Of a stretch of DNA of 64,000 nt, positions 1 to 64,000 are shown piece by piece. Both the position numbers and the translations under genes were made by a program. How positions within the stretch are numbered: the first letter of the stretch is position 1; each line of letters begins with the position of its first letter. The notes beneath the pieces were generated by a model. The model worked only from the letters and a program-made list of their open reading frames with translations, was not told the origin of the DNA and did not search any database. Source of the stretch: an uncultured Sphingomonadaceae bacterium (GTDB lineage: Bacteria > Pseudomonadota > Alphaproteobacteria > Sphingomonadales > Sphingomonadaceae); contig CANLQI010000001.1 of the NCBI GenBank assembly GCA_947493325.1, forward strand, positions 1,689,375 through 1,753,374. Reading direction: 5' to 3'.

Positions 1-592
1 GAATTGCGCCAATATCCTCGCCTAGCGCTTCACGATAGCGCAGATGGGCAGAGCGGGCGAGTGTATCGACCTGTCCGCCCGCATCATTGATGTAATATTC
101 GCGCACCACTTTATGCCCCGCAAATTCGAGCAGCGAAGCAAGCGCGTCACCAACCACGGCGCCGCGGACATGACCCATGTGCATCGGACCAGTGGGGTTG
201 GCAGAAACATATTCAACATTGACGGTGCGGCCCGCGCCCATATCGGACCGGCCATAATCCGGCCCCAGCCGCGCAATTTCGGCAAGTCCGGCGATCCAGC
301 ACGAATCGCTAAGGCGCAGGTTGATAAACCCGGGCCCGGCAATTTCGGCAGCCTTTACTTCTTCGATTTTTTCCAACTCTGCGGCAATTTGGACGGCCAA
401 TGCACGCGGGTTCGTTTTGGCCTGCCGCGCCAATACCATGGCGGCATTGGTGGCAAGATCGCCATGTGCAGCATCACGCGGAGGTTCTACGGTCACGCCC
501 GCACGCACAGTCTGCGCGGGCAATTCTCCGGCGGCAACCAGCGCATCCAGCGCGCTGTCTACATGGGCGGCAAAACGGCTGTAAATAGTCAC
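1..592 (-). CDS. argS: Arginyl-tRNA synthetase, N-terminal part (cut by window edge)
   Basis: Charges tRNA-Arg with arginine in the cytoplasm. Only the first 197 codons are present; the gene runs off the left edge. The translation begins [15 protein letters not shown] from a GTG at 592, because both nearby upstream ATGs run into stops within a few codons. The class I signature is visible as [16 protein letters not shown] (HMGH is the HIGH motif), followed by the [10 protein letters not shown] segment typical of ArgS. The N-terminal additional domain that contacts the tRNA D-loop precedes it. Identification is firm; the GTG start is the best available choice. Confidence 0.93.
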
Positions 593-721
593 GTAATCAT
601 CCTGACATAGATCAATAGCAAACCATGCGAAAAGGCTGGTCCGGTCCGTTCCACGTCTAGCCCATGTCCCTCGCAGGGGAAAGAGGTAGTATTATCTTAA
701 TGATATGAAACGGGAACGCGA

Positions 722-1375
722 TTAACGCGTGACGTTATATTGCAGCTGGTCACCCGAAAGCTGGAATCCGACCAGCAATTCAAAACTGGTACGGGCCAGC
801 GCCGCACGCACCGCAGGATCGGACAACGGGTCTACTGCCGCATCAACATCGCCGCTTTTACGCTTGCGCGTGATTTTTTCGCGGATATCGGCGGGAAGCG
901 TTGCCGCGGCCTTGTCGATATAGGCTGCACCTTTGCCCTGTGCCTGCGCACGGTAAGCACCGTCAGCAAAATTCAGCGTGACAGAGCCGATGCGTTTGGA
1001 CACAACCGACGTGCCGCCGCGCACTACGGTGGAGAAAAAAGGCAGTGTCACCTGCCGCGCGCCGCTTGCATTTGTGCGGCGGGCCTGCACATCAAATGTG
1101 GCGACAGCGTAGATTTTTTCGGCTTGGTCATTGCATGCACTGCGCAGGTTAGTAACATTCGCCACAACATCAATCGCGCTCGCGTCCGTGCTGTTTGCCG
1201 GATTGAACAGCGTTATGTCGCCTGTGTAATCGGGAATAGCGACAGATGGGCAGGCCGATAATGTCGAAGTAATTCCTACGCCCTGGTCCACACGTATCTC
1301 GTTGTCGGAAGCACAACCGCCCAAAACCAGCAGCGATGTCGCAATAAGAATGGATTTTGCGCGTAATGTCATCAT
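722..1375 (-). CDS. Putative outer-membrane lipoprotein, unknown function
   Basis: A 217-residue protein with a short positively charged start, a hydrophobic stretch and the lipobox LVLGGC, so it should be lipidated at Cys21 and sit in the envelope. The rest is a soluble domain with no catalytic motif I recognise, and it ends in a basic/acidic segment (TRKRKSGDVD) and a hydrophobic tail. Two consecutive ATGs (1375, 1372) are possible starts; a GAAGGA-like Shine-Dalgarno lies upstream. It is divergent from ispH across about 120 bases that must hold both promoters. I believe it is a sphingomonad-conserved lipoprotein, but I cannot assign a role. Confidence 0.8.
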   Translation of the reverse strand: MMTLRAKSILIATSLLVLGGCASDNEIRVDQGVGITSTLSACPSVAIPDYTGDITLFNPANSTDASAIDVVANVTNLRSACNDQAEKIYAVATFDVQARRTNASGARQVTLPFFSTVVRGGTSVVSKRIGSVTLNFADGAYRAQAQGKGAAYIDKAAATLPADIREKITRKRKSGDVDAAVDPLSDPAVRAALARTSFELLVGFQLSGDQLQYNVTR

Positions 1376-1496
1376 AATCTCGACTTTTCCTTCAATAGGT
1401 GTTTATTGGCTTCATATCCGCCCCATATGGGAAGCGCAACGCCTGTCATTACTATCGCAGGCTGAATATACTGGGTAAAATGAACGGTAACCGAAT

Positions 1497-2444
1497 ATGA
1501 AACAGCATCTTCAGCTTTTAATTGCCGCACCGCGCGGGTTTTGCGCAGGCGTGGACCGGGCGATTGATATTGTCGAAATCGCGCTGCAGAAATATGGCGC
1601 ACCTGTCTATGTGCGTCACGAAATCGTCCATAACAAATATGTTGTCGACAGCCTGAAGGCCAAAGGTGCCATATTTGTCGAAGAGCTGGACAAGGTGCCA
1701 GACGATGCACCTGTGGTGTTTTCCGCGCACGGGGTACCCAAGGCAGTGCCGCACAAAGCGGCAGAGCGCGGCCTGACCTATGTAGATGCCACCTGCCCGC
1801 TGGTTTCCAAAGTGCACCGTCAGGCGGAGCGGCAGGTGGAAGCAGGACGGCATATCATTTTCATTGGCCATGAAGGCCATCCTGAAGTCATCGGTACATT
1901 CGGCCAAGTGGACGCGGGTCAGATGACTCTGGTCGAAACCCCCGAAGATGTGGCAGCGCTCAATCCCGATGATCCCACTAATCTGGCATTTTTGACGCAA
2001 ACCACGCTTTCTGTGGATGATACACGCGATGTGATAGAAGCTTTGAAAACACGCTTTCCCAATATTGTCGGACCGCGCGGTGAGGATATCTGTTACGCCA
2101 CATCCAACCGACAGGCCGCAGTCAAATCCATTGCTGCGTCCTGCGATTTCATGCTGGTGATAGGCGCCCCCAACAGCTCAAATTCGCTGCGCCTTGTGGA
2201 AGTGGCCGAACGGCAGGGTACCGATGCCAAACTAATCCAGCGGGCGGAAGAAATTGATTTTGAATGGTTTAAAGGCGTCGGCACTCTGGGGTTGACCGCG
2301 GGCGCATCCGCACCGGAAATACTCGTGCGTGAAGTGGTCGACAAACTTGCCACAAGATATGTAGTCCATGAAGAAACAGTCACATCAGCGGTAGAAAAAA
2401 TGGTGTTCAAATTGCCCCGCGAATTGACGGCTGATATGGCCTGA
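1497..2444 (+). CDS. ispH: 4-hydroxy-3-methylbut-2-enyl diphosphate reductase
   Basis: Last step of the non-mevalonate (MEP) isoprenoid pathway: reduces HMBPP to IPP and DMAPP with a [4Fe-4S] cluster in the cytoplasm. At 315 residues it is of normal family length. The three cluster cysteines are visible as C16 (APRGFCAG), C100 (DATCPLV) and C199 ([12 protein letters not shown]), and substrate-binding segments such as GHEGHPEV are present. It is the first gene of a tight operon: its TGA overlaps the thrB ATG by one base. The divergent lipoprotein gene lies upstream. Confidence 0.97.
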
Positions 2445-3403
2445 TGGCAGTTTATACGCAGGTCAGTGCGGAAAGCATGGCGCGGTTTCTGGCGCGCTAT
2501 GACGCCGGTGAATTGCGCAGTTTCAAGGGCATTGCCGAGGGCGTCGAGAATAGCAATTATCTGGTTGAAACCAGCACTGGCCGATTCATTTTGACATTGT
2601 ACGAAAAGCGCGTCGACCCTGCGGACCTGCCATTCTTTATGGCTCTGCTCGACCATCTGGCGGACAAAGGCCTGCCTGTGCCGCGCGCGATCAAGGATAA
2701 AGATGGTCAGCAATTGCAGAAACTGGAAGGCCGCGCTGCTTGCTTAATCGAATTTCTGGAGGGCGTCTCGGTAACACAGCCTTTACCTGAACAGGCGCTG
2801 GCTACCGGCACTGCATTGGCTGACCTCCACAGCGCTGCGGAAGATTTTTCCAAAAACCGTCATAACGACATGGGTATCGAAAGCTGGCACGAACTGTCGC
2901 AAAACTGCGGTGATAGTCTCGCGGACATTGATGCCAGCCTGTCCGGACTCGTGAAAAGCGAGCTTGCCTATCTGGATGCAAACTGGCCCCGGGACTTGCC
3001 CCAATCAGTCATTCACGCTGATCTCTTTCCCGATAATGTGTTGATGATAGACAATAATGTCACCGGCCTGATCGACTTTTACTTCTCATGCACTGACAGC
3101 CGTGCCTATGATCTGGCTGTGACGCATGCAGCATGGTGTTTCACGTCGGATGGCAAGGCGTTTGACCGCGATGTTTCAAATGCGCTCATCAACGGATACC
3201 GCGATTATTTCAGACAGAGCGAAGCGGAAATATATGCCATGCCGGTGCTCGCGCGTGGGGCCGCACTTCGCTTCACACTCAGCCGCGCCTATGACTGGAT
3301 CAACACACCGGCAGATGCGATGGTAACCCGCAAAGACCCGATGGCTTTTGCCCGGCGGCTGGAATTCTACCGCAACCCCAGAAATGCAGTGATATTTGCA
3401 TGA
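2444..3403 (+). CDS. thrB: Homoserine kinase (APH-fold, alphaproteobacterial type)
   Basis: Phosphorylates L-homoserine with ATP, on the way to threonine. This is the aminoglycoside-phosphotransferase-fold ThrB of alphaproteobacteria and pseudomonads, not the GHMP kinase of E. coli. Visible family marks are the N-terminal ENSNYLVET nucleotide-binding region, the catalytic-loop segment [12 protein letters not shown] and the metal-binding LIDFYFSC. Length (319 residues) is normal. It is translationally coupled to ispH (TGATG) upstream and rnhA (ATGA) downstream, an order common in alphaproteobacteria. Confidence 0.95.
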
Positions 3404-3882
3404 GCAAAACAGTGGAAATTGCCACCGACGGTGCGTGCAAAGGCAATCCCGGCCCCGGCGGCTGGGGCGCGCTGATCCGCTATGGGACGCATGAAAAGGA
3501 AATTTCCGGCGGCGAACCGGACACAACCAACAACCGCATGGAATTAATGGCCGCAATACGCGCGCTTCAGACATTGAAACGCCCATGCCGCGTTATATTG
3601 TCGACTGACAGCAGCTATGTGAAAGACGGCATCACCAAATGGATTTTCGGTTGGCAGAAAAACGGCTGGAAAACAGCCGCGAAAAAGCCTGTCAAAAACG
3701 CGGATTTATGGCAGGAATTGCTGCAAGCCATTGCGCCGCATGACATTGAATGGAAATGGGTCAAGGGCCATGCGGGCGACCCGGATAACGAGCGCGCCGA
3801 CACGCTGGCCAGCGACGCCGCATTGGCCATTGCAAATGGGGCCATTGCAAATGGGGCCATTACCGGCGGCGGCGCTGATTAG
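3400..3882 (+). CDS. rnhA: Ribonuclease HI
   Basis: Endonuclease that removes the RNA strand of RNA-DNA hybrids during replication and R-loop clearance. The catalytic carboxylates are in place: D10 ([15 protein letters not shown]), E48 (NNRMEL), D70 (LSTDSSYV) and D134 (NERADTLA), with His124 in KGHAG. The 160-residue protein is slightly longer than E. coli RNase HI because of a low-complexity C-terminal tail, [18 protein letters not shown], made by a tandem DNA duplication. It overlaps the thrB stop by four bases and converges with the YegP-like gene nine bases downstream. Confidence 0.96.
3826..3855 (+). repeat. 15-bp tandem duplication in rnhA 3' end
   Basis: The unit gccattgcaaatggg occurs twice in a row, with a third truncated start following. 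It stays in frame and encodes AIANG twice, lengthening the non-conserved tail of RNase HI. It looks like a replication-slippage duplication. Confidence 0.85.
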
Positions 3883-3891
3883 GTGATTTGA

Positions 3892-4068
3892 TCAGCTATT
3901 GTCGACCGTGTCGGCGCCGGGGCCGTTCTTTTTGATGGAATCAATGGCGTTCTGCGCGCCCGCTTTGTTGGAATAACCCTCTGTCGAGAACATGACTTCC
4001 TCGTTATATTTGAAACGAACCCGAAATTCGCCTGCCTTGTCTTTGTAGATTTCGAAATGATGTCCCAT
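3892..4068 (-). CDS. YegP-like DUF1508 small protein
   Basis: A 58-residue protein beginning MGHHFEIYKDKAGEFRVRF, with the DUF1508 pattern of a short beta-hairpin unit (F-I-Y-K-D... G-E-F-R-V-R-F... STEGY-x-N-K-x-G-A-x-N-A-I-D-S-I-K-K-N). Proteins of this family carry one or two such repeats; this one has one. Function is unknown. The start is supported by an AGGAG Shine-Dalgarno about six bases upstream of ATG 4068. A longer overlapping reading frame on the same strand is a shadow. It converges with rnhA. Confidence 0.85.
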   Translation of the reverse strand: MGHHFEIYKDKAGEFRVRFKYNEEVMFSTEGYSNKAGAQNAIDSIKKNGPGADTVDNS

Positions 4069-4166
4069 TTTTCTCTCCTCGTGATGTTGAATATCAGATC
4101 ATATCCTAACAATCTGGACGCTATTATCCTAGCGTGGAAGCTGTAAAAACATGCATATTTTTGGGG

Positions 4167-5282
4167 TTATGCACAAAAACGTGATGGCGCATAAAGATCC
4201 GCATCAATTTGAACGATCATGGCATCCGCGGGCTGTCCCAATATCTGCGCGCGCGCGAGTTTTGCGGCGGCCGGTGCTGTCTGGATGCCAAAGCCGCCCT
4301 GCCCGGCAAACCAGTAAAATTGCGGGCTATCCACATCAAAACCATATACCGGCAGACGGTCAGGCGCGAAGGAACGCAGGCCCGCCCATGATTTTTCCAG
4401 TTTGACGATATCCCAGTCCACCACATTTTGAAACTGGTCGATCGCGCGCGCGATATCGAGCTCCTCCGGCGCGGCATCCCCCGCCGGCGCAGCGGTTTCG
4501 TCATGCGGGCTGAGCCACAGCCGCCCGCTTTCAGGCTTGAAATAGAAATGCCCGCTTATATCCAAAACCAGCGGCAGATCAGGCGGCACAGGCGGTGCCA
4601 CCTGCAACTGCAATACTGTACGGCGATAGGGTGTGATGCCCAGCGGGGCGATGGCTGCCATTTTTGCAACGTCGTCTGCCCATGCACCTGCCGCATTGAT
4701 CAGCATATCAGCGGTCACATGCCTGCCGCCAATATACAGCAACCACCGGTCATTCACGAATTCGGCGTGCTGCAGCGGCGTGCGCGTGGCTATCTCCACC
4801 CCCTGCGCGCGCGCGTGATTTAGATATCCCTGATGCACACCCGCCACGTCAATGTCGCAGCAATCAGGCTCCATCACGCCATGCTGATAATCTTCCCGGA
4901 TGCCTGCAACATGCTGTTCAAGCACGGGCCGGTTCACTTCAAATATATGCGTGCCAGTCCCCGCAAAGGTGTGGCAGAAATTCTCAAGAGCTGCCTTATC
5001 CGCCGACTTGCCGATCGTCAGCGCCCCCCGGCTGGTGAGCAGGTTGTGCGCGCTGATATGCCCTGGCGGATTCGCAAACCATGGCCCGGATGCACTGGTG
5101 AGCGGCTGCACCTGAGGCCCGCCATAGCTTTCCGTCCAAAAGGCAGCCGAGCGCCCGGTGCTATGATAACCCGGAAATTCCTCACGCTCCGCCAATAGGA
5201 CTTTCGCGTCGCCACCAAGTTCAGAGGCGAGACTCGCCCCGGCAATACCCGCGCCGATAATGACGATGTCGAAATCGCTCAT
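4167..5282 (-). CDS. FAD-dependent D-amino-acid dehydrogenase (D-arginine dehydrogenase-like)
   Basis: A 371-residue DAO-fold flavoprotein, probably oxidising a D-amino acid (D-arginine in the best-known relative, DauA) to a 2-oxo acid. The N-terminal Rossmann motif is IVIIGAGIAGAS. It is followed by PGYHSTGRSAAFWTESYG, a segment strongly resembling DauA, and later WLLYIG...INAAGAWAD and the C-terminal FAD contact FYWFAGQGGFGIQTAPA. There is no signal peptide. It shares an ATGA overlap with the alpha/beta hydrolase gene upstream, so the two are cotranscribed. The substrate is inferred from family resemblance only; glycine or other D-amino acids are possible. Confidence 0.82.
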   Translation of the reverse strand: MSDFDIVIIGAGIAGASLASELGGDAKVLLAEREEFPGYHSTGRSAAFWTESYGGPQVQPLTSASGPWFANPPGHISAHNLLTSRGALTIGKSADKAALENFCHTFAGTGTHIFEVNRPVLEQHVAGIREDYQHGVMEPDCCDIDVAGVHQGYLNHARAQGVEIATRTPLQHAEFVNDRWLLYIGGRHVTADMLINAAGAWADDVAKMAAIAPLGITPYRRTVLQLQVAPPVPPDLPLVLDISGHFYFKPESGRLWLSPHDETAAPAGDAAPEELDIARAIDQFQNVVDWDIVKLEKSWAGLRSFAPDRLPVYGFDVDSPQFYWFAGQGGFGIQTAPAAAKLARAQILGQPADAMIVQIDADLYAPSRFCA

Positions 5283-6313
5283 TCCCGGTGATGCGCCACA
5301 GCGGGCACTGCCCTGTCCAGAAATGCATCAATACCCGTCAGCGCCTTGTCCCGCACCGCATCGACTTCGCGCAAGATTTCATGCGCAGCTTCTTCGCCGA
5401 ATTCCAGCATTTCCGCGCGCGGCATCCGCTCTACGGCTTCCTCAATATTGCGGTGCCGCACCAGTTCATCTGCAGAGGTTGCTACCACATAGACGGGCAC
5501 CTCAACGCCTTCCCATTGCCCGGGCCCGCGAATAAACCGCGCCGATGCATAGGCGCGTTCGACCCACGTCCAGCTCGCCGGGCCCATCACCAGTTCGGGA
5601 CGTTTGCCCCACCAGAATAATTCATCGGCATAACGGTCATCATCATTGGTGAGCAGGCTCTGGCGAATTTCCAGCGGTGAAGCAGGCTTTTCACTCACTT
5701 TCCAGGCAGGCCGCTTTGGATCACCTAGCCGTTTCATGATCCGCGTGATAAAATGGCCAATGGGCAGCGGCAAATTCAAACCGCGCATGCCCAGCATCGG
5801 GGCGATCAATATCGCCGCATCTGCATCCGCCGCCTTTTCTATCAAAGCGCGTGCGACCAGATGCCCGCCCATGGAATGCCCCATGATGACGTGCGGCCCC
5901 GGCGTGCTGGCTTTCCAACGTGCGAAGAAATAACGCAAATCCTGAATCCAGACCGAAAAATCCTCGATATGACCAACATATTGCGAATCGGTCATCCGTC
6001 CGGAACCCGCCTGGCCGCGCCAGTCCGAAGCGGTGATATTCCAGCCGTTTTCATGAAAATGTGCGAAAGTTTCCAGATATTTTTCGTATAAATCACCGCG
6101 TCCCGGCATGAATAATATGGAACCGCGCGGGCTTGCCCCCGCTGACAGGTCGGTCCGCCAGTCGAAACGGCGGATGTTCCAGCCATCTTCGGCCTGCCAG
6201 TAAGTTTCCTCGGCACCTTGCGGAATCGCCCTGCGATCAAATGCTTTTGTATCCGTCACGGCCTGTGCAACTTGTTCGCGTGCCAAGAATCCATCCTTTT
6301 CATGGGTAACCAT
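5279..6313 (-). CDS. Alpha/beta hydrolase, lysophospholipase-like
   Basis: A 344-residue serine hydrolase with the nucleophile elbow GHSMGGH, an upstream oxyanion region (ILFMPGRGDLYEKY) and a late Asp/His pair (ATSADELV..., EEAAHEILRE). The pattern resembles PldB/monoacylglycerol-lipase-type Hydrolase_4 proteins. No signal peptide is apparent, so it probably acts in the cytosol. Start taken as ATG 6313; an adjacent TTG at 6316 is a weaker choice. It is first in a two-gene unit with the D-amino-acid dehydrogenase and divergent from cpaA, 53 bases away. The true substrate cannot be told. Confidence 0.82.
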   Translation of the reverse strand: MVTHEKDGFLAREQVAQAVTDTKAFDRRAIPQGAEETYWQAEDGWNIRRFDWRTDLSAGASPRGSILFMPGRGDLYEKYLETFAHFHENGWNITASDWRGQAGSGRMTDSQYVGHIEDFSVWIQDLRYFFARWKASTPGPHVIMGHSMGGHLVARALIEKAADADAAILIAPMLGMRGLNLPLPIGHFITRIMKRLGDPKRPAWKVSEKPASPLEIRQSLLTNDDDRYADELFWWGKRPELVMGPASWTWVERAYASARFIRGPGQWEGVEVPVYVVATSADELVRHRNIEEAVERMPRAEMLEFGEEAAHEILREVDAVRDKALTGIDAFLDRAVPAVAHHRE

Positions 6314-6366
6314 CAAATCTTCTTATGGTTACTATTTGGTAAGTCATCATCGCTATATCCTGCCTG

Positions 6367-6843
6367 ATGACAGGAGAAAATCTTACTTACGTGCTGTTGG
6401 CGGGCTTGGCAATCGGGCTGTTGCATGCGGCCTATACCGATATCAAGCGCCGCGAGATCGAACATTATCTCAATGCCGCGATTGCGCTCAGCGCACCATT
6501 ATTGTGGTGGGCAACGGGCATGGCAATCTGGCCGGATATAGCCATTCAGATCGGTCTGGCATTCGGCATTTTTGCATTTTTCATTCTACTGCAAATTATC
6601 GGCGCAATGGGCGGCGGCGATGTCAAATTGCTGGGCGCATTGGCGTTATGGTTTCCATGGGAAACAATGGTGATGCTTATCATCATCATGTCAATCATCG
6701 GTGGGCTGTTAACGCTGTTTATGGCGATGGTGCATAAAATCAGGAGATCGCCGGGAAAGCTGGAGATTCCATATGGGATTGCCATTGCGTCTGCCGGAAT
6801 CTGGGTCATCGCCGAACGATATATTAACCATTTTACCTCATAA
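6367..6843 (+). CDS. cpaA: Prepilin peptidase of the Tad/Flp pilus (A24 family)
   Basis: Membrane aspartic protease that trims the leader of Flp pilin and pseudopilins. The 158-residue protein is the short, non-methylating type common to Tad systems. It is almost entirely transmembrane, with the two catalytic aspartates in YTDIKRREI (D25) and MGGGDVKLLG (D85). It opens the pilus operon; 41 bases separate it from cpaB. The pilin it would process is not encoded in this window. Confidence 0.93.
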   Translation: MTGENLTYVLLAGLAIGLLHAAYTDIKRREIEHYLNAAIALSAPLLWWATGMAIWPDIAIQIGLAFGIFAFFILLQIIGAMGGGDVKLLGALALWFPWETMVMLIIIMSIIGGLLTLFMAMVHKIRRSPGKLEIPYGIAIASAGIWVIAERYINHFTS

Positions 6844-6884
6844 GGGTCTTCATCAAACAAATTTGCCTGGAGGCACCAAACCAA

Positions 6885-7919
6885 ATGGATAAGAAGAAGA
6901 TGATTTTGCTGGTAGGCGCGCTCGTCATTGCGATAGGCACGGCGTGGCTGGCAAAAACCATGTTTTCAGATGCGACCGCTTCGCAAGCGAAAGCCACAGA
7001 AGCACCCGCAATCATTGGTCCCAAGGTATTGGTGGCCTCGCGCTCGCTGCCCGTGGGCACGATTATTACGCCGGACAGTTTTTCCTTTCAGCCATGGCCT
7101 GCAGATCTGGTTGAAAAAGCATATTATGTAAGCGGTGAGACCGATCAGTCATTATTGATTGGTACTGTCGTGCGCTATCCCATTACAGCGGGTCAGCCGC
7201 TGACACAGGGAGCCATCGTGCATCCCGGTGATCGCGGTTTTCTGGCCGCGGCGCTCGGCCCCGGAATGCGTGCAGTTACAGTTCCCGTGTCCGCCCGCAC
7301 AGGCGTTGCCGGTTTTGTGTTTCCAGGCGACCGTGTCGATCTGGTGCTGACACAAAGCGTGGCAGGTGACGACGGCCCGCCGCTCAAAGCATCGGAAACG
7401 ATCATCCGCAACCTGCGCGTACTTGCCACCGACCAGCGTGTAAATGCACTTGATGAACAGAATAAGTCAGTCGTGCAGACTTTCAGCACAGTGACGGTCG
7501 AGGCCACTCCAAAACTGGCCGAGAAAATCGCCGTGGCGCAGACCATCGGCACATTGAGCCTGTCACTGCGCTCAATCGCCGATAATGAAGCCGAGTTGGA
7601 GCGTGCCATTGCATCCGGCGATATTGAAATGCCCGATACAGACGATCCGGACGCTGAAGAAAAGTTTCTCAGAACCCTGGCGAGCCGTCCGGTCGACACG
7701 GACAGTTCCTATTCCACCGGCGCAGACGTATCGCGCTTTCAGCGCCGTTCCATGCCGCGCACCAATTCAGCCCCGCGCTCCGCACCTACGCCATCCCCAG
7801 CGCCTGTTTTCATCGAAACACCGGCAAGAGGTGCATCTGTTGCACCGCGTGCATACGGCCCAAGCGTGCGGGTGTCACGCGGCAAAGATGTGACCGTTGT
7901 TCCGGTTGGGGGAAATTAA
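6885..7919 (+). CDS. cpaB: Tad pilus assembly protein CpaB/RcpC
   Basis: Periplasmic protein anchored by one N-terminal membrane helix (about residues 5-24). It carries an SAF-type domain (VLVASRSLPVGTIITPDSF) followed by the RcpC domain (RAVTVPVSARTGVAGFVFPGDRVDLVLT). It probably helps stabilise the secretin in the periplasm. The C-terminal 70 residues are proline/serine/arginine-rich and look disordered. At 344 residues it is somewhat long for the family because of that tail. A GGAGG Shine-Dalgarno lies about 11 bases upstream. cpaC starts one base after its stop. Confidence 0.93.
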   Translation: MDKKKMILLVGALVIAIGTAWLAKTMFSDATASQAKATEAPAIIGPKVLVASRSLPVGTIITPDSFSFQPWPADLVEKAYYVSGETDQSLLIGTVVRYPITAGQPLTQGAIVHPGDRGFLAAALGPGMRAVTVPVSARTGVAGFVFPGDRVDLVLTQSVAGDDGPPLKASETIIRNLRVLATDQRVNALDEQNKSVVQTFSTVTVEATPKLAEKIAVAQTIGTLSLSLRSIADNEAELERAIASGDIEMPDTDDPDAEEKFLRTLASRPVDTDSSYSTGADVSRFQRRSMPRTNSAPRSAPTPSPAPVFIETPARGASVAPRAYGPSVRVSRGKDVTVVPVGGN

Positions 7920-7920
7920 T

Positions 7921-9363
7921 ATGATCACGGGAAAAACCATTAAAAGCTCCGTATGCGCAGCGATCGCGGTGGTGGCCACTTCGCTCTCCACATTACCTTC
8001 TGCACCGGCACTGGCGCAGGCGCAGATTGAAAAGCCCGGCGATGAAATCGTGCTGTCGGTAGGGCGCGGTCAGTTAATCAGCCTGCCATCCAACATGAGC
8101 GATCTGTTTATCGCCAATGAAGGCATTGCCGACGTTAAAGTCAAATCGAACAACCAGCTTTATGTATTTGGCAAAAGCAGCGGCGAGACATCAATTTATG
8201 CCAGCAATGCAAACGGTGCGGTCATCTATTCCGCGACAGTACGCGTCGGTGCAAATCTTGATTCAGTGGACCAGATGCTGGGCATCGCGATGCCTCAGGC
8301 GAAAATCACGGTGAACACCATGAACGGGCTGATATTGCTGACCGGGACAGTGGCCGCACCGGAAGATGGCGCAGAAGCCGAGCGGCTTGTGCAGGCGTTT
8401 GTGGGTGAAAATACACAGGTTGTCAGCCGGCTCCGCACCGCCACGCCCTTGCAGGTCAATTTACAGGTTCGCATTGCCGAAGTCAGCCGCACATTGGTCA
8501 AGGCGCTCGACGGCAATTTCACGACATCAGACAGCACTGGCGGTTTCGGCTTTGGTGCCATTCGCGGCCGTAATGCCGTCACTTTGGATGGCACAGGTGG
8601 CGGACAAGTCAACGGCAAGGAAGATGAGACCACCATTGGCGCGATTGCGCGCCTGTTCGGGCTGGATATCGGCCTTGCTTTCGACATGGGCGAGCAAGCG
8701 GGACTAGTGACAACATTGTCGCAGCCGAACCTGACAGCACTGTCCGGTGAAACAGCAGATTTCCTGGCCGGCGGCGAGTTTCCGATTCCGATTTCGCAAG
8801 GTCTGGGCACAACCACGGTTGAGTATCGCAACTTTGGCATTTCGCTGGCCTATACGCCAACTGTATTGTCCAACGGACGCATATCTATGCGTGTCAAACC
8901 TGAAGTATCGGAGCTTTCCTCTGCCGGGTCAGTAACGCTGAACGGCTTTGAAATTCCCGGCCTCACAATCCGGCGGGCGGAAACGACCGTAGAACTCGGT
9001 TCGGGCCAAAGCATGATGATAGCCGGGCTGCTGCGCAATAATGCACAGAGCGCGGTCGACAAGACACCGGGTCTTGGCGATGTCCCCATTCTTGGCAACC
9101 TGTTCAAATCACGCAATTACCGGCGCGGCGAGACAGAACTGGTCATTATCGTCACGCCCTATCTGGTGAAGCCCGTCAATGCCAATGACATTGCATTGCC
9201 AACCGACGGATTTCGCGCGCCCAATGATGCGCAGCAGCTTTTGCTGAACCAGCAAAGCGACGGCATAACTGGCGGCAACCGTCCGAAACCAACTGTGGAA
9301 AAGCCGCTGACGCCCGACAATGGCACATCCGAATTTACCAGCCCCGCCACAAGCGCCGAATGA
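7921..9363 (+). CDS. cpaC: Tad pilus secretin CpaC/RcpA
   Basis: Forms the outer-membrane channel for the Flp pilus. The order is a signal peptide (about residues 1-32, ending APALAQA), an N-terminal pilus/BON-like domain (SVGRGQLISLPSNMSDLFIAN) and a type II/III secretion secretin core with the conserved VPILGNLFKSRNY and ELVIIVTPYLVKP near the end. ATG 7921 is preferred: it gives a proper signal peptide and has a GGGGGA Shine-Dalgarno lying in the cpaB 3' end, whereas the frame opens a few codons earlier. The 480-residue length fits the family. Confidence 0.94.
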   Translation: MITGKTIKSSVCAAIAVVATSLSTLPSAPALAQAQIEKPGDEIVLSVGRGQLISLPSNMSDLFIANEGIADVKVKSNNQLYVFGKSSGETSIYASNANGAVIYSATVRVGANLDSVDQMLGIAMPQAKITVNTMNGLILLTGTVAAPEDGAEAERLVQAFVGENTQVVSRLRTATPLQVNLQVRIAEVSRTLVKALDGNFTTSDSTGGFGFGAIRGRNAVTLDGTGGGQVNGKEDETTIGAIARLFGLDIGLAFDMGEQAGLVTTLSQPNLTALSGETADFLAGGEFPIPISQGLGTTTVEYRNFGISLAYTPTVLSNGRISMRVKPEVSELSSAGSVTLNGFEIPGLTIRRAETTVELGSGQSMMIAGLLRNNAQSAVDKTPGLGDVPILGNLFKSRNYRRGETELVIIVTPYLVKPVNANDIALPTDGFRAPNDAQQLLLNQQSDGITGGNRPKPTVEKPLTPDNGTSEFTSPATSAE

Positions 9364-10013
9364 AAGATTTTCACATGAAAAAAATGTCCTCCCTTCTCCT
9401 TATTGCGCTCGGCCTCAGCATGACGGCCTGCACGGGCGGCGTTGCCGACAATCGGAGCCTCAATTCCGTGCATCAACCGGTCGTGTCGCAGGCAGATTAT
9501 GCGCTTGACCTTAATGTTGCGCCAAACGGCAATCTTCCCGCGCAGGAACAATATAATTTATCGCGCTGGTTTGAGGCGATGAACCTGGGTTATGGCGACC
9601 GCATATTCATCGTTAATCCAGACGGCGGCATGGCGGCGCGGGCCATGGTGGAAGCCGCCGCGTCACGTCACGGCGTAAAAGTCAGTGAATCTGTTCCGGC
9701 TGCCGCAACGCCCGTAATACCTGGCACAATGCGCGTTGTCGTTACCCGTTCCAGCGCCCGTGTTCCCGGCTGTCCAGACTGGTCCGCCGATCAGGAAAAT
9801 AATTTCAACAATGCCACAAGCCGCAATTTCGGATGCGCCGTGAACAGCAATTTATCCGCGATGGTCGCCGACTCTAGCGATTTGGTACAGGGTAAACAGG
9901 CGGGCGAGACAACAGATATGGCGCAGGCCAGCAAAGCAATCCAGAGCTACCGGGAGGCAGAACCGACCGGAAGCGGCGCTCTGGCCAGTTCTGCAACAAG
10001 CGGAGACGAATAA
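9360..10013 (+). CDS. cpaD: Tad pilus lipoprotein CpaD
   Basis: Outer-membrane lipoprotein that accompanies the secretin. The lipobox is LSMTAC, giving a mature N-terminal cysteine about 25 residues in. The CpaD-type body includes LSRWFEAMNLGYGDRIFIVNP and the cysteine pair PGCPDWS...NFGCAVNSNLSAMVADSSDLVQG. The ATG at 9360 overlaps the cpaC stop (ATGA); a second ATG at 9375 with a GAAAGA-like site is equally plausible and starts directly at the MKKMSSLLL signal peptide. cpaE follows with a TAATG overlap. Confidence 0.92.
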   Translation: MKDFHMKKMSSLLLIALGLSMTACTGGVADNRSLNSVHQPVVSQADYALDLNVAPNGNLPAQEQYNLSRWFEAMNLGYGDRIFIVNPDGGMAARAMVEAAASRHGVKVSESVPAAATPVIPGTMRVVVTRSSARVPGCPDWSADQENNFNNATSRNFGCAVNSNLSAMVADSSDLVQGKQAGETTDMAQASKAIQSYREAEPTGSGALASSATSGDE

Positions 10014-11287
10014 TGAATGCACCATTTAATTCAATTGCATCGCGCAGCCGCAATTCATTTAATGCCTATATCGGCGATGACATCACTCTGGATGTCGTAC
10101 GGCAAGTGGCTGTAGAGATGGGCTGGCAGCCCGAAAAATGTCAGAAAAGCGATATGCGCAGCGCCATTCAGTCGCTTTCTGTTGCCGCCAGCCCGAACAT
10201 ATTGCTCATCGATCTGTCCGGCTCCGACGAACCCATGGATGATGTCAATGCACTCGCCGAAGTGTGCGAACCGGGCACGATGGTCATTGCAATGGGCAAG
10301 TTAAATGATGTGCATCTTTACCGCGACCTGATTGCCAGCGGTGTTCAGGATTATCTGGTCAAGCCGATATCCGCTGAACATCTGCGCGGCGCCATTGCGC
10401 ATGCACAGGCCGTACTGCACGCGCCCATATTGCCGCAAAACGAGAATGAACAGCAGCACAGCAGTGCAGCCGTAATAGGTACACGCGGCGGGGTCGGCGC
10501 CAGCCTGATCGCGACTTCGCTGGCCTGGTATTTCAGCGCAGAAAGCGGACGCAATACTGCCTTGCTTGATCTGGATGTGCATTTTGGCACGGGCGCATTG
10601 ACCATGGATCTTGAGCCAGGCCGAGGCCTGACGGACGCAATTGACAATCCGGGCCGGATTGACGGACTATTTATCGAACGCGCCATGATAAAAGCGAATG
10701 AGCAGCTGTCGATCCTTTCTGCCGAAGCAGCACTAAACGCCCCATTGGCAAATGATGGCGCTGCATTTTTCCAGCTGCAGGAGGAGTTTCAGCAAGTCTT
10801 TGAAATGACCGTTACCGACGTACCGCGCGCAATGATGATCGATTATCCGCAGTTGATGAGAGACATTGATGTGGCAGTATTGGTGGTGGAACTGACGCTT
10901 GCGTCGGCGCGCGATACCATTCGGATACTGTCATGGCTGAAAAGCAATGCGCCGGATACGCGCATCATATTGGCCGCCAATAAAGTGCAGGCCGCCCATC
11001 TGGAAATCACCAAATCGGACTTCGAAGCATCGATCGAACGCAAGATAGACTATACAATTCTGGCTGATTTCAAGGCGACGGCGCATGCTGCGAAACTTGG
11101 CCAGCCTTTTGTACAAGCCCATGAAAAGCATAAAAATACAGCAATTATCCACAATATAGCCGAGGACATTCTGGGCGCTGTGGACAGCAAAAATGAAGCC
11201 GAACCAGCGAATCAATCAGACCAGTCACTGGCCGCGAGATTATTTGATTTCCGCAAATTGCTTTCCAAAAATTCAGCGCAAAAATAA
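10013..11287 (+). CDS. cpaE: Tad pilus localisation ATPase CpaE (TadZ)
   Basis: MinD/ParA-family protein that places the Tad machine at the pole. The N-terminal about 130 residues form a degenerate receiver-like domain (ILLIDLSG..., VQDYLVKPISAEHLRGAI). The C-terminal domain carries a deviant Walker A, GTRGGVGAS (156-164), where the usual first Lys is Arg and the second Lys is replaced. Downstream ParA-like segments TALLDLDVHFGT and IILAANK are present. At 424 residues the length is normal. It overlaps tadB directly (TAATG); in most Tad operons cpaF comes next, and here it does not. Confidence 0.93.
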   Translation: MNAPFNSIASRSRNSFNAYIGDDITLDVVRQVAVEMGWQPEKCQKSDMRSAIQSLSVAASPNILLIDLSGSDEPMDDVNALAEVCEPGTMVIAMGKLNDVHLYRDLIASGVQDYLVKPISAEHLRGAIAHAQAVLHAPILPQNENEQQHSSAAVIGTRGGVGASLIATSLAWYFSAESGRNTALLDLDVHFGTGALTMDLEPGRGLTDAIDNPGRIDGLFIERAMIKANEQLSILSAEAALNAPLANDGAAFFQLQEEFQQVFEMTVTDVPRAMMIDYPQLMRDIDVAVLVVELTLASARDTIRILSWLKSNAPDTRIILAANKVQAAHLEITKSDFEASIERKIDYTILADFKATAHAAKLGQPFVQAHEKHKNTAIIHNIAEDILGAVDSKNEAEPANQSDQSLAARLFDFRKLLSKNSAQK

Positions 11288-12261
11288 TGGCAGGATTGGC
11301 ACAATATATATTGCTGGCCGTAGGGATCATGTCGTTATCGGCACTGTTGATTTTTGCCTTTACCGGTTCGTCCGGGGCCAAGGCCAGTGCCCGCAGGCTG
11401 AATGATGTCAAATTGCGGCACAGTGATAGCGACACCGTGGTGGCCGAAGCACAAATGCGCAAAACGGTGGCCGCAAGCAAACCGCGGACCACGCGCGAAG
11501 GCGAACAGCCAAGCCGCGCCGACATTATTGCAAACCGTACCCGTATGACGGGCAAGTCGTGGACGCTGGCGCAATATATCTATGTGAGTATCGGTATCGC
11601 AGTGAGCTCTATGCTCGCCCTTTACCTGAAATCGGGCAATTTTACGCTGTCTGTGGCCATAGGGGTCATGCTTGGCATCGGATTGCCGCATATCGTTATC
11701 GGCTTTCTTATTAAAAAACGCATGCACCAATTTAATTCGGCTTTCCCAGAGGCCATTGAACTGCTGGTACGCGGGCTGCGATCCGGTTTGCCGGTCACGG
11801 AAACACTGGGCCTGGTTGCAAAGGAAATTGGCGGACCGGCGGGTGAAGAGTTCAGGGCCGTAACCGAACGCATCAAAATCGGACGTTCCATGAGCGAGGC
11901 GCTGGATGAAACGGCCAAGAAACTGGCCATGCCGGAGTTTAATTTTTTCTGCATCGCAGTCGCTATCCAGCGCGAGACGGGCGGCAATCTCGCCGAAACA
12001 TTATCCAATCTGGCTCAGGTCCTGCGCAAGCGTTCGCAGATGAAGCTGAAAATCCGCGCCATGTCGTCCGAGTCAAAGGCCTCCGCCTATATTGTCGGTG
12101 CCCTGCCGTTTCTCGTATTCGCGCTGATATGGTTTATCAATCCGGATTATCTCGGCGAATTTTTCAGGGACGACCGGCTTATCATCGCCGGATTGGGCGG
12201 GGCCGTGTGGATGAGCATAGGTGCATTCGTCATGGCCAAAATGGTCAATTTCGAAATTTAG
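11287..12261 (+). CDS. tadB: Tad pilus inner-membrane platform protein TadB
   Basis: T2SSF-domain membrane protein that forms the pilus assembly platform with TadC. There is one N-terminal membrane helix, a charged linker (about residues 35-90), two helices around residues 95-140, the cytoplasmic T2SSF domain (AFPEAIELLVRGLRSGLPVTE..., QRETGGNLAETLSNLA) and two C-terminal helices. Length (324) is typical. Its start overlaps cpaE by one base, so there is no space for a missing cpaF between them. Confidence 0.93.
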   Translation: MAGLAQYILLAVGIMSLSALLIFAFTGSSGAKASARRLNDVKLRHSDSDTVVAEAQMRKTVAASKPRTTREGEQPSRADIIANRTRMTGKSWTLAQYIYVSIGIAVSSMLALYLKSGNFTLSVAIGVMLGIGLPHIVIGFLIKKRMHQFNSAFPEAIELLVRGLRSGLPVTETLGLVAKEIGGPAGEEFRAVTERIKIGRSMSEALDETAKKLAMPEFNFFCIAVAIQRETGGNLAETLSNLAQVLRKRSQMKLKIRAMSSESKASAYIVGALPFLVFALIWFINPDYLGEFFRDDRLIIAGLGGAVWMSIGAFVMAKMVNFEI

Positions 12262-12273
12262 GGGAGCAGACAC

Positions 12274-13287
12274 ATGTATTGGACTGAACCCTCTGTCATA
12301 GCTGCGGCAAGCCCGACATTGCTGGGTGTGGATATATTATGGGTGGCGACACTGCTGTCGGCTGTCGCAATGTTTGCCATGCTGATCGCGATATATGCCG
12401 CCACCACGGTCCGCGATCCCATGGCTAAACGCGTCAAGGCGCTGAATGAGCGCCGCGAACAGCTTAAAGCCGGTATCACCGCATCAACCGCAAAAAAACG
12501 CGCCAGCCTTGTCCGCAAAAACGAAACAACTGAAAAAATGCGGTCATTCCTGTTATCCTTGCGCGTGTTGCAGGATGAACAGGTAAAGGCAGCGCAGCAG
12601 CTTTTGGCACAAGCCGGCATCCGTTCGAAGGAATTGGCCGTGGCTATAATATTTGGGCGGCTCGTATTGCCTGTGTTGCTCGGCAGTTTTGTGGCGCTGG
12701 ATATATATGTGCTGGATATGCTGCCCCAATGGTCGCCGTTTCAGAAATTCGGCGCTTTTGCAGTTACTGTGATTCTTGCATATAAAGCGCCCGATCTTTA
12801 TGTCGGCAACAAAGTCGCCAAACGCTCCGATGCCATCCGTAAAGGGCTGCCCGATGCGATCGACCTGCTCGTTATTTGCGCAGAAGCCGGTCTGACCATT
12901 GATGCAGCATTCAAGCGTGTAGCCAAAGAAATGGGCAATGCCTACCCGGAGCTTGGTGACGAATTCACGCTGACGGCTATTGAACTCAGTTTCTTGACAG
13001 AGCGCCGTCAGGCCTTTGAAAATCTTGCCTACCGGGTAAAACTCGATACCATCAAAAGCGTTGTCACGACGATGATCCAGACCGAAAAATATGGCACGCC
13101 GCTTGCTTCGGCCTTGCGGGTATTATCGGCGGAATTTCGCAACGAGCGCATGATGCGCGCCGAGGAGAAGGCCGCGCGCCTGCCCGCGATTATGAGCGTG
13201 CCGCTGATCCTGTTTATTCTGCCGGTGCTGTTTATCGTGATTTTGGGGCCCGCCGCCTGTTCGATAAACGACGCGATGATTAAATAG
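12274..13287 (+). CDS. tadC: Tad pilus inner-membrane platform protein TadC
   Basis: Second T2SSF-domain platform protein. An N-terminal helix (residues about 18-45) is followed by a basic cytoplasmic stretch, two helices near 115-165, the domain LPDAIDLLVICAEAGLTIDAAFKRVAKEMG and a terminal helix (IMSVPLILFILPVLFIVIL). A GGGGAG Shine-Dalgarno sits correctly upstream of ATG 12274. It is the last gene of the pilus operon, followed by a hairpin. Confidence 0.93.
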   Translation: MYWTEPSVIAAASPTLLGVDILWVATLLSAVAMFAMLIAIYAATTVRDPMAKRVKALNERREQLKAGITASTAKKRASLVRKNETTEKMRSFLLSLRVLQDEQVKAAQQLLAQAGIRSKELAVAIIFGRLVLPVLLGSFVALDIYVLDMLPQWSPFQKFGAFAVTVILAYKAPDLYVGNKVAKRSDAIRKGLPDAIDLLVICAEAGLTIDAAFKRVAKEMGNAYPELGDEFTLTAIELSFLTERRQAFENLAYRVKLDTIKSVVTTMIQTEKYGTPLASALRVLSAEFRNERMMRAEEKAARLPAIMSVPLILFILPVLFIVILGPAACSINDAMIK

Positions 13288-13302
13288 AGCGCACAAAATT
13301 AT

Positions 13303-13331
13303 GGCGGGGAGTAGCCACAGCCCTCCCCGCC
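13303..13331. terminator. Hairpin between convergent tadC and fahA
   Basis: GGCGGGGA (13303-13310) and TCCCCGCC (13324-13331) form an 8-bp GC-rich stem with a 13-base loop, between two convergent genes. No clear T-run follows on the plus strand, so termination is an inference from position and stem strength. Confidence 0.55.
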
Positions 13332-13376
13332 TCTCTCCTAAACCGGAAATTTCAAAATCTAAGCCTAAAATCTAAA

Positions 13377-14384
13377 CTATGGTTGCTCGACAGTCTGTTT
13401 GATAATGCCGAAAATGCTGTGGCCGTCATCGTCTTTGACTTCAATTCGAACCGTGTCGCCAAACTTAAGGAACGGCGTTTTCATTTCGCCTTCCAGAATC
13501 TTTTCCACCATCCGCACTTCGGCCAGGCAGCTATAGCCGAGACCGCCGTCTTTGACCGGCTTGCCCGGACCGCCATCACTGTCACGGTTGGACACTGTGC
13601 CGGAACCGATAATCGAACCCGCACCGATATTACGTGTCTTGGCAAGATGCGCGATCAGCACGCCAAAATCGAATGTGCAGTCATCGGACGCAACCGCGCG
13701 GCCGAAAGGCTGGCCATTCAGGTCAACGTGGAGCACGCGGTGCAATTTGCCGTCCTGCCAGTAATCACCCAAAGCGTCCGGCGTCACGAATACCGGTGAA
13801 AACGCGCTGGCCGGCTTGGACTGGACAAACCCGAAGCCCTTGGCAAGTTCACCGGGGATCAGGTTGCGCAGGCTGACATCATTGACGAGACCAACCAGAC
13901 GGATATGTTTCAATGCTTCTTCACGTGACACGCCTTGCGGCACGTCACCCGTCACCACAACGATTTCTGCTTCCAGATCGCAGCCCCAGGCCTCATCGGC
14001 GAGTTTAATGGCATCACGCGCACCCATCATATCATCGCTGCCGCCCTGATACATCAGTGGGTCTTCCCAGAAACTGTCGGGAATTTCCGCACCGCGCGCT
14101 TTGCGGACCAGTTCAACATGGTTCACATAGGCGCTGCCATCCGCCCATTGATACGCGCGTGGCAGCGGCGCAGCGGCTTCGCGCTCATGAAAACGCTCTT
14201 TGGGAATAGCATCATGTTCCAGGTCGCGGGCCAGCACTTCAAGCTGCGGCGCTATCGTGTCCCAGTCATCCAGTGCGGCCTGCATCGTCACAGCGATATG
14301 GCTGGCATCTGCATAAAAGGCGAGGTCATTTGATACGACCACAAGCTTGCCGTCACGGCCATGTTTTAACGATGCAAGTTTCAT
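13377..14384 (-). CDS. fahA: Fumarylacetoacetate hydrolase family protein
   Basis: Probably the last enzyme of tyrosine/homogentisate catabolism, splitting fumarylacetoacetate to fumarate and acetoacetate. The 335-residue protein has the FAH fold with the metal-binding segments DLEAEIVVVTGDVPQG and LIAHLAKTRNIGAGSIIGSGTVSN. ATG 14384 (MKLASLKHGRDG) has an AGGGAA site upstream and fits the family's usual start; the frame opens 18 codons earlier without support. It follows the VOC gene by 13 bases in an operon with hppD, which sets its role. Confidence 0.88.
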   Translation of the reverse strand: MKLASLKHGRDGKLVVVSNDLAFYADASHIAVTMQAALDDWDTIAPQLEVLARDLEHDAIPKERFHEREAAAPLPRAYQWADGSAYVNHVELVRKARGAEIPDSFWEDPLMYQGGSDDMMGARDAIKLADEAWGCDLEAEIVVVTGDVPQGVSREEALKHIRLVGLVNDVSLRNLIPGELAKGFGFVQSKPASAFSPVFVTPDALGDYWQDGKLHRVLHVDLNGQPFGRAVASDDCTFDFGVLIAHLAKTRNIGAGSIIGSGTVSNRDSDGGPGKPVKDGGLGYSCLAEVRMVEKILEGEMKTPFLKFGDTVRIEVKDDDGHSIFGIIKQTVEQP

Positions 14385-14397
14385 ATATTCCCTTACT

Positions 14398-14949
14398 TTA
14401 ATTTCCCGCTTCGGGGTCATTGTGCAGCCAGTCGGCATGACGCGGCGCTTTTTTCGTCTTGCTCCACTCGTCCAGCATCAGCGGCGCGACGCGGCGCAGC
14501 TCTTCATGCTGTTCGTCAGTGCCGATATTGCAGGCAAGTTCGAGCCTGTGGCCGTTCGGATCAAAGAAATAGATCGACCGGAAAATACCGTGATAGGTCG
14601 GGCCGACTACGTCAATCCCTTTCGCCTCGATATGCTCTTTTGCGGCCAATAATGCGTCCACGCTCGGCACTTCAAACGCGATATGCTGCACCCACTCAGG
14701 CGTATTGGTATCGCGGCCCATGTCTGGCTGATTTGGCAGTTCGAAAAACGCAATCACATTGCCGCCGCCGCAATCGAGGAAGATGTGCATATAGGGGTCA
14801 TATTCCCCCGTTGACGGCACATGGTCCTCGGAAAATGCAGTGGTGAATTCCATGCCGAGAAGATCGCGGTAGAATTCCGCCGTTTCCTTGGCATCGCGGC
14901 AGCGATAGGCGACATGGTGAATGCGCGAGAGGGAGAATGGCAGTGTCAT
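14398..14949 (-). CDS. VOC (glyoxalase/extradiol dioxygenase fold) protein
   Basis: A 183-residue protein with paired beta-alpha-beta-beta-beta modules. Likely metal ligands are in [19 protein letters not shown] and GHRLELACN. It lies between hppD and fahA, overlapping hppD by four bases (ATGA) and 13 bases upstream of fahA, so it is part of the tyrosine-degradation operon. Members at this position are usually annotated only as VOC proteins. A ring-cleaving or isomerising role in the pathway is conceivable but not shown by the sequence. Confidence 0.8.
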
Positions 14950-16040
14950 TCCGCCGGTTCCTTTTCATCGACATTGAGCACACCGCGATTGACCTGATCG
15001 CGCTCAATCGATTCGAACAACGCCTTGAAATTGCCTTCACCAAAACCGTCATCGCCCTTGCGCTGAATAAATTCAAAGAAGACAGGACCAACCTGCGCTT
15101 CGGCAAAAATCTGCAGCAGCAGGCGCGGCTGGCCGCCTTCGGTCGTCCCATCCAGCAGGATACCGCGCATTTTAAGCGCTTCGGCATCTTCACCATGGCC
15201 CGGCAGGCGCTCATCAAGCATATCGTAATAAGTCTCCGGCGGGGCAGTCATAAACGGCACGCCAAATTTCTTCAGCCGGTCCCAGCATTCGACGAGGTTG
15301 TCGCAGATAAGCGCGATATGCTGGATGCCTTCGCCGTTGAACTCGCGCAGGAATTCTTCGATCTGGCCTTTGCCGCCTTCGCCCTCTTCATTAAGCGGAA
15401 TGCGGATCTTGCCATCGGGCGCAGTCAGCGCTTTCGATGTCAGGCCGGTATATTCACCCTTAATGTCAAAGAAACGGATTTCACGGAAATTGAACAGCGT
15501 TTCATAGTAATCCGCCCAATATTTCATACGGCCCGTATAAACATTATGCGTCAGGTGATCGATGGTGTGGAAACCGGCGCCTTCGGGCACGCGCTCTACG
15601 CCGGGCAGATATTCAAAATCAATATCATAGATGCTCAGATCATCGCCGTAGCGGTCGACCAGATAGACAATCGCGCCGCCAATGCCGCGAATGGCCGGAA
15701 TGCGAAGTTCCATCGGGCCTGTTTCGACCTGTACCGGCTCTGCACCCTTTTCGATCAGCAGGTCATAGGCCTTGCGCGCATCTTTCACGCGAAAACCCAT
15801 GCCGCAGGCCGAAGGGCCATGTTCGCGCGCAAAATACCAAGCCGCGCTGCGCGGTTCATAATTGGCGATCAGGTTGATGCCACCCTGACGCCATAGATCT
15901 ACGTCCTTGTTGCGGTGCTTCGCCACCAGCGAGAAGCCCATGGCTTCAAACACAGGCTCAAGCTGGCCTTTTTCAGGCGCACAAAATTCAACAAATTCAA
16001 AGCCGTCAAGGCCAACGGGATTTTCAAAAAGATCGGCCAT
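14946..16040 (-). CDS. hppD: 4-hydroxyphenylpyruvate dioxygenase
   Basis: Converts 4-hydroxyphenylpyruvate to homogentisate, the entry step of tyrosine catabolism. The iron ligands line up with the Pseudomonas enzyme: H162 (DHLTHNV), H241 (IQHIAL) and E323 ([26 protein letters not shown]). The 364-residue length is normal. It starts the operon hppD-VOC-fahA; a 10-bp perfect palindrome lies about 75 bases upstream, between it and the MarR gene. Confidence 0.96.
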
Positions 16041-16114
16041 GGAATATTTCCTTCTTACAAAGCTGAAGCGCGGAGAATCGCGCTATCTGAATAATGGCAA
16101 TATAGTAACAAATG

Positions 16115-16130
16115 AAACTAGTTTGCGCAA
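16115..16130. promoter_or_regulatory. Candidate MarR operator upstream of hppD
   Basis: AAACTAGTTT (16115-16124) is a perfect 10-bp palindrome that runs straight into a second one, TTGCGCAA (16123-16130). Both lie in the 123-base gap between the MarR-type regulator and hppD. MarR dimers bind such palindromes, so this is a plausible autoregulatory or pathway operator; no second copy in the window supports it. Confidence 0.4.
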
Positions 16131-16163
16131 GGATGGATTTTACAAGTCCCGCCCGATGCTCTT

Positions 16164-16616
16164 CTAATGCTCTGCAATTTCATCTGCCTGGATCATAAGC
16201 CGGTCAAGCAAATCGGCCAGAAGCTGCTGCTCGTCACTAGTAAGGGCCGACAAAAGCCGTTTTTCCATATCCACCGCATGTGGCATAATCTCGTCATAAA
16301 GTTCGCGGCCGGTCCCTGTCAGCTGCAGATATTGTGAGCGCCCGTCCGCGGCATTGGGATTACGCTTGATAAGCGCACGCGCCGCCAATGCCTTGACCGA
16401 CCGGCTCACCGCAACCTTGTCCATACGGGTCGCGGTGACGAGCTCACGCTGCGTTGCACTGTCCACATCGCCCAGTACCGCCATGATGCGCCATTCAGCG
16501 ATTTTCAGGCCGAAACGGTTTTGATACTCGCGGGCAATCAGGTCGCTGACCGCATTAGACGCGATCGACAGGCGGTACGGCATGAATTCGGCAAGTCGGG
16601 GTGATTTATCAGCCAT
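16164..16616 (-). CDS. MarR-family transcriptional regulator
   Basis: A 150-residue winged-helix repressor with the MarR core: LIAREYQNRFGLKIAEWRIMAVLG, the recognition helix region TATRMDKVAVSRSVKALAARALI and the wing KRNPNAADGRSQYLQLT. It lies just upstream of, and in the same direction as, hppD and probably controls the tyrosine genes in response to an aromatic ligand, as HmgR/HpdR-type regulators do. The ligand is not deducible. Confidence 0.85.
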   Translation of the reverse strand: MADKSPRLAEFMPYRLSIASNAVSDLIAREYQNRFGLKIAEWRIMAVLGDVDSATQRELVTATRMDKVAVSRSVKALAARALIKRNPNAADGRSQYLQLTGTGRELYDEIMPHAVDMEKRLLSALTSDEQQLLADLLDRLMIQADEIAEH

Positions 16617-16627
16617 TGCGGCGCAGG

Positions 16628-18868
16628 TTAATCGAGTTTCACCCTGAGGCCAAGCCAGAAAGTCCGCGGCTGCGCGCGCTCCACAATGCCGCTGCTGCTG
16701 ATTGCGGTTTCCACGCGCGCGTCGAACATGTTCTCACCGCGCAGTTCCAGCGTCAGATTATCAGTCAGCTCATAGGCGGCGAACGCATCCATGATGAAAG
16801 CGTCGTCCAATATGCGGCTATTCGCGTCATCATCAAACTGGCTGCCGATATAGCGCCCGGTGAGCGACAGTTTGATACCAGCATCACTGTCCCACCGGAA
16901 AGACCCGCTGGCATTATGCCACGGCACCTGCGCCGGACGCAGGCCGGTCAGAAACGCGGAATCCCCTGCCCCGCGAACTTCCGCATCAATATAGCTATAG
17001 CCAAGCGTGATATCCGCCCCTTCAAGGTCAATCATATCCTCCAGATAGAATGTGGCATCCAGTTCGATGCCTTTTGATGTGATCGTGTCCAGATTCTGCC
17101 GCTGGCGATAGATACCCGCGCCAGAGACAAAACCGACACCAGGGAATAGGCCGGGGCCGTTGTCCAATGTGACATTCGCAATCGCATTGTCGAGGCGGTT
17201 GTAGAACAGCGTCACGCCCATATCGACGCTGCCCAGATCAAAATCTGCCCCAATTTCTGCCCCGCGCAGGCGTTCTGGGATGAGATTCTCGTTCGCCGCT
17301 GTCGCATCCGGTCCGACGCGGAATGGACGGAACAGTTCGTTGAGCGTGGGTAGACGCCAGCCCAGATAGGCCGCTCCGCGCAGCTTGACTGTATTGCCAG
17401 CGTCATAGACAAAACCTGCGCGGCCAGTCGCTTCCCAATCACTCCGATCTGCAAATTGCGCATCGGAGCGCGTGCTGCCGCCGATATTCACTTCGCGGCG
17501 GAAACCATCCGATATCGACCAGCGATCAAGCCGTCCGCTGCCGGTCAGAATCAATCTGTCGCTCGCCTGCCAGCTTGCATCGATATAGCCGCCCAGCGTG
17601 TCGGTCTGCCCGCCAGCAAAGCGGTTGCGCAATGGCCGCCCGTTCTGGAAAAAGAAATTCTCTTTCGTCTCACCGCTGGTGTGCCGCCAGTCGCCCCCTA
17701 TGCGCAATTCCAGATCATCGCCCACCGCCGGACGCACTTCAAAACGCGCGCCAAGGCCCGTTGAGGGCACATTGAACTGTTCAAACACGCGCCGCACCGA
17801 ATTGCGATCTGCCGCAACGCCGCCAAAACTTGTCTGTAGCGAACGTATCTGGACATAGCCGAGCGCCGACCACTGCCAGCCATCGCTGCTGCGGTTCACC
17901 AGCCTGATGCTGGCATCGGCGCCATCATTGCTGTTCTCGCTGAACGCAAAACCGCGCTCGCGTTCGTCGGTGAAGGCGCGGACACTGGCCTGCAATTCGG
18001 TGTCATCGGACAGCGGCGCCACAAAACGTACCGCCAACCCGGCCTGTTCATAGGCTGCACGGCGATCGATACTGCCGCGCTGCCCCGCGATAATCGGAAT
18101 AAAGCCGTCGCCGCTCTGATAACTGGCACCTATGGACAGATGCCCTGCACCCAGTTTCTGCCGCACGGTGGCATCCGCGCTGATACTGTCGCGGCTGCCA
18201 TAAGCCAGCGCGGCGGATATGGCCTCGCTATTGCCATCACTGAGTAGCTCCACAGTCCCGGCAATTGCACCAGAACCTTCCGCGCCGCTACCACCGCCGC
18301 GCCTTATGCGTGCTGACGACAGCGTCAGCGCATCATATCCCGGCCAGCTTACATAGCCACCAAAAGGGTCGGATTGTGGCACACCATCAAGCAGCACCAG
18401 CGCACGCGACGATGCATTGCCGCCCAGCCCGCGCAACGTAATGCCCTGGCTGGTCGGATTGGCCGAGCGCGCATCGCTGCGCCGAAACTGCTGCAGCCCC
18501 GGGATATCACGCAGCGCGTTTTCCAGACGGAAACCGGGTACCTGCGTCACATCCGCATAGCTGGTGGCAAAGGCGCGTTCACTCACCGGGCGGGCCAGAG
18601 GTTCGCCCAGTACAACGATATCCTCACACAGATGGGTCAGGCCATCGCCATCGAACATATCCTGTCCGTAGCAGACGGTAACGGGCCGGATCGCTTCTGC
18701 CGGAAGGCGCCGGCTTTCATATGGATAATTACACCCTTCCACATAAAGGGAACATTCTTCAAAATCAGGGTCATCCTGTGCCAGAGGCGGTGTGGAACCT
18801 GTTTCCTGCCCCCATGCAGGTACAGTTACTGCCAGCAGCGGCAACATGACCCATGCGCATTTTCGCAT
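16628..18868 (-). CDS. TonB-dependent outer-membrane receptor
   Basis: Beta-barrel importer of about 746 residues, energised by TonB-ExbBD. The preferred start is ATG 18868, which begins a good signal peptide (MRKCAWVMLPLLAVTVPAWGQ); ATG 18886 adds six residues. A plug domain (QVPGFRLENALRDIPGLQQFRRSDARSANPT..., ITLRGLGGN) is followed by a barrel ending RTFWLGLRVKLD with the terminal aromatic-x pattern. Between signal and plug is an unusual segment with four cysteines (residues about 38-80). The plug most resembles BtuB/vitamin or siderophore receptors; the substrate is unknown. It overlaps no regulator, but sits inside the tyrosine-gene region. Confidence 0.88.
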   Translation of the reverse strand: MRKCAWVMLPLLAVTVPAWGQETGSTPPLAQDDPDFEECSLYVEGCNYPYESRRLPAEAIRPVTVCYGQDMFDGDGLTHLCEDIVVLGEPLARPVSERAFATSYADVTQVPGFRLENALRDIPGLQQFRRSDARSANPTSQGITLRGLGGNASSRALVLLDGVPQSDPFGGYVSWPGYDALTLSSARIRRGGGSGAEGSGAIAGTVELLSDGNSEAISAALAYGSRDSISADATVRQKLGAGHLSIGASYQSGDGFIPIIAGQRGSIDRRAAYEQAGLAVRFVAPLSDDTELQASVRAFTDERERGFAFSENSNDGADASIRLVNRSSDGWQWSALGYVQIRSLQTSFGGVAADRNSVRRVFEQFNVPSTGLGARFEVRPAVGDDLELRIGGDWRHTSGETKENFFFQNGRPLRNRFAGGQTDTLGGYIDASWQASDRLILTGSGRLDRWSISDGFRREVNIGGSTRSDAQFADRSDWEATGRAGFVYDAGNTVKLRGAAYLGWRLPTLNELFRPFRVGPDATAANENLIPERLRGAEIGADFDLGSVDMGVTLFYNRLDNAIANVTLDNGPGLFPGVGFVSGAGIYRQRQNLDTITSKGIELDATFYLEDMIDLEGADITLGYSYIDAEVRGAGDSAFLTGLRPAQVPWHNASGSFRWDSDAGIKLSLTGRYIGSQFDDDANSRILDDAFIMDAFAAYELTDNLTLELRGENMFDARVETAISSSGIVERAQPRTFWLGLRVKLD

Positions 18869-18873
18869 CGTGC

Positions 18874-19284
18874 CTATCGCATCCATTTCTGATTAACGGG
18901 CATGTCATCCGGCAGCCGGTGAAACGGCTGTGCATCGCACGCGAAATTGGCGCTGTCCGCCTTACCGAACACCGACGGATCGTCGAGTGTGCCAACCTTG
19001 ATAATCACGCCTTGCGGAAAACCCGGCGCATGGGTGAACAAATGTGTGCCGCATGTCGGGCAGAATTCACGGGTGACTGCATGTTCAATGTCTTTGCGGG
19101 CATAGCCTTTTACTTCCCCCTGCACCATTTCAAATCCGACGGCAGGCATGGCCATGGCGGTAAGATAACCGCCGCCAGTGATATACTGGCATTCGCGGCA
19201 ATAACATTCCGCCCTGAACAGCGGATCACCCTCCGTCCGATACCGGATTTCGCCGCAGTAACAGCCGCCTTCCACTTTCATCAT
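18874..19284 (-). CDS. GFA-family (CENP-V fold) zinc protein
   Basis: A 136-residue member of the glutathione-dependent formaldehyde-activating (GFA) family. The zinc-binding cysteines are visible as GGCYCGEIRYR, ECYCRECQ and FCPTCGTHLF. The family name rests on one characterised enzyme; most members have no proven formaldehyde role. Its start overlaps the maiA stop (ATGATGA) and it ends a few bases before the receptor signal peptide, so maiA-GFA-receptor form a transcription unit. Association with maiA, a glutathione-using enzyme, is suggestive only. Confidence 0.87.
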   Translation of the reverse strand: MMKVEGGCYCGEIRYRTEGDPLFRAECYCRECQYITGGGYLTAMAMPAVGFEMVQGEVKGYARKDIEHAVTREFCPTCGTHLFTHAPGFPQGVIIKVGTLDDPSVFGKADSANFACDAQPFHRLPDDMPVNQKWMR

Positions 19285-19913
19285 CCGTTCTCCATATTGT
19301 CAGGATGCGATGCCTTGAACGCATCCAGCGCGCCAAGCTCGGCATGTATCCGCGCCAGCTTCGGGAATGGCTCCATCGGCAGCTTGAACCGCTCGGCATT
19401 GTACATTTGCGCGGTCAGGCAGATATCGGTGAGATCGGGCGCATCACCGCCGAAAAATCCGCTCTCCGGCGCAGCTTGCTCCAGCGCGCTGTAACCGGTG
19501 TGCATCCAGTGATGCATCCATTGCACAACGTCATCCTGATCATGACCGAACGGGTCTTTCAGATATTGCCACACGCGCAGATTATTGATCGGATGCACAT
19601 CGGCGATAATCACCATCGCGTTGGACAGCGTTTTCGCGCGCTCGGCAGGGTCGAGCGGCAACAGACGTGGTTCGGGATATTTACTATCTATATATTCAAT
19701 AATTGCAAAGGATTGTGTTAGGTTATGTCCATCAATTGTGAGCATGGGGATCAGCCCCTGAGGATTGTGTTTCTTGTATAATTCGCCTTTCTGCTCACCT
19801 TCCAGCAAATTGACGCTCTCGCTCCGGTAATCAATCCCTTTCAGGTTGAGTGCCAATCTGACGCGGTAGGCTGCGGTTGAACGGATATAATCATACAGAA
19901 TAATTTCGGACAT
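19281..19913 (-). CDS. maiA: Maleylacetoacetate isomerase (zeta-class GST)
   Basis: Glutathione-dependent isomerase turning maleylacetoacetate into fumarylacetoacetate, the step between homogentisate dioxygenase and FahA. The N-terminal thioredoxin-like domain has the zeta-class active-site motif RSTAAYRVRLALNLKG and the glutathione contact QGLIPML...TQSFAIIEYID; the C-terminal helical domain has HPINNLRVWQYL. ATG 19913 is chosen over the longer frame: it has a GGAG site nine bases upstream and gives the usual 210 residues. It completes the lower pathway begun by hppD and fahA, but in a separate unit. Confidence 0.93.
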   Translation of the reverse strand: MSEIILYDYIRSTAAYRVRLALNLKGIDYRSESVNLLEGEQKGELYKKHNPQGLIPMLTIDGHNLTQSFAIIEYIDSKYPEPRLLPLDPAERAKTLSNAMVIIADVHPINNLRVWQYLKDPFGHDQDDVVQWMHHWMHTGYSALEQAAPESGFFGGDAPDLTDICLTAQMYNAERFKLPMEPFPKLARIHAELGALDAFKASHPDNMENG

Positions 19914-20009
19914 GGGGGAGCTCCGTTTGTTGTCGCCGCACCATGATTTGATGGCTCCGCAAAAGCAACCCTTGTTTCCGCGCATGCAGCAGCTAATGCT
20001 ATTTCCAAC

Positions 20010-20603
20010 ATGTCAGATGCCGCACTTATCCTTTTCGCCAAATACCCGGTGCCGGGCCGGGCCAAGACAAGGCTTATTCCGGCGTTGGGTGCGGACGGGG
20101 CGGCTGCCCTGCACCGCCGGCTGGCAAAACGCACATTCGATACGATGGTGGCCAGCGGCCATAGGATCGAAGTGCAATATGACCTTGGCAGTGAGGCGGA
20201 ATTTCGCGACTGGCTGGGCAGTGACGCGGATTATGTGCAGCAGCCGGAAGGGGATCTCACCGACCGCCTGCTTGCCGCGAGCCGCGATACACCGCATGTG
20301 TTTTTCGGTGCAGATACGCCTGACCTGACCACCGATATTGCACGTAATGCGGCTGACCTTCTTATCCATTCGCACGATGTCGTAATCGGCCCGGCAGAAG
20401 ATGGCGGCTATTATCTGATCGGCATGAAATATCCGCTGCCAGGGCTGCTGACGGATATGCCGTGGAGTACGGATCAGGTACTACCCACCACATTGGAGCG
20501 GCTGCATGAGCTTGATATCGAGCCGTTCATGCTGCCCATGCTGGCCGATTGCGACAGACCGGAAGACTTGGAACGCTGGCCTGATCTTGTGGCGGGGCTA
20601 TGA
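20010..20603 (+). CDS. DUF2064/TIGR04282-type glycosyltransferase, arsenosugar-associated
   Basis: A 197-residue GT-A-fold enzyme. Nucleotide-binding marks are LILFAKYPVPGRAKTRLIP, VFFGADTPDL and GPAEDGGYYLIGMK. This family (TIGR04282) was named for its association with arsenosugar biosynthesis gene sets; it is also found elsewhere, so the role depends on context. Here it overlaps the partner glycosyltransferase TIGR04283 by four bases, and an ArsM methyltransferase lies 2 kb away, which supports the named role. Acceptor and donor sugars are not known. Confidence 0.85.
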   Translation: MSDAALILFAKYPVPGRAKTRLIPALGADGAAALHRRLAKRTFDTMVASGHRIEVQYDLGSEAEFRDWLGSDADYVQQPEGDLTDRLLAASRDTPHVFFGADTPDLTTDIARNAADLLIHSHDVVIGPAEDGGYYLIGMKYPLPGLLTDMPWSTDQVLPTTLERLHELDIEPFMLPMLADCDRPEDLERWPDLVAGL

Positions 20604-21349
20604 GCCAGCCCACAGTCACCATATTGATCCCGGCGTGGAACGAGGAAAGTGCTCTGCCCGCGACGCTCGCCAATATTGCCGCCATGCAGCCTGCGCCGGA
20701 TGAAGTGCTGTTGGTTGACGGGGGCAGCGAAGATGATACGATGGCGATTGCCGAAGCGGTAGGAGTACGCGTGGTGCAAGCTCCGAAGAAAGGCCGCGGA
20801 CCGCAGATTAACTATGGCGTAAAGCAGGCAAAGGGTGAGCTGGTGTGCGTGCTTCACGCCGATAGCCTGTTGCCTGCCGATGCTGTGCAACATATCCGCA
20901 CTGTTATGACAGATAAGGACATTGCACTCGCCAGTTTTACCCCGCGCATTATGGGCCCGGGGCGCAGTGGCAAACCCCGCACAAGGTGGGGCACGACATT
21001 CCATAACTGGATCAAGACCTGGTACGCACCCGCACTCACCCGGCCGCATCTGTTCGCGCGCGGTGTGCGGCTGTTATTCGGTGACCACGCGATGTTTTTC
21101 CGCCGCACCGACTATCTGAAAGTCGGCGGCATCCCGGACAGTGCGACCATTATGGAGGAGGCCGATCTGTGCATTGGCTTTGCACGGCTTGGCAAAGTGA
21201 AGATGACCCCGCGCTGGGTGATTACATCGGACCGGCGCATCACCGAATGGGGCGCGCTGAAAGCCAATTATATCTATCTGAAAGTCGGGATTATGTGGTG
21301 TTTCGGCGCGCGGGACCGACTCGGGGATATTTATCCTGACGTGCGGTGA
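20600..21349 (+). CDS. TIGR04283-type family 2 glycosyltransferase, arsenosugar-associated
   Basis: A 249-residue GT2 enzyme. It opens with TILIPAWNEESALPATLANIAA and EVLLVDGGSEDDTMAIAE (nucleotide-sugar binding), has the metal site VLHADSLLP, and a late acceptor-site EEADLCIGFARLGK. TIGR04283 proteins occur with TIGR04282 and ArsM/ArsS in arsenosugar gene sets. It has an ATGA overlap with the preceding glycosyltransferase, so the pair acts together. A palindromic repeat follows the gene and separates it from the convergent epimerase. Confidence 0.87.
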   Translation: MSQPTVTILIPAWNEESALPATLANIAAMQPAPDEVLLVDGGSEDDTMAIAEAVGVRVVQAPKKGRGPQINYGVKQAKGELVCVLHADSLLPADAVQHIRTVMTDKDIALASFTPRIMGPGRSGKPRTRWGTTFHNWIKTWYAPALTRPHLFARGVRLLFGDHAMFFRRTDYLKVGGIPDSATIMEEADLCIGFARLGKVKMTPRWVITSDRRITEWGALKANYIYLKVGIMWCFGARDRLGDIYPDVR

Positions 21350-21369
21350 TATCCAGATGTCAGAACAGT

Positions 21370-21440
21370 GCTCCTGCGAAAGCAGGAGCCCAGGACAGGT
21401 TTGCACTGCGCCGCCCTGGATTCCTGCTTTCGCAGGAATA
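21370..21440. repeat. Dispersed palindromic repeat, family A (copy 1)
   Basis: An imperfect stem-loop element: gctcctgcgaaagcaggagc near the left end, ggattcctgctttcgcagga at the right end, with CAGG/CCTGG inner complementarity. The same outer sequences recur at 33206-33288. It lies between two convergent genes and could act as a terminator. Confidence 0.75.
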
Positions 21441-22451
21441 CTACCACTGTAAAAATCCTGCCTCGATGCAATAATCAATCATCCGCCTCAATGCCGCTTC
21501 ATCAATAGCTGGACAGGTCAGACCCGCTTTTTGTCGGAGCAACTCTGCTTCAAACCGTGGTGCACGCTGAAAATATTCGAAATAGAGAGATCCAATACGC
21601 CGGTGCATCCGCTGCTGCGAGAGCGTCAATTGCTGTGCATCAAAACAATCTATCGCAACAAGCTGCGCTGGATCAGACCCCGGATAGCCCGACATCATAT
21701 TGATTAAGTCCCGTGCCAATACGGGTTTCGGCGCGGCAAGATGCACCGCCTCGCCCGCAAAGCCTGGCATATCATGCGCCATCGCCGCGACACCCGCCAA
21801 CACATGGTCAATAGGTACAAAGTTGAACGCCGCATCTTCGTGCGCCGGTATCGTGCCCAGCTTGCCGCTGCCCATCAGGCGAAAAAGCTGATAGAAATTA
21901 TCCATCTGCGGAATTTTGCCATCGCTGTACCGCCCGGCAATGATGCTGGGCCGGGCAATGGCAGCCACCAGCCCCTGACCGACAGCCGCCATGACAATCC
22001 GCTCGGCAGCCGCTTTGGACGCTTCATAGCCGTTGGTGAAATCATTCTGATCGCCCAGCGGCGCTTCTGCAATCACGCCGTCCTGCCGTCCGCAGACATA
22101 GGCTGTGCTGACATGCAGCAGCGGACAGCCCCATGTGCGCGCCAAATCGATGGCATGCACGGTCCCTGCAATATTGACCGCATCATAATCTGCCTGATGC
22201 GCAGCGAAATCAGTAAGAGCCGCACAATGTATAATTAAATCAATGTTTTTTGTATCATTTTTGAGATTAAAACTTGGCAGTGTAATATCACCATGCGCCC
22301 ATCGCACTTCATCGCTGCGGTCGCAGCCGTCCATATCGGCGACTGCACTATTCCCGCGCGTCAAGGCAATAACGGCGTGCTCTGCATCCAGCAACACACC
22401 CGTCAATGCGCCGCCCAGCAAGCCTGTTGCACCGGTTAGGAATATCCGCAT
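21441..22451 (-). CDS. NAD-dependent epimerase/dehydratase (extended SDR)
   Basis: A 336-residue extended short-chain dehydrogenase. The Rossmann motif is FLTGATGLLGGAL; DLIIHCAALTDF is the diagnostic NNAG-like strand, and STAYVCG and YEASK supply the catalytic Ser/Tyr/Lys. Members modify nucleotide sugars or reduce lipid-linked substrates. It lies 11 bases downstream of the arsM gene on the same strand, so it is probably in its operon and may act on the sugar part of an arsenosugar. That role is inferred from position. Confidence 0.84.
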   Translation of the reverse strand: MRIFLTGATGLLGGALTGVLLDAEHAVIALTRGNSAVADMDGCDRSDEVRWAHGDITLPSFNLKNDTKNIDLIIHCAALTDFAAHQADYDAVNIAGTVHAIDLARTWGCPLLHVSTAYVCGRQDGVIAEAPLGDQNDFTNGYEASKAAAERIVMAAVGQGLVAAIARPSIIAGRYSDGKIPQMDNFYQLFRLMGSGKLGTIPAHEDAAFNFVPIDHVLAGVAAMAHDMPGFAGEAVHLAAPKPVLARDLINMMSGYPGSDPAQLVAIDCFDAQQLTLSQQRMHRRIGSLYFEYFQRAPRFEAELLRQKAGLTCPAIDEAALRRMIDYCIEAGFLQW

Positions 22452-22462
22452 CTATTTGCCCG

Positions 22463-23518
22463 TCAGCAGCAGAAGGCCGCTTCAGGCTCACTGTCTTTAG
22501 CCTCGACGTCATAAGGCATGCCGCCGCCGCAGCCTGCGAACACGCCGTAATGCACCGAAAAATCGCCGATAAAGTCAAAATATTCGGCAAAGCGCGTGTC
22601 GGCGAGCATTTTCCAGCTATTGCCGCAAATAGGGAACACGCGCCCCTTTTCAATCATATGCCCCTTATCGAGTTCAAAGACACGCTCCTGCCCTTCGATA
22701 CCGCCTTTATAGATGACGGCCTGCCCGTAATCCTCGCATTCCGGTTCCAGTCCGTCCAGCTTGAACAAACGGTATGTCGCAGAAAAGAAATTGATGCCGT
22801 CCAGCATTTCCTGAATTCGCGTATCGCCAATCCCCATGGGACGGTCTTTCACGACCCGCGGATCGGCAAAACCTGCTTGCTTGGCCAACCGGTCAAAATC
22901 GCCCCAATAAAGCGCGCCCGACAGGCATTCCCCATGCAGCACGGGATCATTCAGCAGATGTGACGGCACGCGGCGGTCGCAATAGACATCGGAAAAATAC
23001 ATTTCCCCGCCCGGCTTGAGCAAACTGTGCGCATCACGGAACACTTTGCCCTTGTCCGCAACCAGATTGATGACGCAGTTGGACACGATAATATCAAAGC
23101 TCCCGGGTTCCAGACCCAGTTCGTCCAGTTTTTCGATATCGCCTTCCACAAAGCGCACATTGGATTTTGCGTAACCGAATTTTTCGCGGTGCCATTGCAG
23201 ATGACGGCGCGCGACGTCCAGTTGCTCGGGCGTGGTATCTACACCCACCACGCTGCCATTCTCACCCACCAGCTGCGCCAGAATATAAGCGTCCTGTCCG
23301 CTGCCCGAACCAAGATCGAGCACCCGCGCGCCTTTGATAGCCTGCGGAGCGATAAGGCCGCATCCATAATAGCGCGATTTCACTTCTTCATGCACGTTTT
23401 TCAGCGCATCACGCACAGCCTGTGGCGGTGCTTCCGCGGTCACGCAGGCATCGGTTTTCAGGTCATCCGATCCTTGCAGGACGGACCCATAATAATCGCG
23501 GCTATTTTCAATATTCAT
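22463..23518 (-). CDS. arsM: Arsenite S-adenosylmethionine methyltransferase
   Basis: Methylates As(III) stepwise using SAM. The four cysteines used by characterised ArsM enzymes are all present with matching spacing: C25 (TDACVTA), C53 (RYYGCGL), C148 (SNCVINL) and C198 (HGECLSGAL). The SAM site is VLDLGSGSGQDAY. The 351-residue protein ends in FCC, a cysteine pair seen in many ArsM tails. ATG 23518 is preferred to the adjacent TTG; a GGGGAG site lies upstream. It is divergent from the flavoprotein gene across about 158 bases and upstream of the epimerase. Confidence 0.92.
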   Translation of the reverse strand: MNIENSRDYYGSVLQGSDDLKTDACVTAEAPPQAVRDALKNVHEEVKSRYYGCGLIAPQAIKGARVLDLGSGSGQDAYILAQLVGENGSVVGVDTTPEQLDVARRHLQWHREKFGYAKSNVRFVEGDIEKLDELGLEPGSFDIIVSNCVINLVADKGKVFRDAHSLLKPGGEMYFSDVYCDRRVPSHLLNDPVLHGECLSGALYWGDFDRLAKQAGFADPRVVKDRPMGIGDTRIQEMLDGINFFSATYRLFKLDGLEPECEDYGQAVIYKGGIEGQERVFELDKGHMIEKGRVFPICGNSWKMLADTRFAEYFDFIGDFSVHYGVFAGCGGGMPYDVEAKDSEPEAAFCC

Positions 23519-23676
23519 CAATGCTCCCCAAAATTGAAATGCTGTGTCGAAATGCTGTTATGCCTTGTCATTCGCGCCCAAAAGCTGTTTGGTTACAAAA
23601 TTAAATGCGCAGTTAAATGTAACTTTATCGCGAATCCAGCGAATAATGTGACAGAATGAACGGCCCGGGGACAAAA

Positions 23677-25104
23677 ATGAAATATACACATGACATACTT
23701 GTGATCGGCGCGGGTTCTGCCGGGCTGGTATCATCCGGCGGCCTTGCGATGCTCGGACTAAATGTCGCGCTGATCGAGCGTAGCGAAATGGGCGGCGATT
23801 GCCTCAACTATGGTTGCGTCCCCTCCAAAGCAATCATCAGCGCCGCACACCGCGCCGATGATATGCGCAAAGCGGGCAAGTTCGGCATCGAAGCCGCTGA
23901 CCCGAAAGTGGATTTTCAGGCCGTGCATGACCACATCCACGGCGCCATCGCCACCATTGCGCCCGAAGACAGCCAGGAACGGTTTGAGGAAATGGGCGTC
24001 GATGTGATGCGCGGTTCTGCGAGCTTTATGAATGACAAAACGCTCAAGGTTGCACTCAACAGCGGCGAGACCAGGGAAGTGTCCGCGCCGCGTATTGTAA
24101 TTGCCACCGGCAGCCGCGCCTTTGTCCCACCTATGGAGGGCATCGAGGATGTGGATTACCTGACCAACGAGAACCTGTGGGACCTGACCGAGCTGCCTGA
24201 GCATCTGTTGATAGTAGGCGGCGGTCCTATCGGTATGGAAATGGCACATGCCTTTCGTCTTCTGGGCAGCAAGGTCACGGTCGCCACCATTGGTCGTCCC
24301 TTTCCCAAGGATGACGACGAAGCGGCAGAGATTGTTATCGAACGGCTGAAGGCTGATGGCATTACCATCCTTGAGGATGCGCGGGGCAGCAAAGTGTCGC
24401 AGGCGAATGGCACCATCACACTGACACTGGAAGATGGCCGTGAACTGACCGGCTCGCACCTGCTGATCGCCACAGGCCGCGAGGTGAATTTTGATGGGCT
24501 GAACCTGGAAAATGCGGGTGTCGATTATGACCGCAAGGGCATAAAGGTTGATGCCCGCCGCCGCACAAATAAAAAACACATATATGCCATTGGCGATTGC
24601 CGTCCGGGCCCCCGCTTTACACATAGTTCAGGCTATGAAGGCTCCAACATGGTGCTGGAAATCGGTCTGGGCCTGCCCAGCAAGGTCGATGATTCGGCAT
24701 TGCCATGGGTCACCTATGTCGACCCCGAACTGGCGCATGTTGGCATGACCGAGAAAGACGCCCGCGAAAAGCATGGCGACAAGATCACGGTGTGGAAGTC
24801 CGAATTTTCGCACAATGACCGCGCGATCACCGAGCTGGAAACCGAAGGCTTTGTCAAAATCGTCAAGAAAGGCGGCAAGGTGCTGGGCGCAACAATTGTC
24901 GGCAAACATGCGGGCGACCAACTGCTGCCGTGGTCGATGGCGATCAAGGGCAAGTCCTCAACTTTCGGTATGGCCAGCCTGATCGTGCCCTATCCCAACC
25001 GGTCCGAACACAGCAAGGACGCGGCGTTCAAGTCGGATGAAGCCAAAGTGTTCAACAAATGGTCACGCGGCTGGGCCGGATTTTTGGCAAGGCTGCGGAG
25101 ATGA
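23677..25104 (+). CDS. Pyridine nucleotide-disulfide oxidoreductase, mercuric-reductase-like
   Basis: A 475-residue FAD/NAD(P)H enzyme. It shows the FAD motif ILVIGAGSAGLVSSGG, the redox-active disulfide GGDCLNYGCVPSK, the NAD(P) motif LLIVGGGPIGMEMA, and the FAD-ribose motif IYAIGDCR. At the C-terminal dimer end the usual His-x4-Glu of lipoamide or glutathione reductase is replaced (IVPYPNRSEHSK), as in some mercuric-reductase-like proteins of unknown substrate. Start 23677 is preferred over 23656 because a GGGGA site lies five bases before it. It is divergent from arsM and upstream of the radical SAM gene. Confidence 0.85.
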   Translation: MKYTHDILVIGAGSAGLVSSGGLAMLGLNVALIERSEMGGDCLNYGCVPSKAIISAAHRADDMRKAGKFGIEAADPKVDFQAVHDHIHGAIATIAPEDSQERFEEMGVDVMRGSASFMNDKTLKVALNSGETREVSAPRIVIATGSRAFVPPMEGIEDVDYLTNENLWDLTELPEHLLIVGGGPIGMEMAHAFRLLGSKVTVATIGRPFPKDDDEAAEIVIERLKADGITILEDARGSKVSQANGTITLTLEDGRELTGSHLLIATGREVNFDGLNLENAGVDYDRKGIKVDARRRTNKKHIYAIGDCRPGPRFTHSSGYEGSNMVLEIGLGLPSKVDDSALPWVTYVDPELAHVGMTEKDAREKHGDKITVWKSEFSHNDRAITELETEGFVKIVKKGGKVLGATIVGKHAGDQLLPWSMAIKGKSSTFGMASLIVPYPNRSEHSKDAAFKSDEAKVFNKWSRGWAGFLARLRR

Positions 25105-25112
25105 AGCAGCAC

Positions 25113-25241
25113 CTCTCCCTTGAGGGAGAGGATAGCGAAACTTGGTGAGGGTGTACGCGCTATGGATAGAGCAGAACCCCTCACCCACTGCGACTAGGCA
25201 ACAAGTTGCCAAGTCTCGTTGCCCTCTCCCCACAGGAGAGG
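25113..25241. repeat. Dispersed palindromic repeat, family B (copy 1)
   Basis: About 130 bases made of nested inverted segments: ctctccct...aggagagg at the ends, ggtgagggtg and ccctcacccactgcgactag in the middle, and ggcaac-aagttgcc inside. A second copy in the same orientation lies at 26272-26429, on the other side of the radical SAM gene. Confidence 0.8.
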
Positions 25242-25282
25242 AAATAGAAAATAGAGAAAACAGGATTTGACGGAGACCCAAA

Positions 25283-26260
25283 ATCGCTACTGCCCCTCAA
25301 CAACAAAGCCCGTTTGAAATAGACGAGCGCACACCGCTGGATCCGGCCAAGTTTTGTGACCCCGATATCACCGCCAAAGGCGAAAAGCGCGCGTCTGTTG
25401 ATCTGCGCAGCCTGGAAACGCTCTGGATCAACACCGGCACGCTGTGCAACCTTGCCTGTATTTCCTGCTATATCGAAAGCAGCCCGCGCAATGATGCGCT
25501 GGTCTATATCAGCCATGCGGAAGTGACGGAATATCTGGACGAGATAGCACGCGAAAACCTGCCGACGCGGGAGATTGCCTTTACCGGCGGCGAACCATTT
25601 ATGAACCCCGATATGCTGGCCATATTGGAAACCTGTCTGGAGCGCGGCTTCCAGGTGCTGGTGCTGTCCAATGCGATGCGGCCGATGCAGCGGCATTATG
25701 ATGCGCTGCTGGCGCTACGTGAAGCCTATGGCGATGCCCTGACCGTGCGCGTGAGCCTTGATTATTATACGCAGGAAGTCCACGAGCGCGAACGCGGACC
25801 GGATAGCTGGGACAAGGGCATTGCCGGCCTGAAATGGTTGTCGGACAACGGGTTCAGCATTGCCGTGGCGGGGCGCCGTCTGGGCGACGAGAGTGATGCG
25901 GATGCACGGCACGGTTATGCTAAGCTATTCGCAGACGAAAATATCAACATCAACGCCGACGATATGGAACAGTTGGTGTTGTTCCCTGAAATGGATGCCA
26001 GCGCTGACATCCCCGAGATCACTACCGATTGCTGGGGCATATTGGATGTGAAGCCGGCAAGTATCATGTGCGCTTCCAGCCGCATGGTGGTAAAGCACAA
26101 GGGCGCGGATAAGCCCACCGTGGCGGCATGTACATTGCTGCCCTATGCGGCGGAATTCAACATGGGCCAGACGCTGAAAGAAGCGTCACGCCCCATAAAG
26201 CTCAACCACCCACACTGCGCGCGTTTTTGCGTGCTGGGCGGGGCAAGCTGTTCGGCCTAA
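25283..26260 (+). CDS. Radical SAM protein with no canonical start codon
   Basis: The open frame begins after a TGA at 25268-25270 and carries a radical SAM cluster motif C-x3-C-x2-C (GTLCNLACISCYIESSP; cysteines 55, 59, 62 counted from 25283) and the SAM-binding TGGEPF segment. The frame has no ATG, GTG or TTG before the cysteines; the first, GTG 25523, would remove them. A GGAGA site six bases before an ATC at 25283 suggests an ATC start (325 residues); a mutated start or sequence error is the alternative. The C-terminal CTLLP...HCARFCVLGGASC cysteines could hold a further cluster. It resembles, but is not, the arsenosugar enzyme ArsS. Neighbours suggest an arsenic-related role. Confidence 0.75.
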   Translation: MATAPQQQSPFEIDERTPLDPAKFCDPDITAKGEKRASVDLRSLETLWINTGTLCNLACISCYIESSPRNDALVYISHAEVTEYLDEIARENLPTREIAFTGGEPFMNPDMLAILETCLERGFQVLVLSNAMRPMQRHYDALLALREAYGDALTVRVSLDYYTQEVHERERGPDSWDKGIAGLKWLSDNGFSIAVAGRRLGDESDADARHGYAKLFADENININADDMEQLVLFPEMDASADIPEITTDCWGILDVKPASIMCASSRMVVKHKGADKPTVAACTLLPYAAEFNMGQTLKEASRPIKLNHPHCARFCVLGGASCSA

Positions 26261-26271
26261 TCCATCAAATT

Positions 26272-26429
26272 CTTCTCCCTTGAGAGAGAGGATATGGAGA
26301 CTTACCAGCTTGCTGGTTAGTCGGAATTGGTGAGGGTGTGCGGGTTATCTGTGACGCATAACCCCCTCACCCACTGCGACTAGGCGGCAAGCCGCCAAGT
26401 CTCGCTGCCCTCTCCCCGATGGGGAGAGG
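26272..26429. repeat. Dispersed palindromic repeat, family B (copy 2)
   Basis: Second copy of the element at 25113-25241, sharing ctcccttgag, gagaggata, ggtgagggtg, ccctcacccactgcgactag, gccaagtctcg and the terminal tctccc/ggagagg, with a different middle insert. It ends one base before the mtnP stop codon. Confidence 0.8.
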
Positions 26430-26430
26430 T

Positions 26431-27297
26431 TCAATCCAAAGCTCGACCCGCCACGGCATCCAGCCTGGCGAGCAGTCCTGGATCACGCGCTTCCGGCGCG
26501 GTAATCATCGCAAAATCCAGACAGGTGTCGATCGGACTCGCCTCGCGTTTCTCCGGCAATATTTCCGACAGTTTTATCACTGTCTGCCGCGCGCGGTCGC
26601 TGTTGGCCTGCATCTGCGCAATTACCGCGCTCACTTCGACCGCATCCTCGCCTTCGCGCCAGCAGTCATAGTCGGTCACCATCCCGATCAGCGCATAGGG
26701 CAGTTCCGCCTCACGTGCGAGCTTGGCCTCGGGCATGGCGGTCATGCCGATCACGTCACAGCCCCAGCTGCGATACATGTGGCTTTCCGCGCGTGATGAA
26801 AATTGCGGGCCTTCCATCGCCAAATAAGTCCCCCCGCGATGCACATCTGCCCCCGCCGCCTGTGCCGCCTGCTCTGCCAGATCGGACAGGCGCGGGCAGA
26901 CTGGATCGGCCATCGATACATGCGCCACCATGCCGCTGCCAAAAAAGCTTTTTCCCCGGTTCACCGTACGGTCGATAAACTGGTCCACCACCACGAATTT
27001 CCCGGGGGGCAATTCTTCGCGCAGCGAACCTATCGCGGAAATCGCCAGCACGTCAGTACAGCCCGCGCGTTTCAGCACATCGATATTGGCACGGGCATTC
27101 AGATCCGTTGGCGATATCCGGTGTCCCTTGCCATGACGCGGCAGGAACACGAACTTATGGCCGTTGAGCGTGCCGATGGTCAGCGCATCGGACGCCTCGC
27201 CAAACGGGCTGTCGACCCGGATTTCCTGCACGTTTTCAAGGCCCTCAATCGCATAGAGGCCAGATCCGCCGATTACGCCAATTGTCCATTCGCTCAT
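26431..27297 (-). CDS. mtnP: S-methyl-5'-thioadenosine phosphorylase
   Basis: Phosphorolyses 5'-methylthioadenosine to adenine and 5-methylthioribose-1-phosphate in methionine salvage. The 288-residue protein shows the PNP/MTAP signatures IGVIGGSGLYAI, the phosphate-binding RHGKGHRISPTDLNARANI, YLAMEGPQFSSRAES and GMTAMPEAKLAREAELPYA. It is convergent with the radical SAM gene and separated from it only by the palindromic repeat. It may also process 5'-deoxyadenosine released by radical SAM chemistry, as some relatives do; that is inference. Confidence 0.94.
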   Translation of the reverse strand: MSEWTIGVIGGSGLYAIEGLENVQEIRVDSPFGEASDALTIGTLNGHKFVFLPRHGKGHRISPTDLNARANIDVLKRAGCTDVLAISAIGSLREELPPGKFVVVDQFIDRTVNRGKSFFGSGMVAHVSMADPVCPRLSDLAEQAAQAAGADVHRGGTYLAMEGPQFSSRAESHMYRSWGCDVIGMTAMPEAKLAREAELPYALIGMVTDYDCWREGEDAVEVSAVIAQMQANSDRARQTVIKLSEILPEKREASPIDTCLDFAMITAPEARDPGLLARLDAVAGRALD

Positions 27298-28347
27298 TCA
27301 ATCGCCGCTTTCCGTTTTGATTGTACCATCGGCACCCATCGCCGTAATCCATTCGCGGATTAACGCAACACCTTCATCGTGCACAATCGAACGCCCGAGT
27401 TCAGGCATGGCGATGCCGGGGTCGGTGCTGTCCATGCGATAGGTGAAGATGGAGGCATCGGCATCGCCCGGCGCAATCGCAAATTCACGCCCGCCGCTGC
27501 CGCGCCCCGCCGCAACCGGGCGCTTGCCGATGCCCAATGACACTTTACCCGTTTCCTCAAACCCCAGGAAAAGACCGGAATTGCTCGCCGGTCCGTCACG
27601 CGTATGGCAATGTGCGCAATTGATGTCGAGATAGGCCCGCGCACGGCTGTCCAGCGATGCATGTGTGTCGGCATAGTCCGGCATGACGCCAGACACGGCC
27701 ACATCCTGCGCCAGCCAGCCCCGCGCTTTCCACGCATCTATCTGCGCGCCATCATCCATGTTGCGCAATTTCGGGCCAATCGGTGTAATTTCGCCTTTCA
27801 GCGCATGGCATCCCTTGCACTGGTTCATATTCGGCACGGCATAGCTGATATCGCGCTTTGCGCCGGATGGACCGATAAAGCTGACCGGCAAACGCCTGCC
27901 CGCGACCTTCAAGGATGCATCACGTCCGTCCGCGTCCCAGATATAAGGCAATGCCACCCAGCCATCGGCGCGGTGCAATAGCACGCGCGTTTCAATGAGT
28001 TCGATACCCTCGCCGCGATCATAACCAAAGCTTTTGATAAGCGCGCTGCCCACCGGGAAAATCAGCTCGCCATTGTCGCCGGTCTTTGCGCTTTTGCCCG
28101 CCGGGATATAGGCAAAACGCTGTTTCAGCGCATAGTCGCTAAACAGAGGCGCGTTGAGCGTGTATGGCTGTACCGAAGCCACGGGGCTTTGCGCTTCCGC
28201 ATCGGCAAAAAATCCGAACTCGGAAAGTTTGCGCGGTTTTGTGTCGCTCACAATCGCGGCATCATTCACATGCGCTGCGGGCGGCGATGCCAGTGCGGCA
28301 CCGACAAACACGACAAAAGCAGCCAGAAGAACCAGCAACCGCGTCAC
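27298..28347 (-). CDS. Diheme c-type cytochrome of the SO2930/HNE_0200 family
   Basis: A periplasmic protein with a signal peptide (MTRLLVLLAAFVVFVGAALA) and two haem-attachment motifs, CKGCH (177-181) and CAHCH (244-248). It belongs to the family (TIGR03806) that is nearly always found next to a parallel beta-helix protein (TIGR03805), which is so here. Start is GTG 28347, overlapping the beta-helix stop in a GTGA, so it is translationally coupled. Role unknown; an electron-transfer partner for, or accessory to, the beta-helix protein is likely. Confidence 0.88.
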   Translation of the reverse strand: MTRLLVLLAAFVVFVGAALASPPAAHVNDAAIVSDTKPRKLSEFGFFADAEAQSPVASVQPYTLNAPLFSDYALKQRFAYIPAGKSAKTGDNGELIFPVGSALIKSFGYDRGEGIELIETRVLLHRADGWVALPYIWDADGRDASLKVAGRRLPVSFIGPSGAKRDISYAVPNMNQCKGCHALKGEITPIGPKLRNMDDGAQIDAWKARGWLAQDVAVSGVMPDYADTHASLDSRARAYLDINCAHCHTRDGPASNSGLFLGFEETGKVSLGIGKRPVAAGRGSGGREFAIAPGDADASIFTYRMDSTDPGIAMPELGRSIVHDEGVALIREWITAMGADGTIKTESGD

Positions 28348-29546
28348 TTGATCGCGGCCTCCATCGCTGCGGGCAGGGTGATGACGGGTAAGACCGGGGC
28401 CGCATCACCTTCCAGCGTAACCACATCCGGTTTCGCCTGCTCCAGCGGCGCATCGGGCGCCGCGAGGCCCAGCGTCAGTACCGGCACCGCATCGCTGCTC
28501 GCAATGTCCTCACCCGAACCATCCCACAGGATCGGAGGTATGGAACCGCCCATCGCCGCCGCTGCCTGGTCCAGTCCGCGATAGCCGGGATTATATCCAG
28601 CCCTGCCATGTTCATTACCGCTGATCCGCACTTTTTGCGGCGTTGGCTGGTAATTTTCATCTTCCAGCGGAAACCGGTATCCGGTGATAATGATATTGGA
28701 GGTGGCATTGTCACGCAGCACATTGTCAAAAATCTCGACATTGCTGTTGGCCATCACCATAACACCCGTGCCCGCCGGTACGCTGGCGACGATATTGCCC
28801 TTGGGCGCAAAGTTCGGCGTATCATTCATCATGACGACATTTTTAAAGACACGCACATTGCGTCCGCCCTGTTGCGGCAGGTTGGGCAGGTCGAACACCA
28901 GCACGCCGCCCGTATTAAGCATTGCCACATTGCTGTGCACATCAGCATCATAGCTGTTTTCGATCTCTATACCCGCGACATTATACATTGCCACGCTGCC
29001 CCGCACGATGATATTGCGCGACTGGCCCACATAGATACCCGCATCCGACGCGCCTTTAGTGACTGCCCTGTCGATCAGGACATTTTCCGATTCCACTGGG
29101 TAAATGCCGTAAGCGCCATTGGTTTCTTTCGGCCCGCCGGTCCATTCCACGCGCACATTGTAATAGACGATATTGTCCGCACCTTTGGATTTGATACCGT
29201 CACCGCGCGTGTCCTCCACCGCGAAATCGCGCAGCACCACATTGTCCGACGTGACCAGCAACCCTTCGCCCGCGCCCTGTTGACCCTTGAAACTCAGCAC
29301 CGATTTACCCGGCCCCGCGCCACGTACGGTGACATTGTCAATATCAAGCGACAATCCGTCAGTCAGGTCGAACCGGCCCTCGCCCAGCACCACTGCATCG
29401 CCCGGCTCTGCAAGTATCAATGCTTCCTGTAGCCGCTCCTGTGCATCTTCGCCAGGTGCCACCGTTATATCTTTGGCATATAGAGGCTGGGCCATCACGG
29501 CCATGGCTGCGCCCGCTGTCAGTGCACCTTTTAAAATGCTATGCAT
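28344..29546 (-). CDS. Exported parallel beta-helix protein (TIGR03805 type)
   Basis: A 400-residue secreted protein with signal peptide MHSILKGALTAGAAMAVMAQPLYA and a long right-handed beta-helix built of repeated N-V-x-V/I-x-x-N turns (DNIVYYNVRVEWTGG, SENVLIDRAV, RNIIVRGSVAMYNVAGIEIENS, SNVEIFDNVLRDN). Such helices usually bind or cleave polysaccharide, but no catalytic site is evident. ATG 29546 has an AGGGAG site; the longer frame does not. It is cotranscribed with the diheme cytochrome, its usual partner. Confidence 0.86.
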   Translation of the reverse strand: MHSILKGALTAGAAMAVMAQPLYAKDITVAPGEDAQERLQEALILAEPGDAVVLGEGRFDLTDGLSLDIDNVTVRGAGPGKSVLSFKGQQGAGEGLLVTSDNVVLRDFAVEDTRGDGIKSKGADNIVYYNVRVEWTGGPKETNGAYGIYPVESENVLIDRAVTKGASDAGIYVGQSRNIIVRGSVAMYNVAGIEIENSYDADVHSNVAMLNTGGVLVFDLPNLPQQGGRNVRVFKNVVMMNDTPNFAPKGNIVASVPAGTGVMVMANSNVEIFDNVLRDNATSNIIITGYRFPLEDENYQPTPQKVRISGNEHGRAGYNPGYRGLDQAAAAMGGSIPPILWDGSGEDIASSDAVPVLTLGLAAPDAPLEQAKPDVVTLEGDAAPVLPVITLPAAMEAAIK

Positions 29547-29648
29547 CAAACCGCTCCCTTGATTATTTTTGTGGCCGCGTAACCATGCGTTCATTCGCCG
29601 CGTATTACAGATAAGCTATACCGTAATTTCGATAAGGACAATGCCCGC

Positions 29649-30077
29649 ATGCTGAAACATATATTCCCCGCCGGTTTTGCCGTGGCCGCCATGATGGCCG
29701 TATCCACGCCTGCCGCCGCCAAGGCTCCGGTCGAGGGCCGATGGGTCACGCAGGACAAGGATGCGATTATCGAAATCAAACCATGTGGCACATCCATATG
29801 CGGCCGGATTATACGCTTTTTGGTCGCACCGCCTGTGCGGAACCCGAAAGATACCAACAACCCGAACAAGAAACTGCGCAGCCGCCCGATCATGGGCATG
29901 GCGGTACTGAGCGGGTTCAGGGCCGAGAAAAATGGCCGTTATCGCGGAAAAGTCTATGACCCCAAATCAGGGAAGACCTATAAATCGTTTCTGAAACTCA
30001 ACCCCAATGGCACACTTAAAATGCAGGGCTGTATCGGTCCGTTCTGTCAGACCCAGACATGGCGGCGGGCGAAGTAA
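29649..30077 (+). CDS. DUF2147 secreted protein
   Basis: A 142-residue periplasmic or secreted protein: signal peptide to about residue 24 (VSTPAAA), then the DUF2147 pattern VEGRWVTQDKDAIIEIKPCGTSICGRI, with GKVYDPKSGKTYKSFLKLNPNGTLKMQGCIGPFCQTQTWRR at the end. The cysteines probably form two disulfides. DUF2147 is a lipocalin-like beta fold of unknown function. It is divergent from the beta-helix gene and followed by a large perfect inverted repeat. Confidence 0.88.
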   Translation: MLKHIFPAGFAVAAMMAVSTPAAAKAPVEGRWVTQDKDAIIEIKPCGTSICGRIIRFLVAPPVRNPKDTNNPNKKLRSRPIMGMAVLSGFRAEKNGRYRGKVYDPKSGKTYKSFLKLNPNGTLKMQGCIGPFCQTQTWRRAK

Positions 30078-30160
30078 GGCAATAGTGAAATGACAATATA
30101 GTTTTGCGTTGAAGCGCGCGGTATGGATATTTTCTTTATCTGTTCGCTCACGCTCACGTT

Positions 30161-30251
30161 GCGGCACCGGCCCTCTCCCCCTCCCAACCTCCCGATAGTG
30201 TAATACCACTAGTATATCGGGAGGTTGGGAGGGGGAGAGGGCCGGTGCCGC
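30161..30251. repeat. Perfect 37-bp inverted repeat
   Basis: Arms 30161-30197 and 30215-30251 are exactly complementary over 37 bases, with a 17-base loop. The arms are rich in C/T on one side (ccctctccccctcccaacc) and G/A on the other. It lies between convergent DUF2147 and tetR genes. It could be a MITE-like element or a very strong bidirectional terminator. Confidence 0.9.
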
Positions 30252-30334
30252 GTTCCCGCAGGCTTTTCGCGCAAGCGAAAAACAGCCGTGAGGGATAAGA
30301 AACCGCCGCGCACTAACGCATCGGGCAAGAACTA

Positions 30335-30970
30335 TTACGCCAATATTCCGGCCATAATGATATCAATGGTATGCTGGCGATATGCATCGCGCATAGCCTC
30401 TGTCACGCCTTCCTGATCGTAACAATGGCGCAGCACCAATCGCGCCGAGAAAAACCGGTCGGCCGCGCCTGTCACCGTGAAATAGAAAAGCTGCGGATCA
30501 ATATCACGGAACACACCGCTTTTGACACCCTCGCTGATAAGTGTGTCGTAAATACCCGAAATAGGGCGCAAGTATTTCTCTGCGATATCCTTGGCATCCT
30601 TGGGCGAGGCATCACGCACCATCCGCATCAGCAGGCGGTTGAGATAGGGATAATTATAATAGGTATCGATTACCGCGCCGATATGCAGGCGGATCTTGTC
30701 CTCCGGCGTCATATCTTTTGCCACCAGTGCGTCCAGCCCGGCAATAATATTATGCATGTCACGCTCCAGCAGCGCGAGCATCAAGCCCTGTTTATTGCCA
30801 AAATAATATTTGACCAATGCGCTGTTGAGACCCGCCCGCAGCGAAAGTTCGCTTAGCGATATATCCACCGTGTCACCATCGCGCATGATCATGCTCGCGG
30901 CTTCGAGCAGTTGTGCGCGCGCGCCTTCCTGCGCGGTATCTTTTTTCGTGCTATTTTCCGTTACGGCCAA
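30335..30970 (-). CDS. TetR-family repressor of the acyl-CoA gene set
   Basis: A 211-residue TetR-type regulator. The N-terminal helix-turn-helix covers ARAQLLEAASMIMRDG to LSLRAGLNSALVKYYFGNKQGLM; the rest is an all-helical ligand domain. The start is TTG 30970, supported by a GGGGAG Shine-Dalgarno six bases upstream; no ATG precedes the DNA-binding helix. An 18-bp palindromic operator lies 60 bases upstream, and near-identical copies lie before the thiolase and acyl-CoA synthetase genes, so it probably represses itself and these genes until an acyl-CoA accumulates. Confidence 0.87.
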   Translation of the reverse strand: MAVTENSTKKDTAQEGARAQLLEAASMIMRDGDTVDISLSELSLRAGLNSALVKYYFGNKQGLMLALLERDMHNIIAGLDALVAKDMTPEDKIRLHIGAVIDTYYNYPYLNRLLMRMVRDASPKDAKDIAEKYLRPISGIYDTLISEGVKSGVFRDIDPQLFYFTVTGAADRFFSARLVLRHCYDQEGVTEAMRDAYRQHTIDIIMAGILA

Positions 30971-31030
30971 CTGCCACTCCCCTCATATTACAGTATATAG
31001 TGGCGGTTAAATCCTGCCTAGTCAATGCAT

Positions 31031-31048
31031 CTTAAACGCGCGGTTAAA
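31031..31048. promoter_or_regulatory. TetR operator copy 1 (upstream of tetR)
   Basis: CTTAAAC-GCGC-GGTTAAA, 18 bp, matching the shared pattern TTTAAYC-N4-GRTTAAA with two deviations in the left arm. An extra GGTTAAA half site is at 31005-31011. It lies 60 bases before the TTG start of the regulator. Confidence 0.65.
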
Positions 31049-31062
31049 CCGGCTTGCATGCA

Positions 31063-31845
31063 TTACCGCGGCGCCATGCGGATGCCGCCGTCCAGCCGGA
31101 CATCCTCACCATTGAAATAGCCGGTTTCGATCATGCACAGCGCCAGCTTTGCATATTCAGGCGGCTGACCAAGGCGCGCAGGGTGCGGCACCATCGCGCC
31201 CAGTGCTTCGCGCACATGATCCGGCGCTCCGGCGAGCAATGGCGTGTCGAAAATACCCGGCAGGATTGTGTTGACGCGAATGCCTTCGCGCGACAGATCG
31301 CGGGCAATGGGGAGCGTCATGCCGACCACGCCGCCTTTCGATGCGCTATAGGCCGCCTGCCCGATCTGGCCATCCTCCGCCGCCACCGATGCCGTGTTGA
31401 CCATCGCGCCGCGATCACCGCATTCCAATGGGTCGAGTGTCAGCATGCCCGCCGCGGACTTGGCGATACAGCGGAATGTGCCGATCAGATTGACCTGAAT
31501 AACCGTGTTGAATGCATCGAGCGGATAATGTTTGATCGAGCCGTCTTCTTTGGATCGGCTCGCGGTTTTCATCGCCCCGCCAATGCCTGCGCAGTTGACC
31601 AATATGCGTTCCTGCCCATGTGCCTCGCGTGCCTTGGCAAAGCCGGCATCGACGCTGTCATCGTCGGTCACATTCACTTCGCAGAAAACACCGCCCAGTT
31701 CAGCGGCCAGCGCCTCGCCTTTTTCCGCGTTCAGGTCAAACAGTGCGACTTTCACACCTTTTGCCGCGAGTGCCGTGGCCGTTGCCGCCCCCAGCCCCGA
31801 TGCGCCGCCGGTAACCACTGCCGATATTGATGAATCCAGTTTCAT
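31063..31845 (-). CDS. Short-chain dehydrogenase, 3-hydroxyacyl-CoA dehydrogenase type
   Basis: A 260-residue classical SDR. The NAD site is [13 protein letters not shown], the NNAG-like strand VNCAGIG, and the catalytic Tyr/Lys [10 protein letters not shown]. The long [19 protein letters not shown] insertion and overall pattern resemble HSD17B10/type 2 3-hydroxyacyl-CoA dehydrogenases, which oxidise the beta-hydroxyl of acyl-CoAs. Its position between tetR and a thiolase supports a beta-oxidation role. Substrate length or branching is not deducible. Confidence 0.87.
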
Positions 31846-31862
31846 GATTTTTTCCTCAGCTT

Positions 31863-31945
31863 AAAATCCGTTAGTCCTGAGCCTGTCGAAGGACGCCCCG
31901 TTTCTTGATACACGCACTTCGGCAGGCTCAGCGCTAACGGATTTT
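31863..31945. repeat. Dispersed palindromic repeat, family C
   Basis: Outer arms AAAATCCGTTAG (31863-31874) and CTAACGGATTTT (31934-31945) are perfect complements; inner arms tgagcctgtcgaagg and cttcggcaggctca pair as well. It fills the gap between thiolase and SDR genes, ending two bases before the thiolase stop. Confidence 0.8.
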
Positions 31946-31947
31946 GG

Positions 31948-33120
31948 TTATCCCAAACGCTCGATAATCGTGACATTGGCCTGACCACCGCCTTCGCACA
32001 TGGTTTGCAGGCCGTATCTGCCGCCGCGTGTTTCCAGCGCATTGACGAGAGTGGCCATCAGCTTTGTGCCTGACGCGCCCAGCGGATGGCCGAGCGCAAT
32101 CGCGCCGCCATGTACGTTGAGCTTTATGTGGTCACCGCCTGTATGCCGCATCCATGCCAGCGGCACAGGGGCGAAGGCTTCATTGACTTCGTACAGATCG
32201 ATATCGCCGATTTGCATGCCCGCGCGTTGTAACGCGCGCTCCGTGGCAAATAAAGGTTCTTCCAGCATGATGACCGGATCACCCGCTGTCACGGTCAGAT
32301 TATGGATACGCGCACGCGGGATGAGACCATGGTCTTTCAGCGCCTGCTCGCTGACCACCAGCACGGCGGAAGAGCCATCGCATATCTGGCTGGCATTGGC
32401 CGCCGTGATCGTGCCGCCTTCCTGCAGCAATTTAACGCTGCCAATGCTTTCCATGCTGGCGTCAAAGCGGATGCCCTCATCGGCTATATGCATCTCACGG
32501 CCTTCGGGAATCTCGATTTCCACGGGCACGATTTCATTGTCAAAATGCCCGGCTTCGCTCGCGGCAATCGCGCGTTTATGACTTTCCAGCGCATAGGCGT
32601 CCAGGTCATTGCGGTTCAGACCATATTTTTTCGCCATCATTTCCGCACCCATAAACTGGCTGAACTGGATGCCGGGATAGGCCTGCTCCAGACGCGGGCT
32701 TTTGTTGGTGCCCATATCGGCTTTTTTGAACAGGATTGCGGTCGACCCCATGGGTACGCGCGTCATGCTTTCTATACCATGTGCCAGCACGATATCCTGC
32801 GTCCCGCTCATCACCGCCTGCGCCGCAAACTGGATCGATTGCTGCGAAGAGCCACACTGACGGTCGATCGATACCGAAGGAATACTGTCAGGCAGTTTCG
32901 ATGCCAGCACGGCGTTGCGCCCGACATCACCCGACTGCTCGCCGCCCTGTATCACGCAGCCGGTAATGACGTCCTCGATTGCCGCCGGGTCGAAATCATT
33001 GCGATCCGCAATCGCATCCAGCGTCGCCGCGCCCAGATCCACCGGATGCACACCGGCAAGCCGGCCACCCCGCCTACCGCCCGCTGTCCGCACCGCATCA
33101 ACAATATAGGCTGCGCCCAT
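31948..33120 (-). CDS. Acetyl-CoA C-acyltransferase (thiolase)
   Basis: A 390-residue thiolase that cleaves 3-oxoacyl-CoA to a shortened acyl-CoA and acetyl-CoA. The nucleophile cysteine is in IDRQCGSSQQSIQ, the NEAF motif is YEVNEAFAPVPLAW, the histidine site is GGAIALGHPLGASG, and the second cysteine is in MCEGGGQANVT. Length is normal. A perfect copy of the TetR operator lies 23 bases upstream of its ATG, so it is likely the most tightly controlled gene of the set. Confidence 0.93.
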   Translation of the reverse strand: MGAAYIVDAVRTAGGRRGGRLAGVHPVDLGAATLDAIADRNDFDPAAIEDVITGCVIQGGEQSGDVGRNAVLASKLPDSIPSVSIDRQCGSSQQSIQFAAQAVMSGTQDIVLAHGIESMTRVPMGSTAILFKKADMGTNKSPRLEQAYPGIQFSQFMGAEMMAKKYGLNRNDLDAYALESHKRAIAASEAGHFDNEIVPVEIEIPEGREMHIADEGIRFDASMESIGSVKLLQEGGTITAANASQICDGSSAVLVVSEQALKDHGLIPRARIHNLTVTAGDPVIMLEEPLFATERALQRAGMQIGDIDLYEVNEAFAPVPLAWMRHTGGDHIKLNVHGGAIALGHPLGASGTKLMATLVNALETRGGRYGLQTMCEGGGQANVTIIERLG

Positions 33121-33142
33121 GACTCGCCCTCCATTTTTTTGG

Positions 33143-33160
33143 TTTAATCGTTTGATTAAA
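33143..33160. promoter_or_regulatory. TetR operator copy 2 (upstream of thiolase)
   Basis: TTTAATCGTTTGATTAAA: two perfect 7-bp arms (TTTAATC/GATTAAA) around a 4-base spacer, 23 bases before the thiolase start, where a bound repressor would cover the promoter or transcription start. This is the best-matching copy of the pattern found three times in the region. Confidence 0.75.
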
Positions 33161-33205
33161 TTATGTGCGGGAGTGGGTCAATGGGGGAGATTCATAACGC
33201 GCCGT

Positions 33206-33288
33206 GCTCCTGCGAAAGCAGGAGCCCAGAGCTACATTATGCAGCAGTTGTACCTGACCGCTCTGGATTCCTGCTTTCGCAGGAATAC
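33206..33288. repeat. Dispersed palindromic repeat, family A (copy 2)
   Basis: Same outer sequences as the element at 21370-21440 (gctcctgcgaaagcaggagcc at left, ggattcctgctttcgcagga at right) with a different middle. It lies between the aldehyde dehydrogenase and thiolase genes. Confidence 0.8.
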
Positions 33289-33296
33289 TACAGGCT

Positions 33297-34727
33297 TCAC
33301 ACCGGCACATTATCCCTTTTCACCGTAATCACCTGCGGATAGGTGAATTCGGTGAGGCCTTCCTTGCCGTATTCCGCGCCAAAGCCCGACTGTTTGTGCC
33401 CGCCGAAGGGCGCAAATGGCGACAGGTGCAGATATTCATTGACCCACACCGTGCCCGTCTCAAGCTGCTCGGCAACTTCCACGCCCTTGTCGGGATCGGC
33501 GGTCCAGACTGCACCGGCCAGGCCATATTCGCTGGCGTTGGCGCGTGCGATCGCTTCTTCGGTCGTCGAAAATTTCATCAGCGGCATAACCGGGCCGAAC
33601 TGTTCTTCGGCCACAATCCGCGCATCTTCGGGCGGGTTGTCGAGGATGGTGACTGGCACATAGTAACCGGGAATATCATCCTGCTTCCCTTCTCCGCCAA
33701 CCAAAAATTTATAGCCATTATCTTTCGCATCCTGAATAAGCTCCAGTACGCGTTCATACTGCTTTTTGTTTTGAATCGGCCCGACAGCGGTGCCCTGCTG
33801 CGACCCATCACCGACTTTCACGGTTTTTGCATATTCGGCGATCGCGGCGGACAGCTCGTCGTAAATATCCTCATGGATATAAACGCGCTTGGCCGCAATG
33901 CACACCTGCCCTGCATTCATAAAGCTTGACCAGAACAGCTGCTCAGCCACTTTTTCGACATTGGCATCGGGCAGTACGATCGAGGCGTCATTGCCGCCGA
34001 GTTCGAGGGTGATGCGCTTCAGGTCTTTCGCCGCGCCCGCCATGATATGCTTGCCGGTCGCGGTTGAGCCAGTAAACGTTATTTTGTCGATATCTGGATG
34101 CGCAGTAATCATCGGCCCCAGATCATCTTCGCCGGTGATGATATTGACCACGCCTGCGGGGACTTTATCTGCAATCAGCTCCGCCAAACGCAATGTCGCC
34201 AGCGGCGTAAATGGCGAAGGTTTGAGCACGATGGTGCAGCCCGACAGCATCGCGGGCACGATTTTCTGCACTGCCATCGATACCGGGAAATTCCACGGCA
34301 CAATGCCGCCCACCACGCCAACGGGTACACGGCGTGTGCGGCTCAGGCGTTTTTCGCTATCCTCGGTAATTTCATCATCCAGCGTCAGTGTAGACTGCGC
34401 CGCCGCCATGCCAGCCGCGCCGAAAATCTCGCCCTTGGCCTGCGCATGCGGCTTGCCCTGCTCGCTGGTGAGCAGGCGGTACAGTTCGTCGGCATTTTCC
34501 TTGATCGTGGCGGACACCGCCATGACAGCGGCACGGCGCTCTTCCACGGGCGTTTTCGACCATGTCTTGAAAGCAGCACGTGCAGCAGAAACAGCAGTAT
34601 CAAGTTCATCCTGTCCGCAGGCAGGCACCTGTCCGATGACTTCTTCATTGGCTGGATTGACGACATCGAGCCATTCACCGGTATCCACCATTTCGCCGTT
34701 AATCAGGTTCTTATACTGCGTCACCAT
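33297..34727 (-). CDS. NAD(P)-dependent aldehyde dehydrogenase
   Basis: A 476-residue ALDH-superfamily enzyme oxidising an aldehyde to the acid. The catalytic glutamate is in ITLELGGNDA and the catalytic cysteine in NAGQVCIAAKR; the cofactor loop FTGSTATGK and the EEQFGPVMPLMKF segment are present. It begins at ATG 34727 with an AGGAAG site eight bases upstream. It lies downstream of the acyl-CoA synthetase on the same strand, so the pair could turn an aldehyde to an acid and then its CoA ester. The natural substrate is unknown. Confidence 0.92.
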   Translation of the reverse strand: MVTQYKNLINGEMVDTGEWLDVVNPANEEVIGQVPACGQDELDTAVSAARAAFKTWSKTPVEERRAAVMAVSATIKENADELYRLLTSEQGKPHAQAKGEIFGAAGMAAAQSTLTLDDEITEDSEKRLSRTRRVPVGVVGGIVPWNFPVSMAVQKIVPAMLSGCTIVLKPSPFTPLATLRLAELIADKVPAGVVNIITGEDDLGPMITAHPDIDKITFTGSTATGKHIMAGAAKDLKRITLELGGNDASIVLPDANVEKVAEQLFWSSFMNAGQVCIAAKRVYIHEDIYDELSAAIAEYAKTVKVGDGSQQGTAVGPIQNKKQYERVLELIQDAKDNGYKFLVGGEGKQDDIPGYYVPVTILDNPPEDARIVAEEQFGPVMPLMKFSTTEEAIARANASEYGLAGAVWTADPDKGVEVAEQLETGTVWVNEYLHLSPFAPFGGHKQSGFGAEYGKEGLTEFTYPQVITVKRDNVPV

Positions 34728-34804
34728 ATCTGCTTCCTTTTTGGTTTATCTGTCTATCAAGATGGGCGCTTGGTGCATAATTGCAATTGCCAGCCCTCTC
34801 TTAT

Positions 34805-34882
34805 CGTCATTCCCGCGAAGGCGGGAATCTCCATCAATCAAGCGTTAGGTTGCAGGCGATTCCCGCCTTCGCGGGAATGACG
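34805..34882. repeat. Dispersed palindromic repeat, family D (copy 1)
   Basis: cgtcattcccgcgaaggcgg at the left is complementary to ccgccttcgcgggaatgacg at the right, giving 20-plus-bp arms around a central loop. The arms themselves contain a small hairpin (ttcccgc-gaag-gcgggaa). This type of element is common in sphingomonad genomes; a degenerate relative is at 45246-45340. Confidence 0.85.
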
Positions 34883-34909
34883 ATGATGGTTGGTAGAACG
34901 TCTGAAAAA

Positions 34910-36457
34910 TCACACGATCCGGCCTTCACCTTCACCCCAATATTCATCGCGCAGCAGGCGTTTATAAAGCTTGCCCGTCGCGTGACGCGGTAACTCATCG
35001 CGAAAATCTATCTGTTTGGGCAGCTTCACGCCCGACAGTGTTTCGCGCATATATGCATCCAGTTCGCCGCGCAGTTCTTTGCCCGCGCCTTCAGGATCAA
35101 GCGGCTGCACAACAGCCACGACCTTCTCGCCCAGATCCGCATCCGGTGCGCCAATCACTGCGGCGTCCGCCACTTTGGGGTGCGTTACCAGCAGGTTTTC
35201 AATCTCCTGCGGATAGATATTCACCCCGCCCGATATAATCATGAATGATTTGCGATCGGTCAGATAGAGGAAACCTTCTTCGTCCTGCCACCCCACATCG
35301 CCCAGGCTGGTCCAGCCATGTTTGTTGGCCGCCTTTGCGGTTTTTTCGGGGTCGTTATGATAGGTAAATTGCGGTCCATTCTCAAAATAGACGGCCCCTT
35401 CGGTGCGCGGCGGCACTTCATCGCCATTGTCATCGCAGATGCGGATGGTGCCGAGCAGCGCGCGGCCGACAGAGCCTTTATGTTCGAGCCAATCCTGACT
35501 GGAGATAAAGGTAAAGCCATTGCCCTCGGTCCCGGCATAATATTCCATCAGCACCGGGCCCCACCAGTCAATCATCGCCTCCTTTACCGGCACCGGACAT
35601 GGCGCGGCGGCATGGATTGCGGATCGAAGCGAAGACACATCATGTCTGGCCCGCACCTCTTCGGGCAGCTTGAGCATGCGGACGAAATGCGTCGGCACCC
35701 ACTGGCTGGTGTTGACCTGATATTTCTCAATCAGCTGCAACGCGCGTTCGGGATCGAATTTATCCATGATAATCACCGTCCCGCCTAGTCTGTGCACCGT
35801 CATGCACCAGCGCAGCGGCGCAGCGTGATAGAGCGGCGCAGGCGAGAGATAGATGCTGTCCGCGTTAAAGCCAAACACCCCCTGCGCCAGCATGACCAGC
35901 GGATTGGTCGCGGCGATATCGCCGTCTTCGGGCAGCGGCAAGCGGATGCCTTTTGGGCGGCCTGTCGTGCCGGACGAATAGAGCATATCCGTACCGGCGC
36001 GTTCATCGGCAATCGGATCACCCGGCATTGCGGACAGCACCTGCTCTGCATCACCCTCTGCATCGCCGGAGCCTTCGCCGCCATAGACGAGCTGGCTGAC
36101 ATCGGGCGCAATATCCTGCAGCTCGCTAAGCTGCGCCGCCATATCAGAGGAGCTTACCAGCAGCCGCGCGCCGCTATCTTCCAGAATATACGCCATTTCC
36201 GGCGCGGTCAGCCGGTTTGATACCGTCACATAGACCAGCCCGCTGCGCTGTGCACCCCAGACAATATCGAAATAATGCGCATGGTTCTCCATGCAGATGG
36301 CAATGGTATCGCCCGCGTTCAGCCCGATGGAGCGAAAATATTGCGCGGCGCGGTTCGAACGGCGGTCCAGCTGGGCATAGCTGATGCTTTCGCCATTTGT
36401 CGCCATGATAACGGCTGGTTTGTCGCCCTGCGTTTCGGCATGCATTTTGGGATGCAT
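34910..36457 (-). CDS. AMP-forming acyl-CoA synthetase
   Basis: A 515-residue ANL-superfamily ligase that adenylates a carboxylic acid and transfers it to CoA. Motif A3 is MLYSSGTTGRPKGI, A5 is EYYAGTEGNG, A7/A8 are WTSLGDVGWQDEEGFLYLTDRKSFMIISGGVNIYP, and the terminal catalytic lysine is in RHATGKLYKR. Fatty, terpenoid or aromatic acids are possible substrates. It is the first gene of the minus-strand acyl-CoA set and has a TetR operator 62 bases upstream of its ATG. Confidence 0.92.
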   Translation of the reverse strand: MHPKMHAETQGDKPAVIMATNGESISYAQLDRRSNRAAQYFRSIGLNAGDTIAICMENHAHYFDIVWGAQRSGLVYVTVSNRLTAPEMAYILEDSGARLLVSSSDMAAQLSELQDIAPDVSQLVYGGEGSGDAEGDAEQVLSAMPGDPIADERAGTDMLYSSGTTGRPKGIRLPLPEDGDIAATNPLVMLAQGVFGFNADSIYLSPAPLYHAAPLRWCMTVHRLGGTVIIMDKFDPERALQLIEKYQVNTSQWVPTHFVRMLKLPEEVRARHDVSSLRSAIHAAAPCPVPVKEAMIDWWGPVLMEYYAGTEGNGFTFISSQDWLEHKGSVGRALLGTIRICDDNGDEVPPRTEGAVYFENGPQFTYHNDPEKTAKAANKHGWTSLGDVGWQDEEGFLYLTDRKSFMIISGGVNIYPQEIENLLVTHPKVADAAVIGAPDADLGEKVVAVVQPLDPEGAGKELRGELDAYMRETLSGVKLPKQIDFRDELPRHATGKLYKRLLRDEYWGEGEGRIV

Positions 36458-36518
36458 TTTTCTCTCCTGTCAAACCGGCCTATTGATAGGCTCTTTCGAT
36501 TCCCCGGAGCATAGCGGA

Positions 36519-36536
36519 TTTAACCACGCGATTAAA
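36519..36536. promoter_or_regulatory. TetR operator copy 3 (upstream of acyl-CoA synthetase)
   Basis: TTTAACC-ACGC-GATTAAA, matching TTTAAYC-N4-GRTTAAA exactly in the degenerate sense, 62 bases before the start of the synthetase gene. Shares length and spacing with the copies at 31031 and 33143. Confidence 0.7.
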
Positions 36537-36563
36537 TAAAATTGCGCTCAATGACGCACGCAC

Positions 36564-36587
36564 AAAAAAGGCCGCTGCACAGCGGCC
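36564..36587 (-). terminator. Rho-independent terminator after the M23 peptidase gene
   Basis: On the minus strand a GGCCGCT/AGCGGCC stem (36570-36587) with a four-base loop is followed directly by TTTTTT (36564-36569). It lies about 25 bases beyond the peptidase stop and is the clearest intrinsic terminator in the window. Confidence 0.85.
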
Positions 36588-36612
36588 CTTTCTATCTGAA
36601 ATAGAACCTGTT

Positions 36613-37305
36613 TTATTTGGCCGGTCCGCCCTGCGCCTTGACTGTTTCTTCAAAAGCGAGGCGCTGCTCAATATTTGAAACATACCTGGTGCCCTGCATA
36701 TAGGGTAAAGGATTAACCGGCTTGCCGCTGATCCGCACTTCATAATGCAGATGGCTTCCCGTGGAACGACCCGAAGACCCCATATAGCCGATGACCTCAC
36801 CCTTGCGCACGCGCTGGTTCGCACGAACATTCAGGCGCGACATATGGCCGTAACGTGTCTGCATCGCGCCGCCATGCTCGATCTGGATATAACGGCCATA
36901 GCCGCCAAACCACTGCGCTTTGGAGACAACACCGTCCGCTGTCGCATAAATGGGTGTACCAATGGGGCCGGCAAGGTCGATGCCGTTGTGCCTGCGGCGG
37001 TTGCCGCGGAAAGGGTCTGAACGCATGCCGAAATTGCTGGTCGTCCGTACGCCGCGCACCGGCATGATTGAAGGGATTGAAACAACGCCGCGCTCTGACG
37101 TGTCAAGCGATTTCCAGTCCGCAAAAAGCGTCCGGAACTCACCGTTGGCTTCGCCAAGAGCCGTTGCTTTGGCATCTTTGGTCACCGTATCGCGTACTGC
37201 GGGAACTTCTGCAGAGCTATTCGCGGCGGCGGGGGTCGCGGCCATAGCTATAACTGCGCCAGCGATAATGGATAACCTGGCAATGGTTTTGGAGAATGTA
37301 ATCAC
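36613..37305 (-). CDS. M23-family peptidoglycan endopeptidase
   Basis: A 230-residue exported LytM-type zinc peptidase. A signal peptide (to about residue 28, AATPAAA) precedes the catalytic domain, with SNFGMRSDPFRGNRRRHNGIDLAGPIGTPIYA (zinc ligands His and Asp) and GSHLHYEVRISG (catalytic and ligand histidines). It should cut cell-wall cross-links, or activate amidases if degenerate; the ligands appear intact. The start is GTG 37305 with an AGGGA site upstream. A strong terminator follows. Confidence 0.9.
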   Translation of the reverse strand: MITFSKTIARLSIIAGAVIAMAATPAAANSSAEVPAVRDTVTKDAKATALGEANGEFRTLFADWKSLDTSERGVVSIPSIMPVRGVRTTSNFGMRSDPFRGNRRRHNGIDLAGPIGTPIYATADGVVSKAQWFGGYGRYIQIEHGGAMQTRYGHMSRLNVRANQRVRKGEVIGYMGSSGRSTGSHLHYEVRISGKPVNPLPYMQGTRYVSNIEQRLAFEETVKAQGGPAK

Positions 37306-37459
37306 GAAAATCCCTTCTTTAATTTAAGTCTGAGTATCACCCCAAACTTAAAAAATGGTTTACCGGCATTTCCATCCACCCCCGGAAAAATGCGGTACAA
37401 CCATATTTATTTTCACCGGGCGGAACCCGGAACGACCTCATGCATTTATGTAAAATCAT

Positions 37460-38266
37460 CTAAACGGTTTTAGCAAGCGCGATATAATAATCCCGCGTTA
37501 AACCGGCTGACTTGCGCGCCGAGTTGTTAAATGGCGGCTTGAGTGACCCTCTGAAATGCCGATTAACAAGTGCTTGCCATGTTTTATGGCGGTCCAGATT
37601 TGCCTCTTGACAGCCAAATTCAAACCAGCGCGTTCCGAACCAAACATGCCTGATTTCATCATGATAGATCCGAGTCAGAATTTTCGCAGAGGGCAAATCC
37701 CCCTGATTTTCGAATCGGGTGACCGTGGCGGGTGTAATGTCGAGCCCGCGTGCCTCCAGCACCATCGGAACAATTGCGAGACGTGCCAAAACGTCATTGC
37801 GGGTGTCATAGGCCGCTTCCCATAATCCGGCATGGGCGGGCAGTGCGCCATAATGACTGCCCATCTGTTTCAGCCGCCGGTCGAGCAAGGCGAAATGCAT
37901 CGCTTCATCCGCGCCCACGCTAATCCAGTCATCGACAAATTCGCGCGGAAAATGCGCACCGAACCGGCCGACCAGGTCAAACGCCAGATCAATCGCCGAA
38001 AATTCGATATGCGCAAGGGCGTGCAGCAACGCAATCCGTCCATGCAGGGAGCCCTTGCCCCGCCGCGGCATTTTATTAGGCGGCAGTAACTCAGGCGTAC
38101 CGGGCCGCGCCGGTTCATCGGGCAGCGCGGCGTCAAATTCATGCGCAAGCGTGCCGCGCCGCCACGCCCGGGCCACGGCGCGCGCCGTTTTGACTTTAGT
38201 GAGCATATCGCTGCTCTCAAGAACGGCGAGTGCGCCTTGCCCGATTGTTGTAAGTTTCTGAGTCAT
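37460..38266 (-). CDS. DUF455 ferritin-like protein
   Basis: A 268-residue protein with a ferritin-like four-helix pattern. Possible di-metal ligands are in ALAHIEFSAIDLA, SVGADEAMHFALLDRRL, VLEARGLD and IYHDEIRHVWFG, each carrying Glu/His in the E-x2-H spacing. DUF455 has no firmly known function; relatives of the fold bind iron or hydroxylate tRNA (MiaE). It stands alone between the M23 peptidase and a palindromic repeat. Confidence 0.85.
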   Translation of the reverse strand: MTQKLTTIGQGALAVLESSDMLTKVKTARAVARAWRRGTLAHEFDAALPDEPARPGTPELLPPNKMPRRGKGSLHGRIALLHALAHIEFSAIDLAFDLVGRFGAHFPREFVDDWISVGADEAMHFALLDRRLKQMGSHYGALPAHAGLWEAAYDTRNDVLARLAIVPMVLEARGLDITPATVTRFENQGDLPSAKILTRIYHDEIRHVWFGTRWFEFGCQEANLDRHKTWQALVNRHFRGSLKPPFNNSARKSAGLTRDYYIALAKTV

Positions 38267-38286
38267 AAATATTATACGTATATCTT

Positions 38287-38436
38287 AAGCCCCTCTCCTT
38301 TAGGGGAGGGGTTTGGGGTGGGGCCTATCCGGTAAGTGCCAAGTCAAAGAATTCACTGTCAAAGAATTCGCTGCGCGAGCGATATTTTTAAATATCGCCA
38401 CCACCCCTTCCCCCTCCTATAAAGAAGAGGGGCTTA
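38287..38436. repeat. Dispersed palindromic repeat, family E
   Basis: A 150-base element: aagcccctctcctttaggggagggg...ggggtgggg at the left and ccaccccttccccctcc...gaagaggggctta at the right are broadly complementary. The centre has agaattcactgtcaaagaattcgc-type repeats and an AT-rich hairpin (gatatttttaaatatc). It fills the gap between DUF455 and bcp. Confidence 0.75.
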
Positions 38437-38441
38437 TTTAT

Positions 38442-38915
38442 TCAAAGAGCTTTCGCGGCTTCGAGCACCGCTTCGGCATGTTCCTTGACCTTTACCTTGC
38501 GCCACACTTTGGCGACCTTGCCGTCCGCATCCACCAGATAGGTCGTGCGCTCCAGCCCCATATATTTGCGGCCATACATGTTTTTCTCGACCCAGATACC
38601 CAGCGCTTCGGCCATTTCATTCTCGTCCGATGCAAGGTCCACATTCAGGTTGTGTTTGTCCGTGAACTTCACATGTTTGGCAGGCGGATCCTTGGAAACG
38701 CCCAATATCGCCACGCCCAGCCTGTCGAATTCGCCGCGCAGTTCGGTGAATTGCAACGCTTCCTTGGTACAGCCCGGTGTGTCGTCTTTCGGGTAGAAAT
38801 AGAGCACCCACGGCTTGCCGTGATAATGCTGCGGTTTTACCAGCGCGCCATCGGGGCGCACCATGTCAATTTGCGGCAGGCTGTCGCCTTCGCCAATGCG
38901 GGTATCTTCGCTCAT
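38442..38915 (-). CDS. bcp: Thioredoxin-dependent peroxiredoxin (BCP/PrxQ type)
   Basis: A 157-residue cytoplasmic peroxidase that reduces hydrogen peroxide and organic hydroperoxides. The peroxidatic cysteine is in FYPKDDTPGCTKEALQF. The resolving cysteine found five residues later in many BCPs (C-x4-C) is replaced by Leu, and there is no other cysteine, so this is a 1-Cys form. It lies 15 bases downstream of glnE on the same strand. Confidence 0.93.
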   Translation of the reverse strand: MSEDTRIGEGDSLPQIDMVRPDGALVKPQHYHGKPWVLYFYPKDDTPGCTKEALQFTELRGEFDRLGVAILGVSKDPPAKHVKFTDKHNLNVDLASDENEMAEALGIWVEKNMYGRKYMGLERTTYLVDADGKVAKVWRKVKVKEHAEAVLEAAKAL

Positions 38916-38930
38916 ATCATTATCCTCATA

Positions 38931-41636
38931 TTATTTAACGTCATAAGGCGGCGCGCCGAATGTACGTTCCCATTCGTATATTACCATCTGTTGCATGATA
39001 TCTAGTGTTTCCACCGTGGTTTGCCAGTCCGGCATTTGGCAGGCGCGGGCAATCAGTTCCCGGCCCGCCTCGTGCGGCACGGCACAATCGGGGGCAACCA
39101 GGCGCACGGCAACCAGCATCCGCGTCATAAATGCATGCGCCCGCGCAAGCTCAGGCGATAACAGCCCCGCCTCGCCCAGCTCCGCAAGCGCCCGGCCCAG
39201 CGCGGGGTGCAGTCCATGCCCATGCGTGAGCTGCGCAGCATGAATGATAAATTCAAGGTCCACCAGCCCGCCTTTGGCCAGCTTCACATCCAGCGGGCCT
39301 TTGGGCAGTTTGTGCGAGGCGATATCGCGCCGCATTGTCGCAGCATCCATATGTATTTTATCGCTGCCGCGCTTCTCCGCGAGAAAGGCCGCGATATCGC
39401 GCGCCACCGTGTCACATATTGCCTGCGGCCCGTATACCGGCCGCGCCCGGCACAGCGCCATATGTTCCCATACCCATGCCTGTTCCCGCTGATACTGCCA
39501 GAAACTGTCCAGCGTAACGCACAGCAGCCCCTGCATCCCCGATGGCCGGAGCCGGGTATCGACTTCATATAATGCGCCCGATGCGGTTGGCACGGACAGC
39601 GCGGCAATGACCCGCTGCGCCAGACGGTTGAAATATTGTGTTGCGCCAAGCGGCCTGCGCCCGTCCGACTGGCTGCCATGATCGCCGGTAAACAGGAATA
39701 TCAGGTCGAGGTCAGACGCGTGGGTCAGCGCTTCCCCGCCCAGACGCCCGAGCGCGAGTATCACCAACTCGCCGCCGGGCACCTGTCCGTGCGTGGCTTC
39801 AAATTCGGCGATTGTCGCATCGGTCAGGCTGCGCAAGGCAGCCTCGGCCACATGGCTGTAACCGCTGGCGATTGTCAGCGGGTCATTGCGGCCTTCAATC
39901 ATCTGCACGCCCAGCGCAAACCGTTTCTCACCCACGCGCAGCCGCACATTATCGAGCACGCGCTGATAATCATCGCCCGGCTCTGCACGCGCGAATATTG
40001 CCGCCAGGTCATCGACTTTGCCCAGCGGATCAAAAGCCGTCGCGTCAATCAATCCGTCCAGAAGATCGCTCCGCCGTGCAAGCTCGTCAGCCAGCACAGG
40101 CGCATGGCTTAAAATATCCTCCAGCATGTGCATCAACGCGGGCCGCGCCTCCAGCAGCCGGAAAAAATTGATGGCCGTGGGCAAAGCCGCGATCAATTGC
40201 CCGAAACGCAGCGCAGCATTGTCGGGATCAGCGGCACGGCCGAGCACGGCCATAAGATCCGGCAGGATCGTTTCAAAAGCGCGTTTGGCCTGTGCACTGC
40301 GCAAAGAACGGATCGACCCGCCGCGCCATTTTTCTATATTGGCGGCAAGGCCGTCGCTATTTGCAAAGCCCAGTTTCGCCAGCTCTGCCGATAATGTAGC
40401 GCGATCTTCGCTTAATCCTGTCTGTTTGACCTCTTCTTCTGCATCGGCAGCGATCAGGCGGTCATAGACTTGGCCGACATATTCCACCGGTCCTTCCAGC
40501 AACGCGATCAAGGCCGCACCATCATCCAGTCCGTGCAGCCCTGCAACATTGTCCAGCGCGCTTTCATCCTGCGGCAATTCATGCGTTTGCCGGTCGTTCA
40601 CCATTTGCAGCCGGTGTTCGGTGGTGCGTAGCAGGCGGTAGTGATCCGCGAGTTCCGCCGCCTCACCGGCATCCACGATGCCTGCATCCGCCAGCGACGA
40701 CAGCGCCTCCACCGTGCGGCAGGAACGCAGGTCATGATTGCGGCCCCCGTGGATTAGCTGATGCGCCTGCGCAAAAAACTCGACCTCGCGGATACCACCG
40801 CGCCCGCGTTTCAAATCGAACCCGCCGCCCAGTTTTTGACCCGCTGCATAATGGTCGCGGATTTGCGATGTCAGCGATCCGATTTCGCGGATCGTTCCAA
40901 AATCCAGCGAACGCCGCCATATAAAGGGCCGGATATTGTCCATAAAATACTGGCCCAGCGTGTCATCGCCCGCCGCAACACGCGCACGGATAAAAGCCGC
41001 CTGCTCCCATGGCAATGCGCTCGATTCATAATGCGTCAGGGCTGCATCCACCGGTATGGCAAGCGGGCTGACTTCAGATGCGGGGCGCAGCCGCATATCG
41101 ACGCGAAACACATAGCCATGTTCATCACGTGCCGACAGTGTCTCAATCAATGTGCGCGCGATCCGCTGTGCGGCATCGGCCGGTTCATCGCGCGGGCGGC
41201 GGGGCAGTGTTTCGGGGTCATAGAGGAAAATCGGGTCGATATCGGACGAATAATTCAGTTCCTGCCCGCCGTGTTTGCCAAGCGCGATAATGGCAAATCC
41301 CTGCACATCGGCGTCGGGCACGCGCGTTTGGATAGCATGGGCGAGAGCGCGGTCACATGCACTATCGGCGAAATCAGACAGTTTCTGCGTGACCTCCGCA
41401 AAGTCATAAACGCCTGCCAAATCGCCAATGGCCAGCACCAGCGCCAATGCCTGCCACTGTTTGCGAAGCGCAGCAGGTACTGTATCGCGCGCGCCATGAC
41501 TTAGCGCAGCGTCATAGGCCTGATCCAGTTCGCCTGCTTCCAGTAACGCTGTTATGTCGGGAAGCTTTTCCAGGGACTGCGCCAGAAAAGGGGCATGGCG
41601 GCGCGCGCGGTCAAGGGCGTTTTGCAGGTCATGCAT
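38931..41636 (-). CDS. glnE: Bifunctional glutamine synthetase adenylyltransferase/deadenylase
   Basis: Adjusts glutamine synthetase by adding or removing AMP, with PII as the nitrogen signal. The two nucleotidyltransferase domains are visible: the N-terminal deadenylylating one with GKHGGQELNYSSDIDPIF and the C-terminal adenylylating one with LGRLGGEALTHASDLDLIFLF, each followed by an RLRP segment (VDMRLRPA, VDTRLRPSG). Length 901 is in the normal range. It follows the sigma factor gene by 11 bases. Confidence 0.96.
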   Translation of the reverse strand: MHDLQNALDRARRHAPFLAQSLEKLPDITALLEAGELDQAYDAALSHGARDTVPAALRKQWQALALVLAIGDLAGVYDFAEVTQKLSDFADSACDRALAHAIQTRVPDADVQGFAIIALGKHGGQELNYSSDIDPIFLYDPETLPRRPRDEPADAAQRIARTLIETLSARDEHGYVFRVDMRLRPASEVSPLAIPVDAALTHYESSALPWEQAAFIRARVAAGDDTLGQYFMDNIRPFIWRRSLDFGTIREIGSLTSQIRDHYAAGQKLGGGFDLKRGRGGIREVEFFAQAHQLIHGGRNHDLRSCRTVEALSSLADAGIVDAGEAAELADHYRLLRTTEHRLQMVNDRQTHELPQDESALDNVAGLHGLDDGAALIALLEGPVEYVGQVYDRLIAADAEEEVKQTGLSEDRATLSAELAKLGFANSDGLAANIEKWRGGSIRSLRSAQAKRAFETILPDLMAVLGRAADPDNAALRFGQLIAALPTAINFFRLLEARPALMHMLEDILSHAPVLADELARRSDLLDGLIDATAFDPLGKVDDLAAIFARAEPGDDYQRVLDNVRLRVGEKRFALGVQMIEGRNDPLTIASGYSHVAEAALRSLTDATIAEFEATHGQVPGGELVILALGRLGGEALTHASDLDLIFLFTGDHGSQSDGRRPLGATQYFNRLAQRVIAALSVPTASGALYEVDTRLRPSGMQGLLCVTLDSFWQYQREQAWVWEHMALCRARPVYGPQAICDTVARDIAAFLAEKRGSDKIHMDAATMRRDIASHKLPKGPLDVKLAKGGLVDLEFIIHAAQLTHGHGLHPALGRALAELGEAGLLSPELARAHAFMTRMLVAVRLVAPDCAVPHEAGRELIARACQMPDWQTTVETLDIMQQMVIYEWERTFGAPPYDVK

Positions 41637-41647
41637 CTATCAAGCCC

Positions 41648-42310
41648 CTAATCCTTATCCTCCAGCCCTTCTGCCAGTTCATCGACTTCGGCCAATATCT
41701 CCCCCATCGGATCGGCAATGTCAGGGGCGCTGTCGGGCCGGGCATCCAGCTCATCCCCCTCAACAATCGCTTCCAATGCAGTGCGCCCGCGCGCCACGCG
41801 GCTTTTGATCGTGCCGATGGCGACGTCGCAGATTTCGGCGGCCTCTTCATAGGAAAATCCGCCCGCCCCCACCAGTATCAACGCCTCGCGCTGACTATCG
41901 GGCAGCATCATGAGCGCGCGCTGCACATCGCCCAGATGCAGTTTTCCGTCTTGCGCAGCGGGCGTCGACAATATCTTGTCCGCCGCATGTTCATCCCACT
42001 CACCCTTGAATTTCGCCCGGCGCATCTGCGACAGGAAAGCGTTGCGCAGGATCGTGAATGTCCAGGCCCGCATATTGGTGCCCGCCGCAAAGCGCGACCG
42101 TGCATTCCATGCTTTCAGCATCGCTTCCTGTACCAGATCATCCGCCATATCGACGCTGCCCGCGAGCGAGCGGCTATAGGCGCGCAGATGCGGAATCGTC
42201 TCGCCAAGCTCATGCTTGAACGCCGCATCGGACAGCGTTTCAATGTCCTTTTTTTGCGCTTTCGCATTCGATGATGATGATTTTGCTATAGAATCTCTCC
42301 GCCAAGACAC
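41648..42310 (-). CDS. ecfG: EcfG-like (ECF15) RNA polymerase sigma factor
   Basis: Probable general-stress-response sigma factor. Region 2 is LRAYSRSLAGSVDMADDLVQEAMLKAWNARSRF with MRAWTFTILRNAFLSQMRR; region 4 is ALMMLPDSQREALILVGAGGFSYEEAAEICDVAIGTIKSRVARGR, the pattern of alphaproteobacterial EcfG. No ATG precedes region 2 in frame; GTG 42310 is chosen, with TTG 42313 or 42355 as options, and none has a convincing Shine-Dalgarno. No NepR or PhyR gene is adjacent, so it may be one of several paralogues. It precedes glnE. Confidence 0.8.
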   Translation of the reverse strand: MSWRRDSIAKSSSSNAKAQKKDIETLSDAAFKHELGETIPHLRAYSRSLAGSVDMADDLVQEAMLKAWNARSRFAAGTNMRAWTFTILRNAFLSQMRRAKFKGEWDEHAADKILSTPAAQDGKLHLGDVQRALMMLPDSQREALILVGAGGFSYEEAAEICDVAIGTIKSRVARGRTALEAIVEGDELDARPDSAPDIADPMGEILAEVDELAEGLEDKD

Positions 42311-42484
42311 TAACCATGTAATGACTAGAGTTAGCCCCGGCCAGAGATATTTCAATTCTCATCCAAGAAACGGTAAAAACAGCCATAAGTTTGCGCGGCA
42401 AGGCATGACAGGTGCATCTCCAACTTGCCATGCGCCCGCCATTCTGCCAGACATTGCGCCAGAAATTAGGAATAGAGGATTATT

Positions 42485-44173
42485 ATGCGCAAGATTTTAT
42501 GGGGCCTCGCTCCGATCATGGCTCTCACCGCCTGTTACGCTGATACGGACAGCGCGGGCGGCGGAGCAGAAACCGCCGAAATGAACATTCCCGAAGTTAC
42601 CGAAGGCGAAATTTCGGTCGATACATTGCGGGACATTACCAGGGAATTATCTTCGGATGAGTTTGAAGGCCGCATGCCCGGTACCATTGGCGAAGAAAAG
42701 ACACTGGCATTGCTGACCGAAAGATTTGCCGCGGCCGGTATTGAACCCGGCAATGGCGACAGCTGGTTTCAGGATGTGCCGCTGGTCGGCATCACGGCCA
42801 CCAACTCGTCCCCGCTCACGATAAGCGGCGAAGGCACTGATCTCAGCTTTGAATATGGCAGCGACTATGTCGCCACAAGTTATCAGGAGCAGGCAAGCAT
42901 CAGCGTCGAAGACAGCGACATCGTGTTTGTCGGTTACGGCATTAATGCGCCGGAACGCGGCTGGAACGATTATGAAGGCGTCGATGTAGAGGGCAAGACC
43001 GTTATCATCCTAGTCAACGATCCCGATTATGAGACCGAGGGTCTTGAAGGCGATTTTGGTGGACGGGCGATGACCTATTACGGCCGCTGGACCTATAAAT
43101 ATGAAGAAGCCGCGCGTCAGGGCGCCGCTGCCGCGCTGATCGTACATGACGAATTTCCGGCGGCCTATGGCTGGAATGTTGTGGAATCGAGCTGGACCGG
43201 CGAGCAATTCTATCCGCAGACCGAAAATGGCGGCAGTGACCAGACCAAAGCCAACGGCTGGGTTCAGAAAGAAGTGGCAGAGAAAATTCTGGCCGCGGGC
43301 GGACAGGATCTCACGAAACTGATGGCCGATGCGAAAGAGAAAGGCTTTAAGGCAGTGGATCTGGGCGTGAAAGCGTCACTCAGCATGGACAACACCATGT
43401 CCAAGATGGAATCGAAAAACGTGATCGGCATTCTGCCGGGTGCCAAGCGCCCGGATGAATATGTGCTTTACACCGCGCACTGGGATCATCTGGGCCGCTG
43501 TAAACCGGCCCCCGATGGTGACGATATCTGCAACGGCGCGGTCGACAATGCCACTGGCACAGCCGCTCTGGTCGCTCTTGCCGAAGCATTTGTGAAAGCG
43601 GGCGCACCCGATCGCAGCATTGTATTTCTGGCCGTAACCGCCGAGGAATCCGGCCTGTTGGGGTCGAAATATTATGCCGACAACCCAGTCTATCCGCTGT
43701 CGCAGACAGTGGGCGGCATCAATATGGACGCTTTCCAGATGGCGGGCCCTGCAAATGACGTGATGGTCGTGGGCGGCGGCAAGTCGGAACTGGACCAGTA
43801 TCTTGAGGCTGCGCTGAAAACCATGGATCGCACAGCGACACCCGAACCGACACCGGAAAAAGGTTTTTATTATCGCTCCGACCATTTCAGCTTTGCCAAA
43901 CAGGGCGTGCCAATGCTCTATGTCGATGGCGGCGAAGACCTGGTCGATGGCGGCGTGGAAGCTGGCGCAGCCGTGGCCAAGGATTACACCGATAACCGCT
44001 ACCACGGGCCAAAGGACGAGTTTGACCCGAACTGGAACTGGGACGGCGTAATGGCCGATGTCCAGCTGTTCTACAAACTTGGCCGCATGCTGGCCATGTC
44101 GGACAGCTGGCCAAACTGGGTTGAAGGTGACGAATTCAAAGCCAAGCGCGACGAAAGCCGCCCGGCGGAATAG
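42485..44173 (+). CDS. M28-family metallopeptidase with PA domain, lipoprotein
   Basis: A 562-residue exported zinc aminopeptidase. The lipobox LTAC gives an envelope lipoprotein. A protease-associated (PA) insert spans about residues 110-270 (IVFVGYGINAPERGWNDYEGVDVEGK). The M28 catalytic part carries the metal ligands in YTAHWDHLG, GAVDNATGTAAL, TAEESGLLGSKYY, INMDAF and YRSDHFSFAKQGVP. Relatives release N-terminal residues from peptides. It is followed by an intrinsic terminator and is divergent from the sigma factor gene. Confidence 0.92.
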   Translation: MRKILWGLAPIMALTACYADTDSAGGGAETAEMNIPEVTEGEISVDTLRDITRELSSDEFEGRMPGTIGEEKTLALLTERFAAAGIEPGNGDSWFQDVPLVGITATNSSPLTISGEGTDLSFEYGSDYVATSYQEQASISVEDSDIVFVGYGINAPERGWNDYEGVDVEGKTVIILVNDPDYETEGLEGDFGGRAMTYYGRWTYKYEEAARQGAAAALIVHDEFPAAYGWNVVESSWTGEQFYPQTENGGSDQTKANGWVQKEVAEKILAAGGQDLTKLMADAKEKGFKAVDLGVKASLSMDNTMSKMESKNVIGILPGAKRPDEYVLYTAHWDHLGRCKPAPDGDDICNGAVDNATGTAALVALAEAFVKAGAPDRSIVFLAVTAEESGLLGSKYYADNPVYPLSQTVGGINMDAFQMAGPANDVMVVGGGKSELDQYLEAALKTMDRTATPEPTPEKGFYYRSDHFSFAKQGVPMLYVDGGEDLVDGGVEAGAAVAKDYTDNRYHGPKDEFDPNWNWDGVMADVQLFYKLGRMLAMSDSWPNWVEGDEFKAKRDESRPAE

Positions 44174-44193
44174 ATATCAGACTATTGGAACGG

Positions 44194-44228
44194 AAACGCC
44201 GTGCTGATATCATGTCAGTACGGCGTTT
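44194..44228 (+). terminator. Intrinsic terminator after the M28 peptidase
   Basis: AAACGCCGT (44194-44202) pairs with ACGGCGTTT (44220-44228); inner CTGA/TCAG extend the stem. The downstream arm ends in TTTT. It lies 20 bases after the peptidase stop and 30 bases before aguA. Confidence 0.8.
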
Positions 44229-44260
44229 TCATATCCCGCGACCTTTTGGAACATATCACC

Positions 44261-45241
44261 ATGACCTATCGCCAGCCACCCGAATGGGCTCCGCATGATT
44301 TTGTCTGGATCGGTTTTCCGCATGACAGCACGGAATGGCCCGAGCAGCTTGAAAACGCGCAGGGTGAAATCGCCGCCTTTGCCAATGCCGTGCAGCACAG
44401 CGGCGAACAGGTGCGGCTTGTGTGCCGGGACGCGGCCAATGCCGATGCAGCGCGCGCGCTGGTGGATGAAAAGGTTGATATCCGTATCCACCGTTATGGT
44501 GATATCTGGCTGCGCGATACCGGGCCGCTGGTAGTGCAGGATGCGCGCGGGTGCATTGAGGCACGGTTGTTCGATTTCAATGGTTGGGGCGGCAAATATG
44601 ACATGGAAGGCGACCGCGACATTGGCGCGGCAATGGCTCGCGAGGCGGCGCTGACCACGCGCAAAGCGGACTGGGTGCTCGAAGGCGGTGCAATCGATGT
44701 TGATGGCAGCGGGCTCGCAGTCACGACGGCGCAGTGCCTGCTCAATCCCAACCGCAACCCGAAGCTGATACGTGAGGATATTGAGGCGCGGCTGCGCGAC
44801 GACCTGGGCCTGGAGCGCATATTGTGGCTGGGCGATGGGCTGCAGGGTGACCATACCGACGGCCATGTCGACAATCTGGCACGCTTTGTGGGACCGAACC
44901 TGCTCGCCCTGCCCGCCGCATCGGGGGAAGATGACCCCAATGCCGCCATCTATGCCGATGCTGAGGCGCGTGCTGCGCGCTTTGGGATGGACACTGTGCT
45001 TATCCCCTCCCCCGGCCGCGTTGTGCATAATGATGAAGTGCAACCTGCCAGCCATATGAATTTCTATATCGGCAACCATGCCGTCATCGTGCCAGTCTAT
45101 GGCACAGCCTATGACGATGCCGCACTGCAGGCCATCGACATGTTGTTCCCGGACCGTAAGACGATCGGCCTGCCTGCAAGGACGATACTGTCCGGCGGCG
45201 GCAGTTTCCACTGCGCCAGCCAGCAAATGCCAACTTCATAG
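44261..45241 (+). CDS. aguA: Agmatine deiminase
   Basis: Hydrolyses agmatine to N-carbamoylputrescine and ammonia, the first half of the agmatine route to putrescine. The 326-residue guanidine-modifying enzyme shows the substrate-site WLRDTGPLVV, VLEGGAIDVDG, the catalytic GDHTDGHVDNLARF (Asp/His) and the terminal catalytic cysteine in ILSGGGSFHCASQQ. ATG 44261 (MTYRQPPEWAPHD) is the family start; the frame extends upstream only through the terminator. aguB lies 3.5 kb further along. Confidence 0.93.
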   Translation: MTYRQPPEWAPHDFVWIGFPHDSTEWPEQLENAQGEIAAFANAVQHSGEQVRLVCRDAANADAARALVDEKVDIRIHRYGDIWLRDTGPLVVQDARGCIEARLFDFNGWGGKYDMEGDRDIGAAMAREAALTTRKADWVLEGGAIDVDGSGLAVTTAQCLLNPNRNPKLIREDIEARLRDDLGLERILWLGDGLQGDHTDGHVDNLARFVGPNLLALPAASGEDDPNAAIYADAEARAARFGMDTVLIPSPGRVVHNDEVQPASHMNFYIGNHAVIVPVYGTAYDDAALQAIDMLFPDRKTIGLPARTILSGGGSFHCASQQMPTS

Positions 45242-45245
45242 AAAA

Positions 45246-45340
45246 CCGTCACTCCCGGCTTGACCGAGAGTCTATCTCCCGAAAGCTGTTATACTGTGCA
45301 ACTTAAGTGAGATAGATTCTCGCTTCCGCGGGAATGACGG
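45246..45340. repeat. Degenerate palindromic repeat, family D-like
   Basis: Outer ends ccgtcactcccg and gcgggaatgacgg, with inner gagagtctatctc and gagatagattctc, give an imperfect 90-base palindrome related to the element at 34805-34882. It lies between aguA and the glutamate-synthase-like gene. Confidence 0.7.
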
Positions 45341-45424
45341 TTCATCCCAGCACACCCAACACCCTTGCCCCGCGCAACCATTGTCCATATCACTAGGCAT
45401 AATGATTTAGGGGAGCCGTAATAT

Positions 45425-46948
45425 ATGGCCGAAACAGTAACCTGGGTGCTCGGCACTCTTGCCTATATTTTCGTATTCTGTCTCGGGCTGGCGCTGCTTG
45501 CCATCGCCGTGATGTTTATCATCGATATCACCCAGACCCGTGACGCGGTGCGCCGCAACTATCCCGTGATTGGCCGCTTCCGTGCGCTTTTCACAGAATT
45601 GGGTGAATTTTTCCGGCAATATTTCTTTGCCATGGACCGTGAAGAGCTGCCCTTTAACCGCGCCGAGCGTGACTGGGTGGAGCATGCGTGCGAGGATGGC
45701 GGCAGCACAATCGCTTTCGGGTCCACCAAGAATCTGGAAGATGTCGGCACACCGATTTTCGTCAATGCCCCCTTCCCCACCATGCGAAAGGACAAGGCAA
45801 AAACGCAGCCGATGGTCATCGGCCCGCATGCGCGCCAGCCCTATGAGGCGCCGTCCTTTTTCAATATCTCCGCGATGAGCTATGGCTCGCTGTCCGCGCC
45901 CGCCATCACGGCACTGTCGCACGGCGCGAAAATGGCGGGATGCTGGCTCAATACCGGCGAGGGCGGCATGTCCAGGCACCATCTGTCAGGTGGATGCGAT
46001 ATCATATTCCAGATCGGCACCGCCAAATATGGCGTGCGCGATGCGGACGGGAATCTGTCCGACGAGAAATTGCGCGAAGTGGCCGCACATGCCGAAGTTA
46101 AAATGTTCGAGGTCAAGCTGTCACAGGGCGCCAAACCCGGCAAGGGCGGGATACTCCCCGCCAGGAAAGTTACCGCCGAAATCGCCGAGACACGCGGCAT
46201 TCCGCAGGGCGAAGACAGCATCTCCCCCAACCGCTTTCCCGAAGTCAGCAATATTGACGAATTGCTCGATTTTGTCGGCCGTATCCGAGAAGTCACCGGC
46301 AAGCCGGTGGGTATCAAGGCAGTGATCGGTTCGACCGACTGGGTCGAGGAAATGTGTGAGAAAATCCATGAACGCGGACCGCAAAGCGCGCCCGATTTCT
46401 TCACGCTGGACAGCGGCGATGGCGGCACCGGCGCGGCGCCCATGCCGCTGATGGACAATGTCGGCCTGCTGATCGACGAAAGCCTGCCAATGCTGTCCGA
46501 CGTGCTGCACAGCTATAACCTGCGCGACAGGATAAAGATTGTCGCATCGGGCAAACGCATTACCCCCGCCGATGTCGCCTGGGCGATTTGTGCCGGCGCG
46601 GACTTCGTAAATTCGGGACGCGGTTTTATGTTCTCGCTGGGGTGCATTCAGGCAATGAAATGCAACAAAAATACCTGCCCCACCGGTATCACCACGCATG
46701 ATCCCAGCCTGCAGGACGGGCTTGATCCCACACAGAAAAAAGTGCGCGTGATGCATTACCAACGGAACCTGGTACATGAAGTCGAGGTCATCGCGCATAG
46801 CTGCGGCGTCAAAGAGCCGCGCGGGCTGCGCCGCAAGCATATCCGTATCGTGCAGGATGACGGGCGTTCCATCCCGATGGACAAATTGCACCCGCGCCCC
46901 GGGATACTGGAACGATATCGTGGCTCCGGCGTTACACAGGCAGGTTGA
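45425..46948 (+). CDS. Membrane-anchored FMN-binding glutamate-synthase-domain protein
   Basis: A 507-residue protein made of one or two N-terminal membrane helices (about residues 5-35) and a GltS-type FMN/TIM-barrel domain. FMN and substrate segments are FFNISAMSYGSLSAPA, GEGGMSRHH, SQGAKPGKGG and LDSGDGGTGAAP; the [3Fe-4S] cysteines are in LGCIQAMKCNKNTCPTGI. It lacks the glutaminase and linker domains of true glutamate synthase, so it is unlikely to make glutamate from glutamine alone. Family members of this stand-alone kind have no settled function. Confidence 0.9.
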   Translation: MAETVTWVLGTLAYIFVFCLGLALLAIAVMFIIDITQTRDAVRRNYPVIGRFRALFTELGEFFRQYFFAMDREELPFNRAERDWVEHACEDGGSTIAFGSTKNLEDVGTPIFVNAPFPTMRKDKAKTQPMVIGPHARQPYEAPSFFNISAMSYGSLSAPAITALSHGAKMAGCWLNTGEGGMSRHHLSGGCDIIFQIGTAKYGVRDADGNLSDEKLREVAAHAEVKMFEVKLSQGAKPGKGGILPARKVTAEIAETRGIPQGEDSISPNRFPEVSNIDELLDFVGRIREVTGKPVGIKAVIGSTDWVEEMCEKIHERGPQSAPDFFTLDSGDGGTGAAPMPLMDNVGLLIDESLPMLSDVLHSYNLRDRIKIVASGKRITPADVAWAICAGADFVNSGRGFMFSLGCIQAMKCNKNTCPTGITTHDPSLQDGLDPTQKKVRVMHYQRNLVHEVEVIAHSCGVKEPRGLRRKHIRIVQDDGRSIPMDKLHPRPGILERYRGSGVTQAG

Positions 46949-47019
46949 CCGGGCTTGCAATCTGAACAACGGCAGAGCCTGAAGATATTATACATCAATC
47001 ATAAACTGGGGACATACAC

Positions 47020-47886
47020 ATGAAAAAATCACTTATCCTGACCGCACTGGCCACCACAATTATTGCATCCACCGCGTTGCTTGCATCGCCTGTCTATGCT
47101 GACCATCATGCGAAAGGTGAAGCCCACAGCCTCGACAATGTGCTTGCCAATGCAACCCGCGCAGAAGATGCCGCCCGCGACAAATATCGCAACCCAAAGG
47201 AAACTCTGGAGTTTTTCGGTGTAAAGCCCGATATGACGGTGGTTGAATATGGTCCTGGTGGCGGCTGGTACACCCGCGTATTGCTGCCCTATATTGCGCC
47301 CGTGGGAAAATATATCGCGGTGGGCACCGACAGCGATGTGTTTAATTTCAGCGACCGGGCCCGTGAAGCCCGCACCAAAAGCTGGCCCGAACGTTTCCCC
47401 GCCACCGCAGCCGAATGGACCGGCGTCGATGCCGATAAAATCACCGCATTCGAAAGCGATGAAATGCCCGAAGAAATGCTGGGCACCGTTGATCGTATCC
47501 TGATTTTCCGCTCGCTGCACGGCATGATGAACGGCAACCGCGCGGACAGCGAATTGAAGTCGCTGCGCAAGATGCTGAAAGATGACGGCATGATCGGCAT
47601 TGTTCAGCATCGCGCCGATGCCGATGCGCCGTTTGCACGTTCCAACGGCTCCAAAGGCTATCTGAAACAGAAAAATGTTATTGCGCTGTTTGAAATGAAT
47701 GGTTTCGAACTCGTAAATTCCTCTGAAATCAATGCCAATCCGAAAGATACCAAGGATTACGAAATCGGCGTATGGACCCTGCCGCCGCGCCTTGCGACCG
47801 CCGATAAAAATCCTGCGGACAAAGCCAAATATGAAGCGATTGGCGAGTCTGACCGAATGACATTGCTGTTCAAAAAAGCGTCCTAA
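47020..47886 (+). CDS. Exported class I SAM-methyltransferase-like protein
   Basis: A 288-residue protein with a clear signal peptide (MKKSLILTALATTIIASTALLASPVYA) followed by a methyltransferase-like Rossmann domain: MTVVEYGPGGGWYTRVLLPYI is motif I, GKYIAVGTD the acidic-ribose strand, and VDRILIFRSLHGMM motif IV. SAM is not known to be available in the periplasm, so either the protein has lost the reaction or acts differently. No partner gene is obvious; a SIMPL lipoprotein gene follows. Confidence 0.82.
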   Translation: MKKSLILTALATTIIASTALLASPVYADHHAKGEAHSLDNVLANATRAEDAARDKYRNPKETLEFFGVKPDMTVVEYGPGGGWYTRVLLPYIAPVGKYIAVGTDSDVFNFSDRAREARTKSWPERFPATAAEWTGVDADKITAFESDEMPEEMLGTVDRILIFRSLHGMMNGNRADSELKSLRKMLKDDGMIGIVQHRADADAPFARSNGSKGYLKQKNVIALFEMNGFELVNSSEINANPKDTKDYEIGVWTLPPRLATADKNPADKAKYEAIGESDRMTLLFKKAS

Positions 47887-47969
47887 TACAAAGTAGCCAA
47901 ACAATGATTTATGTTATAGGATAACATAACATTTCATTTATACTCATCTGTTTAATACTCAGGAGAGCC

Positions 47970-48692
47970 ATGATGCGTAAATCATTGCTGTTATTATCCA
48001 CCATGTCCGCGCTGGTCCTTTCCGCCTGCTCGAATACCGATCGGCTGGTCGAGCGTGACGAAACGCTGCTGAGTATCAGCGCCACCGGAAAGGCGGAAAG
48101 CAAGCCCGATCAGGCACGCTTTACCGCCGGGATCAGCACCATTCGCGGCGGTGCAGAAAATGCGAATGAGGCCAATGCGGAGGCGATGCAGAAAGTCGTC
48201 GCCGCGCTGGCCGAAAAAGGCGTGGAGGAAAAGGATATCCAGACCCGTAATGTCTCGGTTCGACGTATCGATTACGGCCGCAACAAAGGGAAGTTTGAAG
48301 CGAATAACCAGGTCAGCGTCCGCGTACGCAAGGTGGAGGATGCGGGTGCAGTAATCGGTGCAGCCACCGCAGCGGGTGCAAACGTGCTAAGCGGTCCATC
48401 ACTGACACAATCCGATCCCGAGGCCGCAAAACTGTCCGCCCATGGCGCGGCATACAAGGCGGCCAGAGCCAAGGCAGAGGCCTATGCCGAAGCGGCAGGT
48501 ATGGAAATAATGCGCGTTATTACCATCACCGATGCCAGCAATATGAATGGCCGTTATCCTTACCCAGAAGATGCCGCCTATGAAATGGCCGAACAGGCCG
48601 CACCATCGCCAGTCGCCAACCCGCCCGTATATGGCGGCACAAATGTCGACACCGTGCGGGTAAAGGTGCAATTTGCGCTGACGCCGAAATAG
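47970..48692 (+). CDS. SIMPL-domain (DUF541) lipoprotein
   Basis: A 240-residue envelope protein. Lipobox LVLSAC at about residue 20; the SIMPL/DUF541 body has LLSISATGKAESKPDQARFTAGI, the helix ANAEAMQKVVAALAEKGVEEKDIQT, and the terminal DTVRVKVQFALTP. Members are linked to oxidative stress (E. coli YggE) and may form ring oligomers. Start is the ATG pair at 47970/47973, preceded by AGGAGAG. Confidence 0.9.
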   Translation: MMRKSLLLLSTMSALVLSACSNTDRLVERDETLLSISATGKAESKPDQARFTAGISTIRGGAENANEANAEAMQKVVAALAEKGVEEKDIQTRNVSVRRIDYGRNKGKFEANNQVSVRVRKVEDAGAVIGAATAAGANVLSGPSLTQSDPEAAKLSAHGAAYKAARAKAEAYAEAAGMEIMRVITITDASNMNGRYPYPEDAAYEMAEQAAPSPVANPPVYGGTNVDTVRVKVQFALTPK

Positions 48693-48779
48693 CGGGGCGC
48701 GCATAAAACATGGAAGCGTGGCCCGGACCTCGGCAATAGCCCTTGCCGCGCATTTTGATATGATTATATAGCACTCTTC

Positions 48780-49655
48780 ATGACCGATATTACCGTCGCC
48801 GCGATGCAGTTGTCTCTGAATGGCAGCGAAGCCGAAAATATTGACGCTGTCAGCGATCTTATCGCCCGCGCAGCACATGAAGGCGCGCAGATCATCCTGC
48901 CGCCCGAGCTGTTTTCCAGCCCCTATTTCTGTGCGCGCGAGGATGAGGCACTGTTTGCGCTCGCCCGCCCTACGGACGAGCATCCTTCCGTGCGTGCCAT
49001 GGCAAAGCTCGCAAAGCAGCTTGGCGTCGCCATCCCCACCAGTTTTTTTGAGCGTGATGGACAGCATTATTATAATTCTCTGGCGATGATTGGCCCCGAT
49101 GGCGAGGTGATGGGCGTGTACCGCAAATCGCATATTCCCGATGGTCCAGGCTATGAGGAAAAATTCTATTTCCGCCCCGGCAATTCCGGTTTCAAGGTGT
49201 GGGACGTGATGGGCACATGTATCGGCGTCGGCATATGCTGGGACCAATGGTATCCCGAATGCGCGCGCGCCATGGCGCTCATGGGCGCAGAGTTGCTATT
49301 CTACCCCACCGCGATTGGCAGCGAGCCCTATGATGCGGACCTAGACACGAGCCAAATGTGGCGCCGCGCGATGCAGGGGCATGCAGTCAGCAACTGCATG
49401 CCCGTTATCGCCAGCAACCGCATCGGGACCGAGGTGCAAAGTCCAAAAGGCGACAATGTGGACAGCGGCACGTTTTACGGTCACAGCTTTATAGCCAACG
49501 AATGGGGCGACCTGGTCACCGAATATGGCGCGGAAGAAACCGGCGTGCTTGTTGCCACACTCGATCTGAACCAGGCCCGCAAGCACCGCGCCGGCATGGG
49601 ATTTTTCCGCGACCGCAGGCCCGAGCTGTACGAACGGCTGGCGGAGGATAGATAA
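48780..49655 (+). CDS. aguB: N-carbamoylputrescine amidase
   Basis: Nitrilase-superfamily enzyme converting N-carbamoylputrescine to putrescine, ammonia and carbon dioxide. The Glu-Lys-Cys triad is visible in LPPELFSSPYF, VYRKSHIP and GVGICWDQWYPECAR. Length (291) and the GPGYEEKFYFRPGN segment are typical of AguB. It completes the route opened by aguA; the two genes are separated by three unrelated genes in the same orientation. Confidence 0.94.
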   Translation: MTDITVAAMQLSLNGSEAENIDAVSDLIARAAHEGAQIILPPELFSSPYFCAREDEALFALARPTDEHPSVRAMAKLAKQLGVAIPTSFFERDGQHYYNSLAMIGPDGEVMGVYRKSHIPDGPGYEEKFYFRPGNSGFKVWDVMGTCIGVGICWDQWYPECARAMALMGAELLFYPTAIGSEPYDADLDTSQMWRRAMQGHAVSNCMPVIASNRIGTEVQSPKGDNVDSGTFYGHSFIANEWGDLVTEYGAEETGVLVATLDLNQARKHRAGMGFFRDRRPELYERLAEDR

Positions 49656-49666
49656 GATAATGAGCG

Positions 49667-50170
49667 ATGACGAATTTTTACCCTTACCAGTTTGAGGCGC
49701 CAATATGCCATCACGATGTCGGCAGTGACAAATACCGATATAGAGTCGTTTATCTGCCCGATGCACTGAAGACCGAACTACCCCTTGGCGAGTATCCGCG
49801 GCTGCGCATCAACGGAGAAGTCGACGAATTGCCTTTTGAGGCGGCTCTTACGCCGGTTCGCGGCAAATGGTATATTCTGTTTTCCCGGGCAAGTCTTTCG
49901 AAAATAGGCAAAAATGTGGATGACATAGTGTCTGTCCGCTTCGAAATCGCTGACCAGGATGCTGTCACCGTGCCAGAAGCTCTGGATAATGCATTGCAAG
50001 GCGATGCGCATATGCAAACCCTTTGGGATAACCTGACAGCGGGTAAAAAGCGCGCGCTGGCACACCGTGTGGCCAGTGCAAAAACCGCACCGACACAAGC
50101 AAAACGCATCAGAGAAATATACGAAATCATGCTGGGAAAGCGTGACATGCGCGGAAACAAGGTAAAATGA
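49667..50170 (+). CDS. DUF1905/YdeI-type protein (OmpD-associated family)
   Basis: A 167-residue protein. The N-terminal DUF1905 half has YRVVYLPDALKTELPLGEYPRLRINGEVDELPFEAAL and KWYILFSRASLSKIGKNVDDIVSVRFEIAD; the C-terminal part (ALDNALQGDAHMQTLWDNLTAGKKRALAHRVASAKTAPTQAKRIREI) is the bacteriocin-protection YdeI/OmpD-associated helical module. Function is unknown; the family name comes from a resistance phenotype. It starts 11 bases after aguB and overlaps the phosphatase gene by four bases. Confidence 0.82.
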   Translation: MTNFYPYQFEAPICHHDVGSDKYRYRVVYLPDALKTELPLGEYPRLRINGEVDELPFEAALTPVRGKWYILFSRASLSKIGKNVDDIVSVRFEIADQDAVTVPEALDNALQGDAHMQTLWDNLTAGKKRALAHRVASAKTAPTQAKRIREIYEIMLGKRDMRGNKVK

Positions 50171-50607
50171 ATAGGGCCGACCCCACAGCCATATATAACT
50201 GGTTGTGCCTTTCAGAACGCATCACGACCTCGGGACAGCCAAGCGAAGCGCAGCTTGCCGAAATCCGTAAATTGGGTGTCCAGCATATCATCAACCTTGG
50301 CCCGCACGACCATGAGTATGCCCTGCCCGATGAAGCGGCTAGTGTGGCTGAGCTGAATATGGAATATGTCTATATTCCGGTTGATTTCAAAAACCCGACT
50401 AACAAAGATTTCGGGCAGTTTTGTGAAGCTATGGAAGAACTGAGCGACCAACCCGTCCATGTCCACTGCATCGCCAATTACCGTGTCTCAGCCTTTTTTG
50501 AACGCTGGCACCGGGAAATACGCGGCATGGATGCTGAACAGGCCCGAAATCTGCGACAAAAAGCCTGGCAAGAACCGGACCTCACTTGGCGCACCTTTAT
50601 CGGTTGA
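50167..50607 (+). CDS. Protein tyrosine phosphatase-like protein
   Basis: A 146-residue dual-specificity-phosphatase-fold protein. The P-loop HC-x5-R is intact (VHCIANYRVSAF), with the likely general acid Asp in VPVDFKNP-like VYIPVDFKNPTNKDF. The front half (ERITTSGQPSEAQLAEIRKLGVQHIINLG) matches the DUF442/beta-lactamase-hydrolase-like phosphatase subgroup. ATGA overlap with the preceding gene. Substrate unknown. Confidence 0.86.
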   Translation: MNRADPTAIYNWLCLSERITTSGQPSEAQLAEIRKLGVQHIINLGPHDHEYALPDEAASVAELNMEYVYIPVDFKNPTNKDFGQFCEAMEELSDQPVHVHCIANYRVSAFFERWHREIRGMDAEQARNLRQKAWQEPDLTWRTFIG

Positions 50608-50785
50608 ACCCACTGGATCTGCGCAGCATATCAGTCCCAGAAAACCCTGTCCTACACGGCATCCGTTCCGCTATGGTGGAGTAATGTACAATCGCCGTTT
50701 TTTGCACCGCACACTCTCTGTTGTAAATCTACATCCGTCAGGACAGCTGGTAGGGGGTGCGACTTTCGTGACTGTCGCAATAAAA

Positions 50786-51460
50786 TTACGCAGCGGCTTC
50801 GTTTAATTGCAGGGCACGGGTAAAAACGCCACCAAACATTCCAGCCGTCAGCCGGCCCGTATTCATGTTGTAGCGGCTGCAGTGATAACTATCGAGGAGG
50901 ATAGTGCCAGCCGGCATCTGATGTTCAGCAAGATGCGCAAACCGGTGCTCTGCCAGCCGCATCGCGAATCCCCGCACCAAGCTGTCATGTGCCACCTTGC
51001 CCAGCGCTATTATGACGCGCAGGTTTGGGAGCGCCGCTAATTGTCGCATCAGGTAAGGACGGCAGTTATTCGCTTCCACCCCGGTCGGGCGATTTTCGGG
51101 CGGCAGGCATTTGACCGCATTGAATATCATCGCACCGTTCAGCGTCACGCCGTCATCGGCGCTGTTGGCAAACGCGCCGCTGCTCAGGCCAAAACGGTCC
51201 AGCGTATCAAACAGCACCTGTCCCGACTGATCCCCCGTAAAGGGCCGCCCGGTGCGGTGTGCGCCATGTTTGCCAGGGGCCAGGCCGACAATGGCAAGCC
51301 AGGCCGCCGGGTCACCCCATGCGGGCACCGGCGCGCCGTGCCAGTGCGGAAACTCAGCGGCTATCTCGGCGCGATATGCGGCCAGCCGGGGGCACTGCGC
51401 GCAATCATGCGGCGGTTCGGTTTTGGGGAGCGGCATGGAGATGAGGCTTTTGCAAGACAT
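50786..51460 (-). CDS. Uracil-DNA glycosylase, family 5 (UDGb) type
   Basis: A 224-residue DNA-repair glycosylase. The N-terminal [4Fe-4S] region starts with CAQCPRL; motif 1 is VGLAPGKHGAHRTGRPFTGD, the family-5 form without the catalytic Asp of family 1; motif 2 is DSYHCSRYNMNTGRLT. It removes uracil and some other deaminated bases. Start ATG 51460, with a later MPLPKTEPPHDC methionine as an option. Divergent from folK, 23 bases away. Confidence 0.9.
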   Translation of the reverse strand: MSCKSLISMPLPKTEPPHDCAQCPRLAAYRAEIAAEFPHWHGAPVPAWGDPAAWLAIVGLAPGKHGAHRTGRPFTGDQSGQVLFDTLDRFGLSSGAFANSADDGVTLNGAMIFNAVKCLPPENRPTGVEANNCRPYLMRQLAALPNLRVIIALGKVAHDSLVRGFAMRLAEHRFAHLAEHQMPAGTILLDSYHCSRYNMNTGRLTAGMFGGVFTRALQLNEAAA

Positions 51461-51483
51461 GGCTTTAGGATAGGCACAGCGTC

Positions 51484-52014
51484 ATGAGCCATGCAACACC
51501 GCATATCTATCTGATCGCGCTGGGATCGAACCGGCGCAGCGCGCTTTATGGCGGCCCGCGTGCGGTGCTGGCACGCGCGGTAGAGGCTTTGGACGGTCAA
51601 TATCAGGTCCATGCCGTATCGCGCACGATCATGACGGCCCCCATCGGCCCCTCACAGCGCCGTTACGCGAACGCCGCCGCAGTGATCGAAACGAATCAGG
51701 CTCCTGATGCGTTACTGGTTTCGCTTAAAACCACAGAGCGCGAATTCGGAACCCGGCGCGGACAGCGTTGGAGCAGCCGGGTGCTTGATTTGGATATCAT
51801 CCTGTGGAGCGGCGGTATATGGCCCGCCCCCCGCCGCGCGGCAAATGGTGCGGTATCCTGCGCAGCCCCGCTCACCGTGCCGCACCGCGCGTTTCGCAGC
51901 CGCGCGTTTGTACTCGAACCCGCCGCACAAATCGCGCCCGGATGGCGTGACCCGGTGACGGGCCGGACAGTCCGCCAGCTCATGTTTCTGCAAAAAATGG
52001 GTAAAGCCGCTTGA
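51484..52014 (+). CDS. folK: 6-hydroxymethyl-7,8-dihydropterin pyrophosphokinase
   Basis: Transfers pyrophosphate from ATP in folate synthesis. Visible marks are IALGSNR at the start, AAAVIETNQAP, REFGTRRGQRWSSRVLDLDIILW (the metal-binding D-x-D) and VPHRAFRSRAFVLEPAAQIAP. At 176 residues it is of usual size. It is the last core gene before the tRNA-Lys gene and the island. Confidence 0.93.
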   Translation: MSHATPHIYLIALGSNRRSALYGGPRAVLARAVEALDGQYQVHAVSRTIMTAPIGPSQRRYANAAAVIETNQAPDALLVSLKTTEREFGTRRGQRWSSRVLDLDIILWSGGIWPAPRRAANGAVSCAAPLTVPHRAFRSRAFVLEPAAQIAPGWRDPVTGRTVRQLMFLQKMGKAA

Positions 52015-52082
52015 CCCGCAGGCAAAGCGTGACTAGGTGAGCGTCTGCACCAACGCATGGCGCATGACCCATGCACGATATG

Positions 52083-52158
52083 GGGCCCTTAGCTCAGTCG
52101 GTAGAGCAACTGACTTTTAATCAGTAGGTCGCTGGTTCGAACCCAGCAGGGCTCACCA
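52083..52158 (+). tRNA. tRNA-Lys (anticodon TTT)
   Basis: A 76-base cloverleaf with encoded CCA. Acceptor GGGCCCT pairs with AGGGCTC (one G-T wobble); D arm gctcagtcggtagagc; anticodon arm CTGACT-TTT-AATCAG reads Lys codons AAA/AAG; T arm ctggttcgaacccag; discriminator A, then CCA at 52156-52158. It stands at the junction between core genes and the island, a usual integrase target. Confidence 0.97.
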
Positions 52159-52216
52159 TTATTTCAATGGTTTATGGTTGATTAAGCGGCAATTTCTGCC
52201 GCGAAAATCCGTTCGC

Positions 52217-52233
52217 GGTACCAATGAGGTACC
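52217..52233. other. GGTACC-N5-GGTACC pair, left copy
   Basis: Two GGTACC hexamers 11 bases apart (52217-52222 and 52228-52233), 59 bases after the tRNA-Lys gene. The same spaced pair occurs at 61332-61348 with a different spacer. Repeated short sites near a tRNA junction are how integrase arm sites look. The rest of the 251 bases between the tRNA and hsdR shows only a GCGGCA/TGCCGC hairpin (52186-52202). Confidence 0.5.
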
Positions 52234-52409
52234 AGAGCTGCACTAAGCGGGATCCTGTTAAATTCTATCAATTTCTGCTCTGCGCCCTAGGCCCCGTTGG
52301 CGGAACATCCGTTAGCACGTTGCCAGTTCGTTTATATGCTGGCTAATTTTGGCCATCCATTTATACCTACAAGTCACACGTAAGTGATCAGCTTTTGGGC
52401 AGAGTGTTA

Positions 52410-55358
52410 ATGACAGAACTGAAAATTGAAAAGGAACTGATCAACAAGTTGATTGATCTGAAATATGCCCGCCGTAAAGACATTTATGATCGCGCTTCTT
52501 TAGAAGCAAATTTCCGAGAAAAATTTGAAGAGTTAAATAGAGTCAAGCTGACTGATTCTGAATTCGCGCGGCTATTAGATGAAATCGTAACTCCAGATGC
52601 TTTCAAGGCTGCCCAGATATTGCGTGGGCGTAACAGCTTTGAGCGTGAAGATGGGACGCCACTTAACTACACCCTCGTGGACATAAAGGACTGGTGCAAA
52701 AACACCTTTGAGGTGGTGAGTCAGCTCCGCATGAACACAGACTATAGCCATCACCGCTACGATGTGGTTTTGCTTATTAACGGCATACCAGCTGTTCAGA
52801 TCGAGCTAAAAGCACTGGCTATCAGTCCACGGCGGGCGATGCAGCAAATCGTCGATTACAAAAACGATCCAGGTAACGGTTACGGCAAAACTCTGATGTG
52901 CTTCATCCAGCTCTTTGCCGTCAGTAACAGGAATGACACCTGGTATTTTGCTAACAACAACAAGCAGCATTTCAATTTCGACGCAGATGAACGCTTCCTG
53001 CCGCTCTATCAATACGCCTCTGAAGATAACAAAAAAATCACTCAGCTCGATCAGTTTGCGGAGCAATTTCTGGCCAAATGCACGCTCGGAAATATGATCA
53101 GCCGTTACATGGTGTTGGTCGCCAGCGAACAGAAGCTGATGATGATGCGGCCATACCAAATTTATGCAGCCAAGGCGATTGTCGAAAGCATCCACCAAAA
53201 TTGCGGCAATGGCTATGTGTGGCACACGACTGGCAGCGGCAAGACGCTGACATCGTTCAAGGCTTCGACCCTGCTAAAAGACAACCCGAATATCGAAAAA
53301 TGCCTGTTTGTGGTTGATCGAAAGGATTTGGATCGACAGACCAGAGAGGAATTTAACCGCTTTCAAGAAGGCTGTGTTGAGGAGAATACCAACACCAGTA
53401 CGCTGGTTAAACGGCTGCTGTCAGATGACTATGCCGACAAGGTCATTGTAACCACGATCCAGAAGTTGGGTCTGGCGCTAGATAGCGAAAACAAGCGCAA
53501 CTACAAAGAGCAGCTCGAGCGGCTGCGCGACAAACGCATGGTGTTCATTTTTGACGAGTGTCACCGCTCTCAATTCGGCGAGAACCACAAAGCAATAAAA
53601 GAGTTTTTTCCCAATGCTCAGCTTTTCGGTTTCACCGGTACGCCGATTTTCGAGAGAAACGCGAGCTACCAGCAGGTTGAAGGGCAGCAGGCATCGCTAA
53701 AGACCACAGAGTCCATCTTTCAGCAGGAGCTCCACGCTTATACGATCACCCATGCAATTGAGGACGGCAACGTCCTCCGTTTCCATGTCGACTATTTCAA
53801 GCCTGAAGGAAAGAACGCGCCAAAGCCGGGCGAGCCGCTCGCCAAGAAGGCAATTGTCGAAGCCATTCTTGAAAAGCATGACGCGGCCACGGCAAGCCGA
53901 AAATTCAACGCCATTCTGGCCACGGCATCCATCAATGATGCCATCGCCTATTATAAGATGTTTGGCGAGATTCAGGCGGAACGTGCTGCACAAGACCCGG
54001 AATTTGAACCGCTGAACATTGCCTGCGTGTTCTCTCCCCCGGATGCACGGCAGATACAGGAGGATTTGCCGCAAGAGAAAGCCGACAACTCGGTGGCGCC
54101 CGACGAGAAAAAGGCTGCGCTCAAAGAGATCATCGCTGATTACAATGCACGCTACAGCACGAACCACAGCATCAATGAGTTCGATCTATATTATCAGGAC
54201 GTGCAGAAACGTATTAAGGATCAGCAATATCCCAATCGCGATCTGCCGCACTCCGAAAAAATCGATGTGGTCATCGTCGTCGATATGCTGCTGACAGGGT
54301 TCGATTCCAAATTTTTGAATACGCTCTATGTTGACAAGAACCTCAAATATCATGGCCTGATACAGGCTTTCTCGCGCACCAATCGCGTCCTCAATGATAC
54401 CAAGCCTTATGGCAATATCCTCGATTTCCGACAGCAGCAGGATGCGGTGGAAGATGCCATCGCGCTATTCTCGGGTGAGCAAAGCGATAACGCGAAAGAA
54501 ATCTGGTTAGTCGATAAAGCACCGGTCGTTATCGAGAAGCTAGACGGTGCGGTACAAAAGCTGGATGACTTTATGCAATCACAAGGGCTGGCTTCCAAAC
54601 CGGACGCGGTTCCCAACTTGAAGGGTGATGCAGCGCGGAGTCAGTTTATCAACCTGTTTAAGAATGTGCAGCGCCTAAAAACACAGCTCGATCAATACAC
54701 CGATCTCACGCCGGAAAACACCGAGAGCATAGAGCAGATCATTCCCAAGGAACAGCTGCAAGGGTTCAAAGGTGTATATCTGGAAACAGCGCACCGATTG
54801 AAGGCGCAACAGAGCAAGAGCGGTGCGGAGACCTCATCAGAAGTTGACCAGCTTGATTTTGAGTTTGTGCTTTTTGCCTCCAACGTGATTGATTATGACT
54901 ACATTATGGAGCTGATCGCCCGTTACTCGCAGGAAAAACCCGGCAAGCAGAAGATGACGCGCCAAGAGTTGATCGGCTTGATCCAATCTGACGCAAAATT
55001 CATGGATGAGCGCGAGGACATCACCGAATATATCAATTCCTTGCAAGCCGGTGGGGGCCTGAGCGAGAAAGGCATTCGCGGCGGCTATGAAGCTTTCAAG
55101 AATCAGAAAAATGCCGATGCCTTGGCCGCGATTGCTGGCAAATATGGCTTGAAAAATGAACCCTTACAGGAATTTGTCGATATTACGATCCAGCGGCTGA
55201 TTTTTGATAGCAGCCTTTTGACCGACTTGCTGGCTCCTTTGGAGCTAGGCTGGAAAGCCCGCACCCAAAAAGAGCTCGAGCTGATGGAGGAATTGGGGCC
55301 GTTGCTGAACAAGCTCGCCGACGGGCGTTCGATATCTGGGTTGAGCGCTTATGAGTGA
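52410..55358 (+). CDS. hsdR: Type I restriction enzyme, motor/nuclease subunit HsdR
   Basis: A 982-residue restriction subunit that translocates and cuts foreign DNA in complex with HsdM and HsdS. The nuclease domain has the PD-(D/E)xK pattern D118 ... E132-x-K134 (RYDVVLLINGIPAVQIELK). The helicase motor shows Walker A TTGSGKT (273-279), DECH (382-385) and FTGTP (408-412), with motif VI-like QAFSRTNRVL. ATG 52410 (MTELKIEK) is chosen over an upstream TTG. Pattern and length are nearest to the EcoR124/type IC group. hsdS overlaps its end by eight bases. Confidence 0.95.
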   Translation: MTELKIEKELINKLIDLKYARRKDIYDRASLEANFREKFEELNRVKLTDSEFARLLDEIVTPDAFKAAQILRGRNSFEREDGTPLNYTLVDIKDWCKNTFEVVSQLRMNTDYSHHRYDVVLLINGIPAVQIELKALAISPRRAMQQIVDYKNDPGNGYGKTLMCFIQLFAVSNRNDTWYFANNNKQHFNFDADERFLPLYQYASEDNKKITQLDQFAEQFLAKCTLGNMISRYMVLVASEQKLMMMRPYQIYAAKAIVESIHQNCGNGYVWHTTGSGKTLTSFKASTLLKDNPNIEKCLFVVDRKDLDRQTREEFNRFQEGCVEENTNTSTLVKRLLSDDYADKVIVTTIQKLGLALDSENKRNYKEQLERLRDKRMVFIFDECHRSQFGENHKAIKEFFPNAQLFGFTGTPIFERNASYQQVEGQQASLKTTESIFQQELHAYTITHAIEDGNVLRFHVDYFKPEGKNAPKPGEPLAKKAIVEAILEKHDAATASRKFNAILATASINDAIAYYKMFGEIQAERAAQDPEFEPLNIACVFSPPDARQIQEDLPQEKADNSVAPDEKKAALKEIIADYNARYSTNHSINEFDLYYQDVQKRIKDQQYPNRDLPHSEKIDVVIVVDMLLTGFDSKFLNTLYVDKNLKYHGLIQAFSRTNRVLNDTKPYGNILDFRQQQDAVEDAIALFSGEQSDNAKEIWLVDKAPVVIEKLDGAVQKLDDFMQSQGLASKPDAVPNLKGDAARSQFINLFKNVQRLKTQLDQYTDLTPENTESIEQIIPKEQLQGFKGVYLETAHRLKAQQSKSGAETSSEVDQLDFEFVLFASNVIDYDYIMELIARYSQEKPGKQKMTRQELIGLIQSDAKFMDEREDITEYINSLQAGGGLSEKGIRGGYEAFKNQKNADALAAIAGKYGLKNEPLQEFVDITIQRLIFDSSLLTDLLAPLELGWKARTQKELELMEELGPLLNKLADGRSISGLSAYE

Positions 55359-56640
55359 GAAGGTTGGCCAAACTCTAGTACCGAAGCTGCGATTTCCCGA
55401 GTTTGAGAATGAACCGGAATGGCAGGAACAGCGCATCGGAGACGAGGATTTTGGTGAACTGTTCAAAGGCAAAGGAATATCAAAGGCGGATATTGACCCT
55501 AGTGGCCTGACCCCATGCATACGCTACGGCCAGCTATACACTGACTATGGCGAAGTGATCTCGAAGGTTTCCTCGAAAACCAATATTGATTCTGACAAGC
55601 TCTTTTTGAGTGAAAAGAGCGATGTGATCATTCCAGCATCTGGTGAGACGCAGGAGGACATCTCTACGGCGTCATGTGTAATGCTGGACGGTGTTGCTTT
55701 GGGGGGTGATTTGAATGTTATTCGGTCAAATCATAACGGAGTATTCGTCAGCTACGCATTGAATGGGCCACAAAAGCAAGCAATCAGTAAAATTGCGCAA
55801 GGCAATGCCGTCGTTCATCTCTATCAAAAGCAACTTGCCAAGCTGAAGCTGCAATTACCGGGTGAACCCGAACAACAAAAAATTGCCGATTGTCTCTCAT
55901 CCATTGATATTCTGATCGCACTGAAAGAGCAAAAGCTGGAAGCGCTTCAGGATCACAAAAAAGGCCTGCTGCAAAAGCTCTTCCCGGCACAAGGCGAAAC
56001 AGTGCCAGAATATCGCTTCCCTGAATTTCGCGATACAGCTGACTGGGGGGTGAAGCCATTGAGCAAGGTAGCGAAAGTCTTGCCCGGTTTCGGCTTTCCC
56101 AGAGAATATCAGGGCAGAACCGAGGGGAAATATTCCTTCTATAAAGTCAGTGATATCTCAACAGCGGTCCTAGATGGCCATGTCTCCATATCTGATTCAG
56201 CGAACTATATTGATGAGCCTACGCTCAATATACTGGGCGCTAAAGCTCTCCCTTCGGGAACGACTATATTTGCGAAAATCGGGGAGGCAATTCGTCTCAA
56301 CAGAAGAGTAATGACTTCGCAGCCCAGTATTATTGATAACAATGTTGCTGGGCTCAAGCGTATAAAGGGGGAGGCAACAGATTTGTTTCTCTATTACACA
56401 CTCTTAAAAATTCAGCTGGCGGAATATTCCGGCGGGGCTGTTCCATCGGTCAATAAATCTACGATTGAGAGCATTCTGGCACTGTTCCCTTGCATAGATG
56501 AGCAGAATAGAGTCACCGATTGTTTGGCATCGCTCGATATGATTTTGCAAAATCAGTCAGCCAAGATTGTTGCCCTCAAGAATCACAAAAAGGGCCTGAT
56601 GCAGCAGCTTTTTCCATCGCTGGATGAGGTGAAAGCATGA
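55351..56640 (+). CDS. hsdS: Type I restriction-modification specificity subunit HsdS
   Basis: A 429-residue DNA-recognition subunit with two target-recognition domains, each starting near a PxLRFPEF/PEYRFPEF segment and ending in a helical conserved region. The two conserved regions are clear internal repeats: EQQKIADCLSSIDILIALKE...HKKGLLQKLFP (about 170-215) and EQNRVTDCLASLDMILQNQ...HKKGLMQQLFP at the end. Each domain reads one half of a split target; the sequence recognised cannot be read off. Overlaps hsdR by eight bases and the prrC-like gene by four. Confidence 0.94.
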   Translation: MSEKVGQTLVPKLRFPEFENEPEWQEQRIGDEDFGELFKGKGISKADIDPSGLTPCIRYGQLYTDYGEVISKVSSKTNIDSDKLFLSEKSDVIIPASGETQEDISTASCVMLDGVALGGDLNVIRSNHNGVFVSYALNGPQKQAISKIAQGNAVVHLYQKQLAKLKLQLPGEPEQQKIADCLSSIDILIALKEQKLEALQDHKKGLLQKLFPAQGETVPEYRFPEFRDTADWGVKPLSKVAKVLPGFGFPREYQGRTEGKYSFYKVSDISTAVLDGHVSISDSANYIDEPTLNILGAKALPSGTTIFAKIGEAIRLNRRVMTSQPSIIDNNVAGLKRIKGEATDLFLYYTLLKIQLAEYSGGAVPSVNKSTIESILALFPCIDEQNRVTDCLASLDMILQNQSAKIVALKNHKKGLMQQLFPSLDEVKA

Positions 56641-57737
56641 CGCGATTTGCCGATATTGATGCACTCGCGGCGGAGCTTCGCAATCAGTCTGCCGAAAAGA
56701 AATATCTGTTGCTGTTCGCCTATAATGGCACCGGCAAAACCCGGCTTTCGATGAAGTTTAAGGATATCGGTAAGCAGGATGGTGAAGCAGATACGCTCTA
56801 CTTCAACGCCTTCACCGAAGATCTTTTTACATGGGACAATGACCTTGAGAGCGACAGTACGCGCGTCTTGCAATTGAATACCGATTCCCAGTTCTTTGCG
56901 GGGCTGGAAGAACTGGAAATGGACACCCGCATCCGCGCATTTTTGGATCGCTTTGCGGATTTCGATTTCACCATCGACTATGACAATTGGGCCGTCAGCT
57001 TTTCGCGCGAGATCGAAGGTGACGAGAGTGAAACAGGTCGCGATACAATTACCGATATCAAAGTGTCGCGCGGTGAAGAGAATATCTTCATCTGGTGTTT
57101 TTTCCTCGCTATCCTGCAACTCGCTATCGATGGCGCGGAAGTGTATGCATGGGTCAAGCATGTCTATATCGACGACCCAATATCCTCTCTGGACGAACAC
57201 AACGCCATTGCTGTTGCGACTACCTTGTCCACACTCCTGAAGGGGCAGGATCGCCTTCATGCGGTAATCTCATCCCACCACACCTTGTTTTTCAACGTGC
57301 TGTGCAATGATCTCAAAAAGGCGAAGCGATGTTTTCTTCACAAAGATAGCGGCTCAGGGGAATTCGTGATGCAGGATACGGGCGACACGCCGTTCTTTCA
57401 TCATGTTGCCTCGCTCGCGGAACTGGTGAAGGCGAGAAATGATGGCACTCTCTACACCCATCACTTCAACACCCTGCGCACCATCTTGGAAAAATCAGCC
57501 AGCTTTCACGGGTTTAAAAAGTTCTCAGATTGTTTTGAGAGCGGCGATGGCAATCAGGACGATGCTTTGCGCAGCAGGATTGTGAACCTGTTGAGCCATG
57601 GCAACTATTCTCTCTACGAACCGCGCGAAATGCTAGAAGATAACAAGCAGGTTTTTGGTGAAATATTGGATGAATTTCTGGATCGCTATGCGTTCAACCC
57701 TGAAGTTATCCGGGCAGAAGGGGACACCGCACAATGA
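56637..57737 (+). CDS. prrC: PrrC-type anticodon nuclease
   Basis: A 366-residue protein of the PrrC family, RNases that cut tRNA in the anticodon loop. The N-terminal ABC-like ATPase has Walker A AYNGTGKT (28-35), the PrrC mark YFNAFTEDLFTWDNDLE, an ABC signature SRGEE (144-148), Walker B/D-loop YIDDPISSLD (177-186) and the switch SSHH (212-215). The C-terminal nuclease shows R281-x3-E285 (LRTILEK) and H321 (LLSHGNYS), matching the R320-E324-H356 triad of E. coli PrrC. It lies inside a type I operon, overlapping hsdS and hsdM by four bases each, so silencing by that complex is expected. Confidence 0.88.
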   Translation: MTRFADIDALAAELRNQSAEKKYLLLFAYNGTGKTRLSMKFKDIGKQDGEADTLYFNAFTEDLFTWDNDLESDSTRVLQLNTDSQFFAGLEELEMDTRIRAFLDRFADFDFTIDYDNWAVSFSREIEGDESETGRDTITDIKVSRGEENIFIWCFFLAILQLAIDGAEVYAWVKHVYIDDPISSLDEHNAIAVATTLSTLLKGQDRLHAVISSHHTLFFNVLCNDLKKAKRCFLHKDSGSGEFVMQDTGDTPFFHHVASLAELVKARNDGTLYTHHFNTLRTILEKSASFHGFKKFSDCFESGDGNQDDALRSRIVNLLSHGNYSLYEPREMLEDNKQVFGEILDEFLDRYAFNPEVIRAEGDTAQ

Positions 57738-59359
57738 CAGAGCAAGAACAGAAAAAGCTTGGAGAAATTCTCTGGTCAATCGCCAACAAGCTGCGCGGGG
57801 CGATGAATGCCGATAATTTCCGCGATTATATGCTGTCTTTTCTCTTTTTGCGGTATCTTTCGGATAACTATGAAGCCGCTGCGAAAAAGGAGTTGGGGGC
57901 GGATTATCCCGAAATGCTGCCTGATGTGCAGGCTCAGGTGAACGCGACGCCATTACAGATTTGGTATGAAGAAAATGAAGCGGACATAGAAGCCTTTGAA
58001 GACCTCATGCGCCGCAGAGTCCATTATGTCATCAAACCTGACTACCTTTGGAACAGCATCGCAGAAATGGCCCGCAAGCAGGATGGTGACTTGCTCGATA
58101 CGCTACAAAAAGGCTTCAAGTTTATCGAAACCGAATCTTTTGAAAGCACATTTCAGGGATTGTTTTCAGAGATCAATCTGGGTTCGGAGAAGCTGGGAAA
58201 AGCCCTTCCGGACCGCAATGAGAGGCTTTGCAGTATAATCAGCAAAATTGCCGAAGGTCTCAATGAGTTTTCAACGTCCACCGATACACTGGGCGATGCC
58301 TATGAGTATCTGCTTGCCCAGTTTGCCGCCGGTTCAGGCAAAAAGGCCGGTGAATTTTATACGCCGCAACAAATTTCCTCGATCCTGTCTGCCATCGTCA
58401 CGCTGGACAGCCAAGATCCGTCCAGCGGCAAGAAAAAGCGCCTGGAAAGTATTTTTGATTTTGCCTGTGGTTCGGGCTCGCTGCTGCTCAACGTCCGCAA
58501 TCAGCTGGGCAAGCACGGCATAGGCAAAATCTACGGGCAGGAAAACAATGTAACAACCTACAACCTCGCGCGCATGAATATGCTGCTCCACGGGGTGAAG
58601 GATTCCGAATTTGAGATATTCCACGGCGACACGCTCAAAAACGATTGGGACATTCTGAGAAATCAAAACCCGGCCAGGAAACCAAAATTCGATGCGGTCG
58701 TCGCCAATCCGCCATTCAGCTACCGCTGGGAACCGACCGATGCTCTGGGCGATGATATGCGCTTCAAGAACTATGGACTCGCGCCTAAATCAGCGGCTGA
58801 CTTTGCGTTCTTGCTGCACGGCTTTCACTATCTCAAAGATGAAGGCACGATGGCAATTATTCTGCCGCATGGCGTTCTGTTTCGTGGCGGCGCGGAGGCA
58901 CGGATACGGCGCAAGCTGCTAGAGGATGGCCATATCGACACGGTGATTGGCCTGCCGTCAAACCTCTTCTACTCAACCGGCATTCCGGTTTGCATTCTTA
59001 TTCTGAAGAAATGCAAAAAGTTTGATGATGTGCTGATTATCAACGCCAGTGAACGCTATGATCCCGGCAAACGACAGAACGCTCTGAACCCGGATCAGAT
59101 CAAAGACATTATTGAGACCTATCAATTTCGGCGGGAGGAGGAGCGCTTCTCGCGGCGTGTGAGAATGGAAGAGATAGCGTCAGAGACCAACGACTATAAC
59201 CTCAACATCTCTCGCTATGTCAGCACGGCGGAACCAGAACCGATTATCAACCTAAAACAAGTTCATACAAAACTGGAACAGGTTGACACGAAGATCAAAA
59301 AAGCAACCGCTGAGCACAATGCATTTTTGAGAGAGCTTGGGCTGGATTTGCTGCCTTAA
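57734..59359 (+). CDS. hsdM: Type I restriction-modification methyltransferase HsdM
   Basis: A 541-residue N6-adenine methyltransferase that protects host DNA and supports restriction. An N-terminal helical domain (to about 160) leads to the catalytic core: GEFYTP (206-211), SAM motif FDFACGSGSL (241-250), and catalytic NPPF (325-328). It ends in a coiled region (VHTKLEQVDTKIKKATAEHNAFL). Usual length. Being last in the operon (R-S-PrrC-M) is unlike the E. coli order M-S-prrC-R. Confidence 0.95.
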   Translation: MTEQEQKKLGEILWSIANKLRGAMNADNFRDYMLSFLFLRYLSDNYEAAAKKELGADYPEMLPDVQAQVNATPLQIWYEENEADIEAFEDLMRRRVHYVIKPDYLWNSIAEMARKQDGDLLDTLQKGFKFIETESFESTFQGLFSEINLGSEKLGKALPDRNERLCSIISKIAEGLNEFSTSTDTLGDAYEYLLAQFAAGSGKKAGEFYTPQQISSILSAIVTLDSQDPSSGKKKRLESIFDFACGSGSLLLNVRNQLGKHGIGKIYGQENNVTTYNLARMNMLLHGVKDSEFEIFHGDTLKNDWDILRNQNPARKPKFDAVVANPPFSYRWEPTDALGDDMRFKNYGLAPKSAADFAFLLHGFHYLKDEGTMAIILPHGVLFRGGAEARIRRKLLEDGHIDTVIGLPSNLFYSTGIPVCILILKKCKKFDDVLIINASERYDPGKRQNALNPDQIKDIIETYQFRREEERFSRRVRMEEIASETNDYNLNISRYVSTAEPEPIINLKQVHTKLEQVDTKIKKATAEHNAFLRELGLDLLP

Positions 59360-59495
59360 AAGACAAGGAAACAGAAACTTATGCTCCGTGTGAATTGAAA
59401 GAGCCCAATCAATAGCTTGGCAGGTTTGAGCCCCGCCAGCATGCAATTGACGTGGCTAAGGTGGAAGCAAATTTTAGCCTTGAGCGGAAGGTAGG

Positions 59496-59789
59496 TCAGT
59501 CGATCCAATAGGCAAGGAAGCTACTCGATATCGCCGCCAACAACAGCCATCTTTCAACCTGCATCACAGTCCCCAACCTCCACCGTCTCCCCTCAAACCA
59601 AAGCTTTTCGACAAAGATAAGATTGAAGCCCATGCGGGTACCTTCAACAGTGATGTTCTTCCCGACCAGCTTTTTGACATTGCCGCTTAGATCCAGTTCC
59701 CAGAACCCGCCGCCCTCCATTTCTAGCTTATAACCCAATGGCGCGCGGCCGAGCACGCCGGTCACGGTGTGACGTGTTCCCATCGGCAT
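59496..59789 (-). CDS. DUF5818 protein with C-terminal hydrophobic tail
   Basis: A 97-residue protein. MPMGTRHTVTGVLGRAPLGYKLEMEGGGFWELD...LVGKNITVEGTRMGFNLIFVEKLWFE is the DUF5818 beta-barrel pattern known from sphingomonads and their mobile elements. A hydrophobic stretch (WLLLAAISSSFLAYW) at the C-terminus is extra for the family and might be a membrane anchor or a read-through tail. Function unknown. It lies opposite in direction to the type I operon. Confidence 0.72.
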   Translation of the reverse strand: MPMGTRHTVTGVLGRAPLGYKLEMEGGGFWELDLSGNVKKLVGKNITVEGTRMGFNLIFVEKLWFEGRRWRLGTVMQVERWLLLAAISSSFLAYWID

Positions 59790-59857
59790 TTCGGGTATCT
59801 CCCCGGAAGTCGTCTGCGGTACGCCCCCGCTTTCGACTTCACACCTAACCTTGGTGA

Positions 59858-60090
59858 TCGGGGAGTTAGTAAACTGAGATAACCCAGCCCCTGTAACCTT
59901 TAGACCCGAGAGTCCTGGACATACGTCACAGGCTCCCCGACCCTAAGGCAAGGAGTGTGGTGCTATTTCGGTCAGCACCGACCGGTTATCTCAAGGGTTA
60001 CTAAGCCCCGGAACCATGCGTAGTGGTTCGCTAAGCTGTATGGGACAGGTAGAGCATTTAGGCAATGGAAAGCTGTATAGCCGGGGTTTT
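59858..60090. ncRNA. Candidate structured RNA region
   Basis: No convincing gene lies in the 363 bases 59790-60152, but strong complementarity does. TGAGATAACC (59875-59884) pairs with GGTTATCTCA (59984-59993); TCGGGGAG (59858-59865) pairs with CTCCCCGA (59933-59940); these two stems interleave, as in a pseudoknot. Local hairpins are GGTGCT/AGCACC (59959-59979) and AACCA/TGGTT (60012-60028). CCCCGG (60006-60011) pairs with CCGGGG (60081-60086), followed by TTTT, which looks like a plus-strand transcript end. It matches no RNA family I recognise. Confidence 0.4.
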
Positions 60091-60152
60091 GCCTGACTTA
60101 GCTCAGAGTTTTTCGTAAAATGTGCTTTTTCTAGCAGCCAGAGAGACAAAGC

Positions 60153-60743
60153 ATGGGAGGTATAGGCTCCGGACAGAAACGCTCGACCAATCGCGGAGCG
60201 GTTGAGCAGTTTCCATCCATCGACCTGCGCATTTTAAAACGCGCTGGCCTGCTTCGTTTCAGCGAATGTACATATGACACATTATGCTGGTCAAATCAGG
60301 GCCTAGAGCAGCTCAGTGTGCGAATTTTTATCGATTTGAGCGATACTGACGATGCATATCTAAAAATCCTGTTTGATACCGCCACGATACCGCAGAAATT
60401 TGGAGCAGCCATAGAATGTGTCCCTTGCCCTTATGGTGGCTATCGATGCTATTTTCTGTGCCCATTGGATGGGAAGCGATGCGAACAGCTTTTCTTTGCT
60501 GATGGCTGCTGGGCATCGCGCAGAGCGCACAAACTCATTTACACCTCACAAAGCCAAGACCAGCTTTCCCGTGCTCGCCGCAATGTCGTCAAGCTGCATA
60601 GGCAGATCAACGGTGATATCCGATATAAACGACCGCGCGGCCAAAATAGACGCCGCAAGATCAAAAGGCTCAACTGCGCTAAATCTCATGCTCAAGAGCT
60701 ATATCGGGAGCGACTATTCAATCTTTGCAGCGACAAACCCTGA
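60153..60743 (+). CDS. Island-type conserved hypothetical protein with cysteine cluster
   Basis: A 196-residue basic protein beginning MGGIGSGQKRSTNRGAV, the start of a family common in alphaproteobacterial mobile elements. The middle has CVPCPYGGYRCYFLCPLDGKRCEQLFFADGCWASRRAHKLIYTSQ, a likely zinc-ribbon; the family's terminal C-x2-C-H seems degenerate here (GCWASRRAH). The C-terminal 60 residues are strongly basic (RYKRPRGQNRRRKIKR), suggesting nucleic-acid binding. Function unknown. Confidence 0.75.
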   Translation: MGGIGSGQKRSTNRGAVEQFPSIDLRILKRAGLLRFSECTYDTLCWSNQGLEQLSVRIFIDLSDTDDAYLKILFDTATIPQKFGAAIECVPCPYGGYRCYFLCPLDGKRCEQLFFADGCWASRRAHKLIYTSQSQDQLSRARRNVVKLHRQINGDIRYKRPRGQNRRRKIKRLNCAKSHAQELYRERLFNLCSDKP

Positions 60744-60805
60744 AATCGAAGCCCGCCTTTCACTGATTGCGATCTCATTCTTCATCAGATAAGCTCTTAA
60801 CGGTT

Positions 60806-61324
60806 ATGCCCCCAAAAAAAGCACTTTATGAGCAGTTACTTGCACGTCAGGTAAAAGCGCACAAATGTGGCACCTTTTACGAGGCCTGTTGGTTCGCACA
60901 TGCAATTTTTGAAGATCGAACTAGAAGCATTGTCCAAAATTCTGGCGACCGAACGGGCTATGGCAAACAAATAAATGAAAAAATCGAGTTGATTGAAAAA
61001 CGACTGGAGGAAAAGAAGAATAAGCTTGTTAACGGCAAACGGAAACGGAACAAAAAATCCGGCAAATATGAAAAGGTTCCCAAATGGCCTTATCTACACA
61101 CTCTAGACCCTACCCTGATAGCTGACCTCAAAATTTGGACAAAGAGTAGAAACGATCTTGTGCACAAACTAGCGAGTGGCGCATTTTCGATTTCTGAGGC
61201 AGATAACGCAATCAAAAATCTTTCTGAAGAAGCTATCGATCTTTCAAAGGAGATTTGTGCGAGCGCTCGCCGCGTTAAGGGGCACCAAAAGAAGTTTGCC
61301 ACACCGAAAGCGAGAACCAAGTAA
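60806..61324 (+). CDS. HEPN-like protein, possible RNase or Abi component
   Basis: A 172-residue helical, basic protein. The segment WTKSRNDLVHKLASG carries R-x4-H (RNDLVH), the hallmark of HEPN nucleases, inside a helix-rich context with KIELIEKRLEEKKNKLVNGKRKRNKKSGKYEK before it. ATG 60806 is used (MPPKKALYEQLL). No antitoxin-like partner is adjacent; the preceding gene 62 bases upstream is the only candidate. The HEPN assignment rests on the motif and is tentative. Confidence 0.6.
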   Translation: MPPKKALYEQLLARQVKAHKCGTFYEACWFAHAIFEDRTRSIVQNSGDRTGYGKQINEKIELIEKRLEEKKNKLVNGKRKRNKKSGKYEKVPKWPYLHTLDPTLIADLKIWTKSRNDLVHKLASGAFSISEADNAIKNLSEEAIDLSKEICASARRVKGHQKKFATPKARTK

Positions 61325-61331
61325 ACGGTCT

Positions 61332-61348
61332 GGTACCTACACGGTACC
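61332..61348. other. GGTACC-N5-GGTACC pair, right copy
   Basis: GGTACC at 61332-61337 and 61343-61348, with the same 11-base period as the pair near tRNA-Lys. It starts just after the HEPN-like gene stop. The following 255 bases to the next gene hold an open frame with no start of its own or recognised domain, and I see no other structure there. Confidence 0.45.
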
Positions 61349-61603
61349 GACAACCCGAACCTTTCCCGAACAAGATACGCAAAACTGCGCTCCAAGACTG
61401 CCAAATGGCCTGATTTGCAATCAGTGGGTCGGTTGGAAGATTTCCGGACAACGCCGGTGTGACATCCAAGACGAAATACAAACAACGCCAAAATCAGTAG
61501 GTCGTTACTATTGGAGAAATAGGGCTCCGCATTGGGATTATCCCTGACATCCGTCAGAAACCTATCTTAATGGATTGGATGGTCAACAATAGGAGTGACC
61601 ATC

Positions 61604-61876
61604 ATGACCAAAGCAAAGACACTTACAGTCAAGTCCATCAAATCCAATCCTTCGCCGCAGACGTCCGATATCGTTACGCTGGCCGACTTATGCAAAGAAC
61701 TTAAAATCAAACCGCGCGAAGCTCGTATGATGTTGCGGTTGGCTATAAGCAAGAAAGGCCAATATCCCGCCTTAACCGAAACCCATATCCCCCGCCAACC
61801 TTGGCGATGGGATGCAGGATCAAAGGCATTGGATGAGGCCAAAGCAGCCTTGAAGACTTCGATCAACCAAAAATAA
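61604..61876 (+). CDS. Small probable DNA-binding protein
   Basis: A 90-residue basic protein, MTKAKTLTVKSIKSNP..., with VTLADLCKELKIKPREARMMLRLA, which reads as a helix-turn-helix of the kind used by plasmid and island regulators. ATG 61604 has a perfect AGGAG eight bases upstream; a GTG at 61595 lies inside that site and is rejected. It is convergent with the primase-polymerase gene. Regulatory role is inferred. Confidence 0.7.
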   Translation: MTKAKTLTVKSIKSNPSPQTSDIVTLADLCKELKIKPREARMMLRLAISKKGQYPALTETHIPRQPWRWDAGSKALDEAKAALKTSINQK

Positions 61877-61992
61877 ACAACCGAAGTTACTTTTCAGGTT
61901 TTCACGTTTCAGGAGCCGGTGATCGTCATTTTTCTAGTATATAGTGACCGCCAATTGGTAGCATTGAATACTTGAAAACCTGAAAAGCTATT

Positions 61993-63756
61993 TCATTTGG
62001 ACGGCAAAGACCAAACCCATGTCTTTCCGTCTCGCATCGTGCTGATATCAAGTTCCTTTCTGGCGCGATCCAATGTCGATGCGGTAATAGCACGTGCTTC
62101 CGCTTGGGACTTAACCGATGCGGCCGCCTTTGGACCATTTGCCAAAGTTTCGAGCAAATACTCCTTTGCAACTTGCCGCTCGTCCTGATCCGGCCCCCGT
62201 GATGATGTTCCGCTGGAGAAAAACAAGTCAGCATCCACATCGGCAAACTGATCAAATGTTATTGTCGGCTGTTCACCAATGCGCCCATTGGCATTACCCA
62301 TCTTGAACAACATCGCCTCACCCTTCTCAAAATTGGTTTTCAGATGAAACACAACGAAACCACAAGTATCATCATCGCGCCGGGCAAGACCAAATTGATT
62401 GCGTGCAATACCGACAAAGTCGGTGGAGCCCATGCCTTTCTTCATGGCCTTGTCTTGCGGACCTTTGCCGAAATGTCGGACGCAGATGATAGCGCACCGA
62501 TGCTTTTCCGCGATCTCAGCCAACCGTGTCATAAATTCGCGGACATCAACATTGCTGTTTGAATCGATATTGCCAGTTATAAAAGCCTGTATAGGGTCAA
62601 GGATCACTAATCTTGGATCGTGTGCCTCTAATTCGCCATCCAACCAGTCGACCATTTCCTGAGACAATTGAAACCGGCGCGATTGGATAAATATGCGCGA
62701 CAGGTCGGCTCCGTTCGCCTGCAAGCGCTTTTTGATCACTGCGCCGGGCAAATCTTCAAAGTTGAACAAAAAACAATCACCCGGCTTAATCTTATCGCCA
62801 TTGGGCAATGTTTCACCCCGGCTGACTTGTGAACATAGCCAGACGCAAAATTGGCTTTTCCCATCGCCAGGATCGCCGTCCAACAGGCCAAGCGTGCCTA
62901 GACAGACATAAGGATACCAAAGCCAATCCAAATTTTCGTCAGGAATATCTGTGAAAGGAATAAGCGTTGGCAGTTTTTTGGCTGGATAACGCGACAGGCT
63001 GCGCGCAATGCTCCGAACTTCACGATCCGGCAAAGGCTTTTCAGACACACTTTGGTTGAGCGTCATCAGCGTTGCCAATATAGAGTCTTGTGGAACCCCT
63101 TTTGAACGCAGATAGCCACCAAATTTGGTCAAGGTATCGTTGCGAAGGCCCACAGGCAGAGGGTTACTATTCACCTTTTCAGGTTTTTTGTCATCGCACT
63201 TTGTGATCCCGGAGATGTTGGCAGGTAAATCCGCAATCGGATTGTCGTCCCATACCGCATAGATCGTTCCTGCAACATGCATAGAACCGGGGCCTATGAC
63301 ATAGCAACCGGGCCCGCTTTTGACGTCCAGTTTATCAGAGGCGCCATTTCTAGAGAGCATTTCCCCTAAAAAATAGAAATGAGGGCCACGCGCCGTTTGA
63401 ACGACAAAAGTTTTTGGAGGCCGATAGCGGGAGCGAAATTCTCGAAGCGCACCCGCACTGTCACAGTCGATTACCGCCAGCCCCTTGGTTGCCACCGCAT
63501 AGTTCATATCTGGATGCTTGCGGTGCCATTTGCGTATCTTTTTTAAGCTGGTAGTTGCGTTCTTCACGCCATTGGGAACCAGTTCACTGATCGGATGCTT
63601 TCCCGGACTTTCGCAATCTATGCGACTGCAATTGCAGCGACCATCGGTGATTCCATGTATGGGCAGGACAGGAATACCCTGCCCCGCAAACCATTCCATC
63701 ATACCAAGCACAGATGCCGAGCGATCAAAGTTTAGGTGCAATTTAGTGGATCGCAT
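61993..63756 (-). CDS. Primase-polymerase with AAA helicase domain (island replication protein)
   Basis: A 587-residue two-domain protein. The N-terminal prim-pol domain (to about 190) has GIPVLPIHG...CNCSRIDCESPGKHPI and the metal site AVIDCDSAGALREFR, then TARGPHFYF and GPGCYVIGPGSMH. A primase C-terminal module (LRNDTLTKFGGYLRSKGVPQDSI) follows, then a RepA/AAA_25 ATPase with Walker A GDPGDGKSQ near residue 300 and Walker B LVILDPIQAF. Such proteins start replication or aid maintenance of islands and satellite phages. A GGGAGG site precedes ATG 63756. Confidence 0.88.
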   Translation of the reverse strand: MRSTKLHLNFDRSASVLGMMEWFAGQGIPVLPIHGITDGRCNCSRIDCESPGKHPISELVPNGVKNATTSLKKIRKWHRKHPDMNYAVATKGLAVIDCDSAGALREFRSRYRPPKTFVVQTARGPHFYFLGEMLSRNGASDKLDVKSGPGCYVIGPGSMHVAGTIYAVWDDNPIADLPANISGITKCDDKKPEKVNSNPLPVGLRNDTLTKFGGYLRSKGVPQDSILATLMTLNQSVSEKPLPDREVRSIARSLSRYPAKKLPTLIPFTDIPDENLDWLWYPYVCLGTLGLLDGDPGDGKSQFCVWLCSQVSRGETLPNGDKIKPGDCFLFNFEDLPGAVIKKRLQANGADLSRIFIQSRRFQLSQEMVDWLDGELEAHDPRLVILDPIQAFITGNIDSNSNVDVREFMTRLAEIAEKHRCAIICVRHFGKGPQDKAMKKGMGSTDFVGIARNQFGLARRDDDTCGFVVFHLKTNFEKGEAMLFKMGNANGRIGEQPTITFDQFADVDADLFFSSGTSSRGPDQDERQVAKEYLLETLANGPKAAASVKSQAEARAITASTLDRARKELDISTMRDGKTWVWSLPSK

Positions 63757-63925
63757 CGCTACCTCCCGATGCCTGTGACTTCGCTTTATAGATCACATCT
63801 TGAGCCAAATATTCTAGGAACAGCGCCTTGAACTCTTGGCGGGATTTGACCGTAACAAAACGCTCCATGGTCCAATGTTCGCCGGTGTCAGGGTCGATGC
63901 AGGGACAACGAATGAGGATTTTCAT
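63743..63925 (-). CDS. Small island protein, unknown function
   Basis: A 60-residue protein, MKILIRCPCIDPDTGEHWTMERFVTVKSRQEFKALF..., with two close cysteines. Its stop overlaps the primase-polymerase start by 14 bases, and its ATG overlaps the stop of the AlpA-type gene (ATGA), so the three form one operon. No family recognised. Confidence 0.7.
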   Translation of the reverse strand: MKILIRCPCIDPDTGEHWTMERFVTVKSRQEFKALFLEYLAQDVIYKAKSQASGGSDAIH

Positions 63926-63999
63926 TTTTGACCTCCCCGCGCATTGGCGAGATCACGAATGTGCTGATCAACTTCCGACGCCATCCAAGCAACGGTGTG
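63922..63999 (-). CDS. AlpA-family regulator, C-terminal end (cut by window edge)
   Basis: Only the last 25 residues are present: HTVAWMASEVDQHIRDLANARGGQK. The V-A-W-x3-E-V-D-x-x-I pattern is the C-terminal end of AlpA/MerR-like excisionase regulators that sit next to integrases in islands. Overlaps the small gene downstream (ATGA). Confidence 0.6.
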   Translation of the reverse strand, partial: HTVAWMASEVDQHIRDLANARGGQK

Positions 64000-64000
64000 G

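Follow-up and report, generated by a model that had tools for sequence, protein, structure and literature searches.

The mechanism of the anticodon nuclease PrrC of Escherichia coli and its partner EcoprrI has been described in PMC3014915, where the genes stand in the order hsdM-hsdS-prrC-hsdR (M-S-C-R, with C for prrC). An Arg-x3-Glu...His triad was defined for EcoPrrC (R320, E324, H356) and tested in RloC (PMC2610378), and the PrrC nuclease domain has been assigned to the HEPN superfamily, whose RNases carry an Rx4-6H motif (PMC3710099). A four-gene system from Klebsiella quasipneumoniae isolate 170, cloned as HsdR, HsdS, PrrC and HsdM, was tested in 2024: it blocks T1 and T7, its PrrC (PrrC170) arrests growth, and tRNA sequencing points to tRNA-Lys as the target (PMC11555353).

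We have analyzed a 64,000-nucleotide stretch of DNA (the window) from an uncultured Sphingomonadaceae bacterium, in which prrC lies within a type I restriction-modification (R-M) operon ordered hsdR-hsdS-prrC-hsdM (R-S-C-M; Table 1). With its genes intact, the operon around 56637-57737 is a probable PrrC guard operon that belongs to the R-S-C-M lineage and is carried by a mobile element. It is of a kind already known, since the PrrC170 work had established and tested this arrangement in another bacterium.

Table 1. Features of the prrC operon and of the element that carries it (window positions).
Feature	Coordinates	Strand	Basis
tRNA-Lys(UUU) gene; element's left end in its 3' part	52083..52158	+	ARAGORN
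attL, 49-nt direct repeat from tRNA nt 32 (anticodon loop)	52114..52162	+	Exact repeat match
hsdR, 982 aa; alternative TTG start 52395	52410..55358	+	Pfam HSDR_N, ResIII, EcoR124_C; NCBIfam hsdR
hsdS, two specificity domains	55351..56640	+	Pfam Methylase_S, 2 stretches; PADLOC Specificity_I
prrC, predicted anticodon nuclease, 366 aa	56637..57737	+	PADLOC PrrC 443.6 bits, alignments, AlphaFold2 model
hsdM, 541 aa	57734..59359	+	Pfam N6_Mtase, HsdM_N; NCBIfam TIGR00497
Prim-Pol/AAA_25 replication-type protein of the element	61993..63756	-	Pfam
attR, exact second copy of the 49-nt repeat	Window-equivalent 66320-66368, beyond window end
Integrative element, ~14.2 kb	52083-64000, on to window-equivalent 66368 (L005 458-14743)

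The prrC reading frame starts with ATG and runs through 366 codons without an internal stop; an earlier interpretation made from the letters alone (the sequence-only reading) had placed it, its length and its four-nucleotide overlaps with hsdS and hsdM exactly. The product matches the PADLOC PrrC profile PDLC02360 over residues 6-357 (E = 1.3e-133), and Pfam AAA_13 with 47.8 bits, above the cut-off of 36. At the level of sequence both matches far exceed chance, and the first of them argues for the PrrC-type anticodon nuclease that the sequence-only reading had predicted. A scan of the 366 residues found no CXXC, the mark of the RloC zinc hook. Searching phage records with the product by tblastn gave no match, and PDB sequence searches returned no PrrC relative, either at E ≤ 1 with the single sequence or at E ≤ 0.01 with a 59-sequence profile.

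Conservation was scored across 91 aligned PrrC proteins, made up of those from 80 contig loci, six genomes of the same family and four plasmids, together with the window protein. R281, E285 and H321, which had been singled out from the letters as an R-x3-E...H triad, are invariant in all 91. S320 is kept in 88 and R314 in 90, the sole exception being locus L026. R314 and H321, spaced as R314-x6-H321, fit the HEPN Rx4-6H motif. Given the invariant triad, the conservation of R314 and this fit, the active site is likely to consist of R281, E285, R314 and H321, with R314 as the probable fourth residue beyond the triad named earlier. The ABC ATPase motifs (Walker A, 28-38; signature, 142-148; Walker B/D-loop, 176-187; H-switch, 214) are largely conserved in the same proteins. 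So is a candidate PrrC box at residues 55-69, YFNAFTEDLFTWDND, where 11 of the 15 positions are unchanged in 90 or more of the 91 proteins and positions 56, 59, 65 and 67 vary.

Structure prediction, which the sequence-only reading had suggested as a check, agrees with the ATPase motifs that it had recognized. An AlphaFold2 model built on 59 aligned sequences (58 of the 80 loci and the window protein; the other 22 were left out by eye, with no formal rule, and the conservation counts took all 80) reached a mean pLDDT of 84.3 and a pTM of 0.70; folding from the single sequence gave a pLDDT of 33.7 and was unusable. Residues 3-260 of the model are predicted to form a Rad50/SMC-like ATPase head, the best of the 50 fold matches listed having a Z-score of 13.2 and an rmsd of 3.1 Å over 214 residues. 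The C-terminal part is modelled as helices at 254-269, 275-291, 307-320 and 334-350. None of the 50 listed matches is a HEPN chain; these matches mainly cover residues 3-260, and the absence is no evidence against a HEPN fold.

Judged by their domain matches, hsdR, hsdS and hsdM are all intact beside prrC, and the motifs TTGSGKT, DECHRS, ELKA, FACGSGS and NPPF are present across hsdR and hsdM. The embedding of prrC in a type I restriction operon is thereby upheld, and so is the idea of a complete defence combining restriction with an RNase, insofar as the R-M partner is intact; the defence role itself is probable by homology. The EcoR124_C domain of HsdR fits a putative type Ic class. For hsdR we preferred the ATG start at 52410 over the TTG at 52395. 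Its end overlaps hsdS by 8 nt, and the stop of hsdS shares ATGA with the start of prrC (56637-56640), as does the stop of prrC with the start of hsdM (57734-57737). The sequence-only reading had gone on to propose a tight stoichiometric coupling of PrrC to HsdS and HsdM; the four-nucleotide overlaps suggest translational coupling only. Across the 80 homologue loci, with ORF starts set mechanically, exactly this overlap occurs at 40 of 74 scored S-C and 40 of 77 scored C-M junctions, and the genes lie more than 300 nt apart at 12 and 11 of the scored junctions, respectively. Scans for promoters and terminators yielded 9 and 10 sites; shuffled sequence gave 8.0 and 9.0.

The gene order had been regarded as unusual, and this view had to be abandoned. 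Three overlapping genome samples, in which PrrC was scored at E ≤ 1e-30 (family, 7 of 397 genomes; class, 8 of 385; phylum, 17 of 398), yielded 27 distinct PrrC genomes, including the window's own. The neighbours of prrC are arranged as hsdR-hsdS-prrC-hsdM in 13 and as hsdM-hsdS-prrC-hsdR in 13, and one genome has a PrrC remnant before hsdR; at L117 and L118, both within the 27, the contig stops short of hsdS. The window's order is one of two common ones, equal in frequency to the E. coli order in the sampled genomes, and PrrC170, with the same order, is published and tested (PMC11555353). The arrangement is standard, and the false lead of a rare order is now removed. The 80 nearest homologues were chosen by similarity and therefore represent the norm of the R-S-C-M branch only: the full R..S..C..M order is seen in 64, a further 15 are incomplete but fit it (8 S-C-M, 3 R-S-C, 2 R-C-M and 2 C-M), one differs, with hsdS downstream of hsdM (L114), and none is M-S-C-R.

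Judged by protein identities and trees, the two gene orders correspond to two lineages of Hsd and PrrC. The 12 other R-S-C-M genomes encode an HsdM with 71-75% identity to that of the window; for HsdR and HsdM, identity to the window proteins is 33-35% in the four M-S-C-R loci read at length and 25-40% in partial M-S-C-R stretches. PrrC proteins of the R-S-C-M group share 46-61% of their residues with the window protein and those of the other group 29-34%; genome G033 (locus L026) is the exception. In the PrrC tree (91 proteins) as well as in the HsdM tree (82), the five M-S-C-R members group together as a single clade (support 1.0). One PrrC locus from the host's class (G653) equals the pTM1 sequence of the alphaproteobacterium Tistrella mobilis over the 1000 bases compared. 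What stays constant in both lineages is the position of prrC downstream of hsdS, with hsdR and hsdM swapping around the pair, which makes HsdS, or the S-C unit, the first candidate for the silencing contact.

Two loci deserve separate mention. The PrrC at 9407-10516 of L026 is 28-34% identical to the 11 PrrCs compared (33% to the window's) and lacks R314; it sits in an R-S-C-M operon with HsdR and HsdM 75% identical to the window's and a shortened hsdM of 445 aa, which suggests either a third type of PrrC or a copy in decay. L134 (genome G845) has a broken PrrC remnant upstream of hsdR, an indication that R-M loci can lose PrrC.

We consider it highly probable that the window protein, which falls in the R-S-C-M lineage, is a PrrC anticodon nuclease guarding the type I R-M enzyme encoded beside it. 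The protein family, the intact motifs and Hsd partners, the operon layout and the mobile-element context are directly observed; the silencing, trigger, substrate and cut site we infer by analogy. As in the E. coli EcoprrI system, the HsdRSM complex would keep PrrC silent until a phage anti-restriction factor disables HsdRSM on unmodified DNA. The ABC-ATPase head would then switch on the C-terminal nuclease, and R281, E285, R314 and H321 would cleave tRNA-Lys on the 5' side of the wobble base, whereupon translation, and with it the infection, would stop. We know of no Stp-like trigger for this host. A very unlikely alternative reading makes the locus an inactive relic in which PrrC or the R-M enzyme no longer functions: PrrC does decay elsewhere, as the one remnant among the 27 genomes attests, and a shortened hsdM accompanies the divergent PrrC of L026, but in the window none of the four reading frames is interrupted, and the checked motifs are present.

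The lineages also differ where tRNA recognition may take place. The segment before H256 of the window PrrC, MQDTGDTPFFHH, is of the DTPFFHH type, whereas three of five M-S-C-R proteins compared have KHGD(S/A)N(R/K)SFSYH in its place; we take the window segment to align with EcoPrrC residues 284-294. Asp287 of EcoPrrC is said to contact the wobble base (PMC3014915), and its equivalent here is Thr248, in an ambiguous, gapped part of the alignment. At this position of the gapped alignment, Thr is found in 74 of 86 R-S-C-M proteins and Asp in 4, against Asp in 4 of 5 M-S-C-R proteins. With Thr248 in this place, the protein could have another substrate or act on another modification state of it, and the recognition segment is a lead that may offer a handle on substrate choice. 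In its fullest form, which we put forward tentatively as possible though rather unlikely, the idea is that there are two deep operon lineages and that the R-S-C-M branch, including the window PrrC, reads the wobble base of tRNA-Lys via a different peptide (TPFFHH-type, with Thr for Asp287); if so, R-S-C-M PrrC may answer to other modification states or phage decoy tRNAs than EcoPrrC does. The same differences in segment and residue, and the cutting of other tRNAs by RloC relatives (PMC3874168), could be taken to mean that, with the same fold and guard logic, the R-S-C-M branch or the window member has a different target, either a tRNA other than tRNA-Lys or tRNA-Lys in a different modification state. 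We regard this as distinctly improbable in view of PrrC170, an R-S-C-M system found by tRNA sequencing to target tRNA-Lys (PMC11555353). Since PrrC170 still has this target, any change would more likely concern modification preference than the tRNA chosen.

The sequence-only reading made no mention of the integrative element around the operon. An integrase, a tRNA target and flanking direct repeats, the marks of a tRNA-targeted integrative element, are all found here: the tRNA-Lys(UUU) gene immediately precedes hsdR, and a tyrosine integrase adjoins attR, with an AlpA-like gene nearby, both past the window end (L005). The R-S-C-M operon is cargo of this element, inserted in the gene of PrrC's presumed victim, because of the repeat pair at tRNA-Lys, the integrase and the lack of a second core copy in two sister genomes. 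These genomes (G087 and G151) have the same tRNA, no second core copy by whole-genome search and no PrrC, and the rebuilt tRNA-Lys does not differ from that of either sister species. To the right of the repeat, blastn matched nothing in 16.5 kb of G087 or 6.5 kb of G151, bar about 28 nt beside the G087 tRNA, and tblastx gave one weak protein-level stretch some 15 kb away in G087; the flank right of the element has a lower G+C of 0.43. With this flank unmatched in the sisters and lower in G+C, support for an empty site comes chiefly from the side of the tRNA. The exact Lys anticodon-arm pattern matches the genome only once and the exact CUU pattern not at all, and tRNA-Lys(UUU) appears to be the only tRNA-Lys gene, judged by two exact-pattern searches and one BLAST search, which could miss a divergent copy.

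The repeat thus begins inside the anticodon loop of what is apparently the sole tRNA-Lys gene, and the sisters have the tRNA without a second core copy, so one might suppose that the insertion is functional, with integration or excision affecting tRNA-Lys supply or immunity. Yet no tRNA-Lys lies near prrC in any of the 80 homologue loci, and any tRNA in only 7, within flanks of at most 10 kb on contigs that often end sooner, so that a distant attachment site could be missed; moreover, the rebuilt tRNA is unchanged, and tRNA-Lys is a general integration site. We judge a functional insertion extremely unlikely. Insertion at tRNA-Lys as a recurrent feature of PrrC finds no support in the count of 0 in 80 within these flanks, and immunity through an altered tRNA-Lys is rejected on the identity of the rebuilt tRNA with that of both sister species. 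Ten further PrrC loci (six from the same family and four from plasmids) include three with a tRNA, none of them Lys, and among the titles and abstract starts listed in a search of the literature there is no report of a PrrC element in tRNA-Lys. As the link to tRNA-Lys is absent in the 80 loci and the rebuilt tRNA is unaltered, the position of the operon in the tRNA-Lys gene is best read as coincidence.

Several related operons carry inserts. Between hsdR and hsdS of an R-S-C-M operon, L029 (3949-7736) encodes a TrlF-type ATPase and a Schlafen/AlbA_2 protein by domain search; the R-S gap of L048 holds ORFs of the same sizes, L041 has the larger ORF, and the gaps of L046, L050 and L058 equal that of L048 at 3780 nt. 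Between hsdS and prrC, L065 (6016-9986) has a two-gene insert, PDC-M23A and PDC-M23B by PADLOC, the latter a HamB-like helicase, which is another candidate defence pair nested in a PrrC operon; inserts resembling it occur in L056 and L096, and a helicase-sized ORF in L044. An association of PrrC with RhuM is on record (PMC3710099). By domain search a RhuM-family gene adjoins prrC downstream in L059 (11179-12186), and RhuM-like genes recognized by a similar sequence start follow prrC in L089 and L095 and precede it in L070 and L074. The insert of L047 contains a Bro-N gene by domain search.

Compared with known systems, the window PrrC shares with RloC an ABC ATPase and the same catalytic triad, but RloC has a coiled-coil/CXXC zinc-hook insert, which the window protein lacks, and is rarely R-M-linked (PMC2610378). 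In EcoprrI-PrrC, too, prrC immediately follows hsdS within a type I operon, and the ABC head and R-x3-E...H triad are shared; this system differs in that hsdR and hsdM are swapped and in its Asp287-type segment, which the window PrrC does not keep. Four M-S-C-R loci serve here as stand-ins for the E. coli proteins, and their HsdR and HsdM share only 33-35% identity with those of the window. PrrCs from K. quasipneumoniae plasmids, other than PrrC170, are 61% identical to the window PrrC, in an operon with two other genes between R and S-C-M. PrrC170 itself comes from a different host, but has the same four genes in the same order, and its stated 35% identity to EcoPrrC is close to the 30-34% between the window PrrC and four M-S-C-R PrrCs.
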